Below are positions 1 through 64,000 of a DNA stretch of 64,000 nt, in pieces. The DNA comes from an uncultured Holophagaceae bacterium. GTDB taxonomy: Bacteria; Acidobacteriota; Holophagae; Holophagales; Holophagaceae. Where the stretch lies: assembly GCA_903937385.1 (NCBI GenBank), contig CAIZZF010000015.1, forward strand, positions 124,001-188,000, given 5' to 3'. The number at the start of each line of letters is the position of its first letter. The first letter of the stretch is position 1. The position numbers and the translations under genes are program-made. The notes below the pieces were generated by a model. That model did not search any database. It saw nothing but the letters and a program-made list of their open reading frames with translations, and was not told where the DNA came from.

Positions 1-62
1 GCTGATCCCGCACGCGGCCTGCTGTGCCACCCTGGAACCCAACCGCCTCAAGGATCCTGCCC

Positions 63-1559
63 GTGGGTTTCGCGCTGCTCGACTACGTCATCGTTGCCGT
101 CTACCTCATCGGTGTGACGGTCGCCGGCATCCTGATCTCCGGCCGGCAGCGCTCCTCCCGGGACTACTTCCTGGGCGGCAAGGAGATGTCCTGGTGGTCG
201 GTGGGCTTCTCCATCGTGGCCAGCGAGACCAGCACCCTGACCTTCATCAGCATCCCGGGCCTGGCCTTCACCGGGAATCTCTACTTCCTGCAGCTGGTGG
301 TCGGCTACTTCATCGGCCGGCTCATCGTCAGCGTCGTCTTCATCCCGGCCTACTACCGCGGGGACCTGGAGACCGCCTACGACTTCCTCGGTAAGCGGTT
401 CGGCCTCTCCCTCCGCCGGCTGGCCTCCTCCGTGTTCATCCTGACGCGGGTTCTCGCCTCCGGCGTCCGCCTCTTCGCGACGGCAATCCCCGTCCACCTC
501 ATCACCGGCCTGGACTACCCGACGAGCATCCTGCTCATCGGCGGGTTCACCCTCGCCTACACCTACCTGGGCGGCCTGAAGGCCGTGGTGGCCATGGACG
601 TGGTGCAGCTGTTCATCTACCTGGGCGGTGCGGTGGCGGCGATGGTGCTGATCCTCCAGCACCTGCCCCACGGGTGGTCGGACGTGGTCGCCTTCGCCAC
701 CGCCAACGGACAGAACAAGTTCGCCTTCATCAACGGCCACACAGGCACCACGCTGGCCGGTTTCCTCATGACCCCCTACACCCTGCTCGGGGGCCTGCTC
801 GGCGGCACGTTCCTGACCATGGCCTCCCACGGCACCGATCAGCTGCTGGTGCAGCGGCTCCTGGGCTGCCGGACCCGCTGGGACAGCCAGCGTGCCCTCA
901 TGCTCGACGCGACCTTCATCCTGCTCCAGTTCGGGTTCTTCCTCGTGCTGGGCCTGTGCCTCTACGCCTTCTATGGCGGGGTCACGGTCCAGCAGCTCGG
1001 GCTGAGCGCCTCGGACGAGGTCTTCCCGAAGTTCATCGTCGAGAACCTACCCACTGGCGTCGCCGGATTGGTGGTGGCCGGGGTGCTCGCCTCCGCCATG
1101 GGCACCCTGTCCTCCTCAATCAGCTCCCTGGCTTCCGCGACCTACCTGGACCTCTTCAAGGCCACGCGCTGGGGCCGCGCGCTGGATGAGCGAGGGGAAG
1201 TCCGCTGGTCCCGCATCTTCACCCTGCTCTGGGGCCTGCTGCTCATCGGCGGGGCCATGCTCTTCACGAACACCAAGAACCCAGTGGTGGAGCTGGGCCT
1301 GAAGATCGCCTCGGTGACCTATGGCGGGCTGCTGGGCACTTTCTTCCTGGGCCTCTTCTTCCGGCGGACGCAGCAGGCCGATGCCACGCTCGGCTTCATC
1401 GCCGGTCTGCTCGCCATGGTGGCGGTCCTGGCCTTCACCCGCATCGACTTCACCTGGCACACCTTCATCGGCTGCGCGGTGACGATCCTCGTTGGGAATA
1501 TCTGCAGACTCTTGCGTGAACAGTGGTTCGGCGCACCGGAGCCGAGAGCTCCTGTTTAG
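63..1559 (+). CDS. Sodium:solute symporter (SSS family)
   Basis: Integral inner-membrane protein of about 498 residues with a dozen or more hydrophobic helices. The N-terminal half carries the SSS-type segment SSRDYFLGGKEMSWW followed by a Ser/Thr-rich helix (ASETSTLTFIS), as in Na+-coupled solute carriers. I chose the GTG at 63 because AGGA at 51-54 lies 8 nt upstream and translation begins MGFALLDYVIV, the usual start of the first helix. A GTG at 24 in the same frame would add 13 residues, and a TGA at 3-5 blocks any longer form. The substrate cannot be read from sequence. The downstream TonB receptor and glyoxylate genes hint at uptake of a small organic acid or amide, which is inference. 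Confidence 0.85.
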   Translation: MGFALLDYVIVAVYLIGVTVAGILISGRQRSSRDYFLGGKEMSWWSVGFSIVASETSTLTFISIPGLAFTGNLYFLQLVVGYFIGRLIVSVVFIPAYYRGDLETAYDFLGKRFGLSLRRLASSVFILTRVLASGVRLFATAIPVHLITGLDYPTSILLIGGFTLAYTYLGGLKAVVAMDVVQLFIYLGGAVAAMVLILQHLPHGWSDVVAFATANGQNKFAFINGHTGTTLAGFLMTPYTLLGGLLGGTFLTMASHGTDQLLVQRLLGCRTRWDSQRALMLDATFILLQFGFFLVLGLCLYAFYGGVTVQQLGLSASDEVFPKFIVENLPTGVAGLVVAGVLASAMGTLSSSISSLASATYLDLFKATRWGRALDERGEVRWSRIFTLLWGLLLIGGAMLFTNTKNPVVELGLKIASVTYGGLLGTFFLGLFFRRTQQADATLGFIAGLLAMVAVLAFTRIDFTWHTFIGCAVTILVGNICRLLREQWFGAPEPRAPV

Positions 1560-1662
1560 ACAATTTCTTTCACCATCTCCACCCACCCCCTTCACCCTGA
1601 TACGAGAAAGACGAGAAATGAGAATTCGTCTCACTTGGCCCTTCAGTTTTTTCGATCCAAAA

Positions 1663-1690
1663 GACCTAACCTGACGTATACAGTTAGGTC
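1663..1690. promoter_or_regulatory. Inverted repeat with -10-like box, probable operator
   Basis: A perfect 8-bp inverted repeat, GACCTAAC (1663-1670) and GTTAGGTC (1683-1690), has a 12-nt spacer that contains TATACA (1677-1682), a plausible -10 element. A repressor dimer bound here would cover the promoter of the TonB-receptor gene, whose ribosome site is at 1748-1753. No T-tract follows, so a terminator for the symporter is less likely. The rest of 1560-1759 shows nothing else recognisable. Confidence 0.5.
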
Positions 1691-1759
1691 AGAGATTCCT
1701 ATTTCCAACTCATGAGGGGCCACAATTTACCACCCTCAGGTCCTATTAAGGAGAAAGTG

Positions 1760-4735
1760 ATGCAGAAGCGGTACTGGAGTGCCTTGGCGCTCACACTTGT
1801 GGCTCTACCGGCCATGGCCCAGCAGTCAGGATCCATCTCCGGCAAGCTGACGGGGAAGCAGGGGCAGGCCCTCGCCGGGGTTCGCATCGATGTGACCGGC
1901 AACGTGCTGCCTCAGCCCCGGCGGGTCACCACGAACGAGGCGGGCGACTACCGGCTGCCGTTCCTGCCTCCCGGCGAATACGTCCTCACCTACACGCAGG
2001 CCGACAAGGCCACCCAGAAGCGCGGCATCACGGTCGTCCTCGGCCAGAACACCACCGCCAACGTGACCCTGCTGGACGCGACGGTCGTCGGCGCCCAGGT
2101 GGAAGTCGTGGCCGACAAGGCCAGCCTGGTGGATGCCACCTCGGCTGAGCTCAAGACCTCCTTCAGTTCCGAGACCATGAACGCCCTCCCCGTGGGCCAG
2201 GACTATCGCGATCTGGTCAAGCTCATCCCCGGTGTCATGTACACCCAGGATGCGGTCCGCGGCCCCAGTGCCGGCGGCAGCGGCCAGGACAACGTGCACC
2301 AGTTCGACGGTGTGAACGTCAACCTGCCGATGTATGGAACGATGTCCTCCCAGCCTTCGGGCCACGACATCGACCAGATCACCATCAGCAAGGGCGGCGC
2401 CGATGCCGTCGGGTTCAACCGCTCCGCGGGCTACAGCATCAACTCCATCAGCAAGTCCGGCACCAACGCCCTGACGGGGGAGCTCTCCTATCAGACCCTC
2501 CCGAACAGCCTGGTGGCCAAGCGCAACTACACCTCGGCCGCCATCTACGAGCAGACGAAGACCTACGCGGTCCTCAATGTGGGCGGGCCCATCCTGACGG
2601 ACAAGCTCTTCTACTTCCTCTCCTTCTACCGGCCCACGGTCAGCCAGCAGAACAGCGCCAACAACTACGGAACCACCCCCGACTACTCGGAGACCCGGAA
2701 GGAGTACTTCGGCAAGCTGACCTACGCCCCGACCCAGAACATCCTGATCCACGCCAGCCTGCGTGATTCCGATGACACGGTCAACCACTCGGGCTACGGT
2801 GGCTCTGCCTATGCGGACACCACCGGCCAGGGCGGCAACACCAAGATGAAGATCGCCACCCTGGAGGCCACCTGGAATGTGACCCCCAACAGCTTCCTCA
2901 ACTTCAAGACCACCAACTTCATCTTCAAGAGCGCCGACCATCCGGACTATCTCTCCAGCGCCGTGCCCTCCTTCACGGGCAACCTGGATGTGACGTCCCT
3001 CAACACCCAGGGCCAGTTCAAGGTGCCGGTCCCCGGCACCACCGCCCAGGCCGCCTATAACGCCTTCGTCGCACCGCTCATCACCAAGTATGGCTACCTG
3101 AACAGCGCGGGCGTCGCCACTGGCGGCGGCTATGTCGGTGGCTACAACCAGATCAACAACCAGAACTTCTTCCGCCGTAACTACGAGCTGGCCTACGACG
3201 CCACCTGGGGCGCCTCGGTGACCCACACCTTCCACGCCGGGGTCCAGTGGTCCAAGGAGATGGAAGATCTCTACCGCGTCTCCAACGGCTGGGGCCTCAT
3301 CACCACGGTGGGCGCCTACACAACCAGCCCCTCGACTTCGCCCAACACTCTGTCCCCCTACTACTTCGTGGCGGCCGTGAACCAGCAGGGCATCTCCGGA
3401 GTGCCCACCATCCACTCCGAATACGAGACCCTGAACTACGAGCTCAACGACAAGATCAAATGGAACAAGTTCACCTTCAATGTGGGCTTGGTCATTAGCA
3501 ACGACAAGCTCTACGGGTCGGGCCTCCGCGAGGATCCCAGCACGGTCTCTGGCTACGTCCAGGCGCGCGGCAACAAGTACCTGGAACATGAGATCAAGGC
3601 CGCTGATACCCTCCAGCCCCGCCTGGGCATCACCTACAACTACGCCAAGGAAGACACGGTCTACGCCAACTACGCGCGCTTTGTCCCTTCCGTGTCCTCC
3701 CTGCCCCGCGCCTCCTCCTGGGACCGCAACCTGGCCGCGACTGTGAACGTCTACTTCGACGCCACCGGCCGCCAGGTGGATCACTCGGTGGATGCCTCTT
3801 CCACCGGCAAGCTCTGGCAGGCGAACATGAAGCCCCGCCACACGGATGAGTTCCTCATCGGCACCACCAAGGATCTTGGCGATGGCTTGAGCGGACGCCT
3901 CTACGGCCGCTACCGGCACAGCGTGAACTTCTGGGAAGACACCAACAACGGTGCCCGAGTCATGTTCGCCACGCCCACCGGCATCCCCAAGGACTACTAC
4001 ATCCCCAACCTGAACGTGATGCTGAACCAGCTTCAGGGTCAGGCCCTCAGCCTGGCGAACCAGAACAACGCCTTCGTCGTGGCCCAGCTCGACAATGCCT
4101 TCACCAAGTACTACGAAGCCTGCATGGAACTCGAGTGGAAGGGCACCAACGCCTACGTGAACCTGTCCTACTCCTGGAGCCACTACTACGGCAACTTCGA
4201 CCAGGACAACTCCTCGACCACCACCGCCAACGACTCCAACGTCTTCGTCGGCTCCTCCAACATCGGGGACGACTGGGGCCGCCAGGTCTGGAACAACAAG
4301 TACGGCAACCTGTCCGGCGACCGCCGGCACAAGGTGAAGCTCTTCGGCACCTACAAGTTCTTCTGGCAGGGTCAGCTGGGCGTCTTCCTCAACTACCAGT
4401 CCGGCCAGCCCTGGCAGTACCAGGACTACGCGTTCGCAGGCTACGCCGCGGACAAGGCTGCGGAGAACCTGAACAGCACCAGCGACACCAACCGCTACGC
4501 CGAGTCCGCCGGGTCGCACGTCACGGCGCCCCACTACTTCATGGACCTGAGCTACACCCAGATCTTCTGGAAAACCAAGCGCTTCAAGCTGGAAGGCATG
4601 GTCGACGTCTACAACGTGTTCAACAAGCAGACGGGCTACAACATCCAGAGCAGCGTGCACTCGGCCAACCCCGGCCTGGCCCAGACGTTCTACTCACCCC
4701 GCCGCACCCAGCTGGGCGTGCGGTTCCTGTTCTAG
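1760..4735 (+). CDS. TonB-dependent receptor with N-terminal carboxypeptidase-regulatory domain (Oar-like)
   Basis: Outer-membrane protein of 991 residues. A signal peptide (MQKRYWSALALTLVALPAMA, cleavage after residue 20) is followed by a carboxypeptidase-regulatory-like beta-sandwich (about 25-110, GSISGKLTGKQGQALAGV...), a plug-like domain (about 125-235) and a long aromatic-rich beta-barrel ending in Phe (GVRFLF), as outer-membrane proteins do. The ATG at 1760 is chosen over the upstream in-frame start at 1712 because AAGGAG lies at 1748-1753 and the signal peptide begins there. This architecture is typical of Acidobacteriota and Bacteroidota receptors for large or scarce substrates. A strong terminator follows, so it appears to be a single-gene unit under the inverted-repeat promoter. 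Confidence 0.9.
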   Translation: MQKRYWSALALTLVALPAMAQQSGSISGKLTGKQGQALAGVRIDVTGNVLPQPRRVTTNEAGDYRLPFLPPGEYVLTYTQADKATQKRGITVVLGQNTTANVTLLDATVVGAQVEVVADKASLVDATSAELKTSFSSETMNALPVGQDYRDLVKLIPGVMYTQDAVRGPSAGGSGQDNVHQFDGVNVNLPMYGTMSSQPSGHDIDQITISKGGADAVGFNRSAGYSINSISKSGTNALTGELSYQTLPNSLVAKRNYTSAAIYEQTKTYAVLNVGGPILTDKLFYFLSFYRPTVSQQNSANNYGTTPDYSETRKEYFGKLTYAPTQNILIHASLRDSDDTVNHSGYGGSAYADTTGQGGNTKMKIATLEATWNVTPNSFLNFKTTNFIFKSADHPDYLSSAVPSFTGNLDVTSLNTQGQFKVPVPGTTAQAAYNAFVAPLITKYGYLNSAGVATGGGYVGGYNQINNQNFFRRNYELAYDATWGASVTHTFHAGVQWSKEMEDLYRVSNGWGLITTVGAYTTSPSTSPNTLSPYYFVAAVNQQGISGVPTIHSEYETLNYELNDKIKWNKFTFNVGLVISNDKLYGSGLREDPSTVSGYVQARGNKYLEHEIKAADTLQPRLGITYNYAKEDTVYANYARFVPSVSSLPRASSWDRNLAATVNVYFDATGRQVDHSVDASSTGKLWQANMKPRHTDEFLIGTTKDLGDGLSGRLYGRYRHSVNFWEDTNNGARVMFATPTGIPKDYYIPNLNVMLNQLQGQALSLANQNNAFVVAQLDNAFTKYYEACMELEWKGTNAYVNLSYSWSHYYGNFDQDNSSTTTANDSNVFVGSSNIGDDWGRQVWNNKYGNLSGDRRHKVKLFGTYKFFWQGQLGVFLNYQSGQPWQYQDYAFAGYAADKAAENLNSTSDTNRYAESAGSHVTAPHYFMDLSYTQIFWKTKRFKLEGMVDVYNVFNKQTGYNIQSSVHSANPGLAQTFYSPRRTQLGVRFLF

Positions 4736-4768
4736 CGAATACCGAGGGGCTCCGGCCTCTCCTGTCCC

Positions 4769-4798
4769 AGAAAAGGGCGGCGAAAGCCGCCCTTTTCT
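4769..4798. terminator. Rho-independent terminator
   Basis: Perfect 13-bp stem AGAAAAGGGCGGC / GCCGCCCTTTTCT with a GAAA tetraloop, immediately after the TonB-receptor gene. The A-rich base on one side and T-rich base on the other would let it work in both directions. Confidence 0.9.
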
Positions 4799-4944
4799 AT
4801 GCTGGAGGTAGGATTAGAGGGGCAAGCAGAGCCCTTCTCGGGAAGCGTCCTGGCCCACCCCACCGCCTCCCCAGGAATTCCTTTCTTGATGGGCTTGTAT
4901 TCAAAGGTCATCAGGTCCAGCCTTAGGGCCTTAGGAGGTGCCTC

Positions 4945-5352
4945 ATGCTGGCTTATGCCCCTGGGGATCTGAAAGGCCTGATCGACTCCACCCCTGGCGA
5001 GAGTGTTCTCGTCCACTTGGCAGAGCATCACGCGGGTCGGACCCTGCCGGATACCGGGGTGGACAGCCACCTGGCCTTCGATAGCCCGCGAGCCCAGATG
5101 ATGATCCGCACCCTCGTCAAGGGCTCCACCATCGCGGCCCACTTCCATACCGTCTGCGACGAGGTCGTGGTCATCACCGGAGGGCGGGGCGAGCTCCTGA
5201 TCAATGGCACGTGGATCCCTGTCAAGGTCGGCGACGTCCATGTGTGCCCCCGGGGCGTCGTCCACAGCACCAAGGCCCCGGAGGAGGGCCTCCAGTTCCT
5301 TTCGATCTTCTCTCCGCATCTGCCGACCGGCACCGACATCAACTGGCTCTGA
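4945..5352 (+). CDS. Small cupin-domain protein
   Basis: A 135-residue single-cupin protein. Motif 1 is visible as AAHFHTVCDEVVVITGGRGE, with the HxH-E metal ligands, and motif 2 as GDVHVCPRGVVHS, so one metal-binding beta-barrel fills the chain. The ATG is set by AGGAGG at 4933-4938. It sits 21 nt before the glyoxylate-type aminotransferase and is probably co-transcribed with it. Single cupins next to amino-acid or ureide enzymes act as isomerases, lyases or ligand sensors, but nothing here fixes the substrate. The region between the terminator at 4798 and this start holds only the presumed promoter, which I could not place. Confidence 0.8.
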   Translation: MLAYAPGDLKGLIDSTPGESVLVHLAEHHAGRTLPDTGVDSHLAFDSPRAQMMIRTLVKGSTIAAHFHTVCDEVVVITGGRGELLINGTWIPVKVGDVHVCPRGVVHSTKAPEEGLQFLSIFSPHLPTGTDINWL

Positions 5353-5373
5353 GCCCTCTCTGGAGAATCTGCC

Positions 5374-6525
5374 ATGACCGCACTGCTTCCCAACGTCGAC
5401 CCGGATGGACTGCTGGAATTCTCGGTGGTCTACACCGACCGCTCCCTGAACCACATGTCCAAGAAGTTCCAGCAGGTCATGCGGGAGATGAACCGCATCC
5501 TGACCCAGGTCTACCACGCTCCGACTGCCGTGATCGTGCCTGGCGGCGGCACCTACGGCATGGAGGCCGTGGCCCGGCAGTTCGCCACGGGCAAGAAGGC
5601 CCTGGTGATCCGGGACGGCTTCTTCAGCTTCCGCTGGACCCAGATCTTTGACATGGGCGGCATTCCCTCCTCCCACGTCGTGCTCAAGGCCCGCCGCGTC
5701 GGCACCGGCCCGCAGGCGCCCTGGGTGCCCACCCCCATCGCCGAGGTGGTCGCCGCCATCGCCGCGGAGAAGCCCGAGCTGGTCATCGCGCCCCACGTGG
5801 AGACCGCCGCCGGCATCATCCTCCCCGATAGCTACATCAAGGCCGCGGCCGATGCGGCCCATGCGGTCGGCGGGCTGTTCGTCCTGGACTGCATCGCCTC
5901 CGGCTGCATGTGGGTCGACATGGAGGCCCTGGGCGTCGACGTGCTGGTGAGCGCCCCCCAGAAGGGGTGGAGCGGCACGCCCTGCGCCGCCATGGTCATG
6001 CTCTCCGAGCGGGCCAAGGCCGTGATGGCGACCACCACCAGCACCAGCTTTGCGGCCGACCTCAAGAAGTGGTCCGCGATCATGGATGCCTACCTGGCCG
6101 GCGGCCACGCCTACCACGCCACCATGCCCACGGACAGCCTCACCCGGGACTGCGCCGTGATGCAGGAGATGGAGGCCTACGGCTTCGAGAAGCTGCGGGC
6201 GGAGCAGGCAGAACTGGGCGCCAAGACCCGCATCCTGCTCGAGAGCTGCGGCCTGCCCAGTGTGGCCGCCGAAGGCTTCAAGGCCCCGGGCGTGGTGGTC
6301 AGCTACACCACGGATCCCGAAGTCCAGAACGGCAAGAAGTTCCTCGCCGCGGGCCTGCAGGTGGCCGCCGGCGTGCCGCTGCAGTGCGATGAGCCAGCGG
6401 ACTTCATGACCTTCCGCGTCGGCCTCTTCGGCCTGGAGAAGCTCCACAACGTGGACCGCACCGTGGCCAGCCTGGCCACCGCCCTGACCGCGGTCGGCCT
6501 CCGCGAGGCCGTCGCCGCGCGCTAA
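5374..6525 (+). CDS. Class V PLP-dependent aminotransferase (alanine/serine-glyoxylate type)
   Basis: A 383-residue fold-type I PLP enzyme. The Schiff-base lysine is K197 in SAPQKGWSG and the cofactor-binding Asp is D172 in LDCIAS. The N-terminal FSVVYTDRSLNHMS and the C-terminal GVPLQCDE...FRVGLFG match the alanine-glyoxylate aminotransferase-like proteins known from Vibrio and Alteromonas relatives. The likely reaction is amino transfer to glyoxylate, giving glycine. This fits the convergent glcDEF operon, which makes glyoxylate from glycolate. Ureidoglycine-glyoxylate or phosphonate transaminase activity cannot be excluded. A start with GGAGA upstream follows the cupin gene directly. Confidence 0.85.
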   Translation: MTALLPNVDPDGLLEFSVVYTDRSLNHMSKKFQQVMREMNRILTQVYHAPTAVIVPGGGTYGMEAVARQFATGKKALVIRDGFFSFRWTQIFDMGGIPSSHVVLKARRVGTGPQAPWVPTPIAEVVAAIAAEKPELVIAPHVETAAGIILPDSYIKAAADAAHAVGGLFVLDCIASGCMWVDMEALGVDVLVSAPQKGWSGTPCAAMVMLSERAKAVMATTTSTSFAADLKKWSAIMDAYLAGGHAYHATMPTDSLTRDCAVMQEMEAYGFEKLRAEQAELGAKTRILLESCGLPSVAAEGFKAPGVVVSYTTDPEVQNGKKFLAAGLQVAAGVPLQCDEPADFMTFRVGLFGLEKLHNVDRTVASLATALTAVGLREAVAAR

Positions 6526-6540
6526 GAGCGCAGTTCCCAG

Positions 6541-6570
6541 AGAAACGCCCGGCAACAGCCGGGCGTTTCT
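6541..6570. terminator. Bidirectional terminator between convergent genes
   Basis: Perfect 13-bp stem AGAAACGCCCGGC / GCCGGGCGTTTCT with an AACA loop, lying between the ends of the aminotransferase gene (+) and glcF (-). Confidence 0.9.
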
Positions 6571-6595
6571 CTGGCTGCCAATGCCTTGGAGTAGC

Positions 6596-7870
6596 TTACT
6601 CCGCCGCCTGATAAGCCTCGTCGAGCACCTGGCTCAGGTGCCGGACCCGCAGGCCGAGGCCGTTGCTCCGGGAGCCATAGTCCAGGTGCATCATGCAGGC
6701 CGGACACTCCGTGACCAGCACCTGGGCGCCGGTCTTGGCCACGTTCCCCATCTTCCGGTCCAGGACGCCCTTGGCCTCCGTGTGGTGCCGAAAGGTGTAG
6801 CTGCCTGCGGCACCGCAGCACCAGTCGGCCTCGGGCAGCTCCTTGTAGGTCATGCCGGGGATCGCCTTCAGCAGCTTCCGGGGCTGCGCCGTGATCTTGG
6901 AGAAGCGGTTGGAGAGGTGGCAGGGGTCGTGGTAGGTGACCGTTCCAGCCAGCGCACCCATGGCCGCGCCCGTATCGGCGGCTACCAGGAACTCGCTGAA
7001 GCTGCGCACCTTCTTCGCCAGGGCTTCCGCCTTCCCCGCGTAGTCGGGATCGTCCTTCAGCAGCTCGGCATACTCCTTCAGGAAGGAGCTGCAGCTCCCG
7101 CACTCGGAGACGATGGCGTCGAAGGCCAGGGCCTCGGCCATGCGGTCCACGTTCTTCCGGGCGATGTCCCGGGCGGCATCGAGGTCCCCGTAGGAGTGGG
7201 CGGGACGGCCACAGCAGGTGTTGTTCAGCACCGTGGTCTCACAGCCGTTCCGCGCCAGGACGCGCAGGGTGGCAGCCACCACCTCGGGGTACTGGAAGCT
7301 GAGGCCGCAGGAGACGAAGTAGCCCACCCGGTGGAGGACCTTCTCGGGCTTCGGAACCTGGGCCTGCTCGCCGCGCAGGAAGGGGAGCCCGTCCATGGGC
7401 GGGAGGACCTGGATGGCGCTCCTCAGCTGCCTGCCCGTGGCACCGCCCGTAACTTTCTGGGCCGCGGCGGCGAACCCGTGGCGCTTGGCCCAGAGCGCCA
7501 TGCGGCCGGCGCTCTCGAGCTTGCCGCTGTCCGAGAGGATCTTCCGGAAGAGGAGCTTCCGCCAGGCGGGCTGGCCGTGGCGCTTGAGGTAGGCGTGGCG
7601 CATGGCCGTGACGATCACATCGGTCTTGATGCCGGGGAAGCAGTGGGCCGTGCAGCCCCGGCAGAGGAGGCAGTCCTCCAGGGCGTCGATCACCTCGGGG
7701 CCCAGCTCCATGTTGCCGAGGATGAGGCTGCGGGCGATGGACTGGCGGCCCCGGGCCAGGGAGTGTTCCTCGCCGCTGACGCGGAAGACTGGACAGCCCG
7801 CCTGGCAGAAACCGCAGCGGTTGCACTGGGCGATGGTGTCGAAGAGGGGAAGCAGTTCAGGGGTCGCCAT
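6596..7870 (-). CDS. glcF: Glycolate oxidase iron-sulfur subunit GlcF
   Basis: A 424-residue subunit that passes electrons from the flavin subunits. Two 4Fe-4S motifs are at C16-C19-C22-C26 (CNRCGFCQAGCP) and C67-C70-C73-C77 (CLLCRGCTAHCFP). Two CCG domains follow, with NTCCGRP and DWCCGAAG plus ECPACMMH, as in the GlcF/heterodisulfide-reductase D family. The ATG at 7870 is preferred because upstream in-frame residues are low-complexity, and because it leaves 13 nt after glcE. It is the last gene of the glcD-glcE-glcF operon. Confidence 0.93.
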   Translation of the reverse strand: MATPELLPLFDTIAQCNRCGFCQAGCPVFRVSGEEHSLARGRQSIARSLILGNMELGPEVIDALEDCLLCRGCTAHCFPGIKTDVIVTAMRHAYLKRHGQPAWRKLLFRKILSDSGKLESAGRMALWAKRHGFAAAAQKVTGGATGRQLRSAIQVLPPMDGLPFLRGEQAQVPKPEKVLHRVGYFVSCGLSFQYPEVVAATLRVLARNGCETTVLNNTCCGRPAHSYGDLDAARDIARKNVDRMAEALAFDAIVSECGSCSSFLKEYAELLKDDPDYAGKAEALAKKVRSFSEFLVAADTGAAMGALAGTVTYHDPCHLSNRFSKITAQPRKLLKAIPGMTYKELPEADWCCGAAGSYTFRHHTEAKGVLDRKMGNVAKTGAQVLVTECPACMMHLDYGSRSNGLGLRVRHLSQVLDEAYQAAE

Positions 7871-7883
7871 GGGTGCCTCGCGA

Positions 7884-9242
7884 TCACATTCCGCCCAGGA
7901 AACGCCCCGGGCTGCAGAGGTCCTGGGGGTCGAACTCGGCCTTGATGCGCCGCATGGTGGCGAAGCTGGAACCGGGCTTGCCCCAGGCCTCCACCCGGGC
8001 CTTGAACCGGGGCGGCGCCTGCAGCAGGACCAGACTCCCGCCAACGCCCACCGCCTCTTCCCGGAGGGCCTCGGTGACAGCGGCCAGGCCCGCCAGGGCC
8101 CCCGCCTCGGTCAGGTCGTCCCCGGGCAGCAGGGCGGCACACACGAGACCGCTGCCCGCGTGGGCGGTGACAGTGGCGGCCAGACCCTGGGCCGCGGCCC
8201 GAGTCCGCGCCGAGGCCAGCATGCTGGCGGTCCGGGCGATGGGCACGGCCAGCTGGCAGACCACGCGCTTGGGATCAGGGGCGCCTCCGCCCTGGACGTT
8301 GGTGATGGCGGTCCAGGCCTGGTCTGATTCAGCCTCCCGGAAGGTCTTGGCGTGACCTGCCCGGCTGGCCACCATGGCCTCCAGGTCGCGCACCTGCCGG
8401 TCCACGGTGGACTGGCTGCCCGAGAAACCCGCCACCAGGGTGAAGGTGCCACGGCTAGCCAGGCCCAGCACCGGCTGCAGCAGGTCTGCGGCGGCGGGGT
8501 CCAGCAGCTCCAGGGCCTCGGGCAGCAGGAAGGAGGCCTGCACCTCCTCCAGGACCGCCGCAGCCTCGGCGAAGCCCGTGAAGGCACCCAGTACCGTGGC
8601 CCGGCACACGGGCATGGGCAGCAGCTTCACTGTGACCTCGGTGATGATGCCGAGGGTCCCGAAGCTCTGGATGAAGAGCTTGTTCATGTCATAGCCGGAG
8701 ACGTTCTTGATGACCCGGCCGCCGCAGTGGATGCGCGTGCCATCCGGCAGCACCACCCGCAGGCCGAGCACCCAGTCCCGGGCCGTGCCGTGGAGCAGGC
8801 GGCAGGGGCCGCTCTGGTTCGCGGCCACCAGCCCCCCCAGGGTGACCCGGTCCGCGTCCGGCGGATCCAGGGGGAGCCGCTCCCGCCGCTCGGCCACGAG
8901 GGCCTGGAGGCGGCCCAGGGGCATGCCGGCCTCCACGGTGATGCAGAGGTTGTCGGGATCGAACTCCACCACCCGGTCCAGGCGCTCGAGTCTGACGACG
9001 ACGTCCAGCCGCCGGGGCGGGTTGCCCATGGCCATGGCGGTACCGCCGCCCCAGGGCACCAGGGCGGCGCGGGCCTCGGCGCAGGCCGCGACGACCTCGG
9101 AGACCTCGTGCTGGGTGCCCGGACGCACCACCAGCGCGGGGACCATGCCATCGACGGCGTAGGGGGCCCCGTCCGCCGTGACGTTCTCCTCTCCCACCCG
9201 AGCCGCAAGCCGCTCCCGGAGGACCGCGAGGTCACTGGGCAT
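7884..9242 (-). CDS. glcE: Glycolate oxidase FAD-binding subunit GlcE
   Basis: A 452-residue FAD-binding oxidoreductase of the vanillyl-alcohol-oxidase fold. FAD-binding elements are PWGGGTAMAMG near the N-terminus, then LGGLVAANQSGPCRLLHG and GGRVIKNVSGYDMNKL. E. coli GlcE is near 350 residues, so this one is longer and resembles the second flavoprotein of glycolate/lactate oxidases in environmental bacteria. Its start overlaps the end of glcD by 11 bp, consistent with translational coupling. Confidence 0.88.
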   Translation of the reverse strand: MPSDLAVLRERLAARVGEENVTADGAPYAVDGMVPALVVRPGTQHEVSEVVAACAEARAALVPWGGGTAMAMGNPPRRLDVVVRLERLDRVVEFDPDNLCITVEAGMPLGRLQALVAERRERLPLDPPDADRVTLGGLVAANQSGPCRLLHGTARDWVLGLRVVLPDGTRIHCGGRVIKNVSGYDMNKLFIQSFGTLGIITEVTVKLLPMPVCRATVLGAFTGFAEAAAVLEEVQASFLLPEALELLDPAAADLLQPVLGLASRGTFTLVAGFSGSQSTVDRQVRDLEAMVASRAGHAKTFREAESDQAWTAITNVQGGGAPDPKRVVCQLAVPIARTASMLASARTRAAAQGLAATVTAHAGSGLVCAALLPGDDLTEAGALAGLAAVTEALREEAVGVGGSLVLLQAPPRFKARVEAWGKPGSSFATMRRIKAEFDPQDLCSPGRFLGGM

Positions 9243-10632
9243 GGGACACCTCCTGCGCGGCGGGGAAGATCTTTCCGGGGTTGGCGAGGTCCGCCGGGTC
9301 GAAGGCCCGCTTGACCTTCAGCTGCGCCTGGATGTCCTCGGCGCTGAGGATCAGGTGCATGGCGTCCATCTTCTCGAGGCCGACGCCATGCTCCCCGCTG
9401 ATGGTGCCGCCCAGCTGCACGCAGAGCTCCAGGATCTCCATGCCCGCCTTCATGACCCGCGCCTTCTGCTCAGCATCCCGCCAGTCGAAGAGGATCAGCG
9501 GGTGCAGGTTGCCGTCGCCGGCGTGGAAGACGTTGGGGATCTTCAGGTCGTACTTCTCGCCCACCTCGGCGACCTTCTTCAGCACCAGCGGCAGGGTCGT
9601 GCGGGGCACCGTGCCGTCGCAGACCAGGTAGCTCGGCGTGATGCGCGCCACGGCCCCGAAGGCGCCGCGCCGACCCGCCCAGAGCAGGGCCCGCTCGGCC
9701 TCGTCCTTGGCGACCCGCACCTCCCGCGCCCCGTGCTCCATGCAGAGGCGCACGATGGCCTCGGTCTGCTCTTCCAGATCATCCTTGAGGCCATCCACCT
9801 CGATGATCAGCACCGTGGCGCAGTCCAGCGGCAGCCCACAGGCGAGGGACTTCTCCACGGCGTGGATCACCAGCTGGTCCATCATCTCGAGGGTCGCGGG
9901 CACCATGCCCGCGGCCACGATGGCCGACACGGTCTCGCTGCCCTTCTCGATGCTGTCGTAGATGGCCAGCATGGTCTTCACACCTTCGGCCTGACGGACG
10001 ATGCGGACCACCACCTCGGTGCACACGCCAAAGGTGCCCTCGCTGCCCACGAAGACGCCCGTGAGGTCGTAGCCTGGCGTGTCCGGTGCCATCCCGCCGA
10101 GCTCCACGATCTCGCCATCCGACAGCACCACCGTCATGCCCGCCACGTGGTTGGTGGTGACGCCATACTTGAAGCAGTGGGGCCCACCGGAATTCTCCGC
10201 CACGTTGCCGCCCAGCGTCGCGGCCTTCTGGCTGGCGGGGTCCGGCAGGTACTGATAGCCCAGAGGCGCCAGGGCCTGGCCCAGCTCCAGGTTGAACATG
10301 CCCGGCTGGACCCGGGCCCGCAGGTTGCCCTTGTCCACTTCCAGCAGGCGGTTCATGCGGATCATCTCCAGCACCACGCCGCCCTTAAAGGGGATGGTGC
10401 CGCCGCTGAGGTTCGTGCCGCCGCCGCGGGGGACGGAGGGCACGCCGTGGGCGTGGCAGAGCTTGAGGACCCGGGACACCTCCTCGGTGGAGTGGACGAA
10501 GACCACCGCGTCAGGGCGACGCTCTTCGAGGTAGGCGTCGTACTGGTACAGCTGGAGGTGCACGTCGGAATCGATGACGTTCGCCTCCCCGACAACCCGC
10601 CTAAGTTCCTGGACAAGGACCTTGTTTGACAT
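9232..10632 (-). CDS. glcD: Glycolate oxidase catalytic FAD subunit GlcD
   Basis: A 466-residue flavoprotein oxidising glycolate (or D-lactate) to the 2-oxo acid. It shows the FAD-binding motif VPRGGGTNLSGG, LGGNVAENSGGPHCFKYG, and the C-terminal GEHGVGLEK signature of the GlcD/LDH family. The upstream extension to 10770 has no coding character. ATG 10632 starts MSNKVLVQELRR, the family's usual opening. It is the first gene of the operon and diverges from ruvA across 232 bp. Together with the glyoxylate aminotransferase and the reductase at 11449, it points to C2-acid use. Confidence 0.92.
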   Translation of the reverse strand: MSNKVLVQELRRVVGEANVIDSDVHLQLYQYDAYLEERRPDAVVFVHSTEEVSRVLKLCHAHGVPSVPRGGGTNLSGGTIPFKGGVVLEMIRMNRLLEVDKGNLRARVQPGMFNLELGQALAPLGYQYLPDPASQKAATLGGNVAENSGGPHCFKYGVTTNHVAGMTVVLSDGEIVELGGMAPDTPGYDLTGVFVGSEGTFGVCTEVVVRIVRQAEGVKTMLAIYDSIEKGSETVSAIVAAGMVPATLEMMDQLVIHAVEKSLACGLPLDCATVLIIEVDGLKDDLEEQTEAIVRLCMEHGAREVRVAKDEAERALLWAGRRGAFGAVARITPSYLVCDGTVPRTTLPLVLKKVAEVGEKYDLKIPNVFHAGDGNLHPLILFDWRDAEQKARVMKAGMEILELCVQLGGTISGEHGVGLEKMDAMHLILSAEDIQAQLKVKRAFDPADLANPGKIFPAAQEVSHAQ

Positions 10633-10864
10633 GGTCTGCTCTCGCTTGGGAGTGGTGGAAAAGGTGAGCCATCGTAGCAACAGGCACCAGGGATCCCTAG
10701 GATTCGCGCCGCCGACCGCCGAACCTTGACCGAAATCACTACCTGTATATCCGAAATGATGACACCACAAGGATTAGCCATCCTGCTTATCGGCCAGCCC
10801 CCTCCGAAAAGACGCTCCAACGAGGTGTCCCTGCCCCGCTGCGCGCTTCCGGTATCCTCGAAGC
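10633..10864. other. Divergent glcD/ruvA intergenic region
   Basis: This stretch must hold the glcD promoter. A candidate on the minus strand is TATACA (complement of 10744-10749) with a TTGTGG 15 nt upstream, and a closer -10-like TACGAT lies about 36 nt before the glcD start. TTTCGG occurs twice on the minus strand around the first candidate and could be a regulator site. None of these is certain. Confidence 0.25.
10853..10858 (+). promoter_or_regulatory. -10 box of a probable leaderless ruvA transcript
   Basis: TATCCT is followed by exactly 6 nt and then the ruvA ATG. No Shine-Dalgarno sequence precedes the start. The same TANNNT-N6-ATG geometry occurs at four other genes in this window. 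Confidence 0.5.
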
Positions 10865-11452
10865 ATGATTGGACGCCTGCGCGGAGAACTCATCCAGAAA
10901 CTGCCCAACCTCGCCCTCGTGGAGTGCGGCGGCGTGGGCTATGCGGCCGCCATCAGCCTCTCCACCTACGGCCTGCTGCCCGAGCCCGGAGCGCAGGTAA
11001 TCCTGCACACGGAGCTGCTGGTGCGGGAGAACGACATCTCGCTGCTCGGCTTCGCCATCCCCCAGGAGCGGGAGCTCTACCGGCTGCTGGTCAAGGTGGA
11101 CGGCGTGGGCCCGAAGCTGGCCCTGGCCGCGCTGGGCTCCCTGTCCCTGGAGGACCTGCTGCTCGCCATCCGGGGCCGCGATGTGCGCACCCTGACCCGC
11201 ATTCCCGGTGTGGGCAAGAAGACCGCCGAGAAGATGTGCTTCGAACTGTCCGAGAAGCTGGGCGGTCTCTCGGGCCTGGACGGTCTCTCGGGCCTGCCCT
11301 CGGGGGATCCCTGGGAGGAGAGCCTGCGCTCGGCGCTCACCAACCTCGGCTTCCGGGAGGATGCGGTGCTGCCGATCGTCGCCGGTCTCCGCGCCTCGAA
11401 ACCCCCCCTGGCGGAGGCCATCCGCCAGGCCCTGAAAGCCCTCCAGCGATGA
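10865..11452 (+). CDS. ruvA: Holliday junction branch-migration protein RuvA
   Basis: A 195-residue DNA-binding subunit of the RuvAB branch-migration complex. Domain I (OB fold, about 1-63) begins MIGRLRGEL. Domain II (about 70-140) has two helix-hairpin-helix motifs, VDGVGPKLALAAL and IPGVGKKTAEKMCFEL. Domain III (about 150-195) binds RuvB. The linker is encoded by an 18-bp tandem repeat (11263-11296), giving GLSGLDGLSGLPSG. It overlaps the next gene by ATGA. ruvB and ruvC are not in the window. Confidence 0.96.
   Translation: MIGRLRGELIQKLPNLALVECGGVGYAAAISLSTYGLLPEPGAQVILHTELLVRENDISLLGFAIPQERELYRLLVKVDGVGPKLALAALGSLSLEDLLLAIRGRDVRTLTRIPGVGKKTAEKMCFELSEKLGGLSGLDGLSGLPSGDPWEESLRSALTNLGFREDAVLPIVAGLRASKPPLAEAIRQALKALQR
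11263..11296 (+). repeat. 18-bp tandem duplication in the ruvA linker
   Basis: CGGTCTCTCGGGCCTG occurs at 11263-11278 and again at 11281-11296, so the period is 18 bp and the frame is kept. It lengthens the flexible linker between RuvA domains II and III. Confidence 0.85.
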
Positions 11453-12378
11453 GCATCCGGATCCTGTCCACATCTCCCTTCACGGGGCCGGCCCTGGCCG
11501 CCCTCGGCGCGAGCTATCCCGAGCTGCTGGTCGCACCCTACCGGTCGGCGGCCTGGGAGGCGGCCCTGCCGGAGGCCGAGGCTCTGGCGGTCATCGTGTC
11601 AGAACCCATCACGGTGGCAGACCTGGCCCGGGCCCCGAAGCTGAAGGTCCTCGGCACCTGCTCCGTAGGCGTGAACCACCTGCCCCTGCAGGCCTGTGAG
11701 GCCCGGGGCATCGCCGTGGTGAACACCCCGGGCGTGCTCACGGATGCCACGGCGGATCTGGCCCTGACGCTGCTCCTGGCCCTCACACGCCGGGTGGCGG
11801 AGGGGGAGCGCATGGTGCGGACGGGCAGCTGGACCGGCTGGGCTCCTGATCAGCTGCTCGGACCCGGCCTGCCCGGCAAGGTCTGCGGCATCCTCGGCAG
11901 CGGCCCCATCGGCCAGGCCTTCGCCCGGCGCCTCCAGGCCCTGGGCATGCAGCCCCTCTTCTGGGATCGCTCGGGCGCGGGTGGCGACGTGGACTTCGGC
12001 ACGGGCCGGGCGGCGCGCCTGCCGCTCGCCGAGCTGCTGCCCCGAAGCGCCTTCCTGTCTCTGCACTGCCCCCTCTCCGACCAGACTCGCGGCCTGCTGG
12101 ATCGCGCCGCCCTGGAGCGCCTGCCCGCGGGCGCCATCCTCATCAACACCGCCCGGGGCGGCATCCTGGACGAAACCGCCGCCATCGACCTGCTGACCTC
12201 GGGCCACCTCGGCGGCGCGGGCATGGATGTCTACGAGGGCGAGCCGAACCTCAATCCCCGCTGGCTCCAGGCACCCCACACGGTCCTGCTGCCACACCTC
12301 GGCTCCGGCACGGTGGAGACCCGGGACGCCATGGCGCGCCTGCTCTGCGAGGGCATCGCCCGCGCCCTGGGCGCCTGA
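11449..12378 (+). CDS. D-2-hydroxyacid dehydrogenase, glyoxylate/hydroxypyruvate reductase type
   Basis: A 309-residue NAD(P)-dependent D-isomer dehydrogenase. The Rossmann motif GSGPIG is at 150-155, and the catalytic triad is R236 (NTARGG), E265 (YEGEP) and H283 (LPHLGS). Residues 66-75 (KVLGTCSVGV) form the usual substrate-side loop. The ATG overlaps the ruvA TGA (ATGA), so the two are coupled. Given glcDEF across the divergent promoter, reduction of glyoxylate or hydroxypyruvate is the likeliest role, but phosphoglycerate or other 2-oxo-acid substrates are possible. Confidence 0.85.
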   Translation: MSIRILSTSPFTGPALAALGASYPELLVAPYRSAAWEAALPEAEALAVIVSEPITVADLARAPKLKVLGTCSVGVNHLPLQACEARGIAVVNTPGVLTDATADLALTLLLALTRRVAEGERMVRTGSWTGWAPDQLLGPGLPGKVCGILGSGPIGQAFARRLQALGMQPLFWDRSGAGGDVDFGTGRAARLPLAELLPRSAFLSLHCPLSDQTRGLLDRAALERLPAGAILINTARGGILDETAAIDLLTSGHLGGAGMDVYEGEPNLNPRWLQAPHTVLLPHLGSGTVETRDAMARLLCEGIARALGA

Positions 12379-12450
12379 AGCCGGACTCACGCACCAGAAC
12401 TTCTTCCACCGCTCCCAGGTGCTACCCTGGACTCCCTCACGAGGCATCCC

Positions 12451-13986
12451 ATGGCGCGCCCCTGGTTAAAGCTGCTAGATCCCGGACTGACCGCGCTGAA
12501 GAGCGCGGCCACCACCTCTTTTGATGACCGCCTCGGCCTCGCCCGTGCCCTCAATGGCCGCGCCCGCCACGAGGAGGCCCGGGAGATCCTGGACCAGCTG
12601 CTGGCAGAGGATCGCTCCCACGCCGACGCCTGGTTCGAGCGCCTGCTCTGCTTCAGCGACCACGATGGCGGCGAAGAAGGACCGGAGCTGCTGGGCCAGC
12701 TGGAATCCCTCCGCGATGAGCATCCCACCGAGGGGTGCCATCTCCGCAACCTGGGCTACCTCCGCCTGCTCCTGCAGGATCCGGATGGCGCCGAGCACGC
12801 ACTGCGCCAGGCCCTGACCCTCAATGGCCAGGACCCCAAGGCCCTCGAGCTGGCTGGGCTGGTGCAGCTGCACCTCAACCAGCCGGCGGACGCCAAGGCC
12901 TGGCTGCTGAAGGCCCTCAGCCTCAGTCCCCGGGACCCCCGCACCCTGCGCCTCCTGGCCATCGCCATGGAACAGCTGGGCGATCTGGCCGGCGCCGAGG
13001 TTCAGCTGGTGGCCGCCCTGCACGCCGAGGACGCCTACTACTGGGGCTGGCACTCCCTGGGTGAGCTGCTCCTCCACCGCGGCGAGCTGGCCGAGGGTCT
13101 GCGCTGCATCCAGCGGGCCCGCAGTCTGCATGTCACCGATCCGGCCAGCTACTTCATCCTGGCGGAGATCTTCAGCGAACAGGGCCACCTGGAGTTGGCG
13201 CAGGGGCAGCTGCACACCCTCATGCTGCTGGCACCGGCCGCGCCGGTGCTGGCCGAGGCCCAGGCCCTGCTGGGCGAGCTGAAGCGCGACATGGGCGACC
13301 GGGACGGTGCCGTGTCCTACTTCACGCTGGCCGCCGAGACCGATCCCGACGCCTCGAACCCCTGGGCCGCCCTGGGCGACATGGCCCGCGAGGAGAGTCG
13401 CTGGGACGACGCCCTCCGCTGCTACCGCGAAGCCCTCGTGCGCGAGCCGGACGCGGCGGACATCCAGGTCCAGCTCGGATACGTGCTGGTCGAACTGCAT
13501 CAGGGTCCCGCCGCGGAGCAGGCCTTCCTGCAGGCCCTCGAGATGGATCCGGGCGAGTACAGCGCCTACCTGGGCCTGTCCGAGGTCTACCGCTTCGCCA
13601 ACCGCCGGGAAGACCAGCTGAGCATGGTGGAGCAGGCCATGGCCCTGGCCCCCGAGGATTCGGACGTCTGGAACGCCAAGGGCGTCGCTCTGGAGGGCAG
13701 CAAGCAGCTGCAGGAAGCCACCGAGGCCTACGTGATGGCCCTCACCATCGAGCCCCACCACCGCAAGGCTGCCAACAACCTGGGCTTTGTGCTCCAGAAG
13801 CGCATGGAGCATGGCGAGCCGGAACTGCGGCCCCGCGCGGTGGAGGCCTGGAAACAGCGGCTCTTCATCTGCCGGGATGAAGGGCAGAGCCTCAAGATGG
13901 CCATGGAGCACCTGGCCCAGCTGGGCGTCGGGGAAGACACCATCCGCGAGTGGCTCCGCCCGGAATACATGGAAGCTGAAGCCTGA
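12451..13986 (+). CDS. Tetratricopeptide-repeat protein
   Basis: A 511-residue protein built almost entirely of about twelve TPR-like helical hairpins (for example EDAYYWGWHSLGELLLHRGELAEGLRCIQRA, read here in part, and PDAADIQVQLGYVLVELHQ). There is no signal peptide, membrane segment or enzymatic domain, so it is probably a cytoplasmic scaffold. The start is ATG 12451 (MARPWLKLLDPG). A -10-like TACCCT lies at 12423-12428. Its partner is unknown. It converges with smc. Confidence 0.8.
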   Translation: MARPWLKLLDPGLTALKSAATTSFDDRLGLARALNGRARHEEAREILDQLLAEDRSHADAWFERLLCFSDHDGGEEGPELLGQLESLRDEHPTEGCHLRNLGYLRLLLQDPDGAEHALRQALTLNGQDPKALELAGLVQLHLNQPADAKAWLLKALSLSPRDPRTLRLLAIAMEQLGDLAGAEVQLVAALHAEDAYYWGWHSLGELLLHRGELAEGLRCIQRARSLHVTDPASYFILAEIFSEQGHLELAQGQLHTLMLLAPAAPVLAEAQALLGELKRDMGDRDGAVSYFTLAAETDPDASNPWAALGDMAREESRWDDALRCYREALVREPDAADIQVQLGYVLVELHQGPAAEQAFLQALEMDPGEYSAYLGLSEVYRFANRREDQLSMVEQAMALAPEDSDVWNAKGVALEGSKQLQEATEAYVMALTIEPHHRKAANNLGFVLQKRMEHGEPELRPRAVEAWKQRLFICRDEGQSLKMAMEHLAQLGVGEDTIREWLRPEYMEAEA

Positions 13987-14182
13987 CCCCTTCAGTCACA
14001 GCCTCGTTACGCTACCGTCTTCAGGCGTTTCCATGCGGGCCTTTGGTCGGTGTGGAAAAGCCTGCGGATTTGCATGGCGAGAGGCCTCTAAACCTTGTCT
14101 GGATATGGATTTCCAGGTGTGAAATGGGCAAAATCGCCTGAATTTAAATTCAATAATATCTATAATTAAATTGATGCTATTC

Positions 14183-14199
14183 ACGGGATTTGAACCCGC
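14183..14199 (-). other. Orphan T-arm-like fragment (tRNA/tmRNA remnant?)
   Basis: Minus-strand GCGGG-TTCAAAT-CCCGT forms a 5-bp T-stem (one G.U pair) and a canonical 7-nt T-loop. The following 7 nt, GAATAGC, have no complementary GCTATTC upstream, and no CCA follows, so it is not a functional tRNA. It may be a remnant left by integration or deletion, or chance. Confidence 0.35.
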
Positions 14200-14233
14200 G
14201 TCGAGAAATCGGGTTTTCCACATTCTTCGCTTT

Positions 14234-14256
14234 CTTTCGCCTGGACGAGGCGAAAG
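14234..14256. terminator. Stem-loop between convergent TPR gene and smc
   Basis: Perfect 9-bp stem CTTTCGCCT/AGGCGAAAG with a 5-nt loop. It has no adjacent T-tract, so termination is possible but unproven. Its position between converging genes supports that role. Confidence 0.4.
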
Positions 14257-14321
14257 CCCCTTAATCACCGTCCGGTGAGGCGAAAACAGGCCCGTCAACC
14301 CTTTTTTGTTACACACAAGTA

Positions 14322-17300
14322 TCAGACCAAAGCCTCCGCTTCCCGGAGGTGCACGCTGACCAGGCGGGAGCAGCCAGCCTCTTCCATGGTGACGCCGTAG
14401 AGCGTGTCCGCGGCGACCATGGTGGGCTTCTGGTGGGTGATGACGATGAACTGCGTGTCAGCCTTCATCTTCTGGACCATGGCGGCAAAACGGCCGACGT
14501 TGGCTTCGTCCAGGGGCGCGTCCACCTCGTCCAGCACACAGAAGGGGCTGGGCTTGAAGTGGAAGATGGCAAAGAGCAGCGAGATGGCCGTCAGCGCCTT
14601 CTCGCCGCCACTCAGCAGGGTGAGCGCCTTGGCGGACTTGCCCGGGGGCTGGGCGGTGATCTCGATGCCGCACTCGAGCAGGTTCTTGGGATCCTCCAGG
14701 CTGAGGTGGGCGCTGCCGCCGCCGAAGGCCTCCCGGAAGACCTCCTGGAAGCGGAGGTTCACGTAGTCGAAGGCTTCCCGGAAGCGCTCCTCGCTGGTGG
14801 CGTTGATCTCCTGGATGGTGGCTTCGAGGTTCCCAATGGCCTTGGTGACGTCCGCGCGCTGCTCGTCCATGAACGCTAGCCGAGTTTCCGCCTCCTCCAG
14901 CTCCTGGATGGCCAGGGGGTTCACGCCGCCCAGCTCCATGCGCCGACCCTGCAGCTCGTTCAGGCGGGTCTGGTAGACCAGCTCGCCTTCCTCCCAGGCC
15001 TCGCGCTCGGCCTCGCTCAGACCCGCGAGGAAGGCAGGGACTTCCAGCCCCAGCGCCAGCTCGACCTCCTTGGCCAGGGCCTCCTGGTTGCCCTGCACCT
15101 GGGCCCCGTGGAGCAGCACTTCCTGGTGCTGGGCCCGGGCGTTCTCCAGGGCTTCCTGCAGCTCGCGGGCATACCGTTCCTGGACGCGCAGGGTCTCCAG
15201 GCCCAGCTCCAGCCGCGGCTGGGCTTCCTGGGCCTGGGCCTGCACGACCTCCCGCTCCTGGAGCAGGGTCTGGGAATCACGCTCGAGCTCCGCCAGGCGG
15301 AGGGTGCAGACCTCGGCCCGCTCGGCCTGCACGGTGGATTCGGCCTCCAGCCGGAGGCGCTCGGCCTCCAGGTCGAAGCGGCCCCGCTGGGTGAGCTGCA
15401 GGTGGCGCTCGTGGCCATCCCGCTCGGCCCAGGCGGCGTCCCGGCTGCGGGCAGCCTCCATGCGCTGGTCGCGGCACCCGTCCAGGCGGTGGCGCGCCTC
15501 GCGCACCACGTCCTCCGCGGCCAGGATGGCGCCCTCCAGCGCGGCATCACCGGCTTCCTCAGGGTGCTCGTCCAGCTCGCGCAGCAGGCCCTGGAGTCGC
15601 TTGATCTCGTTCTCGATCTGCTCCCACAGCGTGTCGGCGCGCTCGCTGGCGGCGCTGATCTCGGCCAGCTGGCCCAAGATGGACGCCTGCTGGGCCTTCT
15701 GGCCTTCGACACGCCGGTGCAGGGTCCGCAGGTCCTCGTCGATCTCGAGGGAGCGCTCGCGGGCGGCCCGGGCCTCGTCGCCACCCAGCCCGCGCCGGGC
15801 CTCCAGGTCTTCCAGGCGATCCAGCAGGGCCTCGCGGGTGCCCCGGGCTTCTTCCTGCTCGGCCCGCAGCTTCAGGGGCGACGCGGCCGGGGCGGAGACG
15901 CCCAGCTGCATGGGACCGAAGGGCAGCCGGATGAAGGCGGGCGACACGAAGGCCAGGTCCGGGTGGGCCTGGGCGAGGGCGGGCAGGTCCGCGTCCGCGC
16001 AGTGGAAGGCGCGATCCAACAGGGCGCCCAGGGGCCGTCTCGCACCGGACCAGCGCACCCGGTCGCGCAGGGGCTCGCAACCTGCGGGCGCGGGCGGCGG
16101 CGGCGGGGCAGACTCCAGGGCCAGCAGCAGGTGTCCCGGGGCGGCCGAGGCCCGCAGCGCCAGCGCAGCGTCGGCCGAGAGGGACTGCAGCCAGACCCCC
16201 AGCAGGCGCTCAAGATCCGGGCGCCGCTCCTCGTCCACCGTCAGCTGCTCCACCAGTGCCTCCGGCCGGAAGTCCTGCTCCTTGAGCCAGGTGAGGCCCT
16301 TCTGCAGCTCCGCATCGCCGAAGCTCTTGGCCAGCAGGTCCGAGATCTGCCGCAGGCGCCGCTCGGCCGCGTCCAGCTCCGACTCGGCCCGGTGATGGTC
16401 CTGGGCCAGGGTCCGCTGGGCTTCCTCCAGCGCCTCGGCCCGGCGGCGCTGGTCGAAGGCCGCCTCCTCCGCCTGCTCCAACTGGCCCAGGAGCCCCTCG
16501 AGGCTCCGTCCCACCTGGGTGGCCTCGGTCTCCAGCCCCTCCAGACGGGGCGCCCGGATGGACTCCTCGTGGTTGAGCGCGTCGAGACGCCCCTCCAGCT
16601 GGGCGATCTGGCTCTGGAAGGCCAGCCGCTGCTTCTGGCGCGCCAGGGCCTCCTTCTGGTTCTCGGCCTTCTGCTCCCGGAGGCCCTGCAGCTCTGCTTC
16701 CCGATGGCGCAGCGCACCCTGGGCCAGGGCCACGCCCTCTTCGGCCAGGGTCAGCTCCCCTTCCCGCCCGGCGAGCCGCTCCGCTGCATCCTTGAGGAGG
16801 GCCTCGAGGGCCGTGAAGGAGTCCCCGGACTCCGCCAGCCGGTCCACCAGGGCCTGGATCCGCTCCTGCAGGCGGCCCTGCTGGGCAAGCGCGTCGGTGC
16901 GCCGCTCCTCCTGGAAGCTGCGCTCCTGGTCGGCCAGCTGGAGGCGCTGGTCCAGGCCGAGGATCGCGCTGGCACGGCGGGCCTGGGCCTGCTGCTGCTC
17001 GTCCACGGAGAGGCGCAGGGTCTCGACCTCCGAGGCCTTCTCGGAGACCTGCGCGGTCAGCTCGGCCACCCGGCGCTCGGTCTGATCCAGCTGGTCGAGG
17101 ATGCGCTGCTTGGCCGCCTCCAGCTCCACCGCCTTGCCGGCCAGTAGGATGCGCTGGGTGGCCTTGATCTCCGTGTCCAGGTCCTTGGCCCGGCGGGCCC
17201 GGGAGGCCTGACGGCGCAGGGAGTCCATCTGTTTGTTCAGCTCGTACAGGATGTCATCCAGCCGCTGCAGGTTGGCCCGGGTCTCGTCCAGGCGCTTCTC

Positions 17301-17831
17301 CGCTTCCACGCGGCGCAGCTTGTAGCGCGTGATCCCGGCGGCCTCCTCCAGGAGCACCCGGCGGTCCTTGGGCTTGCTGCTCAGGATGAGGTCGATCTGG
17401 CCCTGCTGGATGAAGCTGTAGGCCCGGGTGCCCATGCCCGTGTCGAGCAGGAGGTCCTGGACATCCTTGAGGCGGGCCTCCCGGCCGTTGATGCGGTATT
17501 CACTGCCCGTGTCGCGGTAGAGCCGGCGGGAGATGGTGACCTCCCGGGTCGCGCCAGGCAGGGCCGGATCGGGCATCTCCAGGACGAGTTTGACCTCCGC
17601 CAGGCCCATGGGCCGACGCTGGGCGGTGCCGCTGAAGATCACGTCTGCCATCTCGGCGCCGCGGAGCATCGAGGGCCGCTGCTCACCCAGCACCCAGGCC
17701 AGGCTGTCCGAGATGTTCGACTTGCCGCAGCCGTTCGGCCCCACCACCGCCGTCATGCCCCCCGGGAAGCTGAGCTTCTGGGCATCGGCGAAGGACTTGA
17801 AGCCGTGGAGTTCAAGAGAGATCAGGCGCAC
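14322..17831 (-). CDS. smc: Chromosome partition protein SMC
   Basis: An 1169-residue condensin ATPase. Walker A GPNGCGKS is at 31-38. Long coiled coils run from about 165 to 480 and from 670 to 980. A divergent, Ala/Pro-rich hinge lies between them (about 500-650). The C-terminal head has LSGGEKALTAISLLFAIF and Walker B FCVLDEVDAPLD. I chose GTG 17831 because it gives MRLISLELHGFKSFA, the standard SMC N-terminus, with GGAG about 10 nt upstream. ATG 17876 or 17879 would add a non-homologous 15-16-residue leader. It is transcribed towards the TPR gene and diverges from the pil operon. scpA and scpB are not nearby. Confidence 0.94.
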   Translation of the reverse strand: MRLISLELHGFKSFADAQKLSFPGGMTAVVGPNGCGKSNISDSLAWVLGEQRPSMLRGAEMADVIFSGTAQRRPMGLAEVKLVLEMPDPALPGATREVTISRRLYRDTGSEYRINGREARLKDVQDLLLDTGMGTRAYSFIQQGQIDLILSSKPKDRRVLLEEAAGITRYKLRRVEAEKRLDETRANLQRLDDILYELNKQMDSLRRQASRARRAKDLDTEIKATQRILLAGKAVELEAAKQRILDQLDQTERRVAELTAQVSEKASEVETLRLSVDEQQQAQARRASAILGLDQRLQLADQERSFQEERRTDALAQQGRLQERIQALVDRLAESGDSFTALEALLKDAAERLAGREGELTLAEEGVALAQGALRHREAELQGLREQKAENQKEALARQKQRLAFQSQIAQLEGRLDALNHEESIRAPRLEGLETEATQVGRSLEGLLGQLEQAEEAAFDQRRRAEALEEAQRTLAQDHHRAESELDAAERRLRQISDLLAKSFGDAELQKGLTWLKEQDFRPEALVEQLTVDEERRPDLERLLGVWLQSLSADAALALRASAAPGHLLLALESAPPPPPAPAGCEPLRDRVRWSGARRPLGALLDRAFHCADADLPALAQAHPDLAFVSPAFIRLPFGPMQLGVSAPAASPLKLRAEQEEARGTREALLDRLEDLEARRGLGGDEARAARERSLEIDEDLRTLHRRVEGQKAQQASILGQLAEISAASERADTLWEQIENEIKRLQGLLRELDEHPEEAGDAALEGAILAAEDVVREARHRLDGCRDQRMEAARSRDAAWAERDGHERHLQLTQRGRFDLEAERLRLEAESTVQAERAEVCTLRLAELERDSQTLLQEREVVQAQAQEAQPRLELGLETLRVQERYARELQEALENARAQHQEVLLHGAQVQGNQEALAKEVELALGLEVPAFLAGLSEAEREAWEEGELVYQTRLNELQGRRMELGGVNPLAIQELEEAETRLAFMDEQRADVTKAIGNLEATIQEINATSEERFREAFDYVNLRFQEVFREAFGGGSAHLSLEDPKNLLECGIEITAQPPGKSAKALTLLSGGEKALTAISLLFAIFHFKPSPFCVLDEVDAPLDEANVGRFAAMVQKMKADTQFIVITHQKPTMVAADTLYGVTMEEAGCSRLVSVHLREAEALV

Positions 17832-18087
17832 AGTCAGGGCGCTCCGGGAAAGGTGGCTGGGAACATCTTCCCCCATCATTTCACACCTGAGAGGACTTCT
17901 GTCCGAGGGAGCCCACGGGCCTCTTGGGAATCGACCGGAAGCCCGGTAGACTCGGGTGTTCCCAGGCCCGTCAGGAGATACCTGTGCAGCCGTACCCAGC
18001 CCCCCACTCTGAACCTGCGCCCCCCGCCTGGGCGGAGTCTCATGGGTGTCGGATCGAGGCTGGCCAGGTCCTGACCCAGGACCACCG

Positions 18088-18819
18088 GTGAAGTTCTCCC
18101 TGCTCGCCCCTCCCGACGCTTCCCTGCTCTGGCTGGAGGCTCATCGCGTGATGGCCGGCCCCTTCCGGGCGCCCATCCAGGGGCTTCCGGACGAGGCTCA
18201 GCTGCTGCCGGCCCTGTCCGCCCTGCCCGCCGGCCCAACCAAGTGGGTGGTGGATGACCTCTGGACCCCCTCCCTGCTGCTGAGGGACCTCACGGAGCTC
18301 CCCAAAGGCGCCGAGGCCCAGGAAGCCTTCCTCCGCTGGCGCTTTGCTCAAGCCCTGGCGCTGGAGTCACCCCATTTCGTCCAGGCCCTGGAGGTGGAAC
18401 CCGGCACCTGGCTGGCCTCGGGCATCCAGGAGGACTTCCGGGAGAGCATCCTGCAGCTGGGTTTCCGCCTGGACCGCACCCTGCACGGACTCACGCCGCG
18501 CTGGCTGCACCTCTACAACCTGCTGGCCCCGTCGCTGGCCCTGCCCGGCATCCTGCTGTCCCTGAGTCCCGCCGACTCCGGGCGCTATGCGGGCACCCTG
18601 ATCGCCTGGGGCCGGACCCTCTGCCTGCTGCGGCAGTGGTCCGAACCCCTGGATCCCGAAGGCTGGATGGAGGAGCGCATCGCACCCAGCGCCGCCTTCC
18701 TCCAGCGCGAATCGCGGACCCCCCAGCAGCTGGTGATCTGGGGTGCCACCGCCTGGCCCGAAAGCAGCCTGCCCACCCGCTTCCTCGATGAGCGGTTCGC
18801 GCTCGGGGAGACGCGCTGA
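18088..18819 (+). CDS. PilM/GspL-like pilus assembly protein (divergent)
   Basis: A 243-residue protein, first in a six-gene operon. It is shorter than typical PilM (about 350) and clear actin-fold motifs are not obvious. The call rests on position directly before PilN-, PilO- and PilP-like proteins and a secretin. I chose GTG 18088, preceded by AGGA with 7-nt spacing, because the upstream in-frame residues are Pro/Gly-rich and unlike a protein start. The stop and the next start overlap (TGATG). A -10-like TAGACT lies at 17947-17952. Confidence 0.5.
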   Translation: MKFSLLAPPDASLLWLEAHRVMAGPFRAPIQGLPDEAQLLPALSALPAGPTKWVVDDLWTPSLLLRDLTELPKGAEAQEAFLRWRFAQALALESPHFVQALEVEPGTWLASGIQEDFRESILQLGFRLDRTLHGLTPRWLHLYNLLAPSLALPGILLSLSPADSGRYAGTLIAWGRTLCLLRQWSEPLDPEGWMEERIAPSAAFLQRESRTPQQLVIWGATAWPESSLPTRFLDERFALGETR

Positions 18820-19616
18820 TGGCTGTTCCTGTCCTCCAGCTGAACCTGGCCCCCCGCCCCAGCCTCTGGCGCCAGCGGCACAAGGCCTTCGGGTGGGCTG
18901 CCGTCGCCATCGGGAGCCTGCTCCTGCTCGGGAGCATCGGCTTCACCTGGCGGGCCTATTCCCAGGCCAGCCGCGCCGGCCGGGACGCAGTCAGTCTCAC
19001 CGAGGAGGCCAAGCGCGCCTCCCGGCAGGAGCAGCAGCTGCAGTCTTCGCTCCAGGACATGGACGCGGGCAAGGAGCAGGCCCGCTGGAAGGTCGCCGAG
19101 AAGATCCTCCAGGAGCGGAGCCTGCCCTGGTCCCGCCTCACCGCTGAGCTGGAGCAGTGCATGGTGCCCGACATGCGGCTGAAGGGGATCCAGCGCGCCC
19201 GCAGCAACAACCAGCAGGTGCTCATGAAGCTCAAGGGCGAGGCCCGGACCCGTGAGTCGGAAGCCGCCTTCATCGAGGCCCTTCGGGCCACGCCGGTCTT
19301 CGCGCAGGTGGTGCTGGAGCGCGAATCCGAGCGCACCGGCGGCGGCTGGGACTTCGAGCTCAGCCTGCCCGCCGCGCCCATCCCCCCCCCCTTCCAGGTC
19401 AAGGTCATCAAGCAGGGCGTTCCCGTCCCCCCCGTGGCCAAGGCCGTCGCCCGCCCTGTGGCCGTCGCGGCGCCCCTCCGTCCCACCCCGACGCCAGTAC
19501 CCCAGCCCGCCCTCAAGCCGGCGCCTGGGGCCCCGGGCGCCGCCAGCGAGGAAGAGCCCCCCTACGGGCCTCGCCGCCCCCGCGTGCGCCCCTCTCTGCC
19601 GAGGAACCCGCAATGA
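18819..19616 (+). CDS. PilN-like inner-membrane assembly protein with Pro-rich tail
   Basis: A 265-residue bitopic protein. The N-terminal VLQLNLAPRPSL recalls the PilN motif INLLPWR that docks on PilM. One transmembrane helix (about 26-47) is followed by a periplasmic coiled coil (about 50-95) and a small alpha/beta domain (about 100-185). The C-terminal 75 residues are a Pro/Ala-rich tail not usual for PilN. It overlaps both neighbours and belongs to the alignment complex linking the cytoplasmic ATPase to the secretin. Confidence 0.7.
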   Translation: MAVPVLQLNLAPRPSLWRQRHKAFGWAAVAIGSLLLLGSIGFTWRAYSQASRAGRDAVSLTEEAKRASRQEQQLQSSLQDMDAGKEQARWKVAEKILQERSLPWSRLTAELEQCMVPDMRLKGIQRARSNNQQVLMKLKGEARTRESEAAFIEALRATPVFAQVVLERESERTGGGWDFELSLPAAPIPPPFQVKVIKQGVPVPPVAKAVARPVAVAAPLRPTPTPVPQPALKPAPGAPGAASEEEPPYGPRRPRVRPSLPRNPQ

Positions 19617-20194
19617 CCAGTCCCTTGCGCGCGAGCCGCCTCCGCCTCGCCCTGGGCGCCCTGGGCGCGGTGCTCGGCCTGGGCGTGTCCCTCTGGCTCC
19701 TGCCGGACGCCTCCCAGCAGCTCAACCAGCAGCTCAAGGCCCGGCGCGCGGCTGAGCTCACCCGGAACCAACAGGTCCAGCAACTCAAAGAGCTGCAGCA
19801 ACTGGCAGACCGCATCCGACGCGGCCGGGAGACCCTGGCCGATCTGGAGACCCGCCTGCCCCGCGGCTCGGCGGGAGAGCTCCAGTGGAGCCTCAGCAAG
19901 ACCCTCCACCTGCTGGCCAAGAAGCACGGGCTGCGCCTACAGAACGTGAAATACGGCGTTCCCAGCCGGGAAGGTGCCCGCGGCAGCGACCTCGAGGCGG
20001 TGGAAGTCGAGTTCGTGGCCCTGGGCCTCTACGCCAACCACAAGGCCTTCATGCTTGAGCTCGAGGGCTCCGGTCTGCCCTTCGCGGTCCGCGACGGGCG
20101 CCTGGAAGAGAGCCCTGAGGGAGCCCGGCTCAATATCGTCCTCCGGGCCTTCCGGAAGGCTGGCGCCCCCGAGCGCGAGGAGGGCGAAGCATGA
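19613..20194 (+). CDS. PilO-like inner-membrane assembly protein
   Basis: A 193-residue protein with one N-terminal membrane helix (about 11-30), a coiled coil rich in Gln/Leu (33-75) and a ferredoxin-like periplasmic domain (about 85-180). This is the size and layout of PilO or GspM. It overlaps PilN and PilP by ATGA. It is expected to pair with the PilN-like protein in the inner-membrane alignment complex. Confidence 0.7.
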   Translation: MTSPLRASRLRLALGALGAVLGLGVSLWLLPDASQQLNQQLKARRAAELTRNQQVQQLKELQQLADRIRRGRETLADLETRLPRGSAGELQWSLSKTLHLLAKKHGLRLQNVKYGVPSREGARGSDLEAVEVEFVALGLYANHKAFMLELEGSGLPFAVRDGRLEESPEGARLNIVLRAFRKAGAPEREEGEA

Positions 20195-20853
20195 GCACCG
20201 CCACCCCCGCCCGCGGCACCGACCTCCAGGGCATGCTCCAGGAGCTCCGCTCCAACCGCAAGACCCAGCTGGCCCTTGCCGGCTTTGCCGTGGTCATCGG
20301 CTACTTCCTCTACACGGTCTTCGCCCCGGATGCCCCCAAGGGCCGTCGCCCCGGCGAGGCCCGCGCCGCCGCCAACCTCGACTCCCGGCAGCTCCAGGGG
20401 CTGCGCCGGCTGCCGGACCTCGCCGCGCTCGACAAGGCGGGCGAGCTGCCGCCGAAGCCCAAGATCCTGCGGGACCTCTTCGTGTTCGAGTCCCCGATCC
20501 CGCCCCCGAGCAAGCCCCCGCCTCCGCCTCCGCCGCCCCCACCCCCGCCGACGGCCGCGGAGCTCGAGGCCCAGCGGCTGGTTCAGCTCAAGGCAGCCGA
20601 GTTCGCGGGCCGCCCTCAGGACCTCCGCTACCTGGGGTTCTTCAAGGGCAGTCCCTCCGGTCCCGTAGGTGCCTTCATGAAGGGTGAGGAGCCCGTCACG
20701 CTGCCCCAGGGCTCGCTCCTCAAAGAACGCTGGAAGCTGGTCTCCATCCTCGACACCAAGGCCGAATTCCAGAACACCAAGTATCCGGACCTCCGCGTGG
20801 TGCTGGAGGTCCGCGAGGCCACCGGCAGCGCTGCCGTGACGAACCAATTCTGA
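20191..20853 (+). CDS. PilP/GspC-like protein with a 12-proline tract
   Basis: A 220-residue protein with a short cytoplasmic segment, a membrane helix (about 27-46), a periplasmic linker containing 12 consecutive prolines (about 110-121), and a C-terminal HR-like domain (about 140-210, RYLGFFKG...LPQGSLLKERWKLVSI) like PilP or GspC, which bind the secretin. The proline run should make translation depend strongly on EF-P. It is coupled to PilO and lies 17 nt before the secretin gene. Confidence 0.7.
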   Translation: MSTATPARGTDLQGMLQELRSNRKTQLALAGFAVVIGYFLYTVFAPDAPKGRRPGEARAAANLDSRQLQGLRRLPDLAALDKAGELPPKPKILRDLFVFESPIPPPSKPPPPPPPPPPPPTAAELEAQRLVQLKAAEFAGRPQDLRYLGFFKGSPSGPVGAFMKGEEPVTLPQGSLLKERWKLVSILDTKAEFQNTKYPDLRVVLEVREATGSAAVTNQF

Positions 20854-20870
20854 TCCGAAGGACGCCCCCG

Positions 20871-23255
20871 ATGCCGACTCCCTCCTTCGCCCTGCTTCGC
20901 AAACCCCTGATGGCGGCCGCCCTCCTGCTGCTGGCCCTTGGCTGCAGCCTGCACCGGGCCAACAAGGCCTTCGATGAAGGCCGCTACGACGATGCGGTGA
21001 TCGAGTACCGCGCCGCACTCCGCAGCGATCCCTCCAACACCAAGGCCCGGATCGGCATCAAGCGGTCCTCCCAGCGGGCCGCCGAAGGGCACCTGTCCCT
21101 GGCCCGCCAGGCCGATGCGAAGGGCTATACCGACACGGTCCTCGCCGAGGTCCGCAAGGCTCTGGTGCTCGACGCAGACAACCAGATCGCCCAGGACTGG
21201 CTCATGAAGCTGGAGCAGAAGGCGGCCAGGGAGAAGGCCGAGGTGGATTCCGCCGAGGATCTGGATGTCATGAAGGTCAAGGCTGACGCCACCAACGTCG
21301 TCCAGCTCAATCCCCGCTCCCTGGATGGCATCGACCTGAACTTCAGCCGGCGCACCAGCCTCAAAGAGATCTTCGGCACCCTGAGCAAGGCCTCCGGCGT
21401 GAACATCATCACGCACACGTCCTTCCAGGATCAGGCCATCTCCATCGATCTGCGAGGGCTGCCCTTCCAGCGGGTGCTGGACACGCTGATGCTCCAGAAC
21501 GACCTGTTCTTCAAGGTGATCGACAAGAACACCATCATGATCTTCAAGGCCACGCCCCAGAACCGGGAGCAGTTCGAGAACCAGATCATCAAGACCTACT
21601 ACCTCTCGAACGCGGATCCCAACGAGCTGCGCTCCACCCTGACCACCATCAATCCCCAGCTGCGCGTCTTCACGGACAAGCGGATCAACGCGCTCATCGT
21701 CAAGGCGAAGCCCCTCGAGCTCGCCATCGTGGATCAGGTCATCCGCACCCTGGACAAGGCCAAGGCCGAGGTCATGGTCTACCTCGAGCTCATGGAGGTC
21801 ACCGAGAACAGCCTCCAGCAGGTGGGCCTGCTGCCGGTGATGAACGCCACCGACTCCGGCGGCACCTTCCGCATGGGCGCCACCACGGTGAACAACACCT
21901 CGGGCATGAACACCAACTCCGGCTTCACCAAGATCCACACGGCGGACATCCGCGTGCTGTTCCCGAACCTCGCCCTGGACTTCCTCAAGAGCAATGGCGA
22001 TGCCCGGCTGGTGGCCAGTCCCAACGTGCGCGTCCTCTCCGGCGAGTCCGGTGAAGTCAACATCGGCGAGAAGATCTCCACCACCCAGAGCTCCCTCAAC
22101 CTGCCGACCACCGGGGGGACCACGGCCAGCACCGCCGCCTCCTCCCTGCTGAGTGGCACGGCCCAGACCTCCTACTCCTACGAGGACGTGGGCGTGAAGA
22201 TCAAGGTGAAGCCCCGGGTCCACAACAACGGCGAGATCACCCTCGAGATCGAGAGTGCGGTGACCACCTTGAAGTCGGGCTCCACACCCGGGCGTCCCGA
22301 CCTCGGCAAGCGCGAGATCAAGACCCAGACCCGACTGCGGGACGGCGAGACGGCCATCTTCGGCGGCCTGCTCAAGGACGAGGAGCAGAAGTCCCTCCAG
22401 GGCATCTGGGGCCTCTCGGACATCCCCATCATCGGCCGCCTCATTGGCAACACCAACAACAGCAAGGCCAAGACTGACGTGATCCTCACCATCCGCGCCG
22501 TGCTGGTGCGCAAGCCCGTGATCTCAGAACAGGATATGGCCCCCTTCAATCCCGAGGAGGCGGCCTCCAAGGCGGGTCCCTTCTCGCCCGAGCCCGTCAA
22601 GAAGGCGCCCGCGCCCAAGCCTGTCCCGCCGGTAACCCCCGCACCCAAGCCCGCCATGCCGACCGCTCCCGCCGCCAAGCCCACCGCCCCACCGGTGGCT
22701 CCCGCCGCCGAGACCACCCCTGCGGTGCCGACCACACCCTCTGCCTCAGCCACGCCCAATCCGCCCACTCCCCAGGAACAACCCGGTCTGCCCTCGGTTC
22801 CCGCCTCGGACGCCATCCAGGATAAGAAGCCGGGCATCCCGAGCGACGCTCCTCCCGCCCCGTCGGACCTGGTGATCTTCATGTCGCCCGTGGCCTCCGA
22901 GATCAAGGTCGGCCAGAAAGCGAGCATCACCCTCACCGTGAGCGGCGGCCAGGGCCTCACCTCCGGCATCCTCGAGCTCCGGCTGCCCCCGGGTCTGCGG
23001 CTTCAGACGGTCACCCCCCGTGAGTTCCTCTCGGGTGAGGGCGGCGGCCTCGAGCAGTTCCCGGGCAAGGACGGCCTCCTCAAGCTGGTCTTCCGGCGCA
23101 GCGCCACCGGTACCGACGCCGGGCCCTTCGCCACGCTGGAGCTCGAGGGCGTGACGGCCGGCAATGCGCCTGTCCTCATCCAGAGCGGGCAGTTCCTCAT
23201 CGGCACTGGGCCCATCTCCGGACGGTGGTCCAACGCGCTCGTGACGGTGCAGTGA
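20871..23255 (+). CDS. Lipoprotein secretin (GspD/PilQ family) with N-terminal TPR and C-terminal cohesin-like domain
   Basis: A 794-residue outer-membrane secretin. The lipoprotein signal ends LLLALGC (Cys about 25). TPR-like helices (about 30-110) precede the N-domains (about 145-290), and the secretin core (about 300-550) contains VASPNVRVLSGESGEVNIGEKI and the conserved RDGETAIFGGLLKDEE. A Pro/Ala-rich linker (about 570-660) leads to a cohesin-like beta-sandwich (about 665-794, SDLVIFMSPVASEIKVGQKASI...). This TPR-secretin-cohesin layout is seen in Acidobacteriota and some Deltaproteobacteria. The gene ends with a GTGA overlap onto the pseudopilin gene. Confidence 0.88.
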   Translation: MPTPSFALLRKPLMAAALLLLALGCSLHRANKAFDEGRYDDAVIEYRAALRSDPSNTKARIGIKRSSQRAAEGHLSLARQADAKGYTDTVLAEVRKALVLDADNQIAQDWLMKLEQKAAREKAEVDSAEDLDVMKVKADATNVVQLNPRSLDGIDLNFSRRTSLKEIFGTLSKASGVNIITHTSFQDQAISIDLRGLPFQRVLDTLMLQNDLFFKVIDKNTIMIFKATPQNREQFENQIIKTYYLSNADPNELRSTLTTINPQLRVFTDKRINALIVKAKPLELAIVDQVIRTLDKAKAEVMVYLELMEVTENSLQQVGLLPVMNATDSGGTFRMGATTVNNTSGMNTNSGFTKIHTADIRVLFPNLALDFLKSNGDARLVASPNVRVLSGESGEVNIGEKISTTQSSLNLPTTGGTTASTAASSLLSGTAQTSYSYEDVGVKIKVKPRVHNNGEITLEIESAVTTLKSGSTPGRPDLGKREIKTQTRLRDGETAIFGGLLKDEEQKSLQGIWGLSDIPIIGRLIGNTNNSKAKTDVILTIRAVLVRKPVISEQDMAPFNPEEAASKAGPFSPEPVKKAPAPKPVPPVTPAPKPAMPTAPAAKPTAPPVAPAAETTPAVPTTPSASATPNPPTPQEQPGLPSVPASDAIQDKKPGIPSDAPPAPSDLVIFMSPVASEIKVGQKASITLTVSGGQGLTSGILELRLPPGLRLQTVTPREFLSGEGGGLEQFPGKDGLLKLVFRRSATGTDAGPFATLELEGVTAGNAPVLIQSGQFLIGTGPISGRWSNALVTVQ

Positions 23256-23710
23256 AGCGCCAGGGCGGCTTCACCCTGCTGGAGCTGGTGGTCACCGCCA
23301 CCGTACTCATGATCCTGGCATCCGTGATCGTGCCCCTGGCCCGCAACGGCCTCCGGCGCCAGCAGGAGCTGGAGCTTCGTCGGGCCCTGCGGGAGATTCG
23401 CCTCGCCATCGACGACTACAAGAAGCAGGCGGAGACGCAGAAGATCAAGGCTCCGCCCGCCGAAGCCAACTTCTACCCGGAAAGCCTGGAGATCCTGGTG
23501 GAGGGTGTGCCCATGACCGGCTCCCTGAGCCGCAAGATGCGCTTTCTCCGCCGCATCCCCGTGGACCCCTTCAGCGGCAAGCCGGAATGGGGCATGCGCA
23601 ACACCAACGACGACGCCAGCAGCAGCAGCTGGGGCGGGGGCCATGTCTACGATGTCTACACCCTGCACCAGGGCACCGGCAGGAACGGCATCCCCTACCG
23701 GGAGTGGTGA
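23252..23710 (+). CDS. Type II secretion pseudopilin, GspG-like
   Basis: A 152-residue prepilin with a short leader and the cleavage site GG|FTLLELVV, including the conserved Glu at +5, followed by a hydrophobic stalk helix. Its C-terminal part (RRIPVDPFSGKPEWGMR) has the D-P-x-[ST]G-x-P pattern of GspG major pseudopilins. I chose GTG 23252, which overlaps the secretin stop (GTGA). It closes the pil/gsp-like operon. Confidence 0.85.
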   Translation: MKRQGGFTLLELVVTATVLMILASVIVPLARNGLRRQQELELRRALREIRLAIDDYKKQAETQKIKAPPAEANFYPESLEILVEGVPMTGSLSRKMRFLRRIPVDPFSGKPEWGMRNTNDDASSSSWGGGHVYDVYTLHQGTGRNGIPYREW

Positions 23711-23719
23711 GAAACGCTG

Positions 23720-23748
23720 TTGCCTCTGCGCGACTCTCACGCTAGTCT
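23720..23748 (+). promoter_or_regulatory. Promoter of tRNA-Leu
   Basis: TTGCCT (23720-23725), a 17-nt spacer and TAGTCT (23743-23748) form a good housekeeping promoter. The predicted transcription start, near 23755, lies about 42 nt before the tRNA 5' end. Confidence 0.6.
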
Positions 23749-23796
23749 TGGAGTTCGGCACATCCGGAACCTTCGGGGCCCGGCACGATCTTTCAC

Positions 23797-23882
23797 GCGG
23801 ATATGGCGGAATTGGTAGACGCGCTAGCTTCAGGTGCTAGTGTTCACAAGACGTGGGGGTTCGAGTCCCTCTATCCGCACCA
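23797..23882 (+). tRNA. tRNA-Leu (CAG)
   Basis: A class II tRNA. Acceptor GCGGATA pairs with TATCCGC, followed by A and an encoded CCA. The D-arm contains GGCGGAATTGGTAGACGCGC, the anticodon CAG is at 23831-23833, a long variable arm follows, and the T-arm is GGGGG TTCGAGT CCCTC. It is close to E. coli tRNA-Leu(CAG). Confidence 0.96.
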
Positions 23883-23910
23883 GTTTTCCCGGCTACGCCG
23901 ATAAAACTGG
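23880..23910 (+). other. Hairpin containing the tRNA-Leu CCA end
   Basis: CCAGTTTT (23880-23887) pairs with AAAACTGG (23903-23910), with an inner CGGC/GCCG stem. The outer base pairs use the tRNA's own 3' C-C-A. It could act as a processing signal or a weak terminator. The rest of the rpsO leader to 24066 contains a smaller stem, CAACGC/GCGTTG (24014-24028), possibly related to S15 autoregulation. Confidence 0.55.
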
Positions 23911-24066
23911 TGAGCAGGAAAGATCAAAAGCCATTGATAAAGGCACCTGGCCTCCTCCAGGTTCGACCCATCCTTGGTACGGGACTGAGGATTTCGCCAC
24001 AGGCGATATCTGGCAACGCGCAGCGTTGGCAGCGGGTGACGGGAGAACCCCCGAAAAGGAGCCACC

Positions 24067-24336
24067 ATGGCCCTCAACGTAGACCAGAAGAAGATCATCA
24101 TCGACGACTTCAAGCAGCACGAGTCGGACACGGGTTCGCCCGAGGTGCAGGTGGCCATCCTCACCAAGCGCATCAATGACCTGACCGAGCACTTCAAGAT
24201 CCACAGCAAGGACTACCACAGCCGCCGCGGGCTCATGATCATGGTCGGCCAGCGCCGCCGCCTGCTCGACTACCTCAAGAAGAAGAGCAAGGAGCGCTAC
24301 GCCACCCTCATCGAGCGCCTCGGCCTGCGCCGCTAG
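24067..24336 (+). CDS. rpsO: 30S ribosomal protein S15
   Basis: An 89-residue primary 16S rRNA-binding protein, the standard length. It shows [20 protein letters not shown] and [20 protein letters not shown], the family's RNA-binding signature. AAGGAG precedes the ATG. A roughly 180-nt leader with a stem-loop could carry the autoregulatory site common for S15. A terminator follows directly, and pnp is not adjacent. Confidence 0.98.
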
Positions 24337-24352
24337 GCTCCTCTCGACCCCC

Positions 24353-24380
24353 AAAACGCCCGCAAACGCGGGCGTTTTTT
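24353..24380 (+). terminator. Rho-independent terminator of rpsO
   Basis: Perfect 11-bp stem AAAACGCCCGC / GCGGGCGTTTT, loop AAAC, then further T residues. Confidence 0.95.
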
Positions 24381-24383
24381 CGT

Positions 24384-24389
24384 TATGTT
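24384..24389 (+). promoter_or_regulatory. -10 box of a probable leaderless Nudix transcript
   Basis: TATGTT is followed by exactly 6 nt and the ATG at 24396. The AAAGG directly abutting the ATG has no room to serve as a ribosome-binding site. Confidence 0.45.
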
Positions 24390-24395
24390 CAAAGG

Positions 24396-25070
24396 ATGGA
24401 CCTGAAGCCCCTGCCCTGTCCCGAGCATCCGAATCCCTACACCGTTCTCGACCGGCGGTTTCTCTATGACTCGCCCTGGATCCGCATCCGCGAGGACCGG
24501 TTCCAGCACCGCCGGGGCGCGGCCGGTCGCTATGCCGTCTGTGGCTTTGTGCGCACGGCCTGCGGGGTGCTTGCCCTCGACGAGCAGGATCGCGTGGTGC
24601 TCGTGGGCCAGTGGCGCTACCCGCTGGAGGCCTACTCCTGGGAGCTCCCCGAGGGCGGCGGCGATGCCTCCGAAAGTCCCTTCGAAGCCATCAGCCGGGA
24701 GCTGGCCGAAGAGGCGGGCCTCACCGCCAAGGTCTGGGAACCCCTGGCCTTCTTCCACCCCAGCAACTCCTCCACCGAGGAGGAGGCGTTTCTGTTCCTC
24801 GCCACGGGCCTCCACCCCAGCGAGGGACACCATGCCGAGGACGATGAGGAACTGCTGGTGCACCGCGAGCCCTTCCAGGATTGTCTGCGTCGCGTGCTGA
24901 GCGGCGAGCTCACGGACAGCCTCACGGTCATGGCCCTGCTGGCGCTCCAGGCCCGGCGCAGCGGCGTGGACGCGCCGCTGGAGCCAGCCCTCGCCCAGCG
25001 CTTCTTCCAGCGCACCGGCGATCACCCCTCCCGCGGCCGAGCCCGGTGGGCCGCGTTGGACGCGCCATGA
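24396..25070 (+). CDS. Nudix hydrolase (ADP-ribose pyrophosphatase-like)
   Basis: A 224-residue protein with a complete Nudix box (GX5EX7RELXEEXG) in GGDASESPFEAISRELAEEAG at about residues 87-108. The N-terminal beta-rich region and VLVGQWRYPLEAYSWELPEGG resemble ADP-ribose and nucleoside-diphosphate-sugar hydrolases (NudF type). A 45-residue tail beyond the usual fold (Arg/Ala-rich) is of unknown use. It overlaps the next gene by ATGA. Confidence 0.87.
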   Translation: MDLKPLPCPEHPNPYTVLDRRFLYDSPWIRIREDRFQHRRGAAGRYAVCGFVRTACGVLALDEQDRVVLVGQWRYPLEAYSWELPEGGGDASESPFEAISRELAEEAGLTAKVWEPLAFFHPSNSSTEEEAFLFLATGLHPSEGHHAEDDEELLVHREPFQDCLRRVLSGELTDSLTVMALLALQARRSGVDAPLEPALAQRFFQRTGDHPSRGRARWAALDAP

Positions 25071-25669
25071 TCCTCAGCCTGCATCCGGACACCCCGCAGC
25101 CGCGCCACCTGGAGCGCATCGCGGAGCTGTTGCGGCGGGACGGGGTCATCGCCTATCCCACGGACACCCTCTTCGGCCTGGGCTGCCTGGCCTCGCGGAA
25201 GAAGGCCGTGGACCGCGTCCAGCAGCTGAAGGTCCGCGATCCGAAGAAGCCCATGTCGATGCTCTGCGCCGACATGGAGATGCTCTCCCGCTACGCGCGA
25301 CACCTGGACACGCCCACCTTCCGCATCCTGAAGCAGCTGCTGCCCGGCCCCTACACGGTGCTGCTGCCCGCCAGCCGCGAGGTGCCGCGCTACCTGCAGA
25401 ACAAGCAGGTGGTAGGACTGCGCATCCCGGACAGTGCCTTCTGCCAGGCGCTGCTCACGATGCTGGGGGAGCCGATCATCACCACCAGCGTGGTGCTGCC
25501 TGGCCAGGCCATCCTCAACACGGCCTGGGAGCTTGAGGAGGAGCTGGGCCACGCCCTGGATCTGGTGGTGGACTGCGGGCAGCCCGAGGGCGTGCCGAGC
25601 ACCATCCTGGACCTCAGCGGGGAAGAGCCTCTCCTGGTCCGGCAGGGCGCAGGTCCCTGGCCGGTCTGA
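25067..25669 (+). CDS. Sua5/YciO/YrdC-family protein (threonylcarbamoyl-AMP synthase-like)
   Basis: A 200-residue protein with the family core: GVIAYPTDTLFGLGC, the KxR...KKPMSMLC nucleotide-binding segment, LLPGPYTVLLPAS, VGLRIPDS and PSTILDLS. It is closest to the YciO/short YrdC type without the Sua5 C-terminal domain. The likely role is forming threonylcarbamoyl-AMP for t6A37 in tRNA. YciO-like members may have other roles. It is translationally coupled to the Nudix gene and ends directly against the convergent gene at 25670. Confidence 0.85.
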   Translation: MILSLHPDTPQPRHLERIAELLRRDGVIAYPTDTLFGLGCLASRKKAVDRVQQLKVRDPKKPMSMLCADMEMLSRYARHLDTPTFRILKQLLPGPYTVLLPASREVPRYLQNKQVVGLRIPDSAFCQALLTMLGEPIITTSVVLPGQAILNTAWELEEELGHALDLVVDCGQPEGVPSTILDLSGEEPLLVRQGAGPWPV

Positions 25670-26419
25670 TCACTTCGACCGCTCGGCCGCCTTCTGCCGC
25701 AGCACCTGGCACTCGGCTTCGGTCAGCAGGCCGTCGCGCTTGAGGCCCTCAATGCGGCGCAGCGCACCCTCCAGATCGAAGGCCGGGGCCGCGGCCAGAG
25801 GAGACACAGGCTTCACGGGGCCGGAAGGAACGACCGCCGTCACGGGCAGGGGCTTCGCCAGGGGGGCCAGGAGCCGACCCAGGTTCTCGCACCACTGGGC
25901 GTACTTGATGGCGAGGCTGTCGGGGCCCAGGCCCCGGAGCGTCGTGTGGAAGGCCCCCAGCAGCTCCCCCGAGTCGCCATCCACCAGTTTCAGATCCAGG
26001 GACAGGAAGGACGGGCCTGCGGACATGGAGCCGCTCTCCTCTCCCACCGCATCCACAACCCGCCCCACCAGGACCAGATCCCCCTCCGCGAGGGAGACGG
26101 GAAGCGCGCCCTTCAAGCCCTTCTGCAGGCCCCGGGCCAGCTCCGGCACCAGGGTGTCCTCGAGGCGCCCCAGCAGGAGCTGGTCCTTGGTGGCGCGCTT
26201 GCCCAGCAGCCAGACCGCAGGTTCCCAGGCCTTGAGGCGGAGGGAGCGGTGGTGGAGGTAGAGCCCCGTCTTGAGCCACTGGAAGCCCAGGGTCTTCGAG
26301 GCCTGAAGCTCTGCGGCGGGACCGAACCAGGCTGCGTCCAGTCGGCCGTCATCCGGCAGCGGCGCCTGGGCAGCGAGGAAGGCTGGGACAGCCAGGAGGA
26401 GCGCAGCGGTTCGTCGCAT
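25670..26419 (-). CDS. Secreted protein with C-terminal SHOCT domain
   Basis: A 249-residue protein with a signal peptide (MRRTAALLLAVPAFLAAQA). The central domain (about 40-190) has no family I recognise; EGDLVLVGRVVDAVGEE and LSLDLKLVDGDSGELLG suggest a DUF4410-like or lipoprotein-type beta fold. The final 30 residues (LRRIEGLKRDGLLTEAECQVLRQKA) are a SHOCT motif. It is the last gene of the exbB-nadB operon, 12 nt after nadB. Function unknown. Confidence 0.6.
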   Translation of the reverse strand: MRRTAALLLAVPAFLAAQAPLPDDGRLDAAWFGPAAELQASKTLGFQWLKTGLYLHHRSLRLKAWEPAVWLLGKRATKDQLLLGRLEDTLVPELARGLQKGLKGALPVSLAEGDLVLVGRVVDAVGEESGSMSAGPSFLSLDLKLVDGDSGELLGAFHTTLRGLGPDSLAIKYAQWCENLGRLLAPLAKPLPVTAVVPSGPVKPVSPLAAAPAFDLEGALRRIEGLKRDGLLTEAECQVLRQKAAERSK

Positions 26420-26431
26420 GGGGTCTCCGAA

Positions 26432-28006
26432 TCAATCCACCCGGTAGTGGCAGCCCCGGCTCTCGGGGTTCTGCAGGGCGGCTTTCAGGATGAGCTGGGC
26501 GCAGAGGATGCCGCTGCGCAGCTCCAGGAGCTCCCGGCTGAGGGGGGCCTCGTGGTAGAAGCGGTCGATGCGGTGGGCCAGGTACTGGATGTCGGCCTTG
26601 GCGCGGTGCAGGCGGGCCCCGGTCCGGACGATGCCGGCATAGTTCCAGAGCGTGCTGCGGATGAGACCCCAGTCCTGGTCGATCAGCAGCGGGTCGGTCT
26701 CCTCGCTGGCCTCCGGCATCTGCCATTGGGCCATGTCGCTGGCCTCGGGCAGGCTGGACTCGCCCAGCTCGGCCACGGCCGCCTCGGCCCCCCGCAAGCC
26801 CCAGACGAGGCCTTCCAGCAGGCTGGTGGACGCCAGCCGATTCGCCCCGTGCAGGCCCGTGCAGGCCACCTCGCCCGCCGCAAAGAGGCCTGGCAGGCTC
26901 GTGCGGCCATCCAGATCCACGAGGACGCCCCCGCAGAAGTAGTGGGCTGCGGGCACCACGGGGATGGGCTGACGGAGCGGATCCAGGCCCTCGGCCCGGC
27001 AGGCCGCCACCACCGTGGGGAAGTGGGACTCCAGATCCAGCTTCGCCGCCACGGGCGTCAGATCCAGAAAGACGCTGGCCTCGCCGCTGGCCGCCATCTC
27101 CTGGAAGATGGCCCGGCTGACCACGTCCCGGGGCGCCAGCTCCAGGTGCTCCGGCTCGTACTTGGCCATGAAGCGCTCGCCCTTCCGGTTCACCAGCCAG
27201 GCCCCCTCGCCGCGGAGCGCCTCCGTGAGCAGAGTGCGGGGCTTGCCCGGTGCATACAGGGCCGTGGGGTGGAACTGGAGGTACTCACAGTTCACGATGC
27301 GGGCGCTGGCCCGGTAGGCCGCCGCCAGGCCATCCCCGGTGGCGCCGGGCGGGTTGGTGGTGTGCAGGTAGAGGTAGCCCAGCCCGCCCGTGGCCAGCAG
27401 GGTCCGGCGGGCCAGAGCACCCTCCACCTGGCCCGTGGCCGGGTCGTAGAGGAAGGCCCCGTGCACCCGGATGGGATCGTAGACCCGCACCGGGCTCAGG
27501 CAGTGATGGGGACTGGTGATGAGGTCCACGAGACAGAGGCGCTCCCGCACCCGGATGTTCGGGTGGCTGCGCACCGCCTGACTCAGGGCCGTCTGGATCG
27601 CCAGCCCGGTGGCGTCCTTCGCGTGGTAGATGCGCTTGGCGCTGTGGGCGGCCTCGGCGATGGCATCCGGGGCATCGTCCTGCCCCAGGTCGAAGGGCAC
27701 GCCCAGCCGCTCCCAGAGGAAGCTCCGGCAGAGCCGGGGACCTTCCTCCGCCAGCAGCCGCACCGCCTCGTGCCGGCACAGGCCCGCGCCCGCCGCCTCG
27801 ATGTCCGCCGCGAGCAGGTCCGGGGAGTCCCCCTCTGCAGCCGGCGCCAGGCCGATGATCCCGCCCTGGGCCCAGGAGGTGTTGCTGCCGCCCAGGTCGT
27901 CCTTGGCCACCAGCACCACGGAGGCGCCCAGGTCCGCGGCACGCAAGGCCGCCGAACAGCCGGCGATCCCCGCGCCCAGCACCAGCAGGTCTGCCGTCAT
28001 CGTCAT
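26432..28006 (-). CDS. nadB: L-aspartate oxidase NadB
   Basis: A 524-residue FAD enzyme converting L-aspartate to iminoaspartate, the first step of de novo NAD synthesis. It has the dinucleotide-binding GAGIAGCSAALRAADLG, SNTSWAQGG, the catalytic region FHPTALY and LLTEALRGEGA, and GLFAAGEVACTGLHGANRLASTSLLEG, all diagnostic of the NadB/Sdh flavoprotein family. ATG 28006 overlaps the stop of the DUF309 gene (ATGA). nadA and nadC are not in this window. Confidence 0.94.
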   Translation of the reverse strand: MTMTADLLVLGAGIAGCSAALRAADLGASVVLVAKDDLGGSNTSWAQGGIIGLAPAAEGDSPDLLAADIEAAGAGLCRHEAVRLLAEEGPRLCRSFLWERLGVPFDLGQDDAPDAIAEAAHSAKRIYHAKDATGLAIQTALSQAVRSHPNIRVRERLCLVDLITSPHHCLSPVRVYDPIRVHGAFLYDPATGQVEGALARRTLLATGGLGYLYLHTTNPPGATGDGLAAAYRASARIVNCEYLQFHPTALYAPGKPRTLLTEALRGEGAWLVNRKGERFMAKYEPEHLELAPRDVVSRAIFQEMAASGEASVFLDLTPVAAKLDLESHFPTVVAACRAEGLDPLRQPIPVVPAAHYFCGGVLVDLDGRTSLPGLFAAGEVACTGLHGANRLASTSLLEGLVWGLRGAEAAVAELGESSLPEASDMAQWQMPEASEETDPLLIDQDWGLIRSTLWNYAGIVRTGARLHRAKADIQYLAHRIDRFYHEAPLSRELLELRSGILCAQLILKAALQNPESRGCHYRVD

Positions 28007-28779
28007 GCCAACTCCCAGGTGGGACGGTCCAGGGCCCACAGGGGCGCGAGGTCCGTATCATCGTCCATCCGTCGGCCCTGGTCCAGTCGCCGGGCCGTGA
28101 GGTCCAGGGCCGCTTCGGCCCGAACCTCGCCCCAGGGCGTGGCGAAGGCGCCGCCGCAGGCCCGCAGCCGCTCGAGCGCCTCCTGCCAGAGGGCGAGCGC
28201 CCCCGATCGGTTGTGCTGCTGCAGGTGGTGGTAGCCCCCGGCCATCAGGATGAGCCCCTGCAGCTGCCCCTGGAGGTCGCCAGTGGCGCTGCCCCAGAGG
28301 GGCTCCAGGGCATCGTGGCACTCGTGGAAGAGGCCGTGGTTGAAGAGGGACACGCCGCAGGCCAGGGGGTAGCGATCGCCCAGGGGCAGCGGGGTGAGGG
28401 CGGCCAGCTGCCAGCCGCAGCGCAGGCTCACCAGGGGCCCCCAGGCGCCCCAGGAGGCCCCGGGGAGCCAGCCCTCGGGCCCGGCGTCCGCGGTGTCCGA
28501 CCAGGCGGCTTGGTGGCGCTGCCAGGCTCCGGCGGGATCGTGCTGCCCCAGGGCTCCCAGCATCCGGGCGGCGAGGTTCAGCAGCAGCGGCTCCGGCAGG
28601 CCGCCCGGATGCTCGGCACGCACCCGCGGGGCGCCCAGGACCGTGGGCCAGACGAGGTGCTCGCGGGCTCCGGGATCGGCCAGGGCCGCTTCGAGCCGGC
28701 TCCGGAGCACCTCCTGGACGACCCGGGGCAGCAGCGGCTGGCGCTGCCAGAAAGGGGTGCGGTTGCAGTCGTCGCTCAT
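28003..28779 (-). CDS. DUF309-family protein
   Basis: A 258-residue protein. The C-terminal half contains the DUF309 signature: FNHGLFHECHDALEPLWG, then LQGLILMAGGYHHLQQHN and a helix with ALALWQEALERL. The His/Glu cluster (H-E-x-H) may bind a metal. The N-terminal 120 residues are not recognisable. It is coupled by ATGA overlaps to yaaA upstream and nadB downstream. No biochemical function is established for the family to my knowledge. Confidence 0.75.
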   Translation of the reverse strand: MSDDCNRTPFWQRQPLLPRVVQEVLRSRLEAALADPGAREHLVWPTVLGAPRVRAEHPGGLPEPLLLNLAARMLGALGQHDPAGAWQRHQAAWSDTADAGPEGWLPGASWGAWGPLVSLRCGWQLAALTPLPLGDRYPLACGVSLFNHGLFHECHDALEPLWGSATGDLQGQLQGLILMAGGYHHLQQHNRSGALALWQEALERLRACGGAFATPWGEVRAEAALDLTARRLDQGRRMDDDTDLAPLWALDRPTWELA

Positions 28780-29498
28780 GGCTCCACCAGCAGGCGCAGG
28801 GCGAGGCCACCCCGGTCATTCTCGGAGACCCCGGCCCACTGGCAGCCGGGGAGCCGGCCCTGCAGCACCTTGCGGGGCTCGCCCTCCTGGTGCGTCAGCA
28901 GCCAGCGGGCCACCAGGCCCCGGTATTTCTTGGAGAAGTGGCTCACGGCGCGGCCGCTGGCGTCGAAGATCTCGACCGTGTGGCGGGGCCGGGTCCAGCC
29001 CTTGATCAGATCTGCGGAATCGCCGGGCAGCAGCTCCCAGAGAGGACCGGCGGGCAGTGCCTCCAGCCGCACGGGCAGCGCCTGCCGCCAGTGGGCCTTG
29101 AGGCCGTGGATGGCCGCGGGCTTCAGCTTGTAGGGCGGCACCAGTTCGTCGCCGCGCACGAGACCCCGGAGCAGGGACAGGATGTGCACCTGGGACCAGG
29201 TCGCCGAAGGAAGTGTCGCTGCGTCCAGAGCTTGAAAAGCCACACCGGTGTAGCGGGCCAGGGCCGGCAGGAGGGGCACTGGCCCACCCAGAGCCAAGGC
29301 CTCGCTTCGTGCCTTGGCCAGAGCCAGCTCCTTGACCTCGAAGGCCTTCTTCAGGGCCTCGGGGGAACCCGTCCGCGCCAGGGCCACCAGCCGGTCCCGC
29401 ACCCAGCGCTGGTCGGGGGTCTCCGTCAGCCGTCCGACCACGCCCCCGGGGGCCTTGTCCTCGGAGGGGGCGAGCAGGATGAGCGGCAGGGCCTTCAT
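28776..29498 (-). CDS. yaaA: YaaA-family peroxide-stress protein (UPF0246)
   Basis: A 240-residue protein with family landmarks: LLAPSEDKAPGG at the N-terminus, YTGVAFQALDAATL, LVPPYKLKPAAIHG and VSHFSKKYRGLVARWLL. E. coli YaaA lowers intracellular free iron and DNA damage during peroxide stress and binds DNA. ATGA overlaps join it to the deacetylase upstream and the DUF309 gene downstream. Confidence 0.85.
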   Translation of the reverse strand: MKALPLILLAPSEDKAPGGVVGRLTETPDQRWVRDRLVALARTGSPEALKKAFEVKELALAKARSEALALGGPVPLLPALARYTGVAFQALDAATLPSATWSQVHILSLLRGLVRGDELVPPYKLKPAAIHGLKAHWRQALPVRLEALPAGPLWELLPGDSADLIKGWTRPRHTVEIFDASGRAVSHFSKKYRGLVARWLLTHQEGEPRKVLQGRLPGCQWAGVSENDRGGLALRLLVEP

Positions 29499-30313
29499 CG
29501 GGAGGCCACCCAGGCCTCGAGGCTCACCAGCTGGAAGCCTGCGAAGAGCTCCCGCAGGAGGTCACCATGGCCGCGCAGGCCCGCGCTGTGGGCGAAGTGG
29601 TGGCCAAAGCTGACGCCAGGCAGGCTCGGCTGGCCCTCGTCCAGCTCCCAGGGATGCAGCACCAGGGGGGTGCCCGCGTCCTCCAGGGCCAGGGTCTCCA
29701 AAGCGCGTCGCACCAGGCTGAAGGGCAGCACCCGCAGCCCCCAGCCCCAGAGGGGTGAGCGGGGCGGGCCCGACCACATGACCGGAGGCGGCAGCTCCCA
29801 GAGGTCTTCGGCCAGCCGGTGGGGGCGGCGCGGCCAGGCGGGATCGCCGATGACCGCCAGCGGCACTCGGCTGGAGTCGTAGCGGAAGCCCAGGGCCGGC
29901 AGGTCCCGCCACCAATCCGCCGCGACGCCGCGGAGGCTCCACTCCGGGGCGCGGTAGCCGAGCACGGCTGTTCCGGTCAGGTCTTCCAGGAGGGCCTTTC
30001 CTTCGCGCAGGGAAGCCTGCCAGGTGGTTCGGTCCTGCTCGAAGGCCCGGCGGTGCGTGAGCCCGTGCAGACCGATGGCGTGGCCTTCCCCGACGATCCG
30101 GCGCAGCAGGTCAGGGTGGCGCTGGGCCTGGTCCGCCAGGCAGAACCAGGTGGCCTGGGCGCCCAGGTCCGCACAGAGCTCCAGGGCCTTCTCGGTGGCC
30201 AGGGGCAGCCGGCACTCGAAGCGGTCCAGGGCCTCGGGCTGGTCGTAGGGCGGGCAGCAGAGCTGGAACCAGTCCTCCCAGTCCAGGGAGAGGGGCAGCC
30301 GGCGAATGCTCAG
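29495..30313 (-). CDS. Polysaccharide deacetylase (NodB/DUF3473-like) with non-canonical start
   Basis: The reading frame encodes about 272 residues with the NodB layout: motif 1 LDWEDWF (cf. VDVEDWF), motif 2 HGLTH, motif 3 GYRAPEWS, and near the end LHPWEL, as in the DUF3473/XrtA-linked deacetylases. No in-frame ATG, GTG or TTG precedes motif 1; the frame is closed by a TGA at about 30356-30358. The best candidate is CTG at 30313, which overlaps the exbB stop (CTGA) and has GGA 7 nt upstream. ATT at 30307 is an alternative. A GTG at 29965 would lose motifs 1 and 2. Likely role: deacetylation of a cell-surface glycan. Confidence 0.75.
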   Translation of the reverse strand: MSIRRLPLSLDWEDWFQLCCPPYDQPEALDRFECRLPLATEKALELCADLGAQATWFCLADQAQRHPDLLRRIVGEGHAIGLHGLTHRRAFEQDRTTWQASLREGKALLEDLTGTAVLGYRAPEWSLRGVAADWWRDLPALGFRYDSSRVPLAVIGDPAWPRRPHRLAEDLWELPPPVMWSGPPRSPLWGWGLRVLPFSLVRRALETLALEDAGTPLVLHPWELDEGQPSLPGVSFGHHFAHSAGLRGHGDLLRELFAGFQLVSLEAWVASR

Positions 30314-31005
30314 GTGAAGTTCCGCTCGGAGAGGCTGATGAACTCCAGGGAGAAGTCATCCAGCTCGGTCTGGAACTGCTTGAGCTGCCCCTGGAAGAAG
30401 TTGTAGGCCATGAGCGCGGGAATGGCCGCCGCCAGGCCCGCCGCCGTGGCCACCAGGGCCTCGGAGATGCCCGGCGCCACCGTGGCCAGGTTGGCGTTGC
30501 CCGTGGCCCCGATGCCGCGAAAGGCGTCGATGATGCCCCACACGGTGCCGAAGAGGCCGATGAAGGGGCTCACCGCGGCCACCGTGGCCAGGCCCCCGAG
30601 GGAGCGCTCCAGGCGACCCATCTCCACCACGCTGGCCCGCTGCAGGGCGCGCTCCACGGCCTCCATGCTGCGCAGCTGCGACTTGCCGTCCTGGCCGACC
30701 TGCCGCAGCTGGTAGGTCACCTCGCCGTAGCCCGCCACGAAAAGGCCCACGAGGGGGCTGAGCGCGAACTTCTCTACCTGCTGCTTGAACTCCCGCCAGT
30801 CCGTGGACCGCTTGAAGGCGCCCCGGAACTGCTCGGAGACACTGCGGCAGCGCTGATAGAGCAGGGCCTTGCGGATGATCACCACCCAACTCAAGAGCGA
30901 GAAGGTGACCAGGATGACCATCACCACCTTGGCGACTGGACCCGCATGGAGCATGACTTCCAGGAGGTTGACCTCGTTGCCCGTGGGTGCCGCCAGAATC
31001 GCCAT
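30310..31005 (-). CDS. MotA/TolQ/ExbB proton-channel protein
   Basis: A 231-residue inner-membrane protein with three helices (about 20-42, 135-160, 175-200). The conserved TolQ/ExbB segment is SLGGLATVAAVSPFIGLFGTVWGIIDAF, followed by APGISEALVATAAGLAAAIPALMAYN. It is the first gene of the operon, with GGAG 5-6 nt before its ATG. No ExbD/TolR partner lies beside it, which is unusual because the pair is normally adjacent; a deacetylase follows instead. It diverges from ugd across 68 bp with overlapping promoters. Confidence 0.9.
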   Translation of the reverse strand: MAILAAPTGNEVNLLEVMLHAGPVAKVVMVILVTFSLLSWVVIIRKALLYQRCRSVSEQFRGAFKRSTDWREFKQQVEKFALSPLVGLFVAGYGEVTYQLRQVGQDGKSQLRSMEAVERALQRASVVEMGRLERSLGGLATVAAVSPFIGLFGTVWGIIDAFRGIGATGNANLATVAPGISEALVATAAGLAAAIPALMAYNFFQGQLKQFQTELDDFSLEFISLSERNFT

Positions 31006-31073
31006 GCTGTCTCCGTGGCGTCATGATACCAACCTGAACGCGATACACTCGACAGGTTTGCGAAGGAGCCGTC

Positions 31074-32429
31074 ATGCAGGTGTTGGTCATCGGTTCGGGC
31101 TACGTGGGGCTGGTGGCTGCCGCGTGCTTCGCGGAGGCGGGGCACCGCATCCTCGGCGTGGACGTGGACGCGGCCAAGGTGGCCACCCTGGCCCGCGGGG
31201 AATCGCCCATCTTCGAGCCCGGCCTCGACGAGCTGCTGCAGAAGCATCTGGCCTCGGGCGCCCTGAGCTTCACCACGGACCTCCGCGCCGGCATCGCCGA
31301 AGCGGACGCCGCCTTCATCTGCGTGGGCACACCCCAGAGCGAGGACGGCAGCGCTGACATGAAATACGTGCTGGCGGTGGCGGGGCAGCTGGGTGAGGCC
31401 ATGGCCCTGCGCGCCAGGGACGCGAAGCCCCTGGTGGTGGTAGACAAGAGCACTGTTCCCGTGGGCACCGCCGCCCGGGTCCACGCGGCGATCGCCGCCC
31501 ACACGGACCGGGCCTTCGAGGTGGTGAGCAATCCCGAGTTCCTGCGCGAAGGTTGCGCCCTTGGCGACTTTCTGGAGCCCGACCGCGTGGTGGTGGGCTG
31601 CCGCACCGACCACGCCGAGGCCATCATGAAGGGGCTCTACCAGTCCTTCCTGGACCGCAGCGGCGGCAAGTGGTTCCGCATGGACCCCCCCAGTGCCGAG
31701 CTCACCAAGTATGCCGCCAACGCCATGCTGGCCCTGCGCATCAGCTTCATCAACGAGATCGCCAACCTGGCGGAGTCCGTGGGCGCGGACGTGGACCACG
31801 TGAAGACCGCCATCGGTGCGGACCACCGCATCGGCCCGGCCTTCCTGAACCCCGGGCCCGGCTTCGGCGGCTCCTGCTTCCCCAAGGACCTCCAGGCCCT
31901 GCTGAAGGTCGGCCGCGAGCAGGGCCACCCGCTCCTGACCCTCGCCGCCACCGTCGAAGCCAACCGCCACCAGAAGCAGGTGCTCCTGCGCAAGGTGAAG
32001 GCGCACTTCGGCGTGAAGGGGGGCGTGCCGGCGCCACTGAAGGGCCGCCGCTTCGCCCTCTGGGGCCTGGCCTTCAAGGCGAACACCGATGACATCCGCG
32101 AGAGCATGGCGCTGGAGCTCATCGAAGGCCTTATCAACCTGGGCGCCGAGGTAGTGGTGCACGACTTCGCCGCCATGGATGCCGTGAAGGCCCGCATCGG
32201 CGACAAGGTGCGCTACGCCGCCACGCCGCTGGAAGCCTGCGAGGGCGCCGATGCGCTGCTCATCGCCACCGAGTGGGCTGACTACCGCAAGGCGGATCTC
32301 GAAGCCGTGGGCAGGGCGCTCAAGGCCCGCCGGATCTTCGATGGTCGCAACCTCTTCCGCCCCGAGGCCATGGAGGCCGCCGGCTGGACCTACCACTCCC
32401 TGGGGCGTCGGGCCGTGGAAGGGCGCTGA
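31074..32429 (+). CDS. ugd: UDP-glucose 6-dehydrogenase
   Basis: A 451-residue NAD-dependent enzyme oxidising UDP-glucose to UDP-glucuronate for surface polysaccharides. It has an N-terminal Rossmann motif (GSGYVGL, residues 7-13), FICVGTP, STVPVGT, SNPEFLREG, catalytic C268 in GFGGSCFPKD, and the C-terminal Rossmann domain LWGLAFKANTDDIRES. AAGGAG precedes the ATG. The adjacent divergent deacetylase gene also fits polysaccharide work. Confidence 0.95.
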   Translation: MQVLVIGSGYVGLVAAACFAEAGHRILGVDVDAAKVATLARGESPIFEPGLDELLQKHLASGALSFTTDLRAGIAEADAAFICVGTPQSEDGSADMKYVLAVAGQLGEAMALRARDAKPLVVVDKSTVPVGTAARVHAAIAAHTDRAFEVVSNPEFLREGCALGDFLEPDRVVVGCRTDHAEAIMKGLYQSFLDRSGGKWFRMDPPSAELTKYAANAMLALRISFINEIANLAESVGADVDHVKTAIGADHRIGPAFLNPGPGFGGSCFPKDLQALLKVGREQGHPLLTLAATVEANRHQKQVLLRKVKAHFGVKGGVPAPLKGRRFALWGLAFKANTDDIRESMALELIEGLINLGAEVVVHDFAAMDAVKARIGDKVRYAATPLEACEGADALLIATEWADYRKADLEAVGRALKARRIFDGRNLFRPEAMEAAGWTYHSLGRRAVEGR

Positions 32430-32568
32430 TCCGCACCTGGCCAATAAAAGTGGCCTCGCCTCGAGCCTTCCCCGGCAAGCCGTGCTTAGAATGGACCGAG
32501 GCCCCTTCCGCCACCCCGCGCTGAAGTGGCCGCCACCCTGAACCGGCACCACCCGATACGGAGACACC
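32430..32568. promoter_or_regulatory. ugd-tatA intergenic region with -10-like box
   Basis: TAGAAT at about 32489-32494 is a good -10 hexamer but has no clear -35 partner. It could drive tatAC separately from ugd. A short GGCCA/TGGCC stem occurs near 32440-32456. Confidence 0.3.
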
Positions 32569-32772
32569 ATGGGCAACCTCGGAATGATGGAGATCCTGCT
32601 GATCGGCATCGCGCTGCTGATCTTCTTTGGCCCCTCCCGCCTGCCGGAGCTCGGCAAGAGCCTGGGCAAGGGCATCCAGGAATTCAAGAAGGCCAGCCGC
32701 GAGCTGACGGATGCCGTGAAAGAGGACGTCACCACGGACAAGGAGAAGGACAAGGAACAGGACAAGAAGTAG
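32569..32772 (+). CDS. tatA: Sec-independent protein translocase TatA
   Basis: A 67-residue protein: one N-terminal helix (MEILLIGIALLIFFGPSRLPELG), the FGP hinge, an amphipathic helix with GKSLGKGIQEFKKA, and a charged Lys/Glu/Asp tail. It forms the Tat pore with TatC, encoded 70 nt downstream. GGAG precedes the ATG. No separate tatB is visible. Confidence 0.95.
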   Translation: MGNLGMMEILLIGIALLIFFGPSRLPELGKSLGKGIQEFKKASRELTDAVKEDVTTDKEKDKEQDKK

Positions 32773-32841
32773 GCCTCGGCCCTTCCGTCCCAGGCTCCTT
32801 TCCGGGGCCTCCCCCTTGCTGCTTCCTGCACCCCGAGGACC

Positions 32842-33612
32842 ATGGCGCTTCCGGACACCCCGCCCGACAAGATGAGTTTCTGGGAACACCTCCAGGAGCT
32901 GAGGGTCCGCATCGTCCGTTCCCTGCTCATCGTGGCCGTGGGCTTTGCCGTCACCTACGCCTTCCGGTTCAAGCTCTGGGCCCTGGCGCAAAAGCCGTTC
33001 CTCGAGGCCATGGCCCGGCAGACACACAAGCCCATCGCCAGCCTCGATCCCTTCGCCTTCACGGACCTCACCGAGCCCTTCTTCAGCATGATGCGGCTCT
33101 CGCTCTGGGCCGCCGCCCTGCTCGTCGCGCCGTTCCTGTTCTATCAGCTCTGGGCCTTCATCCGGCCCGGCCTGCTGCCGAAAGAGCGCCGCCTGGTCAT
33201 CCCCTTCGTGGTGGTGACCTCCGGCTGCTTCCTCGGGGGCGCCGCCTTCGCCTACTACCAGGCCTTCAAGTTCCTGGGCGACATCCTCTTCCAGGAGGCG
33301 GCCTCCGCGGGCCTGCGGGCCAACCTGCATGTCTCGGACTACCTGGACCTGTTCATCTCCACCCTGCTCATCACCGGCATCATGTTCGAGCTGCCGGTGC
33401 TGTTCTTCTTCCTGGCGAAGTTCCGCATCGTGACCGCGCGCCTGATGCTGAAATACTGGCGCCACGCCACCATGGCCATCCTGATCTTCAGCGCCTTCTT
33501 CACCCCCGGCGACGTGGTGGTGACCACCATCTTCTTCAGCGTGGTGCTGCTGGGCCTCTACTTCATCTCCATCCTCGTCGCCTGGGCCGCCGAGCCTCGC
33601 CAGCCCAGGTAG
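32842..33612 (+). CDS. tatC: Sec-independent protein translocase TatC
   Basis: A 256-residue inner-membrane receptor of the Tat pathway with six helices. It has the N-terminal MSFWEHLQELRVRIVRSL motif, the periplasmic F-T-EPF segment (PFAFTDLTEPFFSMMRLS), and F-F-PGD (SAFFTPGDVVVT) near the last loops. It exports folded, often cofactor-bearing proteins. It lies with tatA. Confidence 0.96.
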   Translation: MALPDTPPDKMSFWEHLQELRVRIVRSLLIVAVGFAVTYAFRFKLWALAQKPFLEAMARQTHKPIASLDPFAFTDLTEPFFSMMRLSLWAAALLVAPFLFYQLWAFIRPGLLPKERRLVIPFVVVTSGCFLGGAAFAYYQAFKFLGDILFQEAASAGLRANLHVSDYLDLFISTLLITGIMFELPVLFFFLAKFRIVTARLMLKYWRHATMAILIFSAFFTPGDVVVTTIFFSVVLLGLYFISILVAWAAEPRQPR

Positions 33613-33785
33613 CTCGGCACGCCCGTGGGACGGGCGAAAAAGGATGAATGACCGAGGAGGAAGGTGGAGCAACGGAGAGCCGCTCCATCACTCAACAATT
33701 CATCGGTGTTTATCAGCAGTTATTGGTGTTCATCGGTGGCTGATCTTTGTTTCTTTTTTTCCCTTGCCCCTACTCCGCACAGACC
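33613..33785. repeat. Low-GC intergenic repeat (ATCGGTGTT-type)
   Basis: Between tatC (+) and murG (-), both ending here. A 7-bp hairpin CGCCCGT/ACGGGCG lies at 33620-33636. From 33700 the sequence repeats the unit (T/C)ATCGGTGTT or a close variant three times: CATCGGTGTT (33701), TTATTGGTGTT (about 33720) and CATCGGTGG (33731). An interrupted T-tract follows. Sequences of this style recur between genes in several unrelated bacterial genomes, so this is likely one copy of a dispersed repeat. Confidence 0.5.
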
Positions 33786-34868
33786 TCAGAGGCCTTCAAG
33801 ATCATCCAGGCACTGCTGAACGGCCCGGTTGGGCTCGGGCGCCTTGGACAGGGCCTGTCGCTCGAACGCATCGGCCATGAGCCCCCGCAACTCCTCGTCC
33901 ATGCGGGAAGCAAAGCCTTCGCCCTGCTCCAGCAGCCGTGCCCGGCCTTCGGCGGCCATGGCCCGGGCGTTCATGCGCTGGTGGTCGTTGGCGCTGGTTG
34001 GCAGCGGGACCAGGAGGGCACCCCGCCCCACAGCCTTGAGTTCGGCGCAGGTGCTGGCACCAGCGCGGCTGAGCACCAGGCTGGCGGACTCCATGGCCTC
34101 CGCCATGCCCGGGATGAAGGGCACCAGCTCGTGGCGCGCATGCCGGGGGCGGTCCCGCAGCCGTTCCATCTCTGCGGGCCCGACCTGATGCAGGATCTCC
34201 CAGTCCGGCAGCGCCTCCAGCAGGGCCGGGGCAAGCTCCAGGAGGGCCTCGTTGAGGGAGCGCGCCCCGCCGCTGCCGCCCAGTACCAGCAACCGGAAGG
34301 GAGCTGTAAGGTCTCCGGCCGGGTGGAAGGCCCGGATGAAGGCGTCTCGGACTGGGGTGCCCACCACCCGGCAGTCGGCCCCGGGCAGCAGGGGTCGCAC
34401 GGCCTCCATGCCGCACCACACCCGCCGCGCCTTGGGCGCCACCAGCTTCACCAGCGCGCCGGGCGCCGCGTTGCTCTCGTGGAGGAAGTAGGGGATGCCC
34501 AGGGCCCGGGCGGCAAGCAGGGCCGGAGCCGCGCCGTAGCCGCCGGTACCGAGCACGGCCCAGGGCCGCTGCTGCCGCCACAGGGCCTTCAGGCGGCGGG
34601 TCGCCCCCCACAGCTTCCAGACAGAGCGTGCCACCCGCAGCGGGGAGCGTCCGACGATCCCCTCCACGTCCAGCAGCAGGTGGGGCCAGATGCTGCCTGG
34701 CAATTCCCGGGCTTCGATGCCCCGGCAGGCCCCGACGAAGACGATCGGCCGCTCAGGCCACCGCCCCCGGGCCCCTTCGGCCAGGGCGACAGCCGGGAAG
34801 AAGTGGCCCCCGGTCCCGCCCCCGGTGAGGACGAGTGCATCCTGGAAAGTCGGTGTGGCCTCGCGCAT
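33786..34868 (-). CDS. murG: UDP-N-acetylglucosamine transferase MurG
   Basis: A 360-residue peripheral inner-membrane glycosyltransferase making lipid II from lipid I. It has the N-terminal loop TGGGTGGHFFPA, the second G-rich loop LGGSGGARSLNE, GTGGYGAAPALLAA, and the C-terminal PTSANDHQRMNA that binds UDP-GlcNAc. It sits here without the ftsW/murC neighbours of a dcw cluster, on its own between a repeat region and the etf operon. Confidence 0.94.
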   Translation of the reverse strand: MREATPTFQDALVLTGGGTGGHFFPAVALAEGARGRWPERPIVFVGACRGIEARELPGSIWPHLLLDVEGIVGRSPLRVARSVWKLWGATRRLKALWRQQRPWAVLGTGGYGAAPALLAARALGIPYFLHESNAAPGALVKLVAPKARRVWCGMEAVRPLLPGADCRVVGTPVRDAFIRAFHPAGDLTAPFRLLVLGGSGGARSLNEALLELAPALLEALPDWEILHQVGPAEMERLRDRPRHARHELVPFIPGMAEAMESASLVLSRAGASTCAELKAVGRGALLVPLPTSANDHQRMNARAMAAEGRARLLEQGEGFASRMDEELRGLMADAFERQALSKAPEPNRAVQQCLDDLEGL

Positions 34869-34985
34869 GCTCCGTCCACCTTACCCGAGGGAAAAGAAAC
34901 CTACCTGAAGGCAAGGTCGCCTGGCGGGGTCTCCCTCGCAAAAACGAACCAGGGAAGCCCCCAGTCTGGTTAAACTCTACCTTGG

Positions 34986-35004
34986 GGTCGGCCATTCGCC
35001 GACC
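34986..35004 (+). promoter_or_regulatory. Hairpin in the etfB leader
   Basis: GGTCGGC/GCCGACC, a perfect 7-bp stem with loop CATTC, lies 27 nt before the etfB start. A -10-like TAAACT is at 34971-34976. It may protect the transcript 5' end or act as an operator. Confidence 0.4.
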
Positions 35005-35031
35005 TGTCTTATGACGCATCAGGGAGCGCCC

Positions 35032-35781
35032 ATGAAGATCCTCGTTGCCCTCAAACAGGTCCCCGACACCGAGAGCCGGATCAAGGTTGCGGCGGACGGC
35101 CGCTCGCTCGATCCCGCGGACGTGAAGTGGATCACCAGCCCCTACGATGAGTACGCGCTGGAAGAGGCCATCCGCATCAAGGAAGCCAAGGGCGCCGAAG
35201 TGGTGGCCCTCTCGGTTGGCACCGATGCCGCCAAGGACGTCCTCAAGAACGCCCTCGCGCTGGGTGCGGACACTGCCGTGCTGCTCAAGGGCGATGGCCA
35301 GGGCGATGCCTTCGCCGTGGCCCAGATGATCGCGGCCTACGTCAAGGACAAGGGCTTCGACCTGATCCTCTGCGGCAACAAGGGCCTCGGTGGCGACAAC
35401 GCGGCCATGGGCCCCATGCTCGCGGAGCTGCTCGGCGTAGGCCAGGCCAACGTGGTCGTGAAGCTCGAGCTCGGTGAGGGCACCTTCAGCGCCGAGCGCG
35501 AGACCGACGGTGGCTCCGAGCTCGTGGTTGGCGCCCTGCCCGCGGTGATCACCGCCCAGAAGGGCCTCAACGAGCCCCGCTACGCCAGCCTCAAGGGCAT
35601 CATGGCTGCCAAGAAGAAGACCATCGAAGAGCTGGACGCGGCCCCGGCCGTCGCCGGCGCCCAGGTCAGCGCCCTGGCCCTGCCTCCGGAGCGTCCCGCC
35701 GGCCGCAAGCTGGAAGGCGAACCCGCCGCCCAGGCCCAGGCTCTGCTCCAGGCCCTCAAGGATGAAGCCAAGGTCTTCTAG
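35032..35781 (+). CDS. etfB: Electron transfer flavoprotein beta subunit
   Basis: A 249-residue subunit: MKILVALKQVPDTE at the N-terminus, the AMP/FAD-site region NKGLGGDNAAMGPMLAELLG, and the C-terminal recognition loop AAKKKTIEELDA. GGGAG precedes the ATG at 35032; the longer upstream start has no support. It carries electrons from acyl-CoA and similar dehydrogenases to the quinone pool. Followed by etfA after 33 nt. Confidence 0.95.
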   Translation: MKILVALKQVPDTESRIKVAADGRSLDPADVKWITSPYDEYALEEAIRIKEAKGAEVVALSVGTDAAKDVLKNALALGADTAVLLKGDGQGDAFAVAQMIAAYVKDKGFDLILCGNKGLGGDNAAMGPMLAELLGVGQANVVVKLELGEGTFSAERETDGGSELVVGALPAVITAQKGLNEPRYASLKGIMAAKKKTIEELDAAPAVAGAQVSALALPPERPAGRKLEGEPAAQAQALLQALKDEAKVF

Positions 35782-35814
35782 CCTTCCCGACTTCCGACTC
35801 GAAAGGACGACTCC

Positions 35815-36786
35815 ATGATTCTCGTATTCTGCGAACTGAAGGATGGCCAGCTCCGCAAGCCCAGCGCTGAGGCTCTGAGCGAAGGCCGCCGCCTGGCGGA
35901 CGCCAGCGGCAAGCAGCTGGGCGCCCTCTTCGTCGGCGCCTCCTGTGCCGGCGCCGCCGACGCTGCCAAGTATGGCGCCGACGTGATCCTCACCGCCGAG
36001 GGCGGCACCCTGGCTTCCTACTCCAGTGACGCCTTCGCCCAGGTTGTGGCGGATGCGGTCAAGGCCAAGGGCGCCACCGTGCTGCTCGCTGCTGCCACCG
36101 CCGTGGGCAAGGACGTGGCCCCCCGCGCCGCCGCCCGGCTGGCTGCCGGCTACGCCTCCGATGCCACCGCGCTCTCCATCGTGGACGGCAAGCTCCAGGC
36201 CGTGCGCCCGGTCTACGCCGGCAAGGCCTTCGCCACCACCAGCTTCGCCAGCGCGTTCCAAGTGGCCACCACGCGTCCCAACGTCTTCCCCGCCGCTGAG
36301 AAGGCCGGCGCGGGCGCCGTGGAGGCCCTGGCGGCCCCCACCGGCGACTTCAAGGCCGTGGTCAAGGAGATCCTCGCCAAGGCCGGCGGCAAGGTGGACC
36401 TCAGTGAAGCCAACGTCATCGTGAGCGGCGGCCGCGGCATGAAGGACGGTGCCAACTTCAAGCTCCTCGAAGAGTTCGCCGACGCAATCGGCGGCGTCGT
36501 GGGCGCGTCCCGCGCGGCCGTGGACGCGGGCTGGGGCCTGCCCCACAGCATGCAGGTGGGCCAGACCGGCAAGGTCGTCAGCCCCACCCTCTACATCGCC
36601 TGCGGCATCAGCGGCGCCATCCAGCACATCGCCGGCATGAGCGGCTCGAAGTTCATCGTCGCCATCAACAAGGACCCCGAGGCCCCCATCTTCAAGCTGG
36701 CCAGCTACGGCATTGTTGGGGATCTGTTCGAGGTCGTCCCCGAGCTCACCAAGGCCGCGAAGGCCATGGGCATCGGTTCCAACTAG
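35815..36786 (+). CDS. etfA: Electron transfer flavoprotein alpha subunit
   Basis: A 323-residue subunit. The FAD-binding C-terminal domain is clear: [55 protein letters not shown] and [20 protein letters not shown]. The N-terminal domain (1-185) packs on EtfB. Co-transcribed with etfB and closed by a very strong terminator. Confidence 0.96.
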
Positions 36787-36802
36787 GCACCCGTTCCTCG
36801 CG

Positions 36803-36840
36803 CCAAAAAAGGGCCCGGCAGTTGCCGGGCCCTTTTTTGG
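36803..36840. terminator. Bidirectional terminator after etfA
   Basis: A 17-bp perfect stem CCAAAAAAGGGCCCGGC / GCCGGGCCCTTTTTTGG with an AGTT loop. It is symmetric, with A6 and T6 runs, so it also serves the convergent DUF1569 gene. Confidence 0.95.
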
Positions 36841-36842
36841 AG

Positions 36843-37292
36843 TTAGACCCCAAACTGCCTCAAATGATGATCCAGATGCTTGTACATCAGGATGCCCCAC
36901 TCGTGGCCCTGGAGCTGGCCGAAGAAGGGGTGGGTGAACTGGGCGGCCCGCTCGGGGCCGCGCTGGACGAAGCGGTCGATGAGGGTGGCCAGGCGGGTGC
37001 GTTCCGCCTCGAAGTCCCGGGCCCCTTTCACCACGTAGCTCGGGTCCGTTGGTACCTTCCGCAGGAAGGGCTGTTCGCCGAAGACCCGGCCCCGGAGGAA
37101 GGGGGTGAGGAGCTTGCCGAGGAAGACCTGCCGCATGGGCCGGTCCCCGGTGCCCACCTCCAAGCCGATGGCACAGTGCAGCATCATCTGGGCGGGCTCC
37201 ATGGTGCCCCAGCGGCGCGGCGTGCCGGGTTCCAGTTCCGCCAGTCGCACCGACAAGGCCTCCCGGTCAGACGGGATGAAGAGTGAGTTCAT
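36843..37292 (-). CDS. DUF1569-family (DinB-like) protein
   Basis: A 149-residue protein with the pattern of DUF1569 four-helix proteins: WGTMEPAQMMLHCAIGLEVGTG near the N-terminus and HPFFGQLQGHEWGILMYKHLDHHLRQFGV at the C-terminus. The His residues are placed as in DinB/YfiT metal-binding folds. Biological role unknown. AGGAG precedes the ATG. Confidence 0.75.
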   Translation of the reverse strand: MNSLFIPSDREALSVRLAELEPGTPRRWGTMEPAQMMLHCAIGLEVGTGDRPMRQVFLGKLLTPFLRGRVFGEQPFLRKVPTDPSYVVKGARDFEAERTRLATLIDRFVQRGPERAAQFTHPFFGQLQGHEWGILMYKHLDHHLRQFGV

Positions 37293-37325
37293 GGGCTGGC
37301 TCCTGAAACTTGCGCCAGGCCAAGG

Positions 37326-37553
37326 TTACAGCGGCTCGAAGCCTTCGTCGCGGAGGAAGTCCCGGGCATCCTCGGGATCGCCGAAGCGCGCGACGACGGT
37401 ATCCCCTTCGTTGGCGTCTCCATCCAGCGCATCGAGGCTGTTGCGTTCGCGAATGATGCAGGAGCCGCCGATCTCGTCCAGGGCGAACTGCACCAGCTCA
37501 CGCAGACAGCCGTGCTCATCCTGCCAGACCTCGACATGCAGGTCGGTTCCCAT
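37326..37553 (-). CDS. Small acidic protein of unknown function
   Basis: A 75-residue protein with an ideal Shine-Dalgarno site (AGGAGGTGA) 5-6 nt before ATG 37553. It is rich in Asp/Glu and has no signal peptide, membrane helix or recognised domain. It may share a transcript with the flanking minus-strand genes. The strong ribosome site and normal codon use support it as real. Confidence 0.65.
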   Translation of the reverse strand: MGTDLHVEVWQDEHGCLRELVQFALDEIGGSCIIRERNSLDALDGDANEGDTVVARFGDPEDARDFLRDEGFEPL

Positions 37554-37589
37554 GGCCTCACCTCCTGACTTCATCCTGCAGAGGAGAAG

Positions 37590-38315
37590 TTAAGTCTTTT
37601 CGAAGAACAGCACCACCATGCCGAACCCCACCCGGTCACCTGGCTTGAGCTCGCGGGGCTCGCCCGGCAGGATCCGCTCGCCGCGCACAAAGGTGCCGTT
37701 GGCCACGCCAGGTTCCTCCAGCATGAAGTAGCGGCCATGTTCACAGAGGATGCGGGCGTGCCGACGGGAGACGCTCAGGTTGTGGTCCTCCTCCGTCAGG
37801 TCGATGTCGGGATGCACCCCGGTGGTGGGGTCGAAGCGGCCGATGAGGGACCCGTGCGAGAGGATCAGGTGCGGCTTGCCGCTGAGCACCGACACCAGGC
37901 TGGCCACGGGCCCGCCCGCGGGGGCCTTGACGGGGCGGCTGGCGTCCATGGCCTCGATGCGCTCACCGAGCTCCCGGTGGCGCTGGACGAGGCGCTGCAT
38001 CATCTTCACGGAGACTTCCGGGTTCTGGCGGATCATGCGCAGGAACGTGCCCCGGTTGATGGCGATCAGGTCCGAGTCCTCCAGGGCCAGCACCGTGTGC
38101 TGCCGTGGCAGGGCCTCAAGGAGGCTGCCCTCGCCGAAAAAATCCCCCTTGGACAGCTCCTCGGCCCACTCGCCCCGGGGCTCCTCCGAGACGTACAGCC
38201 GGACCCGCCCCGAGAGGATCACATACATCTGCTGGGCCATCTCCCCCTTGCGGAAGATGATCTCCCCCTCGCGGAAGCGCAGCTTGCTTTGTTCGATGAA
38301 GCTGGGTTCGGCCAT
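37590..38315 (-). CDS. Cyclic-nucleotide-binding domain + FHA domain protein
   Basis: A 241-residue cytoplasmic fusion. Residues about 8-120 form a cNMP-binding beta-barrel (GEIIFRKGEMAQQMYVILSGRVRLY, KGDFFGEGSLL, LPRQHTVLALEDSDL). Residues about 150-240 form an FHA domain (LIGRF, NLSVSRRHARIL, NGTFVRGERI), which binds phosphothreonine peptides. No DNA-binding helix-turn-helix follows the cNMP domain, so this is not a Crp-type transcription factor. It could link a cyclic nucleotide to Ser/Thr-kinase signalling. Confidence 0.88.
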   Translation of the reverse strand: MAEPSFIEQSKLRFREGEIIFRKGEMAQQMYVILSGRVRLYVSEEPRGEWAEELSKGDFFGEGSLLEALPRQHTVLALEDSDLIAINRGTFLRMIRQNPEVSVKMMQRLVQRHRELGERIEAMDASRPVKAPAGGPVASLVSVLSGKPHLILSHGSLIGRFDPTTGVHPDIDLTEEDHNLSVSRRHARILCEHGRYFMLEEPGVANGTFVRGERILPGEPRELKPGDRVGFGMVVLFFEKT

Positions 38316-38382
38316 CAGGGTCCCGGAGTTGGTCCTAGGTTACCCCAGGGTCAAGCCTGGAGGAACGTCGCCGTGCGGAACC

Positions 38383-38889
38383 TCATTGGAAAGTGCAGGC
38401 CAGTAGATCCTCAAGAATCCTGGCCTCGGCAGGGGAAAAGCCGTCCAGGTGCGAGCTGTCCAGGTCCAGGACCGCCACCACCCTACCGCCAACCCTGACG
38501 GGAATCACCAGTTCGCTGCGGGTCGCGCCATCACAGGCGATGTGCCCCGGGAAGGCGTGGACATCGGGCACCAGCTGGGTGGTGCCCGTCCGGGCGCAGG
38601 CCCCGCAGACGCCCCTGTCGAAGGGGATGCGCAGGCAGCCCATGCCGCCCTGGTAGGGACCGACCGCCAGCAGCCGCTCTTCCACCCGCCGATAGAACCC
38701 ACACCAGTTGGTCTGCGGCAGGGTCTCCCACAGCAGGCAGGCGAGGGTGGCCTGGAGTGCCACCTCATCAGTCTCTCCTGCCACGGCGGCCCGGATCTGG
38801 GGCAGGGCCAGTTCGAGCCGCGCCACCCGATCGGCCTCCGGGAGCAGGGTGCCCCGGGCCACCTTCGCGAGCAGGATGCCCTCGCTCAT
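38383..38889 (-). CDS. msrC: Free methionine-(R)-sulfoxide reductase (GAF domain)
   Basis: A 168-residue GAF-fold enzyme. The three cysteines of the fRMsr family are present at C85, C95 and C119 (GYQGGMGCLRIPF, GVCG, FPGHIACD), with SELVIPV and VLDLDS following. It reduces free methionine-R-sulfoxide using thioredoxin. GGAGG precedes ATG 38889; the much longer open frame upstream is the shadow of lpxK. Confidence 0.9.
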   Translation of the reverse strand: MSEGILLAKVARGTLLPEADRVARLELALPQIRAAVAGETDEVALQATLACLLWETLPQTNWCGFYRRVEERLLAVGPYQGGMGCLRIPFDRGVCGACARTGTTQLVPDVHAFPGHIACDGATRSELVIPVRVGGRVVAVLDLDSSHLDGFSPAEARILEDLLACTFQ

Positions 38890-38901
38890 CACGACCTCCG
38901 T

Positions 38902-38907
38902 TAATCT
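38902..38907 (+). promoter_or_regulatory. -10 box of a probable leaderless lpxK transcript
   Basis: TAATCT is followed by exactly 6 nt and the lpxK ATG. The intergenic space to the divergent msrC is only 24 bp, which leaves little room for a 5' leader. Confidence 0.5.
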
Positions 38908-38913
38908 CTTGGT

Positions 38914-39942
38914 ATGTCCATTCTGCGCTACCTGGCCGCCCCGCTGGCACCCCTCTACGGGGCGGTGGTGCGCGCGCGGAACCGCAGCTTCGACGCCCAT
39001 CCCGAGCGGGCCGAGCGGGTTTCTGTCCCCGTGATCTCCGTGGGCAACCTCAGCGCGGGTGGCACGGGCAAGACGCCGCTGACGCTGTTCCTCGCAAAGG
39101 AGCTGGAAGCCGCGGGCTGGACCAACGCGGTGCTGTCCCGGGGCTACGGCGGGCGCCGGGCTGTGGATCCTATGAGCGTCGAGCCGGACTCGGATCCCCG
39201 CCAGACCGGGGACGAGCCCCTGCTCCTGGCCCAGGCGCTGGGGACCCACCGCGTGGTCGTGGGCCGGAAGCGCCACGCCGCGGCCCTGCGCGCCCTTTCC
39301 CAGCGGCCGACCCTGAGATGCCTGCTGCTGGATGACGGCTTCCAGCACCGGGCGCTGCACCGCGACCTGGACCTGCTGGTGCTCGATGGTGTCCGCACCT
39401 GGGGGAATGGCCGGATGCTGCCCTTGGGCGACCTGCGCGAGCCGGTGGACAGCGCCCGGCGGGCCCATGCCCTGGTGGTGACCCGGGCGGGTCGGGTGCA
39501 GGACCGGGAGCGCATCGAAGCCTGGTGGTCCCGCCATGGCTCCGGCGGGCCGATCTTCTGGGTGGACTTCGCCTTGGGCGCCCTTCGCCGCTGGGACACC
39601 GGAGAGGCCGCTCCCCTGCCGCTCCCGGACCAGGGTCCCGCCTTTGCCTGGTGCGGGTTGGGCCACCCCGAAGCCTTCTATGCGGACCTGCTGCTGGCGG
39701 GTCAGCCCTGGTGCGGCTCGGAGAGCTACCCCGACCACCGCGGGCCCTCGCCCGCCGAGCTGCAGCGGCTGCAGGTCCGGGCCCGATCCGAAGGGGCGTC
39801 CTGGCTGGTCTGCACCCAGAAGGACGCCGTGAAGCTGACCCCGGCGCACACCCAGATTCTGGAGCTGCCGCTCTATTTTGCGGATCAAAAAGTCATTAAT
39901 GGAGAAGCCCTCCTGGCATGGCTCCAGACCGCACTCACCTGA
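38914..39942 (+). CDS. lpxK: Tetraacyldisaccharide 4'-kinase LpxK
   Basis: A 342-residue inner-membrane-associated kinase that phosphorylates lipid A at the 4' position. It has an N-terminal hydrophobic helix, Walker A NLSAGGTGKTP (46-55), SRGYGG, DEPLLLA, LDDGFQHRALHRDLDLL and PLGDLREP, all family landmarks. It shows that the cell makes lipid A. It is alone here, without lpxB or kdtA neighbours. Confidence 0.94.
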   Translation: MSILRYLAAPLAPLYGAVVRARNRSFDAHPERAERVSVPVISVGNLSAGGTGKTPLTLFLAKELEAAGWTNAVLSRGYGGRRAVDPMSVEPDSDPRQTGDEPLLLAQALGTHRVVVGRKRHAAALRALSQRPTLRCLLLDDGFQHRALHRDLDLLVLDGVRTWGNGRMLPLGDLREPVDSARRAHALVVTRAGRVQDRERIEAWWSRHGSGGPIFWVDFALGALRRWDTGEAAPLPLPDQGPAFAWCGLGHPEAFYADLLLAGQPWCGSESYPDHRGPSPAELQRLQVRARSEGASWLVCTQKDAVKLTPAHTQILELPLYFADQKVINGEALLAWLQTALT

Positions 39943-40002
39943 TACATCCCTACGCAGACTTGGATTAAAAGAGGCAACCTTCCCTGGCTGCCCAATGACC
40001 GC

Positions 40003-40008
40003 TATGCT
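40003..40008 (+). promoter_or_regulatory. Probable -10 of the liv operon
   Basis: TATGCT with a weak TTCCCT 17 nt upstream (39980-39985). The predicted start leaves a leader of about 40 nt before the livK ribosome site AGGAGG. Confidence 0.35.
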
Positions 40009-40055
40009 TCTATCCAGAACTCCCTCTCAAAACCAATGCATCACAGGAGGAAACG

Positions 40056-41324
40056 ATGTTCAGGCAGACCCTTTGCGGACTGCTCCTGGTGGCGGCCTCA
40101 GGCGCCCAGGCAGCTGACACGGTCAAGATCGCCCTCACCGGCCCCTTCAGCGGCGGCTCTGCGCCCATGGGCACCTCCGCGCGGGACGGCTCCAAGCTGG
40201 CCATCGCCGAGATCAATGCCGCCGGTGGCATCCAGGTGGGCGCCAAGAAGATGAAGATCGAGATCATCGAGCGCGATGACGAGGCCAAGAACGAGCGCGG
40301 CGCCCTCATCGCCCAGGAGCTGGCCGCCATGAGCGACCTCTCCGGCGTCATCGGCACCGTGAACACCGGCGTCTGCCTCGCGGGCGACAAGCACCTGCAG
40401 GAGAAGGGCATCACCAAGATCATCTGCCCGGCTGCGGGCTCCGCCTCCATGACGCAGTGGGCCAATAAGCCCGACAAGCCCGGCGTGAGGGACAACTCCA
40501 TCTTCCGCTTCGCCGCCTACGACGGCATCCAGGCGGCCATGGTGGTGGAAGAGGCCATCAACCGCAAGTTCACCAAGGTGGCCGTGGTCTTCGACTCCAC
40601 CAACTACGGCGTCTCCGGCCGCGACGACATGCTGGAGCAAATCAAGAAGCAGGGCAACAAGCTGACCGTGGTGGCCCAGGAGAAGTTCAACATCGGCGAC
40701 AAGGACATGACCGCCCAGCTGCTGCGGGCCAAGTCCGCGGGCGCCGAGGCCATCCTGATCTGGGCCATTGGTCCCGAGCTGGCCGCCGTGTCCAACGGCG
40801 AGGCCAAGATCGGCATGAAGGCTCCCCTCATCGGCGGCTGGACGCTCTCCATGTCTAACTACATCGACAATGCGGGCAAGAACGGCAACGGCACCCTCAT
40901 GCCCCAGACCTTCATCGAGGAGGCCATCACCCCCAAGGCCAAGAGCTTCATCGACGGCTACCACAAGGCCTACAAGGTGGACCGCATCCCCTCCGCCGTG
41001 GCCGCTGCCCAGGGCTATGACGCGCTCTACATCCTGGCCGCCGCCGTGAAGCAGGCTGGCAGCACCGACACCAAGAAGATCAAGGAAGCCCTGGAAGACC
41101 TGAAGGAGCCGGTGAAGGGCGTCATCGCCACCTGGAGCCACCCCTACACCAAGTGGGATCCCGCCGATGTCACCACCCACGAGGCCTTCCGCCGCGAGCA
41201 GGTGGTCATGGGCATGGTAAAGGATGGCCGCGTGGTCTTCGGCAACGATGCCGACCGCGCCCGCCTCATCAAGTCTGCCACCACGGTCACGCCCGCCAAG
41301 ACCAGCAAGACCAAGAAGAAGTAG
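40056..41324 (+). CDS. livK: Branched-chain amino acid ABC transporter, substrate-binding protein
   Basis: A 422-residue periplasmic protein. The signal peptide (MFRQTLCGLLLVAASGAQA, cleaved about residue 19) is followed by a two-lobed periplasmic-binding fold: VKIALTGPFSGGSAPMG, IAEINAAGG, VIGTVNTGVC and AAQGYDALYILAAAV. A Lys-rich tail ends the chain. It heads the livK-livH-livMG-livF operon. The exact ligand (branched-chain amino acid, amide or other) is not fixed by sequence. Confidence 0.92.
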   Translation: MFRQTLCGLLLVAASGAQAADTVKIALTGPFSGGSAPMGTSARDGSKLAIAEINAAGGIQVGAKKMKIEIIERDDEAKNERGALIAQELAAMSDLSGVIGTVNTGVCLAGDKHLQEKGITKIICPAAGSASMTQWANKPDKPGVRDNSIFRFAAYDGIQAAMVVEEAINRKFTKVAVVFDSTNYGVSGRDDMLEQIKKQGNKLTVVAQEKFNIGDKDMTAQLLRAKSAGAEAILIWAIGPELAAVSNGEAKIGMKAPLIGGWTLSMSNYIDNAGKNGNGTLMPQTFIEEAITPKAKSFIDGYHKAYKVDRIPSAVAAAQGYDALYILAAAVKQAGSTDTKKIKEALEDLKEPVKGVIATWSHPYTKWDPADVTTHEAFRREQVVMGMVKDGRVVFGNDADRARLIKSATTVTPAKTSKTKKK

Positions 41325-41339
41325 GCTTCACCGCCAATC

Positions 41340-41361
41340 CCGGGGGGCTTCGGCCCCCCGG
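41340..41361 (+). promoter_or_regulatory. GC-rich hairpin between livK and livH
   Basis: A 9-bp stem CCGGGGGGC / GCCCCCCGG closed by a very stable TTCG tetraloop, with no T-tract. In operons such hairpins after the binding-protein gene protect the upstream mRNA and reduce read-through, raising binding protein over permease. Confidence 0.6.
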
Positions 41362-41393
41362 CCTTCATCGCCCGTCACCCAGGCAGGCTCCAA

Positions 41394-42272
41394 ATGAACG
41401 CACAGATCATTGGTCAGATGGCCGTCAGTGGCGCCCTGATGGGGCTGGTCTACGCCCTCATCGCCTACGGCTTCCAGCTCACCTTCGCCACCAGCAAGAG
41501 CATCAACTTCGGCCAGGGCGAGCTGGTGATGATCTCGGCCTTCTTCAGCCTCACCCTCACCAACCTGGGGTTCCCCTACTGGGCCATGGTTCCGGGCGGG
41601 CTGCTCTTCGGGGCCCTGATGGGCCTGGTGGTGGAGCGGGCCGGCGTGCGGCTGGCCCTGGAGCAGAAGAGCGAAGGCTGGATCCTGCTCAGCATCATCA
41701 TTGGCCTGTTCTTCTTCTCGGCGGCCGAGAACATCTGGGGCCGGGACGACCGCCCCTTCCCCACGCCGATCTCCGCCGATCCCATCCACATCCTGGGCGT
41801 GGACGTCACCCGCCTGGAGCTGTCGGTCGCCGTGGGCGTGTTCGCCATCATGGGCCTGATCGAACTCTTCAAGCGCCGCACCTTGCTGGGCAAGGCCTTC
41901 GAGGCCGTCTCGGCGGACCGCGATGCGGCCGAGCTCATGGGCATCTCCTCCACCCGCACCGTCATGCTCTCCTACGGCCTGTCCGGCTCGGTGGCGGCGC
42001 TGGCGGGCATCCTGGTCTCCCCCATCACCACCGTGGGTCCCACCATGGCCTCGGCGCTCATCCTCAAGGCCTTCTCCGTGGCCGTGGTCGCCGGCCTCGA
42101 CTCGGGCTTCGGTGTGGTGCTGGTGGGCATGTTCCTGGGCGCCCTGGAGAGCCTCGCCAGCTTCTACCTGGGCAGCGGCTGGCGCGAGGCACCGGGCCTC
42201 ATCCTGCTGATCCTGGCCCTCGCCCTGCGCCCCAACGGCGTGTTTGGCAAAGCCACCATCAGGAAGGTGTGA
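41394..42272 (+). CDS. livH: Branched-chain amino acid ABC transporter permease LivH
   Basis: A 292-residue inner-membrane permease with about eight helices. It has the LivH opening ALMGLVYALIAYGFQLTFATSKSINFGQGELVM and the EAA-like loop FEAVSADRDAAELMGI, followed by the final helices. It is the first permease of the operon. Confidence 0.92.
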   Translation: MNAQIIGQMAVSGALMGLVYALIAYGFQLTFATSKSINFGQGELVMISAFFSLTLTNLGFPYWAMVPGGLLFGALMGLVVERAGVRLALEQKSEGWILLSIIIGLFFFSAAENIWGRDDRPFPTPISADPIHILGVDVTRLELSVAVGVFAIMGLIELFKRRTLLGKAFEAVSADRDAAELMGISSTRTVMLSYGLSGSVAALAGILVSPITTVGPTMASALILKAFSVAVVAGLDSGFGVVLVGMFLGALESLASFYLGSGWREAPGLILLILALALRPNGVFGKATIRKV

Positions 42273-42273
42273 C

Positions 42274-44229
42274 ATGAAACGCATCCTCCTCCTCCGAGGC
42301 GCCGAGCTCATCGTCTTTGCCTTCCTCGCCACGATCCCGCTGCTGGTGGTGAACCCCTACGCCCTGGGCCTGCTCACGCTCCTGGCCATCTACGGCATCC
42401 TGCTCATCGGCTTGGACGTCACCGTGGGCTACCTGGGCCAGGTGAACCTCGCCCACGTGGCCTTCCTGGGCCTGGGCGCCTATGCCGCGGGCCTCGTGGT
42501 CACCAAGCTGGGCATGGGCATGGTGCCCGCGCTGCTAGCCGCCGCCCTGGTGGGCCTGGTGCTGGGCGGCCTGCTGGCCCTGCCCGCCCTGCGCCTGGAG
42601 GGCCCCCAGTTCGCCCTGGCCACCCTCAGCTTCGCCGCCCTCAGCACCACCGCCCTGAACGAGCTGGAAGCTCTCACGGGCGGCGCCCAGGGCCTGAGCC
42701 TTTCCCGGCCTCCCATCCTCGGCCACACGCTGACGCCACCCCTCTTCTACTGGCTCTGCATGGTGCTGTTGGCCCTGGTGTGGATGCTCATGCGGAACCT
42801 GCTGGCCTCCCAGTGGGGCCGGGCCTTCGAGGCCCTGCGGGACAGCCCCATCGCCACGGATGCCATGGGCGTGGGCACCTACAAGCACAAGGTGGCGGCC
42901 TTCGCGCTGGGTTCCAGCCTTGGCGGCCTCGCCGGGGGCCTCTACGCCTTCAACTTCCAGTATCTCCAGCCCCAGAGCTTCACCTACGACCTGATGATCA
43001 TCCTGCTCCTGGGCGTGGTCCTGGGCGGCCGCAAGAGCCTCTGGGGGGCCTTCGTGGGGGCCACCGTCATCGTGCTCCTGCCCAACCTGCTGTCCAACCG
43101 GCTCCTCTTCCAGATCTTCTCGGGGCTGGGCTTCGCCGGGGCCCTGGCCGCTGGCGTGCAGGGCCTGATGAAGAAGTCCACCCGGCCCTTCCAGGCCCTG
43201 GCGCCCGTGGTGGCCATGGGCCTCCTGGTGGTCGGCGGCCTTTTCGTCGAGAACACGGAGGACTGGCGCAAGGCCATCTTCGCGCTGATGCTCTTCTCCG
43301 TGGTGGTGGGTCTGCCCGAAGGCATCATGGGCTTCCTGGCCCTCTTCCTGGCCAAGCTCTTCCGGGTGCCCCACGCCCCACTGCCGGAGCCCGCGGATCT
43401 CGACACCATGCTGCCGATCCGCCCTGCGGACGGCTCGGCGCTCCTGGTCCTTGCCGACCTGAAGCGCTACTTCGGCGGCGTGAAGGCCGTGGACGGCCTT
43501 TCCATGACGGTACGCGCCGGTACCATCCACGGCCTCATCGGACCCAACGGCTCGGGCAAGAGCACCGTCGTCAACGTGATCTCCGGCCTCTACACGCCCA
43601 CGGCGGGCACCATGCAGCTGCGGGGCGTGACCCTGCCCATCGGCAGCCTCTACAGCGTGGCCCAGGCTGGCGTCGCCCGCACCTTCCAGAACCTCCAGCT
43701 CTTCGGGGAGCTCACGGCCCTGGAGAACGTGCTGGTGGCCCTCAAGGGTGTCTACCGCAATCCCCTGCCCATGGTGCTGCTGGGCCTGGCCCGCCGAGAA
43801 GAGCGCACTGCCCAGGCCCAGGCGCTGGCCCTGCTGGAGCTCATCGGGCTCCGGGAGCAGGCCCTCGTCAAGGCCAAGGACCTCACCTACGGCGCCCAGC
43901 GCTTCCTGGAGATCGCCCGGGCCCTCGCCCGCAAGCCCGACCTGCTCATCCTGGACGAGCCCGCTGCGGGCCTGGCCCACCCGGACGTGCTCCAGCAGAT
44001 CGAGTTCATCCAGCGCATCCACCAGCGCGGCATCACCATCATCCTGATCGAGCACCACATGGACGTGGTGAGCGAGCTCTGCGACACGGTGACGGTGCTG
44101 GACGGTGGCCGGATCATCGCCGAGGGCACCCCGGACGAGGTCAAGCGCCATCCGAAGGTGGTGGAGGCCTACCTCGGCCAGCCCCCGCAACCCGAGCTTC
44201 CTGGCGGCGCCGAGCCGCTGCCCGCGTGA
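42274..44229 (+). CDS. LivM-LivG fusion: ABC permease fused to ATPase
   Basis: A 651-residue protein combining two normally separate subunits. Residues 1-290 are a LivM-type permease (VGYLGQVNLAHVAFLGLGAYAAG; EAA-like FEALRDSPIATDAMGVG). About 300-365 form two extra helices. About 390-640 are the ATPase: Walker A GPNGSGKS at 423-430, signature LTYGAQRFLEIARAL, Walker B LLILDEPAAGL and the H-loop IEHHMD. The frame is open throughout, so this is a true gene fusion, not a sequencing join. ATG 42274 follows livH by 1 nt. Confidence 0.93.
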   Translation: MKRILLLRGAELIVFAFLATIPLLVVNPYALGLLTLLAIYGILLIGLDVTVGYLGQVNLAHVAFLGLGAYAAGLVVTKLGMGMVPALLAAALVGLVLGGLLALPALRLEGPQFALATLSFAALSTTALNELEALTGGAQGLSLSRPPILGHTLTPPLFYWLCMVLLALVWMLMRNLLASQWGRAFEALRDSPIATDAMGVGTYKHKVAAFALGSSLGGLAGGLYAFNFQYLQPQSFTYDLMIILLLGVVLGGRKSLWGAFVGATVIVLLPNLLSNRLLFQIFSGLGFAGALAAGVQGLMKKSTRPFQALAPVVAMGLLVVGGLFVENTEDWRKAIFALMLFSVVVGLPEGIMGFLALFLAKLFRVPHAPLPEPADLDTMLPIRPADGSALLVLADLKRYFGGVKAVDGLSMTVRAGTIHGLIGPNGSGKSTVVNVISGLYTPTAGTMQLRGVTLPIGSLYSVAQAGVARTFQNLQLFGELTALENVLVALKGVYRNPLPMVLLGLARREERTAQAQALALLELIGLREQALVKAKDLTYGAQRFLEIARALARKPDLLILDEPAAGLAHPDVLQQIEFIQRIHQRGITIILIEHHMDVVSELCDTVTVLDGGRIIAEGTPDEVKRHPKVVEAYLGQPPQPELPGGAEPLPA

Positions 44230-44240
44230 AGGAGCGATCC

Positions 44241-44957
<717 letters not shown>

Positions 44958-44986
44958 CCCGACTGGCCTCGATTCCCCACTTGCGC

Positions 44987-44992
44987 TAGCAT
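44987..44992 (+). promoter_or_regulatory. -10 box upstream of tRNA-Gly
   Basis: TAGCAT lies about 12 nt before the tRNA 5' end, with a weak TGGCCT 17 nt upstream. It resembles the TAGTCT box of the tRNA-Leu promoter. Confidence 0.4.
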
Positions 44993-45003
44993 GGACCCCT
45001 GCC

Positions 45004-45078
45004 GCGGGCGTAGTTCAGTGGTAGAACGCAAGCTTCCCAAGCTTGATGTCGTCGGTTCAATCCCGATCGCCCGCTCCA
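45004..45078 (+). tRNA. tRNA-Gly (CCC)
   Basis: A 75-nt tRNA: acceptor GCGGGCG/CGCCCGC, D-arm TAGTTCAGTGGTAGA, anticodon stem CAAGC/GCTTG with loop TTCCCAA (anticodon CCC at 45036-45038), T-arm TCGG TTCAATC CCGA, discriminator T and encoded CCA. Confidence 0.95.
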
Positions 45079-45082
45079 ATAT

Positions 45083-45113
45083 CAAACAGGCCCGCCGCTG
45101 GCGGGCCTGTTTG
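45083..45113. terminator. Bidirectional terminator after tRNA-Gly
   Basis: A 14-bp stem CAAACAGGCCCGCC / GGCGGGCCTGTTTG with loop GCT. The pairing extends outwards through a T.G pair to CCAATA/TATTGG (45076-45120), so the tRNA's CCA end forms the base of the stem. It separates tRNA-Gly from the convergent gene at 45149. Confidence 0.85.
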
Positions 45114-45148
45114 GTATTGGCGATAAGAAAGGCTGGGGATTGAATTTG

Positions 45149-46258
45149 CTACCCCTTCCCCTGCGCCTTCATCTCGACCATGCGCTTGGCTTCGCGGCGC
45201 AGGAGCTCGGGGACGTTGCGGTCCTTCATGAGCAGCTTCAGGTCGCTCTCGAAGAGTCGCTTGAAGTGGGTCAGGGCCACGGGCAGCGGCGTGCGGGGGT
45301 TCATCACCAGCGCCTTGGTGATGGGGTATTTCTTCATCCACTCGCGGCTGTTGGAGATGAGGCGGAGGACTTCCTCGTTGATGGTGCGCATCTGGGCGAT
45401 GTGCGCGATCTCGCCTTCGGTGATGCGGCCGTTGCGCAGGACGTTCACCTGGATGAGCCGGTTCGCCTCGCGGATGAGGAGGGTGCGCTCTTCCTTGCCG
45501 CCCTTGATGGCCAGCATGATCTTCTGGTTGGTGCTGAGCTTCGCCACGCGCTGGGTGACGGTGAGGTTGATCTCCACGCCCTCGTGATCGACCGGTGGCC
45601 GCAGGGCCAGCAGCCGACGCTCGGCGGCCATCTCCTCGGTCTCCACCTCGGCTTCAGCCTCCTCGGGGGAGGGCGCCTTGGGCAAGGGCAGCTCCGCCCA
45701 GGCGCGATCCAGGTGCCCGGCCTCCACCTCGTCGATGATCGCCAGGCGGTCCTGCTTGACCTCCTCCGGAATGAGGCCCAGCACCTCGAAGCGGAACTCG
45801 TTGATGCGCCGCTTGATGACGTACTCGCCTTCGGGATGCTCTTCCAGGAGGTCGAGGATGCGCGGCCGCTGCAGCCAGAGCACCTGGTTGTTCAGCACGA
45901 TCTCCAGCACCGAGCCCGGCAGGCTGGGGATGGAGGCTTCCACGATCTCCGAGGTGATGGAGGGGTTCAGAAGAACCGTCTCGAGGAGCGCGGGTTCCTT
46001 GCGGTGGCAGAGGACCAGGTGCAGGGGGGCCGGCGGATCGACGGCCTCGGCCAGCGCGCCCGCCAGCAGGGATTCCGGCATGGTCTCGAAGAAGGCCAGG
46101 GCCCGCTGTCGATACGGACTCTCCCGCAGCCCGGCATGCGCCAGAGCCTGCAGCAGGTCCAGGGTGGGCAAGGGGAGGCTGCCCCCGACCAGGGCCATGA
46201 CCATGGGTTCGGGCAGGGACCCCTGGAGGAAACGCTGGACGATGGGATGGAGGGTCAT
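45149..46258 (-). CDS. Conserved protein of unknown function (helical-repeat-like)
   Basis: A 369-residue cytoplasmic protein with no signal or membrane segment. The first 170 residues look like HEAT-type helical pairs (ESLLAGALAEAV, NPSITSEIVEASI). A charged Glu-rich linker lies about 200-220. The C-terminal 140 residues (VTQRVAKLSTNQKIMLAIKGG, then NREWMKKY-like SREWMKKYPITKALVMNP and DRNVPELLRREAKR) match a conserved but unnamed domain that I recall from Myxococcota and Acidobacteriota proteins. It is the last gene of the NtrC-like/MoxR/RodZ operon, overlapping the RodZ-like gene by ATGA. Confidence 0.65.
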   Translation of the reverse strand: MTLHPIVQRFLQGSLPEPMVMALVGGSLPLPTLDLLQALAHAGLRESPYRQRALAFFETMPESLLAGALAEAVDPPAPLHLVLCHRKEPALLETVLLNPSITSEIVEASIPSLPGSVLEIVLNNQVLWLQRPRILDLLEEHPEGEYVIKRRINEFRFEVLGLIPEEVKQDRLAIIDEVEAGHLDRAWAELPLPKAPSPEEAEAEVETEEMAAERRLLALRPPVDHEGVEINLTVTQRVAKLSTNQKIMLAIKGGKEERTLLIREANRLIQVNVLRNGRITEGEIAHIAQMRTINEEVLRLISNSREWMKKYPITKALVMNPRTPLPVALTHFKRLFESDLKLLMKDRNVPELLRREAKRMVEMKAQGKG

Positions 46259-47067
46259 GATTCGCCGCCTTCTTCATCATCATCCGGCACCGCAGGATCC
46301 TCCGGGAGTTCCGGCGCGACGGGCCGCAGCCAGCGGCCCTCCGCATCGAAGCGGCCTGTCCAGGCTTGGCCTACACTCTGGCCATGGGCGATGCGGCGTC
46401 CCGCCACCTCCACATTCACCACGCCCCCATTGTCCAGCACGAGGCTGAAGGGGCCTTTCACGCGCAGCCGCCAGGGCTCCGAGACCTGCAGGGCCCGGGC
46501 CTGGGGTGGGCCGCCTTCGGGCTCAATGCGCGCGCCGCAGGCGTCCATGACCCGGAGGCTGACCAGGATGCCCTGCTCGTCGATGGGGGCCTCGGGCAGC
46601 AGCTCGCCCAGCACGGGATAGGGGGCGCTCGAGGGCGGCGGCGGGGGCGGCAGGGACAGCTTCGGCAGGGTGCCGAGGCGACTGCTGGCCGCCTTGCGGC
46701 CGAGGCTGGGGCCAGGCACCACCAGCCACAGCACCACCAGCACCGACGCGCCGGTCAGCACACCCATCACCAGCCGCTCGAGCCGCTCGCGCCGAGGGTC
46801 TGGGGGTTCCAGCTCCTGCACGCCCGGAACAACCTGGAAGGCCCCGGTGTGGGACTCCAGATCCACGCCCAGACGCTCGGCCAGCTGCCGGGCCAGTGGC
46901 CGGGCCCGGCCCGGCGGCAGCGAGGACCAGTCGTCGCTCTCGATGGCGTCCAGGTGCCGCAGGGGCAGCTTGAGCTCCAAGGCCAGGGCCTCCCGGCTGA
47001 GGCCTTTCGCTTCGCGTGCCTGCTGCAGCAGGTGGCCGACCGTGGCCTCTTCCAGCATCAGGCCCAT
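46255..47067 (-). CDS. RodZ-like cytoskeletal/membrane protein (HTH-TM-DUF4115)
   Basis: A 270-residue bitopic protein. An N-terminal Xre-type helix-turn-helix (about 8-60, REAKGLSREALALELKLPLRHLDAIE) is followed by one transmembrane helix (about 98-118) and a Pro-rich spacer. A periplasmic DUF4115 beta-domain follows (about 165-250, SLRVMDACGARIE, PWRLRVKGPFSLVLDNGGVVNV). This is the RodZ arrangement, which couples MreB to cell-wall elongation. It overlaps the MoxR gene by 10 bp and the unknown gene by ATGA. Confidence 0.8.
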   Translation of the reverse strand: MGLMLEEATVGHLLQQAREAKGLSREALALELKLPLRHLDAIESDDWSSLPPGRARPLARQLAERLGVDLESHTGAFQVVPGVQELEPPDPRRERLERLVMGVLTGASVLVVLWLVVPGPSLGRKAASSRLGTLPKLSLPPPPPPSSAPYPVLGELLPEAPIDEQGILVSLRVMDACGARIEPEGGPPQARALQVSEPWRLRVKGPFSLVLDNGGVVNVEVAGRRIAHGQSVGQAWTGRFDAEGRWLRPVAPELPEDPAVPDDDEEGGES

Positions 47068-48026
47068 CCCACAGGCAGGTCCTTCAGCATCCGCGCCAGC
47101 TGCTCGCGCCGCTCGCTGCGGTTGAGGCGGCGGTCATCCAGGCTGCCCCGGTGGGCCATGGTGTCCGCAAGGGTGTCCTGCAGGTCATCGGGCGTGAGGA
47201 AGTCCCGGCCATCCAGCCAGGCCTCCGCCTGGGCCAGAGCCAGCCAGTGCTTGGCGGCCCGGGTGGAGCAGAACCCGCCACCAGCGCGGATGTGGCTCAC
47301 CATCCTCTCGACATAGTCCAGCACGGCCTCGGCCACCCGCACCTGCCGGACGGCCGCCCGGGCCTGCCGCCAGCCGTCGAGATCCAAGACCGGCACGAGA
47401 GAATCCAGCCGCTCGGCGCCGGCCTCTCCCGTGAGGATGCGGCGCTCGGCCGCGCGGTCGGGATAGCCCAGGTGGATCGTGCAGGAGAAGCGGTCCAGCT
47501 GGCTCTCGGGCAGGGGGAAGGTGCCCGCGTGGTCCAGGGGATTCTGGGTGGCGATGACGAAGAAGGGATCAGGCAGGCGGTGGGTGCTGCGGTCCAGGGT
47601 GACCTGGCCCTCCACCATGGCCTCGAGCATGGCGCTCTGGGTCTTGGGGCCGATGCGGTTCAGCTCGTCCAGCAGCAGCACGTGGCAGAACACCGGCCCC
47701 GGCTGGAACCGGAAGGTCTGCTCCTTGGCGTCCCAGAGGTGCACGCCCAGCAAGTCTGACGGCAGCAGGTCATTGGTGCCCTGCACCCGCTGGAAGCCGC
47801 CGCCCAGGATGCGGGACAGGCCCTTGGCCAGGGTGGTCTTGCCCACACCAGGGAGGTCTTCCAGCAGCACGTGGCCCCCGGCCAGCATGGCCGCGAAGGC
47901 CCGCCGGACCTGGGTCTCCTTGCCCACCACCACCGCCTGCAGCGCCGCCAGCCCGGCCCGGGCCGCCGGCCGCACCGGGTCCGGATCGCGCACCGGCGGG
48001 ACGAGGATGGGCGGGGTCTGGGTCAT
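47058..48026 (-). CDS. MoxR-family AAA+ ATPase
   Basis: A 322-residue chaperone-like ATPase: Walker A LPGVGKTTLA, PSDLLGVHLWDAKEQTFRFQPGPVF, Walker B VLLLDELNR, sensor 1 FFVIATQNP, arginine-finger region LPESQLDRF. MoxR proteins activate partner complexes, usually with VWA-domain or DUF58 proteins encoded beside them. None is adjacent here; a RodZ-like protein and a degenerate NtrC-like regulator flank it instead. It overlaps both neighbours. Confidence 0.92.
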   Translation of the reverse strand: MTQTPPILVPPVRDPDPVRPAARAGLAALQAVVVGKETQVRRAFAAMLAGGHVLLEDLPGVGKTTLAKGLSRILGGGFQRVQGTNDLLPSDLLGVHLWDAKEQTFRFQPGPVFCHVLLLDELNRIGPKTQSAMLEAMVEGQVTLDRSTHRLPDPFFVIATQNPLDHAGTFPLPESQLDRFSCTIHLGYPDRAAERRILTGEAGAERLDSLVPVLDLDGWRQARAAVRQVRVAEAVLDYVERMVSHIRAGGGFCSTRAAKHWLALAQAEAWLDGRDFLTPDDLQDTLADTMAHRGSLDDRRLNRSERREQLARMLKDLPVGWA

Positions 48027-49279
48027 GGTGCCTTTCGGGGAAGGGGGCCTGCTCCATCTTCCAGAGAGATGCCATGGTCCCGCAAGCGCTGGGCCAGGGT
48101 CCGGACCGTCAGCCCCAGGGCCTCCGCCGCCCGGGGCAGGTCCCCCTGGGCCTCGGCCAGCTGGCGCTGCAGCAGCTGGGCCTCGGCAGACCGGGCCACG
48201 GCCTTCAGCATGGTCTCCAGGTCGGCTCGCTCCGGCCAGGGGAGACAGAGTGGTGCGGCGCCCCCCAGCCTCAGCTCAGGGAAGGCGCGGAGCGCACGGC
48301 CGTCGCTGGTGCGCAGCGTCTGGTCCACCAGGGCCTCCAGCTCCCGCACATTGCCGGGCCAGGGATGGTCGAGCAGCTGCTTCTCGGCAGAGCGCTCCAG
48401 CCAGGGGGCGGGCCTGCCGTTCCGGTGACTGCCCCGTTCCAGCAGGAGCCGGGCGAGGGTCAGCAGGTCCTCCCGGCGCTCGCGCAGGGGCGGCACCCGC
48501 AGCTCCAGGGAGCCCAGCCGCCCCGCCAGCTCGGGTGGCAGGGAGCCCTCGGGATCAATGCCGCCCATCCAGGCGACCTGCTTTCCGGGCGGGCTGTCCA
48601 TGGCCCGGGCCAGAGCCCCTGTGGCCTCTGGCGAAAGGAAGTCCAGGCCGCCCAGGTAGAGGCTGCCGCCCCGCAGGAGACTCAGCAGCTGCGGCTCGGG
48701 TCCCTCCGGCCCCAGGGTCGCGGCGGACAGGCTCCGGTAGGGCGCCTCGGGGTGGCGCAGGACGTGGAGGCGGCGGGCGCAGCGCTCTCGGCCCGCTCCG
48801 CGCTCGCCCCGGAAGAGCAGCGGCAGCAGGGTCCCGGCGGCCTGGGCCAGGGCGGCATCCAGGGCCTGCATGGCGGGACTGTGGGCCACCCAGAGTTCGG
48901 CAGGGTCCGGCGGTGGAGCCCCCACCAGGACATGGAGCCGATCCAGCAGCGCCAGGAATACATCCAGGTCGAAGGGCTTGGGCAGGAAGTCATCGGCACC
49001 GAGCCGCATGGCCTCCACGATGTCCTTGGGCTCACCGAAGGCCGACATCAGCGCCACCCGGAGGCCGGGCTGCAGCCGACGGGCCCGGCGGATGAGCTCG
49101 AGGCCACTCATGCCCGGCAGCCGTAGATCCGTCACCAGCACCTGGAAGGGCCGCGCCTGAAGCTCCCGCAGAGCTTCCTGAGGATCGGCCACCGCCTGCA
49201 CGGTCCAGACCGACCCTTCCAGCGCTTGCGCCAGCAGGCGGCGGAAACTGTCCTTGTCCTCGACCAGCAGAAGGTGCAT
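48023..49279 (-). CDS. NtrC-type response regulator with degenerate sigma-54 ATPase domain
   Basis: A 418-residue protein. The receiver domain (1-115) is intact, with D8, phospho-acceptor D51 and K101. The central AAA+ domain (about 130-330) is degraded. Walker A is GERGAGRE with Arg in place of the Lys, and Walker B reads GGSLYLGGLD instead of GGTLFLDE. The GAFTGA loop that contacts sigma-54 is missing. RVPPLRER, HPWPGNVREL and a Fis-type helix-turn-helix (about 380-405) remain. It probably regulates without ATP-driven sigma-54 remodelling. First gene of a four-gene operon. Confidence 0.88.
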   Translation of the reverse strand: MHLLLVEDKDSFRRLLAQALEGSVWTVQAVADPQEALRELQARPFQVLVTDLRLPGMSGLELIRRARRLQPGLRVALMSAFGEPKDIVEAMRLGADDFLPKPFDLDVFLALLDRLHVLVGAPPPDPAELWVAHSPAMQALDAALAQAAGTLLPLLFRGERGAGRERCARRLHVLRHPEAPYRSLSAATLGPEGPEPQLLSLLRGGSLYLGGLDFLSPEATGALARAMDSPPGKQVAWMGGIDPEGSLPPELAGRLGSLELRVPPLRERREDLLTLARLLLERGSHRNGRPAPWLERSAEKQLLDHPWPGNVRELEALVDQTLRTSDGRALRAFPELRLGGAAPLCLPWPERADLETMLKAVARSAEAQLLQRQLAEAQGDLPRAAEALGLTVRTLAQRLRDHGISLEDGAGPLPRKAP

Positions 49280-49285
49280 GGAACA

Positions 49286-49291
49286 AAGCTA
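49286..49291 (-). promoter_or_regulatory. -10 box of a probable leaderless transcript of the NtrC-like gene
   Basis: On the minus strand TAGCTT is followed by exactly 6 nt and the ATG at 49279. The box is formed partly by the edge of the GCTATCAGCT repeat element. Confidence 0.4.
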
Positions 49292-49477
49292 TCAGCTGTC
49301 GGCGGTCAGCTGTCAGCTGTCAGCTACAGATCCAACACCGAACGCCCCTACCCAGCCTGGGCGATCTTGGTCTTCAGCGGAATGTTCCAGAACGGCCCGT
49401 CAAGCCCGCCGAGCCCTTCTTGGCTGACAGCTGACAGCCGATAGCCGGTATCAGCCCCTATCAACTGGCTATCAGCT
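49288..49477. repeat. Composite intergenic repeat element (AGCTGTCAGC type)
   Basis: Perfect 16-bp inverted repeats GCTGTCAGCTGTCAGC (49309-49324) and GCTGACAGCTGACAGC (49423-49438) are separated by 98 bp. A 10-bp direct repeat GCTATCAGCT (49288-49297 and 49468-49477) brackets them. The right copy supplies the stop codon and last residues of aroDE, and the left copy supplies the -10 of the NtrC-like gene. The core reads GPFWNIPLKTKIAQAG then stop on the minus strand, possibly a gene scrap. It looks like a small non-autonomous element. Confidence 0.6.
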
Positions 49478-50872
49478 ATCACAAGCCAGTCCACCGCAGT
49501 CGCTGATGAAGCGCTGGGTCTGGGCCACGGCCTGGGCCTCGAAGAGGGCCACGCCGGCCACCACCTGCAGTCCAGCCTCCCGGGCCCAGAGGGCGAAGGC
49601 GGTGTCCTCCTTGTAGATCCACTCCACAGCCCACCGGCAGGTGGCCCTGGCGGCCTCCAGGAGCTCAGGAAAGGGCGCGGGGTCCTCCGGGGCCATGCCG
49701 AGGCTCGTGGCCTGCACCAGGCCCACGGGGCCGAAAGCGGCCACCTGCGCCGCGGTGGCGGGGGCGTGGCGGGACACCTGCAAGACCGGCCGCCCCGAAG
49801 CCTCCAGCAGGGCCTTGCTGGTGCGGGCCACACCGCCGGAGCCCAGCAGCAGGACGGGACCGGGGGCCAGCTGGGAGAGGGCCGATCTGAAGGCCTCGGC
49901 ATCCGTGTTGGCGCCCTGCCAGGGATCTCCGGGCGCGCGCCGCCAGAGGGTGTTCAGGGGCCCTTCCAGGCCCAGCGCCGCGGGCAGGGTGAGTTTCAGC
50001 GGCGCCGTGATGCTCAGGCCCAGCACACCGAGGGCCTCCAGGGCTTCCACGGCCTCGCCCGCCTCGCCGCAGAGCAGGGGCAGATAGAGCAGGTCCTTGA
50101 GCGCCCGCTGGAAGCGCGGGTTGTGGAAGGCCGGTCCCCGCGAGTGCAGCACGGGCTCCCCGATCACCCCGCACAAGCCGTAGCCCGGGTGGAGCCGCGC
50201 ACAGCGCCACTCCCGCAGGAGGGAGAGGGGCAGCTGGCCCGGCGCGGCGGGAGGGCCATCATCCGGGGCCGCGAAGGTGAAGGCGCCGCCCCAGGCGGCC
50301 TGCAGGGCCCGGCTGGGCAGCCCCTTGGGACCCATCAGGAAGGCCGCCAGGACCAGGCCGTGGTCCCGGGCCCAGGCCAGGGGCGCGCGGAGGCGGCCGC
50401 TGTCGCCCAGGCGGGCCGCCCAGCCCACCCACTTGTAGGCGTCCCCGTCCGGCAGGTTGCGCAGGCGCTCCTCCAGGTCAAAGACCCCGGGCGCCACGTG
50501 GACCGACCGCAGCAGGCGGACATGGGTGCGGGCAGCCTGGATCTCCGGCGGGATGGGCAGCTCCCACTCCAGGTCCAGCCAGGCGGGCCGCCCCTGGATG
50601 GCCTTGGCCAGACGGGCCAAGCGGCCAGTCTCGTCCGCATCGGGCCAGCGACCTCCCTCAGAGACCCGCCGGCAGGTGACCAGGCAGCGCCGCTTGAGCG
50701 CGTCCACCATGGCCTCGGGGTCCTCTTCTGGAAAGAGGTCCAGGCGCAGCTCCGGCAGGGCGTCGTCGCCCAGGCGCCGGGCGCAGGCCCGCGCCGAGTC
50801 CCAGTCCGCATGGGTCAGGGTCACGAGGTGGAAGGGGAGATGGCTCACGGCGGTAGATCCGGAAAAGGCCAT
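49472..50872 (-). CDS. Bifunctional 3-dehydroquinate dehydratase / shikimate dehydrogenase (AroD-AroE fusion)
   Basis: A 466-residue fusion for steps 3 and 4 of the shikimate pathway. Residues about 15-220 are a type I dehydroquinase (PELRLDLFPEEDPEAM; ELRxD-type motif; LAAFLMGPKGLPSR at the end of the barrel). About 232-460 are shikimate dehydrogenase (GVIGEPVLHSRGPAFHN, SITAPLKL, GANTDAEAF, LLLGSGGVARTS). The usual substrate-binding Lys of SxTxPxK is kept as APLK. ATG 50872 has GGAAGGG upstream. Such fusions are known from plants, Chlamydia and some Acidobacteriota. The last residues lie in a repeat element. Confidence 0.88.
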   Translation of the reverse strand: MAFSGSTAVSHLPFHLVTLTHADWDSARACARRLGDDALPELRLDLFPEEDPEAMVDALKRRCLVTCRRVSEGGRWPDADETGRLARLAKAIQGRPAWLDLEWELPIPPEIQAARTHVRLLRSVHVAPGVFDLEERLRNLPDGDAYKWVGWAARLGDSGRLRAPLAWARDHGLVLAAFLMGPKGLPSRALQAAWGGAFTFAAPDDGPPAAPGQLPLSLLREWRCARLHPGYGLCGVIGEPVLHSRGPAFHNPRFQRALKDLLYLPLLCGEAGEAVEALEALGVLGLSITAPLKLTLPAALGLEGPLNTLWRRAPGDPWQGANTDAEAFRSALSQLAPGPVLLLGSGGVARTSKALLEASGRPVLQVSRHAPATAAQVAAFGPVGLVQATSLGMAPEDPAPFPELLEAARATCRWAVEWIYKEDTAFALWAREAGLQVVAGVALFEAQAVAQTQRFISDCGGLACDS

Positions 50873-51030
50873 CCTACCCTTCCCCGGGGCCGAATGGCCC
50901 GCGAATCCCCTCCCGGTCGAGCCGGGGCGGCCATCCCAACCCTTGGCAACGATATGGTTTTTCAACTTCCAAAAGGATCGTAAGCCAATTCATGATGAGT
51001 TCATCAGCTATAGTTCAAACAGACACCGAT

Positions 51031-51049
51031 CCGGTGGTCAGACCACTGG
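51031..51049 (+). promoter_or_regulatory. Palindromic hairpin in the dcuB leader
   Basis: CCGGTGGT/ACCACTGG pair over 8 bp (one G.T) with loop CAG, 12 nt before the ribosome-binding AAGGAG. It could be an operator or an RNA hairpin controlling dcuB. The AT-richer stretch 50960-51025 upstream is the likely promoter. Confidence 0.45.
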
Positions 51050-51074
51050 GTCCTGCTCCCAAGGAGAGTCCCCT

Positions 51075-52409
51075 ATGTCCCCCGCCTTGATGTTCTGGAT
51101 CCAGTTCGTGCTCGTGTTGGGCGCCATCCTGATCGGCATCCGCAAGGGCGGTGTCGCCCTGGGGCTGATCGGCGGCTGCGGTGTGGCGGTGCTGGTCTTC
51201 GGGTTCCGCGTGGCACCGGGGACGCCCCCCATCGACGTGATGCTGATCATCCTGGCCGTGGTCACCGCCTCGGCGACCCTGCAGGTCTCGGGTGGTCTCG
51301 ACTATCTGGTCCAGCTCACGGAGCGCCTGCTGCGCGCCCACCCGAAGTACGTGACCATCCTCGCCCCGCTCTCCACCTTCTTCCTCACGGTCTGCGTCGG
51401 CACCGGCCACGCGGTCTACGCCCTGCTGCCGGTCATCTCCGACGTGGCCCTGAAGACCCGCATCCGGCCCGAGCGGCCCATGGCCATCTCCAGCGTCGCC
51501 TCCCAGATGGGCATCACGGCCAGCCCCGTGGCGGCCGCCGTCACCACCTTCCTGGCCATGGCCGCCAAGAACGGGCATCCGGTGGGCCTCTTCGACATCA
51601 TCCGCATCACCCTGCCCGCGGGCATCATCGGCGTGCTGGTCGCCGCAGCCTGGAGCTTCAACCGTGGCCTCGACCTCGACAAGGATCCCGAATACCTCGA
51701 GCGCCTGAAGGACCCCGACTTCGCCAAGGCCCTGGATGCCAATGTCACCACCCTGGACAAGGTGATCCCCACCTCGGCCAAGCTCGCCGTGGGCCTGTTC
51801 TTCGCGGGCGTCCTCGCCATCATCCTCGTCGCCATGAAGCCCGGCCTGCTGCCCCTGGTGAACGGCAAGCCCGTGCCCATGACCACCGTGGTGCAGATGG
51901 TCATGCTGGCCTTCGGCAGCTTCATCCTCTTCGCCACCAAGGTGAAGGCTCCCGAGATCGCCCGCTCCAGCGTCTTCATCGCGGGCATGATCGCCGTCGT
52001 CTCCATCTTCGGCATCGCCTGGATGAGCGAGACCTTCATCAAGGCCAACGAGAGCTACCTCATCGCCAACATCAAGACCATGGTGCAGATGGCCCCCTGG
52101 ACCTTCGCCCTCGCCATGTTCGCCGTGTCCGCCTTCGTAAAGAGCCAGGCCGCCACGCTGACCATCATGCTGCCCTTCGGCTACGCCCTGGGCCTGCCCA
52201 CCCCCCTGCTGCTGAGCCTGATCCCCGCCAGCTACGCCTACTTCTTCTTCGCCTTCTACCCCAGCGATCTGGCCGCCATCAACATGGACCGCACGGGCAC
52301 CACGCGGATCGGCAAGTACCTCCTCAACCACAGCTTCATGATCCCCGGCCTCATCGGGGTCGGCACCTCCACCGTCGTCGCCTACGGCCTGTCGAAGCTC
52401 TTCGCCTAG
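51075..52409 (+). CDS. dcuB: Anaerobic C4-dicarboxylate antiporter (DcuA/DcuB family)
   Basis: A 444-residue inner-membrane carrier with ten or more helices. It matches the Dcu family closely: RKGGVALGLIGG, TPPIDVMLIILAVVTASATLQVSGGLDYL, FFLTVCVGTGHAVYALLPVI, RPERPMAISSVASQMGITASPVAAA, and near the end PSDLAAINMDRTGTTRIGKYLLNHSFMIPGLIGV. It exchanges fumarate, malate or aspartate for succinate in anaerobic respiration. AAGGAG is 8 nt before ATG 51075. Convergent with the DASS gene. Confidence 0.93.
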   Translation: MSPALMFWIQFVLVLGAILIGIRKGGVALGLIGGCGVAVLVFGFRVAPGTPPIDVMLIILAVVTASATLQVSGGLDYLVQLTERLLRAHPKYVTILAPLSTFFLTVCVGTGHAVYALLPVISDVALKTRIRPERPMAISSVASQMGITASPVAAAVTTFLAMAAKNGHPVGLFDIIRITLPAGIIGVLVAAAWSFNRGLDLDKDPEYLERLKDPDFAKALDANVTTLDKVIPTSAKLAVGLFFAGVLAIILVAMKPGLLPLVNGKPVPMTTVVQMVMLAFGSFILFATKVKAPEIARSSVFIAGMIAVVSIFGIAWMSETFIKANESYLIANIKTMVQMAPWTFALAMFAVSAFVKSQAATLTIMLPFGYALGLPTPLLLSLIPASYAYFFFAFYPSDLAAINMDRTGTTRIGKYLLNHSFMIPGLIGVGTSTVVAYGLSKLFA

Positions 52410-52426
52410 GACGTCCTGCCAACAGA

Positions 52427-52456
52427 AAGAAGCCCCGCTCGCTGGCGGGGCTTCTT
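52427..52456. terminator. Bidirectional terminator between dcuB and the DASS gene
   Basis: Stem AAGAAGCCCCGC / GCGGGGCTTCTT (12 bp) with a 6-nt loop, between convergent genes. Confidence 0.9.
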
Positions 52457-52472
52457 CGTTTCTGGGCCCGTC

Positions 52473-54236
52473 CTACCAGAGGCCCAGCACCTTCCACCAG
52501 ATGCCGCCGACGCCAACCCATATGACGATGTTCACGACGCTGATCAGCAGCCCCATGCGCCACCAGGTGCCCAGCTCCACATAGCCCGTGCCGAAGAGCA
52601 CCGGCGCGGGACCGGTCCCGTAGTGGGTCATGCCCGCGAAGAGGTTGCTGAAGAAGGCCAGCACCAGCGCAGCCAGCACCGGCGGGGCGCCCGCAGCAAT
52701 GGAGACCCCCAGGAAGGCCGCATACATCGAAGCCACGTGCGCCGTGTTGCTGGCGAAGAAGTAGTGGCTGTAGAAGTACACCAGGGCCAGCACCAGGAAG
52801 GCCACGAGCCAGCCCTTGCCAGCCACCATGCCGCCCATGGACTTGCTGAACCAGGGCACCATGCCGAGCTTGTTGAGGAAGCTGGCCATCATCACCAGGG
52901 CCGCGAACCACACGAGGGTGTCCCAGGCGCCGGTCTCGTTCTTGATGTCGTCCCAGTTCAGGACGCCCGTGAGCAGCAGCACCGCCAGACCCGCCAGGGC
53001 GGAGGTGGTGGCGTTGATGTCCCCCAGCTGCTTGGCGAAGATCCACAGCACCAGCAGCATCACAAAGACGCCAAGCATCATCCACTCCTGGCGCTTGATG
53101 GGTCCCAGGTCGCGGAGGTGGCCCTTGGCCATTTCCACGGCCTCGGGGGTCTCGGTGATCTCCGGGCGCATGAGCTTGTAGACCAGGAGGGGCACCAGGA
53201 TCAGGGCCACGAGGCCCGGCACCAGGGCTGCCAGGGCCCAGCCGCCCCAGGTGATGGTCACCTTGAGGTCGCCCGCCAGCTTCTGAGCCAGGGGGTTGGC
53301 GGCCATGGCCGTGAGGAACATGGCGCTGGTGATGCAGTTCACCTGGTAGGCCGTGAGCGTCAGGAAGGCGCCCATCTTCTTCGCACTGGCATCGCCCGGA
53401 TGGCTGCCGTAGGCCCGGGCCAGGGAGGCCATGATGGGCATGATGATGCCGCCGCCCCGGGCCGTGTTGCTGGGAATGGCTGGGGAGAGCACCAGGTCCG
53501 TGGCCGCCAGGCCGTAGCTCAGGCCGAGGGTGCGCCGACCCAGGAGGGCCATGAAGCTGTAGGCGATGCGGGCCCCGAGGCCCGTCTTGATGAAGCCTCG
53601 GGAGATGAAGAAGGCCAGGACGATGAGCCAGATCACCACGTCCGAGAAGCCGCTCATGGAGTCCGCGATGCTGAGGGTGCCCGAGAGGGCCGTCACGGCG
53701 ATGCCGATCATGGCCACGGCGCCCATGGGCAGGGCCTTCATGATGATGCCGGCGATGGTGGTGACGAAGATGGCGAAGAGGTGGAGGCCCTTCACCCAGT
53801 CGGCCTTCCGCTTGACCTCGGCGTCCGCCTTGACCTTGGCATCCGCCTTGGCGTCCGCCTCGGCCTTCACCTTGGCATCGGCCTCAGCCTTCAGCTTGGC
53901 TGTCGCCTCGGCCTTGGCCTTCACCTCGGCTTCCGCCTTGGCCTTTGCTTCGGCCTGGGCCTTGGTCAGCGGCTTGGCAGGCGCGGCGGCCACGGCTGGC
54001 GCGGGAGCGGCCTTGGCCTCAGGCTTCGCGGCCGGCTTGGCCGCCGGTGCCGCGGGCTTCGCCGCCACAGGCTGTCCCGTGAACAGCTTCGCGTCTGGTA
54101 CGGACACCACATTCGGCAAGCCGAAGTAGAGCACCAGACCCAGGGCCAGGGTGGCCAGGGCTTGAAGGGGTTTAGCGCCTTGCCAACCGGGCAGGCCTCC
54201 GGCGGGCGAGGTTTCTGGAAGAGCGTTTTGGCTCAT
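52473..54236 (-). CDS. DASS-family (SLC13/CitT-like) dicarboxylate transporter with TolA-like periplasmic insert
   Basis: A 587-residue inner-membrane carrier. TM1 is at about 24-41. After VVSVPD, residues about 58-146 are an inserted Pro/Ala hinge and a regular Ala/Lys/Glu/Asp helix (AEAKAKAEAEVKAK-type repeats). The normal DASS sequence resumes at about 148 with WVKGLHLFAIFVTTIAGIIM, which matches the second helix of CitT and plant DiT1. Family motifs SPAIPSNTARGGGI and FASNTAHVASM follow. The insert sits exactly in the TM1-TM2 loop, and its composition is like TolA domain II. GGAGG precedes the ATG. Likely substrates are 2-oxoglutarate, malate, citrate or tartrate. Confidence 0.88.
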   Translation of the reverse strand: MSQNALPETSPAGGLPGWQGAKPLQALATLALGLVLYFGLPNVVSVPDAKLFTGQPVAAKPAAPAAKPAAKPEAKAAPAPAVAAAPAKPLTKAQAEAKAKAEAEVKAKAEATAKLKAEADAKVKAEADAKADAKVKADAEVKRKADWVKGLHLFAIFVTTIAGIIMKALPMGAVAMIGIAVTALSGTLSIADSMSGFSDVVIWLIVLAFFISRGFIKTGLGARIAYSFMALLGRRTLGLSYGLAATDLVLSPAIPSNTARGGGIIMPIMASLARAYGSHPGDASAKKMGAFLTLTAYQVNCITSAMFLTAMAANPLAQKLAGDLKVTITWGGWALAALVPGLVALILVPLLVYKLMRPEITETPEAVEMAKGHLRDLGPIKRQEWMMLGVFVMLLVLWIFAKQLGDINATTSALAGLAVLLLTGVLNWDDIKNETGAWDTLVWFAALVMMASFLNKLGMVPWFSKSMGGMVAGKGWLVAFLVLALVYFYSHYFFASNTAHVASMYAAFLGVSIAAGAPPVLAALVLAFFSNLFAGMTHYGTGPAPVLFGTGYVELGTWWRMGLLISVVNIVIWVGVGGIWWKVLGLW

Positions 54237-54288
54237 GAGGAGCCTCCATGGGTTGGATTTCGTGCGTAGTTTACTCGCCAGTCAGATA

Positions 54289-54317
54289 TTGTGAAGGAGC
54301 ATATTTGGCTCTATTTA
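54289..54317 (+). promoter_or_regulatory. Candidate promoter of the D-malate/tartrate dehydrogenase gene
   Basis: TTGTGA (54289-54294), a 17-nt spacer and TATTTA (54312-54317) in an AT-rich divergent intergenic region. The hexamers match consensus at 4/6 and 3/6, so this is tentative. Confidence 0.35.
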
Positions 54318-54375
54318 TGAAGCCAATTCAGCGCTTTTTAGCGGCTGATAATTGTTTCTTCAAAGGAGGTTCAAC

Positions 54376-55431
54376 ATGCGTGATCTGAGGATCGCGGTCA
54401 TTCCCGGCGATGGCATCGGCAAGGAAGTCGTGCCGGAGGGCATCCGCGTGCTGGAAGCCGCCGCCGCGAAGCACGGCCTGCGTTTCCGCTGGGATGAGTT
54501 CCCCTGGAGCTGCGAGCAGTATCTCGAGACCGGCCGCATGATGCCCGAGGACGGCCTGGACCAGATCCGCCACCACGATGCGATCTTCCTGGGCGCCGTC
54601 GGGTTCCCGGGGGTGCCGGACCACATCTCCCTCTGGGGTCTGCTCATCCCCATCCGCCGAGGCTTCCGCCAATACGCCAACCTGCGCCCCGTGAAGCTCA
54701 TGCCCGGCGTGCCCTGCCCCCTGGCGGGCCGGCAGGTGGGCGACATCGACTTCATCGTCGTGCGGGAGAACAACGAGGGCGAGTACTCCAGCATCGGTGG
54801 GCGCCTCTACGAAGGCACGGACCAGGAGATGGCCGTGCAGCAGAGCGTCTTCACCCGCCAGGGCGTGGACCGCATCCTGAAGGTGGCCTTCGACATCGCC
54901 CAGTCGCGGCCCAAGAAGCACCTCACCTCGGCCACCAAGTCCAACGGCATCGCCATCACCATGCCCTACTGGGATGAGCGCGTGAAGGCCATGTCCGCGG
55001 CCTATCCCGAGGTGAAGGTGGACCAGTTCCATGTGGACATCCTCACGGCCCACTTCGTGCGGAACCCCCACTGGTTCGATGTGGTGGTGGGCTCCAACCT
55101 CTTCGGGGACATCCTCTCGGACCTGGGCCCCGCCTGCACCGGCACCATCGCCATCGCGCCCAGCGCGAACCTGAACCCCGAGCGGGAGTATCCCTCCATG
55201 TTCGAACCCGTCCACGGCTCGGCGCCGGACATCTACGGCAAGGGCATCGCCAACCCCATCGGCCAGATCTGGGCCGGGGCCATGATGCTCGACCACCTCG
55301 GCTGCCCCGAGGCCGGGGCCTCGGTCATGGCCGCCATCGAGAAGGTGCTGGCCACCGGTCCGCGCACCCCCGACATGGGCGGCACCGCCAGCACCAAAGA
55401 GCTCGGCCAGGCCATCGCGGACGCGGTGTAA
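54376..55431 (+). CDS. Tartrate dehydrogenase / D-malate dehydrogenase (decarboxylating)
   Basis: A 351-residue member of the isocitrate/isopropylmalate dehydrogenase family. It has IAVIPGDGIGKEV, the substrate-loop sequence LWGLLIPIRRGFRQYANLRPVK (tartrate/D-malate type), VRENNEGEYSSIGG, KSNGIAITMPYWDE, SNLFGDILSDLG and EPVHGSAPDIYGKG. It oxidises and decarboxylates D-malate to pyruvate, or tartrate to oxaloglycolate. AAAGGAGG (54363-54370) sets ATG 54376. It diverges from the DASS transporter, forming a dicarboxylate module with dcuB. Confidence 0.9.
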   Translation: MRDLRIAVIPGDGIGKEVVPEGIRVLEAAAAKHGLRFRWDEFPWSCEQYLETGRMMPEDGLDQIRHHDAIFLGAVGFPGVPDHISLWGLLIPIRRGFRQYANLRPVKLMPGVPCPLAGRQVGDIDFIVVRENNEGEYSSIGGRLYEGTDQEMAVQQSVFTRQGVDRILKVAFDIAQSRPKKHLTSATKSNGIAITMPYWDERVKAMSAAYPEVKVDQFHVDILTAHFVRNPHWFDVVVGSNLFGDILSDLGPACTGTIAIAPSANLNPEREYPSMFEPVHGSAPDIYGKGIANPIGQIWAGAMMLDHLGCPEAGASVMAAIEKVLATGPRTPDMGGTASTKELGQAIADAV

Positions 55432-55451
55432 TCATTTAAAAACCAAGGATC

Positions 55452-55514
55452 GCCACCAAGACACCAAGAACTGCAAAGCGGTATTTCTTCTGCTTTTCTT
55501 GGTGTCTTGGTGGC
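55452..55514. repeat. 19-bp perfect inverted repeat (CACCAAGACACC type)
   Basis: GCCACCAAGACACCAAGAA (55452-55470) and its exact complement (55496-55514) flank a 25-nt centre. It lies between the convergent dehydrogenase gene and mazG, where it could act as a terminator. Sequences of this kind recur between genes in many unrelated bacteria, so it is probably a mobile or dispersed repeat. Confidence 0.8.
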
Positions 55515-55560
55515 TTGGTGGTTAATTTATTGGTTGTTTTCGAAAAGGAGAACAGCCTCC

Positions 55561-56352
55561 TCAGGCCCGGCTGCGCCGCTTCTCGGCCTGCCAGGCGGCT
55601 TCCATCTCTTCCAGGGTGCGCTGGTCCCAGCCGCCGTGGGCGCGGGCGTCGTCCTCCACGGCCCGGAAGCGTCCCTTGAAGCGGACCATCTGGCGCCGCA
55701 GGGCGACATCGGGATCCACGCCCTTCTTGCGCGCCCACTGCATGAGGCTGAAGAGCACATCGCCGAACTCCTCCTCCACCCGCACGGGATCGGATTCGGC
55801 CTGCAGCTCGGCGACCTCTTCCTTGACCTTGTCCAGGACGCCCTCCAGGTCCGGCCACTCGAAGCCCACCTTGGCGCAGCGGCGGCCAATCTCCAGGGCC
55901 TCGTCCATGGGCGAGAGGGTGGCCGGGATGCCCTCCAGCAGCCGGGGCTCGTTTTCAGGTGTGTGGCCCCGCTCTTCGCGCTTGATGGCCGCCCAGTTGG
56001 TGAGCACCTCCTCAGCCCCCTCCACGGCCACCTGGGCGAAGACGTGCGGATGGCGGCGGACCAGCTTCTCCACCACGGTCCGCTCCACGTCGTGGAGGTC
56101 CCAGGCGCCACGATCCTCGGCCAGCTGGGCATGGAAGGCGATCTGCAGGTAGAGGTCGCCCAGCTCCTCGCAGAGGTGGGCCTCGGTGACGCCTTCGCCC
56201 GGCCGGTGCTCGGCGAGCGCCTCGAGCACCTCCGCCGCCTCCTCCCGGAGGTAGCGGGCCAGGCTCTGGTGATCCTGCTTCAGGTCCCAGGGGCAGCCGG
56301 TCTCCGGGTTGCGGAGGGCGGCCATGACAGCGCGAAGGGTCGTGGGTTCCAT
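55561..56352 (-). CDS. mazG: Nucleoside triphosphate pyrophosphohydrolase MazG
   Basis: A 263-residue protein with tandem MazG domains. Domain 1 has CPWDLKQDHQSL, REEAAEVLEAL and CEELGDLYLQIAFH. Domain 2 has VGFEWPDLEGVLDKVKEEVAEL and EEEFGDVLFSLMQWA. The metal-binding ExxE...ExxD pattern is complete in both. It hydrolyses (d)NTPs and (p)ppGpp-related pools, cleaning up aberrant nucleotides. The start fits the leaderless geometry described separately. Confidence 0.94.
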   Translation of the reverse strand: MEPTTLRAVMAALRNPETGCPWDLKQDHQSLARYLREEAAEVLEALAEHRPGEGVTEAHLCEELGDLYLQIAFHAQLAEDRGAWDLHDVERTVVEKLVRRHPHVFAQVAVEGAEEVLTNWAAIKREERGHTPENEPRLLEGIPATLSPMDEALEIGRRCAKVGFEWPDLEGVLDKVKEEVAELQAESDPVRVEEEFGDVLFSLMQWARKKGVDPDVALRRQMVRFKGRFRAVEDDARAHGGWDQRTLEEMEAAWQAEKRRSRA

Positions 56353-56358
56353 CCTCCG

Positions 56359-56364
56359 AGGGTA
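56359..56364 (-). promoter_or_regulatory. -10 box of a probable leaderless mazG transcript
   Basis: On the minus strand TACCCT, then CGGAGG (6 nt), then ATG 56352. The GGAGG touches the start codon, too close to act as a ribosome-binding site. Confidence 0.45.
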
Positions 56365-56401
56365 CTCAGACTTGAGGATTCGCGGGGTCCGGAACGCAGA
56401 C

Positions 56402-57304
56402 TCAGGCCACCTTCACCACGTCCATCCGCTCGACCCCCTGGATCTTCCGGGTGCGAACCGCGCCCCGGCCGCCGACCAGCAGCCGGCACCCCAGCGGGAG
56501 CCGCTCCTTGAGGTCCATGAGCATGCGCCGGACCGGCTCCCCGGTGTTCTGGGCGGAGAGGGTCACCCCCACCACATCCACCCTCAGGATGCGGGCGGAC
56601 TTGGCGATGTCGTTGATCGACATATCCGGCCCCAGCAGGCTGGTGCGTGCGCCCTGCAAGGCATAGGCGAGACCCGCCAGCAGCAGATCGAGGTTGCGGT
56701 TCTCCCCCGGCAGTGTGCAGAGCAGCACTCGGCCCTGGCCCGCCAGCGAGTGGTAATCCCGACGCAACCGGCGCAGGAGGCCCTCCAGCATCCGGACGAC
56801 CATCGCTTCGTGCTCTGGCCGAATGGAGCCCTCGGCCCAGGCCAGGCTCACCCGGTCCACCAGGGGGATCACCAGCTGCTGCGTGAACTCCGTCCAGCCC
56901 ATCTGGCTCAGGCTCTCGACCAGCAGGCAGCGCATCCCATCGTGATCCTCAGCGAGGATGGAGGCGAACAGCGCGTCCACCCGCGGGTTCGGCTTGGGCA
57001 GGAGCATCCCCCTGATCGTGGCTTCGTCCGAGGACACCACCTTGCTGGCCCGATGCCCCCGGGCCATGGCCTCGGCCATGAGCCGGAGCCGGTAGAGGTC
57101 CGCCATCCGATAGCGCCGATGCCCCGAGGGCAGACGCAGCGGCACCGGGAAGCCGTAGCGGCGCTCCCAGACCCGGATCACGTCCACGGTCAGGCCGGTT
57201 TCCATGCAGACTTCCCCGATGCTCAGCAATCGGGGCCTCGCCATCAGAGGAGTCGACTCAAGGGGGGTCGCTTCCCCCAGGTCCAGCAAACTGGGCTTTG
57301 TCAC
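56402..57304 (-). CDS. MerR-family regulator with B12-binding-like domain lacking the cobalt-ligand His
   Basis: A 300-residue protein of CarH/LitR type. The MerR DNA-binding domain (about 27-95) shows LSIGEVCMETGLTVDVIRVWERRYGF and SGHRRYRMADLYRLRLM. A helical domain (about 105-195) precedes a Rossmann-like domain (about 200-295). In its first loop, where B12 photoreceptors have E-x-H-x-x-G, it reads PGENRNLD, with Arg in place of His. I chose GTG 57304, with GAGGG 8 nt upstream. TTG 57319 or ATG 57244 are alternatives. It faces a large AT-rich region that may hold its own operators. Confidence 0.82.
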   Translation of the reverse strand: MTKPSLLDLGEATPLESTPLMARPRLLSIGEVCMETGLTVDVIRVWERRYGFPVPLRLPSGHRRYRMADLYRLRLMAEAMARGHRASKVVSSDEATIRGMLLPKPNPRVDALFASILAEDHDGMRCLLVESLSQMGWTEFTQQLVIPLVDRVSLAWAEGSIRPEHEAMVVRMLEGLLRRLRRDYHSLAGQGRVLLCTLPGENRNLDLLLAGLAYALQGARTSLLGPDMSINDIAKSARILRVDVVGVTLSAQNTGEPVRRMLMDLKERLPLGCRLLVGGRGAVRTRKIQGVERMDVVKVA

Positions 57305-57712
57305 GGTTGTGTCCCTCAAAAATTTGTCTAATGAAAAATTAAGGGATTCTGACGAAATTCAAATGCCTAATAATCTGGACAAAGCGTGAAAAATCAATCC
57401 ACACAAATATCTTTTAATTGAATTTAAGTTTCACATTTTTAATAAATATAACAAAAAAATATTTCTTTAACTTTGAAAATATTTTCCACATGACGTGCGT
57501 TGTCCAAGCTCAAACCTTGTCATATCACGCCCAAGTCCTTAGGTTCTAATTCTATCGTTTAAGGTTACTTACCTTGGACCAATCAGACCGCGACAAATTC
57601 TGATCAATGTCTATATTTTCTTGAATTTAGGCCACCCGGGCAGACCTCTCCCCCCCCTGTTGAGGGCCTCTGGGCTCCCCTTTTTTATTCCCGCCTGACC
57701 CGAGGAGGCTCT
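57305..57712. other. AT-rich intergenic region with repeated TTGTC/GACAA motifs
   Basis: About 400 bp between the dnaE2 stop and the MerR-like gene. The part 57320-57630 is strikingly AT-rich for this chromosome. TTGTC or its complement occurs at 57324, 57378, 57500, 57517 and 57592, which could be operator half-sites for the MerR-type regulator. A C8 run lies at 57650-57657. I see no gene in it. Confidence 0.55.
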
Positions 57713-60637
57713 TCAGCTCACCTCCAGCACGGCCAGGCCATCCTGCCGGGTGGAGCGGCCGGCGACCGGGATGATGTCGCCCACGCGGAAGGGGCGCTGG
57801 CGGCGGCGCATGGCGTCCGGGAAAGCCACCGCTTCGCAGAGGCTGGTCTCGTCTTCGAAGGTGATGAACTGCATGCGCTCACCCTTCTCGGTGGCCACTT
57901 CCTTGTCGGCCACCACGAGGGCCCAGAAGCGCAGGCGGCGGCCGGGTTTCGCCACGTCCGCCGCCCGGTCCGGGCCGCCCCCCTTGCGGCAGCGGGCCAG
58001 GGCTGCAGGGTGCAGCTCCAGCGTGAGGCCCAGGGTCGCCATCTCCAGATCGGCGCGGTCGAAGGGGTCCGTGGGGCGCGGCCGCACGCCCGGCGGCACC
58101 CCGCCCAGGCGCGCCCACATCAGCCGCGTGCGATCGCCGTCCGGCGCCCAGCGGTCGAAGGCCCCCGCGGCGCAGAGGGCCTCGGCGGTGGGCACCGAGA
58201 GCCGCACACGGCCCAGCAGGTCGTCCAGGCTGGCAAAGGGGCCGCCGCGCTCCCGTTCCTCCAGCAGGGCCCGGACCTCGGGCGCGAGGGCGCCCTGCAC
58301 CTGCATCAGCCCCACGCGCAGGGCCTGCTCGCCCTCGGCGGCGAAGGGCCACAGGGATGCGTTGGCATCGGGGCCGCGCACCACCAAGCGGTGGCGGCGA
58401 GCGTCGCCCAGGTAGGCGATGGCAGGGTAGAAGCCGCCCTGGTTGGTGATGACCGCCGCGAAGAACACCGCCGGGTGGTGGGCCTTGATCCACGAGCTCT
58501 CGAAGCTGACCTGGGCGTAGCTGGCGGAGTGGGGCTTGCAGAAGGAGTAGCCCGTGAAGGTGCGGATCATGTCCCAGGCCTCGTCCACCACGGCTGGGCG
58601 CACGCCCTGCTCCGCGCAGCCGCGGCGGAAGCGGGCCTCGAAGGCGGGCAGCCGCGCCTCGCAGCCGGGCTTGCCCAGCAGCTTGCGCAGCTGGTCGGCC
58701 TCGTGGTGGGTCCAGCCCGCCAGCTCCACGCAGACCTTGAGGACGTCCTCCTGGTAGATCAGCACGCCATGGCTGTCGGACAGCAGGTGTCCAAAGACGG
58801 GGTCACTGGGCTCCCAGGCCTCCTCGCCCCGGGAGCGCTTCACGTAGCGGTCCACCCAGCGGTAGGCGGCGGGGCGGATGAGGCTGGAGTGGATCACCAG
58901 CGTCTCGAAGTCCCCCTTCCCCACCCGCTGCTGGAGCTGCCGCGTGGCGGGGCTCTCCACGTAGAAGACGCCGATGCTGTCGCCCCGGGCCAGCAGGGCC
59001 TGGGTGGCGGGATCGTTGCGGGAGTGGGTGCCGGGGTCCGCCGGCACGGCGTCGCCCAGCACCGCGTAGGCGTCCCGCAGCACGGCGAGGCTGCGGTTGC
59101 CCAGCAGGTCGATCTTCACCAGGCCGTAGTTCTCCACACCATCCTTGTCCCAGCTGGTGATGGACACGCCCTCCTTGGCCGGGGCCGGCTGGAAGGCCGC
59201 GTGCGTCCACAGGGGACCGGGCGTGACGAGGGTACCGCCAGGATGCACGGAGAACTGGTGGAAGTGGCCCTTCAGCCCGGCGGCCTGGCGGAGGATGCCG
59301 TCCCAGACGGGGTTCTCGGCGGCGCGGCCCAGGCCGCCCTCCCAGCCCCGGACGTAGCGGGCCAGCTGCTGCAGCTCGTTCGCGGGCCGCCCGTGGGCCT
59401 GGGCCACGGCCCGCAGGGCCCCCTTGGCCTTGAAGAACGTGTGGTTGGACACCATGGCCACCCGGTCCCGGCCGTAGCACTCGAAGACGGCCTGGATGAC
59501 GCGGTCCCGCTCGTCCCAGGCGAAGTCGATGTCCATGTCCGGCGGGTCCTTCCGCTCCTTCGTGAGGAAGCGCTCGAACATCAGGTTCGTGGCCACGGGA
59601 TCCACGTTGCTGAGCTGCAGCGCGTAGCTCACCAGGGAGGCCGCGCCGCTGCCCCGGCCGCAGATGCGGCTGGGGATGCCCTCGTGCTTCAGCGCCTGCA
59701 CGATGTCCTGCACCAGCAGGAAGTACCGCGCGAACCCCTTGTACGAGATCAGGTCCAGCTCCTGCTCCAGGCGGGCGAGGATGTCCCCGCGCAGCACCGG
59801 GAAGCGCGCGGCCACGCCGGCCTGCACGCGCTCCCGCAGCAGGGCGTCCAGGTCCGTCTCCTCCTGCCCCAGGGGCTTCGCCACCACCCACTCCCCCCAA
59901 GGGATGGACCAGCCCGCCACGCGCTCCCGCAGGGCGGCGTTGGTCCGCGCCACGGCGGGCTCGGCGAAGGGGAAGCGGGCCTCCCACTCGCGCCTGGGCA
60001 CGGCGGCATCGGTGGCCTCCCACAGTCTCTCGGTGCGGACCAGGGTGGCCTGCTGCGCGATAGCCCGCTTGAGCCGGTGCATCTCCAGGCCCTCGGCCGT
60101 GCGGAAGCGCAGCACCTGGGGCGCGGCCACGGCCAGGCCCGCCGCCAGCGCGGCCCGGGCCTCCTGCACCCGGCGGGGATGGCCCAGCAGGACTGCCTCG
60201 AAGCCCTCTCGCAGCAGCGCGTCGAGGCCCGCCCGATCCTCCGCCAGCAGCACGCAGTCCCGGGGCGGCTCCGGCGCACCCAGGCCCGGGATGGCCAGCT
60301 CCGGCCGCGCCTCATGGGCCAGGGCCGTGAGCAGCCGGTTGAGGGCGCCGTGGCCCGCGTCCGAGCAGGGCAGCGCACCGTAGCCGTGGCCCCGCCAGGT
60401 GAAGCGGCTGCCCAGGTGCAGGCGGAAGTCCGTCCAGGCCGGGTCCGGCGGCAGCCCCTCCAGCTCCCGGGCCTGGCGCAGCCACGCCAGGGTCTCCCGC
60501 AACTTCGGGTAGCCCGCCGTCCCCTGGTCCCAGCAGACCAGGTCCCGGTAGCCCAGGCCCTGGGCCACCCGCAGCAGCTGCGCCGCCGGATAGACCCCTT
60601 CTCCCACACTGAAATCGGAAATGCCGAGGGCGAACAT
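57713..60637 (-). CDS. dnaE2: Error-prone DNA polymerase III alpha-like subunit (DnaE2/ImuC)
   Basis: A 974-residue C-family polymerase. The catalytic Asp motif DPPDMDIDF is at about 363-371, preceded by ICGRGSGAASLVSYAL and followed by VSVHPGG-type FSVHPGGTLV and the HhH/OB region ending RFWALVVADKE. The N-terminal PHP domain is short and lacks the usual HxHxxxS start (here ALGISDFSVGEG), so it cannot bind the standard metal cluster. There is no tau-binding tail. These features and the nearby imuB make it the translesion DnaE2 rather than replicative DnaE. Confidence 0.9.
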   Translation of the reverse strand: MFALGISDFSVGEGVYPAAQLLRVAQGLGYRDLVCWDQGTAGYPKLRETLAWLRQARELEGLPPDPAWTDFRLHLGSRFTWRGHGYGALPCSDAGHGALNRLLTALAHEARPELAIPGLGAPEPPRDCVLLAEDRAGLDALLREGFEAVLLGHPRRVQEARAALAAGLAVAAPQVLRFRTAEGLEMHRLKRAIAQQATLVRTERLWEATDAAVPRREWEARFPFAEPAVARTNAALRERVAGWSIPWGEWVVAKPLGQEETDLDALLRERVQAGVAARFPVLRGDILARLEQELDLISYKGFARYFLLVQDIVQALKHEGIPSRICGRGSGAASLVSYALQLSNVDPVATNLMFERFLTKERKDPPDMDIDFAWDERDRVIQAVFECYGRDRVAMVSNHTFFKAKGALRAVAQAHGRPANELQQLARYVRGWEGGLGRAAENPVWDGILRQAAGLKGHFHQFSVHPGGTLVTPGPLWTHAAFQPAPAKEGVSITSWDKDGVENYGLVKIDLLGNRSLAVLRDAYAVLGDAVPADPGTHSRNDPATQALLARGDSIGVFYVESPATRQLQQRVGKGDFETLVIHSSLIRPAAYRWVDRYVKRSRGEEAWEPSDPVFGHLLSDSHGVLIYQEDVLKVCVELAGWTHHEADQLRKLLGKPGCEARLPAFEARFRRGCAEQGVRPAVVDEAWDMIRTFTGYSFCKPHSASYAQVSFESSWIKAHHPAVFFAAVITNQGGFYPAIAYLGDARRHRLVVRGPDANASLWPFAAEGEQALRVGLMQVQGALAPEVRALLEERERGGPFASLDDLLGRVRLSVPTAEALCAAGAFDRWAPDGDRTRLMWARLGGVPPGVRPRPTDPFDRADLEMATLGLTLELHPAALARCRKGGGPDRAADVAKPGRRLRFWALVVADKEVATEKGERMQFITFEDETSLCEAVAFPDAMRRRQRPFRVGDIIPVAGRSTRQDGLAVLEVS

Positions 60638-60657
60638 GGCGCGCCAATCGAAGGGTG

Positions 60658-60684
60658 CTCGGAATCGCCGCTGGCGATTCCGAG
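60658..60684 (-). other. Strong hairpin between the antitoxin gene and dnaE2
   Basis: A 12-bp perfect stem CTCGGAATCGCC / GGCGATTCCGAG with loop GCT in the 92-bp gap. No T-tract follows, so it may be an mRNA-processing or attenuation element separating dnaE2 expression from the upstream genes. Confidence 0.5.
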
Positions 60685-60729
60685 AGGGAAAAGCATCTCT
60701 GTGCTGATTGCGGCTTGGGCGTTGAGGTC

Positions 60730-61068
60730 TCAGGCGCCCCGATGCCGGACGAGGTACTCGGCGGCGGCCGTCTGAAGCAGGGCGTTCAGCGAGAGCCCTT
60801 CGGCTTTGGCCCGAGTCTGAAGTTGCTTCAGCAGGGTTTCGGGCAGCCGGATGGCCTTCACCACCGTCGGAGCGGCGGGATCCCCCGCCCTTGGCCTTCC
60901 CCGCTGAATGCGGATGGGTGTGCCCAGGCTTTCCTCCCCTCGGAACGCCCGTTCCGCCCAGGCGGCATCAACCTCCTGCCGGGCCCGGAGCTCTTCCAGC
61001 GGTTCGCCAGGACCAGAGGCCTTCTCGAACTCGGCCATGGACATGCGCTTGGTTTTCTTGGCGGTCAT
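60730..61068 (-). CDS. BrnA/CopG-like ribbon-helix-helix antitoxin (orphan)
   Basis: A 112-residue basic protein. The C-terminal part (about 65-108) has the RHH pattern VVKAIRLPETLLKQLQTRAKAEGLSLNALLQTAAAEYL. The N-terminus (MTAKKTKRMSMAEFEKA) and the central toxin-neutralising region resemble BrnA-family antitoxins. AGGAG is 6 nt before the ATG. A palindromic operator overlaps the upstream -10 box, as expected for an autoregulated toxin-antitoxin operon. The toxin, which should precede it, survives only as a tail (61065-61178). Confidence 0.75.
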   Translation of the reverse strand: MTAKKTKRMSMAEFEKASGPGEPLEELRARQEVDAAWAERAFRGEESLGTPIRIQRGRPRAGDPAAPTVVKAIRLPETLLKQLQTRAKAEGLSLNALLQTAAAEYLVRHRGA

Positions 61069-61178
61069 GGCGTTCTCCTGCGTTTGGGGTGCATCCAGTG
61101 CGCGGTGATGATCCGGAAGCCTTCAAGGAAGACGGTCGGAGAAAAGCATAAATGTAGAACATTTATCTCCCCCGTCAA
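61065..61178 (-). pseudogene. Probable toxin remnant (last ~20 codons) upstream of the antitoxin
   Basis: The frame ending in TGA, which overlaps the antitoxin ATG (ATGA), reads ...VFLEGFRIITAHWMHPKRRRTP. This resembles the basic C-terminal strand and tail of small RelE/BrnT/DUF4258-type toxins (RIITA...). Upstream the frame runs straight into the promoter, and the only in-frame start is TTG 61178, before the predicted transcription start. The body of the toxin therefore appears deleted. A 37-residue real peptide is possible but less likely. Confidence 0.45.
61148..61178 (-). promoter_or_regulatory. TA-type promoter with palindromic operator
   Basis: On the minus strand TTGACG (61178-61173), a 16-nt spacer and TACATT (61156-61151) form a promoter with 5/6 and 4/6 consensus matches. 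A perfect palindrome ATAAATGT-TCT-ACATTTAT (61166-61148) covers the -10, ideal for repression by the RHH antitoxin. Confidence 0.65.
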
Positions 61179-62347
61179 CCTTCAACGCCCAGCCAGGACC
61201 TGGCCTCGTGGGCCGAAGGGGGCCCCCGCCCGGCCCACCCCGGCAGAACGGCCTGGTCGGGGAAGCGGCGGCGGAGGCGGGCCAGGACGGGCTCCAGGCG
61301 GTCGAGGCGCTCCTGCAGCGGGGTCAGGAAGAGGCCCCGCTCCCGGCCCAGGCCCCAGGCCAGGCGCAGCTCCACCTCGCGCACCAGGAGGCGACGGGTG
61401 GCGCCCTCCAGGAAGGCCCGCTGGATGCGGCGGGCCAGGGCCAGGGGCGGTTCCGCCAGGTCCTCCGGGGCGGCGCGCCAGGTGTGGGGCTCCCCGTCCA
61501 CATCCCACCACCGCAGCACCAGGCGGCGGGGGCTGCGGGGGTCGGACCAGAGCCAGGTCAGGCAGCGGGCCGCGAGACCCGCCTCCTCGGGCAGCCGGGG
61601 CGGCTGGAGGCGCCAGCCGTGGCGCGCATGGCCCGGGCGCTCTGTGAGCAGGGGCAGCCGGGGCCGGTCCTCGCCCCGGACCCGGGCCCGCAGGTCTGGC
61701 GCCAGCTTGGGATTCGTCAGCTCCACCAGCACCGGCAGGGGCACGGGCTGGAGGTCGCCGAAGCTGCGGAGGCCCAGCCGCTGGAAGCGCTCCTGCAGGC
61801 GCGGGGCCAGATCCGGCAGGCGGCGCAGGGGGTGGGGCGCGAGGAAGACCGCCTCCCCGCCCTCCCCCACCCGCTCCAGGTGGTGCTCAGCCCGGGCGGC
61901 GAGCTGGGCGGCGGTGGCGCTCAGGGAGAGGCCGCCGTGGCTCTCCCAGCCGTGCCGCTGGGCCAGCTCCCGCCGGATGCGCTCGGCGGTGTCCGCCAGG
62001 GGTCCGAAGAGGCCCTGAGTCCCCTGGAGCTCGACCAGGGCTTCGCCCAGGCGCAGCAGCTGCCCCTGGGGGGTCCACTGCTGTAGGAAGTCCCCCAGGG
62101 AGACCTGGGCCTCCCACCAGACCTGGGGGGCCGGATCCAGCACCCGCAGGCCCGGCGCCGCCCGCAGGGCCCGGTCCAGGGGCAGGCCCGGCGCCAGCCC
62201 CCCGGCCCGGGCCAGGCGGTTCACAAACCAGAGGCTGGGCGTGCGGGCCGTCTCCGGGTTCAGGAAGGCCAGAGGCCGGTCCCGCAGGACCCCGTCCCGG
62301 CCACAGGCCAGCTGGAACGGTAGCTCAGGAACCCACATCGCCAGCAC
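61175..62347 (-). CDS. imuB: ImuB-like Y-family polymerase subunit
   Basis: A 390-residue protein of the ImuB/DinP-like group. It has the N-terminal MWVPELPFQLA, then a palm/fingers remnant, a thumb-like helix-hairpin-helix region (about 195-225, LQERFQRLGLRSFGDLQPVP) and a little-finger-like domain (about 240-350). The acidic catalytic residues of active Y polymerases are not evident, as known for ImuB, which bridges DnaE2 to the beta clamp. It is shorter than usual (about 450-520). I chose GTG 62347, with GGAGG 5-6 nt upstream. No imuA lies in the window. Confidence 0.85.
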   Translation of the reverse strand: MLAMWVPELPFQLACGRDGVLRDRPLAFLNPETARTPSLWFVNRLARAGGLAPGLPLDRALRAAPGLRVLDPAPQVWWEAQVSLGDFLQQWTPQGQLLRLGEALVELQGTQGLFGPLADTAERIRRELAQRHGWESHGGLSLSATAAQLAARAEHHLERVGEGGEAVFLAPHPLRRLPDLAPRLQERFQRLGLRSFGDLQPVPLPVLVELTNPKLAPDLRARVRGEDRPRLPLLTERPGHARHGWRLQPPRLPEEAGLAARCLTWLWSDPRSPRRLVLRWWDVDGEPHTWRAAPEDLAEPPLALARRIQRAFLEGATRRLLVREVELRLAWGLGRERGLFLTPLQERLDRLEPVLARLRRRFPDQAVLPGWAGRGPPSAHEARSWLGVEG

Positions 62348-62580
62348 CCGAACCTCCAGAAGGGATCCAAGTATGGCGAAAATTTAACGAAAAACAAGTC
62401 CCCGGGTTCCAGGCAGACCGGCCTCGCCTGCGGGCAGGCCCAAGCCAGCAGGACTGAATCCTCTCATCGGCCCCTTGATGCGCGCTGAAGCATCCGTACC
62501 CTTGCTCCAGAACAAGCCTAAGGAAGGCCCTGCTGGACGGGACGTCCAGCTCCGCTCGGTGAATTGGACTGCCGAATCTG
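62348..62580. other. Divergent imuB/kinase intergenic region
   Basis: Near imuB, CGAAAA occurs twice with an 11-bp period (62377-62382 and 62388-62393). On the imuB strand this reads TTTTCG-N5-TTTTCG, a spacing like the alphaproteobacterial LexA box (GTTC-N7-GTTC). A 7-bp inverted repeat GCTGGAC/GTCCAGC (62532-62550) lies before the kinase gene. Confidence 0.35.
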
Positions 62581-64000
62581 ATGCCTCCCCAGTCCCCCTA
62601 TGTCCTGCAGGTCGGTGACGAGGTCGGTCGTTACCGGGTCGAGGCCTTCGTGGCCGAGGGCGGCATGGGGCAGGTCTTCCGGGCCTGGGACACGCGACTG
62701 GAGCGCCGCGTCGCCCTGAAGACCATCCGCGCGGGGCACGCCAGCGAGAAGGCCGCGCTCGTCCGGTTCCAGCGGGAGGCCCAGATTCTCGCCAAGCTCG
62801 ATCACCCCGGCATCTGCCATGTCTACGACTGGCTGGATCACCAGGGCACCCTGGTCATGGCCATGGAGTGGGTGGAGGGGACGGCTCTGAAGAGCCTCCT
62901 GGACCAGGGCGCCATGCCGCTGCCCCAGGCCACCCGGCTGCTGAAGGAGGTGGCCACCGCCCTGGCCGCGGCCCATGCCAGAGGCGTCGTCCACCGGGAC
63001 CTGAAGCCTTCGAACATCCTCATCACGAAGGAAGGGGCCGCCAAGATCCTCGACTTCGGCCTGGCCAAGTCCGCCGGGGATGGTTTCATCTTCGATGGCC
63101 AGGCCGGGTGGGCCTCTCCAGCGGGCGAGGATGAATCCACCCGCTCCTTTCCCGGTCCGGGCGGGCCGCTCACGGAACCCGGCATGATCATGGGCACCCG
63201 CGGGTTCATCGCCCCGGAGCTCCTGATGGGCGAGCCCGCCACCGTGGCCACGGACATGTACGCCCTCGGTGTGATCGCCTCCCTGGCCCTCACCGGCGAC
63301 CCAACTCCCGGGGCGCAGGGGAAGGGCGGGCCCTGGACCCGCAGGGTGCTCAAGCGCAGGGGCGGCTCCGGCGCCCATCCCGCCCTGGGGCACCGGACCC
63401 TCTGGAGCCTCGTGGACCACCTGCTCTCCCCTGATCCGGAGGCCCGCCCCTCGGCCCAGGAGGTGGCGGGGATCCTGGAGCAGTTCCAGGCGCCCGCCTC
63501 CCCCGTGTGGTGGGCCACTGCCGCCGCAGCCATCACCTTGGGAGTGGCCGGACTCGGCTTCTGGTTCTATGCGCGGGGGGCCATCCCGGAGTTCTCAACC
63601 TCGCACCGGGCCCGCTTGGTGGTGGTGCCGATTCGGAACCTGACCTCGGAGCGGCCCCTCGACGCCGAGGCCGAGATCGTCACGACGGACCTGCTTGAAC
63701 ACATCCTCCGGTCCTTTCCCCAGGTGCGCATCGTGCAGGACCGGGATGGGCAGGACAGGCGCCCAGGCCTCAAGGGGGACTCCCGCAGCGGCGAGGGAGG
63801 GTTCCTTCGCAGGCTGGCGGCGCGAACCGGCGCAGACCTCGTCCTGCTCGGAGAGCTGGAGCCCGTTCCGGGAACCGGGGGAAAGGCCCTGCGGGTGAGG
63901 CTGATGGATGCGGGAGGCAACGTGAGGGCCAGCCGGGAAGTGGTCTCCCGGAGGTCCGCCTTTGAGCCCGAGCTGGCCGTGCCCGAGCTGCTCAGGGAGC
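62581..64000 (+). CDS. Serine/threonine protein kinase (truncated by window edge)
   Basis: The frame is open from ATG 62581 to the edge (473 codons). The kinase domain (about 15-300) is complete: Gly loop AEGGMGQVF, Lys K47 in VALKTI, HRDLKPSN (D140), DFG (D158) and GTRGFIAPE. A single membrane helix (about 309-330) leads to an extracytoplasmic TolB-like N-domain (RLVVVPIRNLTSE..., ADLVLLGELE). This is a Hanks-type receptor kinase, a class abundant in Acidobacteriota. No good ribosome site precedes the ATG. A TGA in frame near 62560 excludes a longer form. Confidence 0.9.
   Translation, partial: MPPQSPYVLQVGDEVGRYRVEAFVAEGGMGQVFRAWDTRLERRVALKTIRAGHASEKAALVRFQREAQILAKLDHPGICHVYDWLDHQGTLVMAMEWVEGTALKSLLDQGAMPLPQATRLLKEVATALAAAHARGVVHRDLKPSNILITKEGAAKILDFGLAKSAGDGFIFDGQAGWASPAGEDESTRSFPGPGGPLTEPGMIMGTRGFIAPELLMGEPATVATDMYALGVIASLALTGDPTPGAQGKGGPWTRRVLKRRGGSGAHPALGHRTLWSLVDHLLSPDPEARPSAQEVAGILEQFQAPASPVWWATAAAAITLGVAGLGFWFYARGAIPEFSTSHRARLVVVPIRNLTSERPLDAEAEIVTTDLLEHILRSFPQVRIVQDRDGQDRRPGLKGDSRSGEGGFLRRLAARTGADLVLLGELEPVPGTGGKALRVRLMDAGGNVRASREVVSRRSAFEPELAVPELLRE

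Follow-up and report, generated by a model that had tools for sequence, protein, structure and literature searches.

A charged, Ala-rich segment inserted between the first two transmembrane helices (TM1 and TM2) of a DASS-family carrier is genuine: it adds a structural element to an established carrier family, is specific to one lineage of soil and sediment bacteria, and has a constrained charge pattern. The carrier gene lies in the window, a stretch of 64,000 nucleotides from an uncultured Holophagaceae bacterium. We give about even chances to the reading that the scaffold domain of a DASS exchanger bears this segment as a rigid mast in the periplasm, with a docking or positioning role.

Family and exchanger type of the carrier

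The carrier ORF starts with an ATG at position 54236, with a GGAGG motif a few bases 5′ of the start codon. Profile searches matched PF00939 over residues 149–587 (E 8.5e-155, 516.8 bits against a cut-off of 27) and TIGR00785 over residues 151–581 (E 2e-124, 415.7 bits against a cut-off of 198.6), above the curated cut-offs across the whole symporter domain, which upheld the initial annotation of the protein as a DASS carrier. Both matches begin directly after the insert. The nearest solved structures by sequence were those of plant chloroplast DiT1 (9mcr, E 3.5e-138) and DiT2.1 (9mcu), followed by LaINDY. An AlphaFold2 model of the window carrier (48 sequences, mean pLDDT 86.5) aligned with AtDiT2.1 9mcu with a Z of 52.2 and an rmsd of 1.3 over 469 residues, and with VcINDY 5uld with a Z of 32.2; in the model the DASS fold is kept, a structure alignment that rules out no family.

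In the exchangers of this family, Arg159, His392 and His401 (LaINDY numbering) substitute for Na1 and Na2 (PMC7553777). R260, H491 and H500 of the carrier align with these residues, all three matches being consistent with chain indices that differ from the published numbering by 3 throughout, and they were invariant or nearly so. Because of this match, the carrier is predicted to be of the exchanger (antiporter) type, and the signature residues make it most likely a dicarboxylate exchanger of the DASS-E subgroup. It shares its family, fold and exchanger Arg/His signature with DiT1/DiT2.1 (9mcr, 9mcu), LaINDY (6wtw) and the CitT/TtdT-type DASS exchangers.

Anatomy and predicted structure of the insert

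The alignment with DiT1 covered residues 16–39 (TM1 with its WQGA motif, weak alone) and 152–587. Only about 11 residues lie between TM1 and TM2 in DiT1, whereas about 100 separate them in the window carrier, and residues 55–146 of these, about 91, are extra (positions 53799–54074, minus strand). The DiT1 alignment, the short loop of insert-less relatives (such as PAPEGVDIKAWHLLAIF) and the AlphaFold2 positions of TM1 and TM2 agree on this placement. The initial annotation had located the insert at this point of the same ORF and had described it as a Pro/Ala hinge followed by an (AK/AE/AD)n run, and both its coordinates and the order of linker and charged run were borne out (Table 1).

Table 1. 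Features of the carrier and its neighbouring genes in the window
Feature	Position	Strand	Basis and remarks
Anaerobic C4-dicarboxylate transporter (DcuA/DcuB, PF03605), convergent neighbour	50931..52409, start approximate	+	Kept in most Geothrix group-A loci
DASS-family dicarboxylate exchanger (most likely), 587 aa	52473..54236	-	PF00939 and TIGR00785 profiles; match to AtDiT2.1 9mcu
TM2, residues 147–165, predicted direct continuation of the charged helix	53742..53798	-	AlphaFold2; start of PF00939 homology
Charged helix (predicted), residues 92–146, unit A-K-A-K-A-E/D-A-E/D	53799..53963	-	AlphaFold2 helix; charge pattern tests
Pro/Ala/Lys-rich linker, residues 55–91	53964..54074	-	Low pLDDT; variable length among relatives; net positive
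TM1, residues 23–43	54108..54170	-	AlphaFold2 helix 23–43; weak alignment to the DiT1 'PWQGA' TM1
Tartrate dehydrogenase family (TIGR02089), divergent neighbour	54352..55431	+	Profile match; beside the carrier in most group-A loci

In the AlphaFold2 model of the window carrier, residues 92–165 formed a single unbroken helix that includes TM2 (pLDDT blocks of 77–95), and the linker (residues 53–91) was predicted to be disordered, with pLDDT blocks of 44–57 over most of its length. Insert-bearing carriers form two groups, the orthologues of the window copy (group A) and a paralogue (group B), and the group-B protein L077, modelled separately, likewise gave a helix (residues 106–175) and a disordered linker. 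The long helix was therefore predicted in both groups, and a long helix kept in relatives is what the initial annotation had named as support for its proposal. At 0.15 nm per residue, the part of the helix ahead of TM2 would measure ~8 nm (55 residues in group A, about 49 in group B, some 50–56 overall). The segment is predicted to be helical in the cell, from a method that tends to render Ala/Lys/Glu-rich segments as long helices.

Distribution and origin

In a family sample of 77 genomes of Geothrix and relatives, the insert was carried by the group-A orthologues (82–95% identical) and by the group-B paralogues (about 59–65%), a few of them with a short form, and the genome of the window encodes a gene of each group. 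The segment was in frame in about 40 family-member genes from many assemblies, which ruled out an assembly artefact or a frameshift and, together with the charge pattern, a chance occurrence. DASS relatives without the insert, 50–69% identical in the core, were found in several phyla, among them Gemmatimonadota, Bacteroidota, Chloroflexota and Acidobacteriota. A tree was built from 74 cores with the insert columns omitted (quick method, LG+G4, SH-aLRT support only); in it, the 37 insert-bearing rows made up one side of a branch with a support of 95, requiring one change of state; on this sequence tree, the insert is gained once.

A short charged segment of about 14–38 residues was found in L068, L069–L071, L074, L082 and L107, placed low in both groups, and the helix would either have lengthened independently in the two lines, starting from a short version, or have shrunk several times. 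L107 and L070 came from MAGs labelled Granulicella and Opitutaceae, labels that may reflect transfer or misbinning. The initial annotation had named close relatives lacking the segment as evidence against its proposal; these exist in part, the segment being absent at 50–69% identity and short in a few nearer members. It was also observed that L087 and L089, DASS proteins in Chloroflexota- and Balneolota-labelled MAGs of the same sediment series, grouped closely as sisters on the tree, a placement that points to transfer or misbinning.

The eight-residue unit of the helix, counted by DNA pattern, occurred six times in the 3.68 Mb of the carrier's own genome: five times in the two DASS genes and once, as a single unit, in a NuoC-like gene. 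Tandem copies were present only in the two DASS paralogues, and with five of the six occurrences in these genes a genome-wide low-complexity habit was ruled out. In the genomes of relatives the motif was found mostly in the two corresponding DASS genes. Apart from these, the NuoC-like subunit (G000:C26:219210, L168) has a Lys/Glu/Ala- and Pro-rich stretch around its one copy, and some Geothrix genomes (L177, L179) carry a single copy in the vicinity of genes for multihaem cytochrome-like proteins and Rrf2-like regulators, where it may belong to a small secreted protein.

Constraint on the charge pattern

The group-A helix is an eight-residue repeat, (AKAKAEAE)n, with the column classes h+h+h−h−. 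A generic AK/AE/AD helix had been described initially; the charged, Ala-alternating segment stood, and the generic mix gave way to a narrower, strict eight-residue unit (++−−). Helices were aligned right-anchored on the D-W preceding TM2, and the gap-free sets comprised 17 group-A and 12 group-B genes, excluding a few sequences with 4–6 extra residues, namely the window copy, which has an extra half unit in its repeat, and a few close kin. Among the 17 group-A genes, 26 of the 54 columns were charged in at least 70% of the rows, none with both signs, and wrong-sign charged residues amounted to 0 of 433 in group A and 3 of 292 in group B. Pairs at i,i+4 were opposite in 22 cases and like in none in both L014 and L022 (21 opposite and 2 like in the window copy), a pairing reached in 0–2 of 20,000 shuffles of the charges among the charged positions. 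By sequence, the opposite i,i+4 charges running along 40 or more residues are those of a charged single alpha-helix, and the alternation of Ala and charge in ++−− order is that of an EAK16-type repeat.

Substitutions pointed in the same direction. Lys was replaced by Arg in 13 sequences and by Glu in none, both being single transitions. At the charged columns of group A, 28 distinct departures were counted, for which 3.4–7.4 sign changes would be expected under neutral one-step change; the probability of observing none went from 0.025 to 0.00015 for transition biases from 1 to 4, values that are approximate, the sequences being related. The pN/pS ratio was 0.27 (A) and 0.38 (B) in the helix, and 0.13 (A) and 0.19 (B) in the core; synonymous divergence was also greater in the helix than in the core. 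DNA repeats were detectable in the segment, and the repeat units differ in DNA (mean identity of 49–74%) yet keep their charges, so that the units seem to turn over in DNA while the protein pattern stays. The linker varied from about 34 to 59 residues across members, with a mostly constant helix length. In all members examined the net charge of the insert was positive (+5 to +9 in long forms, +1 and +3 in short ones), the linker alone contributing about +4 to +8 and the helix alone about 0 to +3. The charge pattern of the helix appears to be kept by selection at the protein level.

Membrane side and reach of the insert

The LaINDY scaffold is composed of TM1–4 and TM7–9, and its TM3–TM4 insertion, close to the dimer interface, projects on the periplasmic side (PMC7553777). 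The TM1–TM2 and TM3–TM4 loops lie on the same side by parity, and the loop bearing the insert is therefore predicted to be periplasmic. The TM3–TM4 loop of the carrier (residues 185–199) lacks Lys and Arg, and the stretch after TM4 is basic (R213, K217, R223, R234 and R235), which agrees with a periplasmic side by the positive-inside rule. The periplasmic loop that the initial annotation had made a premise of its proposal was thus supported by both LaINDY homology and charge distribution.

The further idea that this loop resembles TolA domain II and spans the periplasm did not hold. The likeness was one of composition only: the tolA_full profile scored 17.8 bits against a cut-off of 59.45, in the low-complexity middle only, the protein continues as a DASS carrier and does not qualify as a TolA, and the repeat is of the EAK16 type instead. 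TolA/TonB domain II is similarly an Ala/charged or Pro-rich periplasmic segment following a TM helix, but the DASS insert has no globular end domain, is tethered to the membrane at both ends, is too short and has another repeat. The width of the periplasm is generally about 20 nm or greater. TolA domain II comprises 110–335 residues (PMC12204202). Set against these dimensions, a helix of 50–56 residues (~8 nm) in a two-ended loop would therefore fall short of the outer membrane; the insert could reach towards the wall, and a TolA-like span is unlikely. In the best TolA/TonB-like protein of the same genome the middle part is rich in Gly, Ala, Ser and Thr and lacks a helix of this kind, which ruled out borrowing from the genome's own TolA. 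A coiled coil with a heptad seam was also discarded, as judged by eye, large hydrophobic residues being sparse in group A and not arranged in heptads.

Comparison with known systems

In the literature on DASS carriers that was searched, no report of a TM1–TM2 insert of this kind was found, and the only other insertion found was the periplasmic extrusion of LaINDY, which is placed between TM3 and TM4 (PMC7553777). By analogy, the nearest precedent for a periplasmic mast would be Rv1410/MHAS2168, carriers of the MFS. In Rv1410, TM11 and TM12 extend beyond the membrane by about 2 nm on the periplasmic side, and transport depends on them; the helix length of these extensions is conserved and their loop variable, and the proposal is that they direct lipid towards LprG, the partner protein (PMC10576003). 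TM helices extended into the periplasm, with helix length kept and a variable loop, are thus common to both cases, as is a proposed role in placing or feeding a partner, encoded in the same operon in the Rv1410 case. However, the fold is different, and extensions of about 2 nm with hydrophobic patches contrast with a charged mast of about 8 nm.

The EAK16 segment of zuotin is built from the identical unit of eight residues, AEAEAKAK, whose charges likewise pair at i,i+4, and the EAK16 peptide (AEAEAKAKAEAEAKAK) forms beta-sheet at neutral pH and is helical under other conditions (PMC2387071). Zuotin is, however, a eukaryotic co-chaperone, no homology is claimed, and it is as an isolated peptide that the repeat adopts beta-sheet. 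Charged single alpha-helices (SAHs) are longer than 40 residues, Lys/Glu-rich and provided with i,i+4-pairable charges (PMC5347031), all of which applies to the DASS helix by sequence, but half of its residues are Ala, more than in experimentally proven SAHs.

Gene neighbourhoods

Since the tartrate dehydrogenase and DcuA/DcuB neighbours are kept, exchange of tartrate or D-malate is proposed for the window copy, and these genes suggest succinate or a like acid as the counter-substrate. Neither a porin nor a binding protein of the group-B kind was found in the neighbourhood of group-A loci. Between the dehydrogenase and MazG-like genes, at positions 55454–55520, lies an intergenic inverted repeat built on CACCAAGACACCAAGA; this 16-mer has 13 exact copies in the genome, and two sites are inverted pairs 43 bases apart.

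The group-B paralogue belongs to a conserved cluster (G000:C8:498000-511000 (L181), L076–L081 and L183–L189) of two divergent gene sets. One strand encodes a TctE-type histidine kinase (2CSK_N), a response regulator and an NMT1-like binding protein; the opposite strand encodes a porin, DASS-B, a class III CoA-transferase and an HMGL-like lyase. The porin was directly upstream of DASS-B on the same strand in all but two of the loci examined, the exceptions being L082, with a short helix, and L182 (genome G036), with a full one; the CoA-transferase and lyase genes lie behind DASS-B in most porin-bearing loci. The cluster resembles a regulated pathway that imports and degrades a branched dicarboxylate, such as 3-hydroxy-3-methylglutarate, citramalate or itaconate. 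A hetero coiled coil between the tip of the group-B helix and the N-terminal coil of the porin was considered and dropped, the hydrophobic residues of the tip not being kept in all porin-bearing loci. The porin adjacency is the sole evidence tying the mast to an outer-membrane channel and is circumstantial; the channel suggested at the outset as a partner thus has a candidate beside the paralogue in most loci, but no porin lies near the window copy.

Proposed role and alternative explanations

In the proposed arrangement, TM2 would extend past the membrane surface by some 50–56 residues (~8 nm) as a single alpha-helix, stiffened by Lys–Glu/Asp salt bridges four residues apart, and the flexible, positive Pro/Ala/Lys linker would return the chain to TM1. 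Each subunit of the homodimer would bear one mast next to the outer gate, attached to the portion that is immobile during transport; since the scaffold is static in the elevator mechanism, a mast on TM2 need not block transport. The mast would position the carrier or dock a partner in the periplasm or on the wall; for the paralogue, this partner might be the porin or the binding protein of the cluster. By analogy, docking or positioning is the most likely role, held with moderate to low confidence. The full helix length is probably not essential for transport as such, because some members have only a short helix. Counted against the mast are these short forms, the missing porin and binding protein near group A, a helix pN/pS above that of the core (0.27 vs 0.13), the extra half unit of the window copy, the high Ala content and the tendency of AlphaFold2 to draw such segments as helices. 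The more specific version, in which the exchanger engages a periplasmic or outer-membrane partner through a docking arm (in group B, the porin or the NMT1-like binding protein), is distinctly unlikely.

An unlikely alternative is that the positive loop collects dianionic substrates in the vicinity of the outer gate, or binds to anionic lipid or polymers of the wall, with no specific partner. The net positive insert of all members examined would fit such a function, as would the charge of the linker alone, and in VcINDY a lipid of the periplasmic leaflet touches TM1, TM2 and HPouta (PMC7553777), so the base of the mast would be near the outer gate. Nevertheless, a charge cloud needs neither an exact ++−− register nor constancy of sign, and the helix itself is nearly balanced. 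The insert could also be a neutral or nearly neutral low-complexity passenger, arisen when a 24-base repeat slipped within a loop that tolerates change, as the length variation between lineages, the DNA repeats, the variable linker and the elevated pN/pS and synonymous divergence of the helix would allow. This is made very unlikely by the zero sign changes of group A, where Lys and Glu are a single transition apart and 3.4–7.4 changes were expected, by units that differ in DNA and not in charge, and by a segment present in both paralogues that is not a habit of the genome.

It is strongly doubtful that the helix couples the carrier to an outer-membrane porin in the manner of TolA, with substrate passed across the periplasm. 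The same-strand porin directly upstream in nearly all long-insert group-B loci examined (L076–L081, L181, L183–L189), and its lack in the flanks of the short-helix L082, speak for such coupling; the limited extent of a loop tethered at both ends (about 8 nm) and the lack of a globular tip domain speak against it, and the helix is kept without a nearby porin in group A and without any porin found in G036 (L182). Finally, the repeats of adjacent carriers might form beta-sheets or helix bundles and so cluster the transporters, given that the repeat equals the EAK16 unit, which forms beta-sheet at neutral pH (PMC2387071), and that designed helices rich in Ala are prone to association (PMC5347031). 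A lone helix is nevertheless favoured by the unbroken run into TM2 and by the i,i+4 salt bridges, and both AlphaFold2 models are helical, which makes this assembly highly improbable.

Returning to the rigid periplasmic mast, if the structure prediction holds, the carrier would offer a natural, selected EAK16 repeat in the form of a long helix continuous with a transmembrane one. Orthologues with a long, a short or no mast would then provide a clean, testable case for the role of such an appendage on a secondary transporter. Moreover, if the docking arm were true, a secondary carrier without TRAP-like subunits would work within an envelope-wide uptake assembly.
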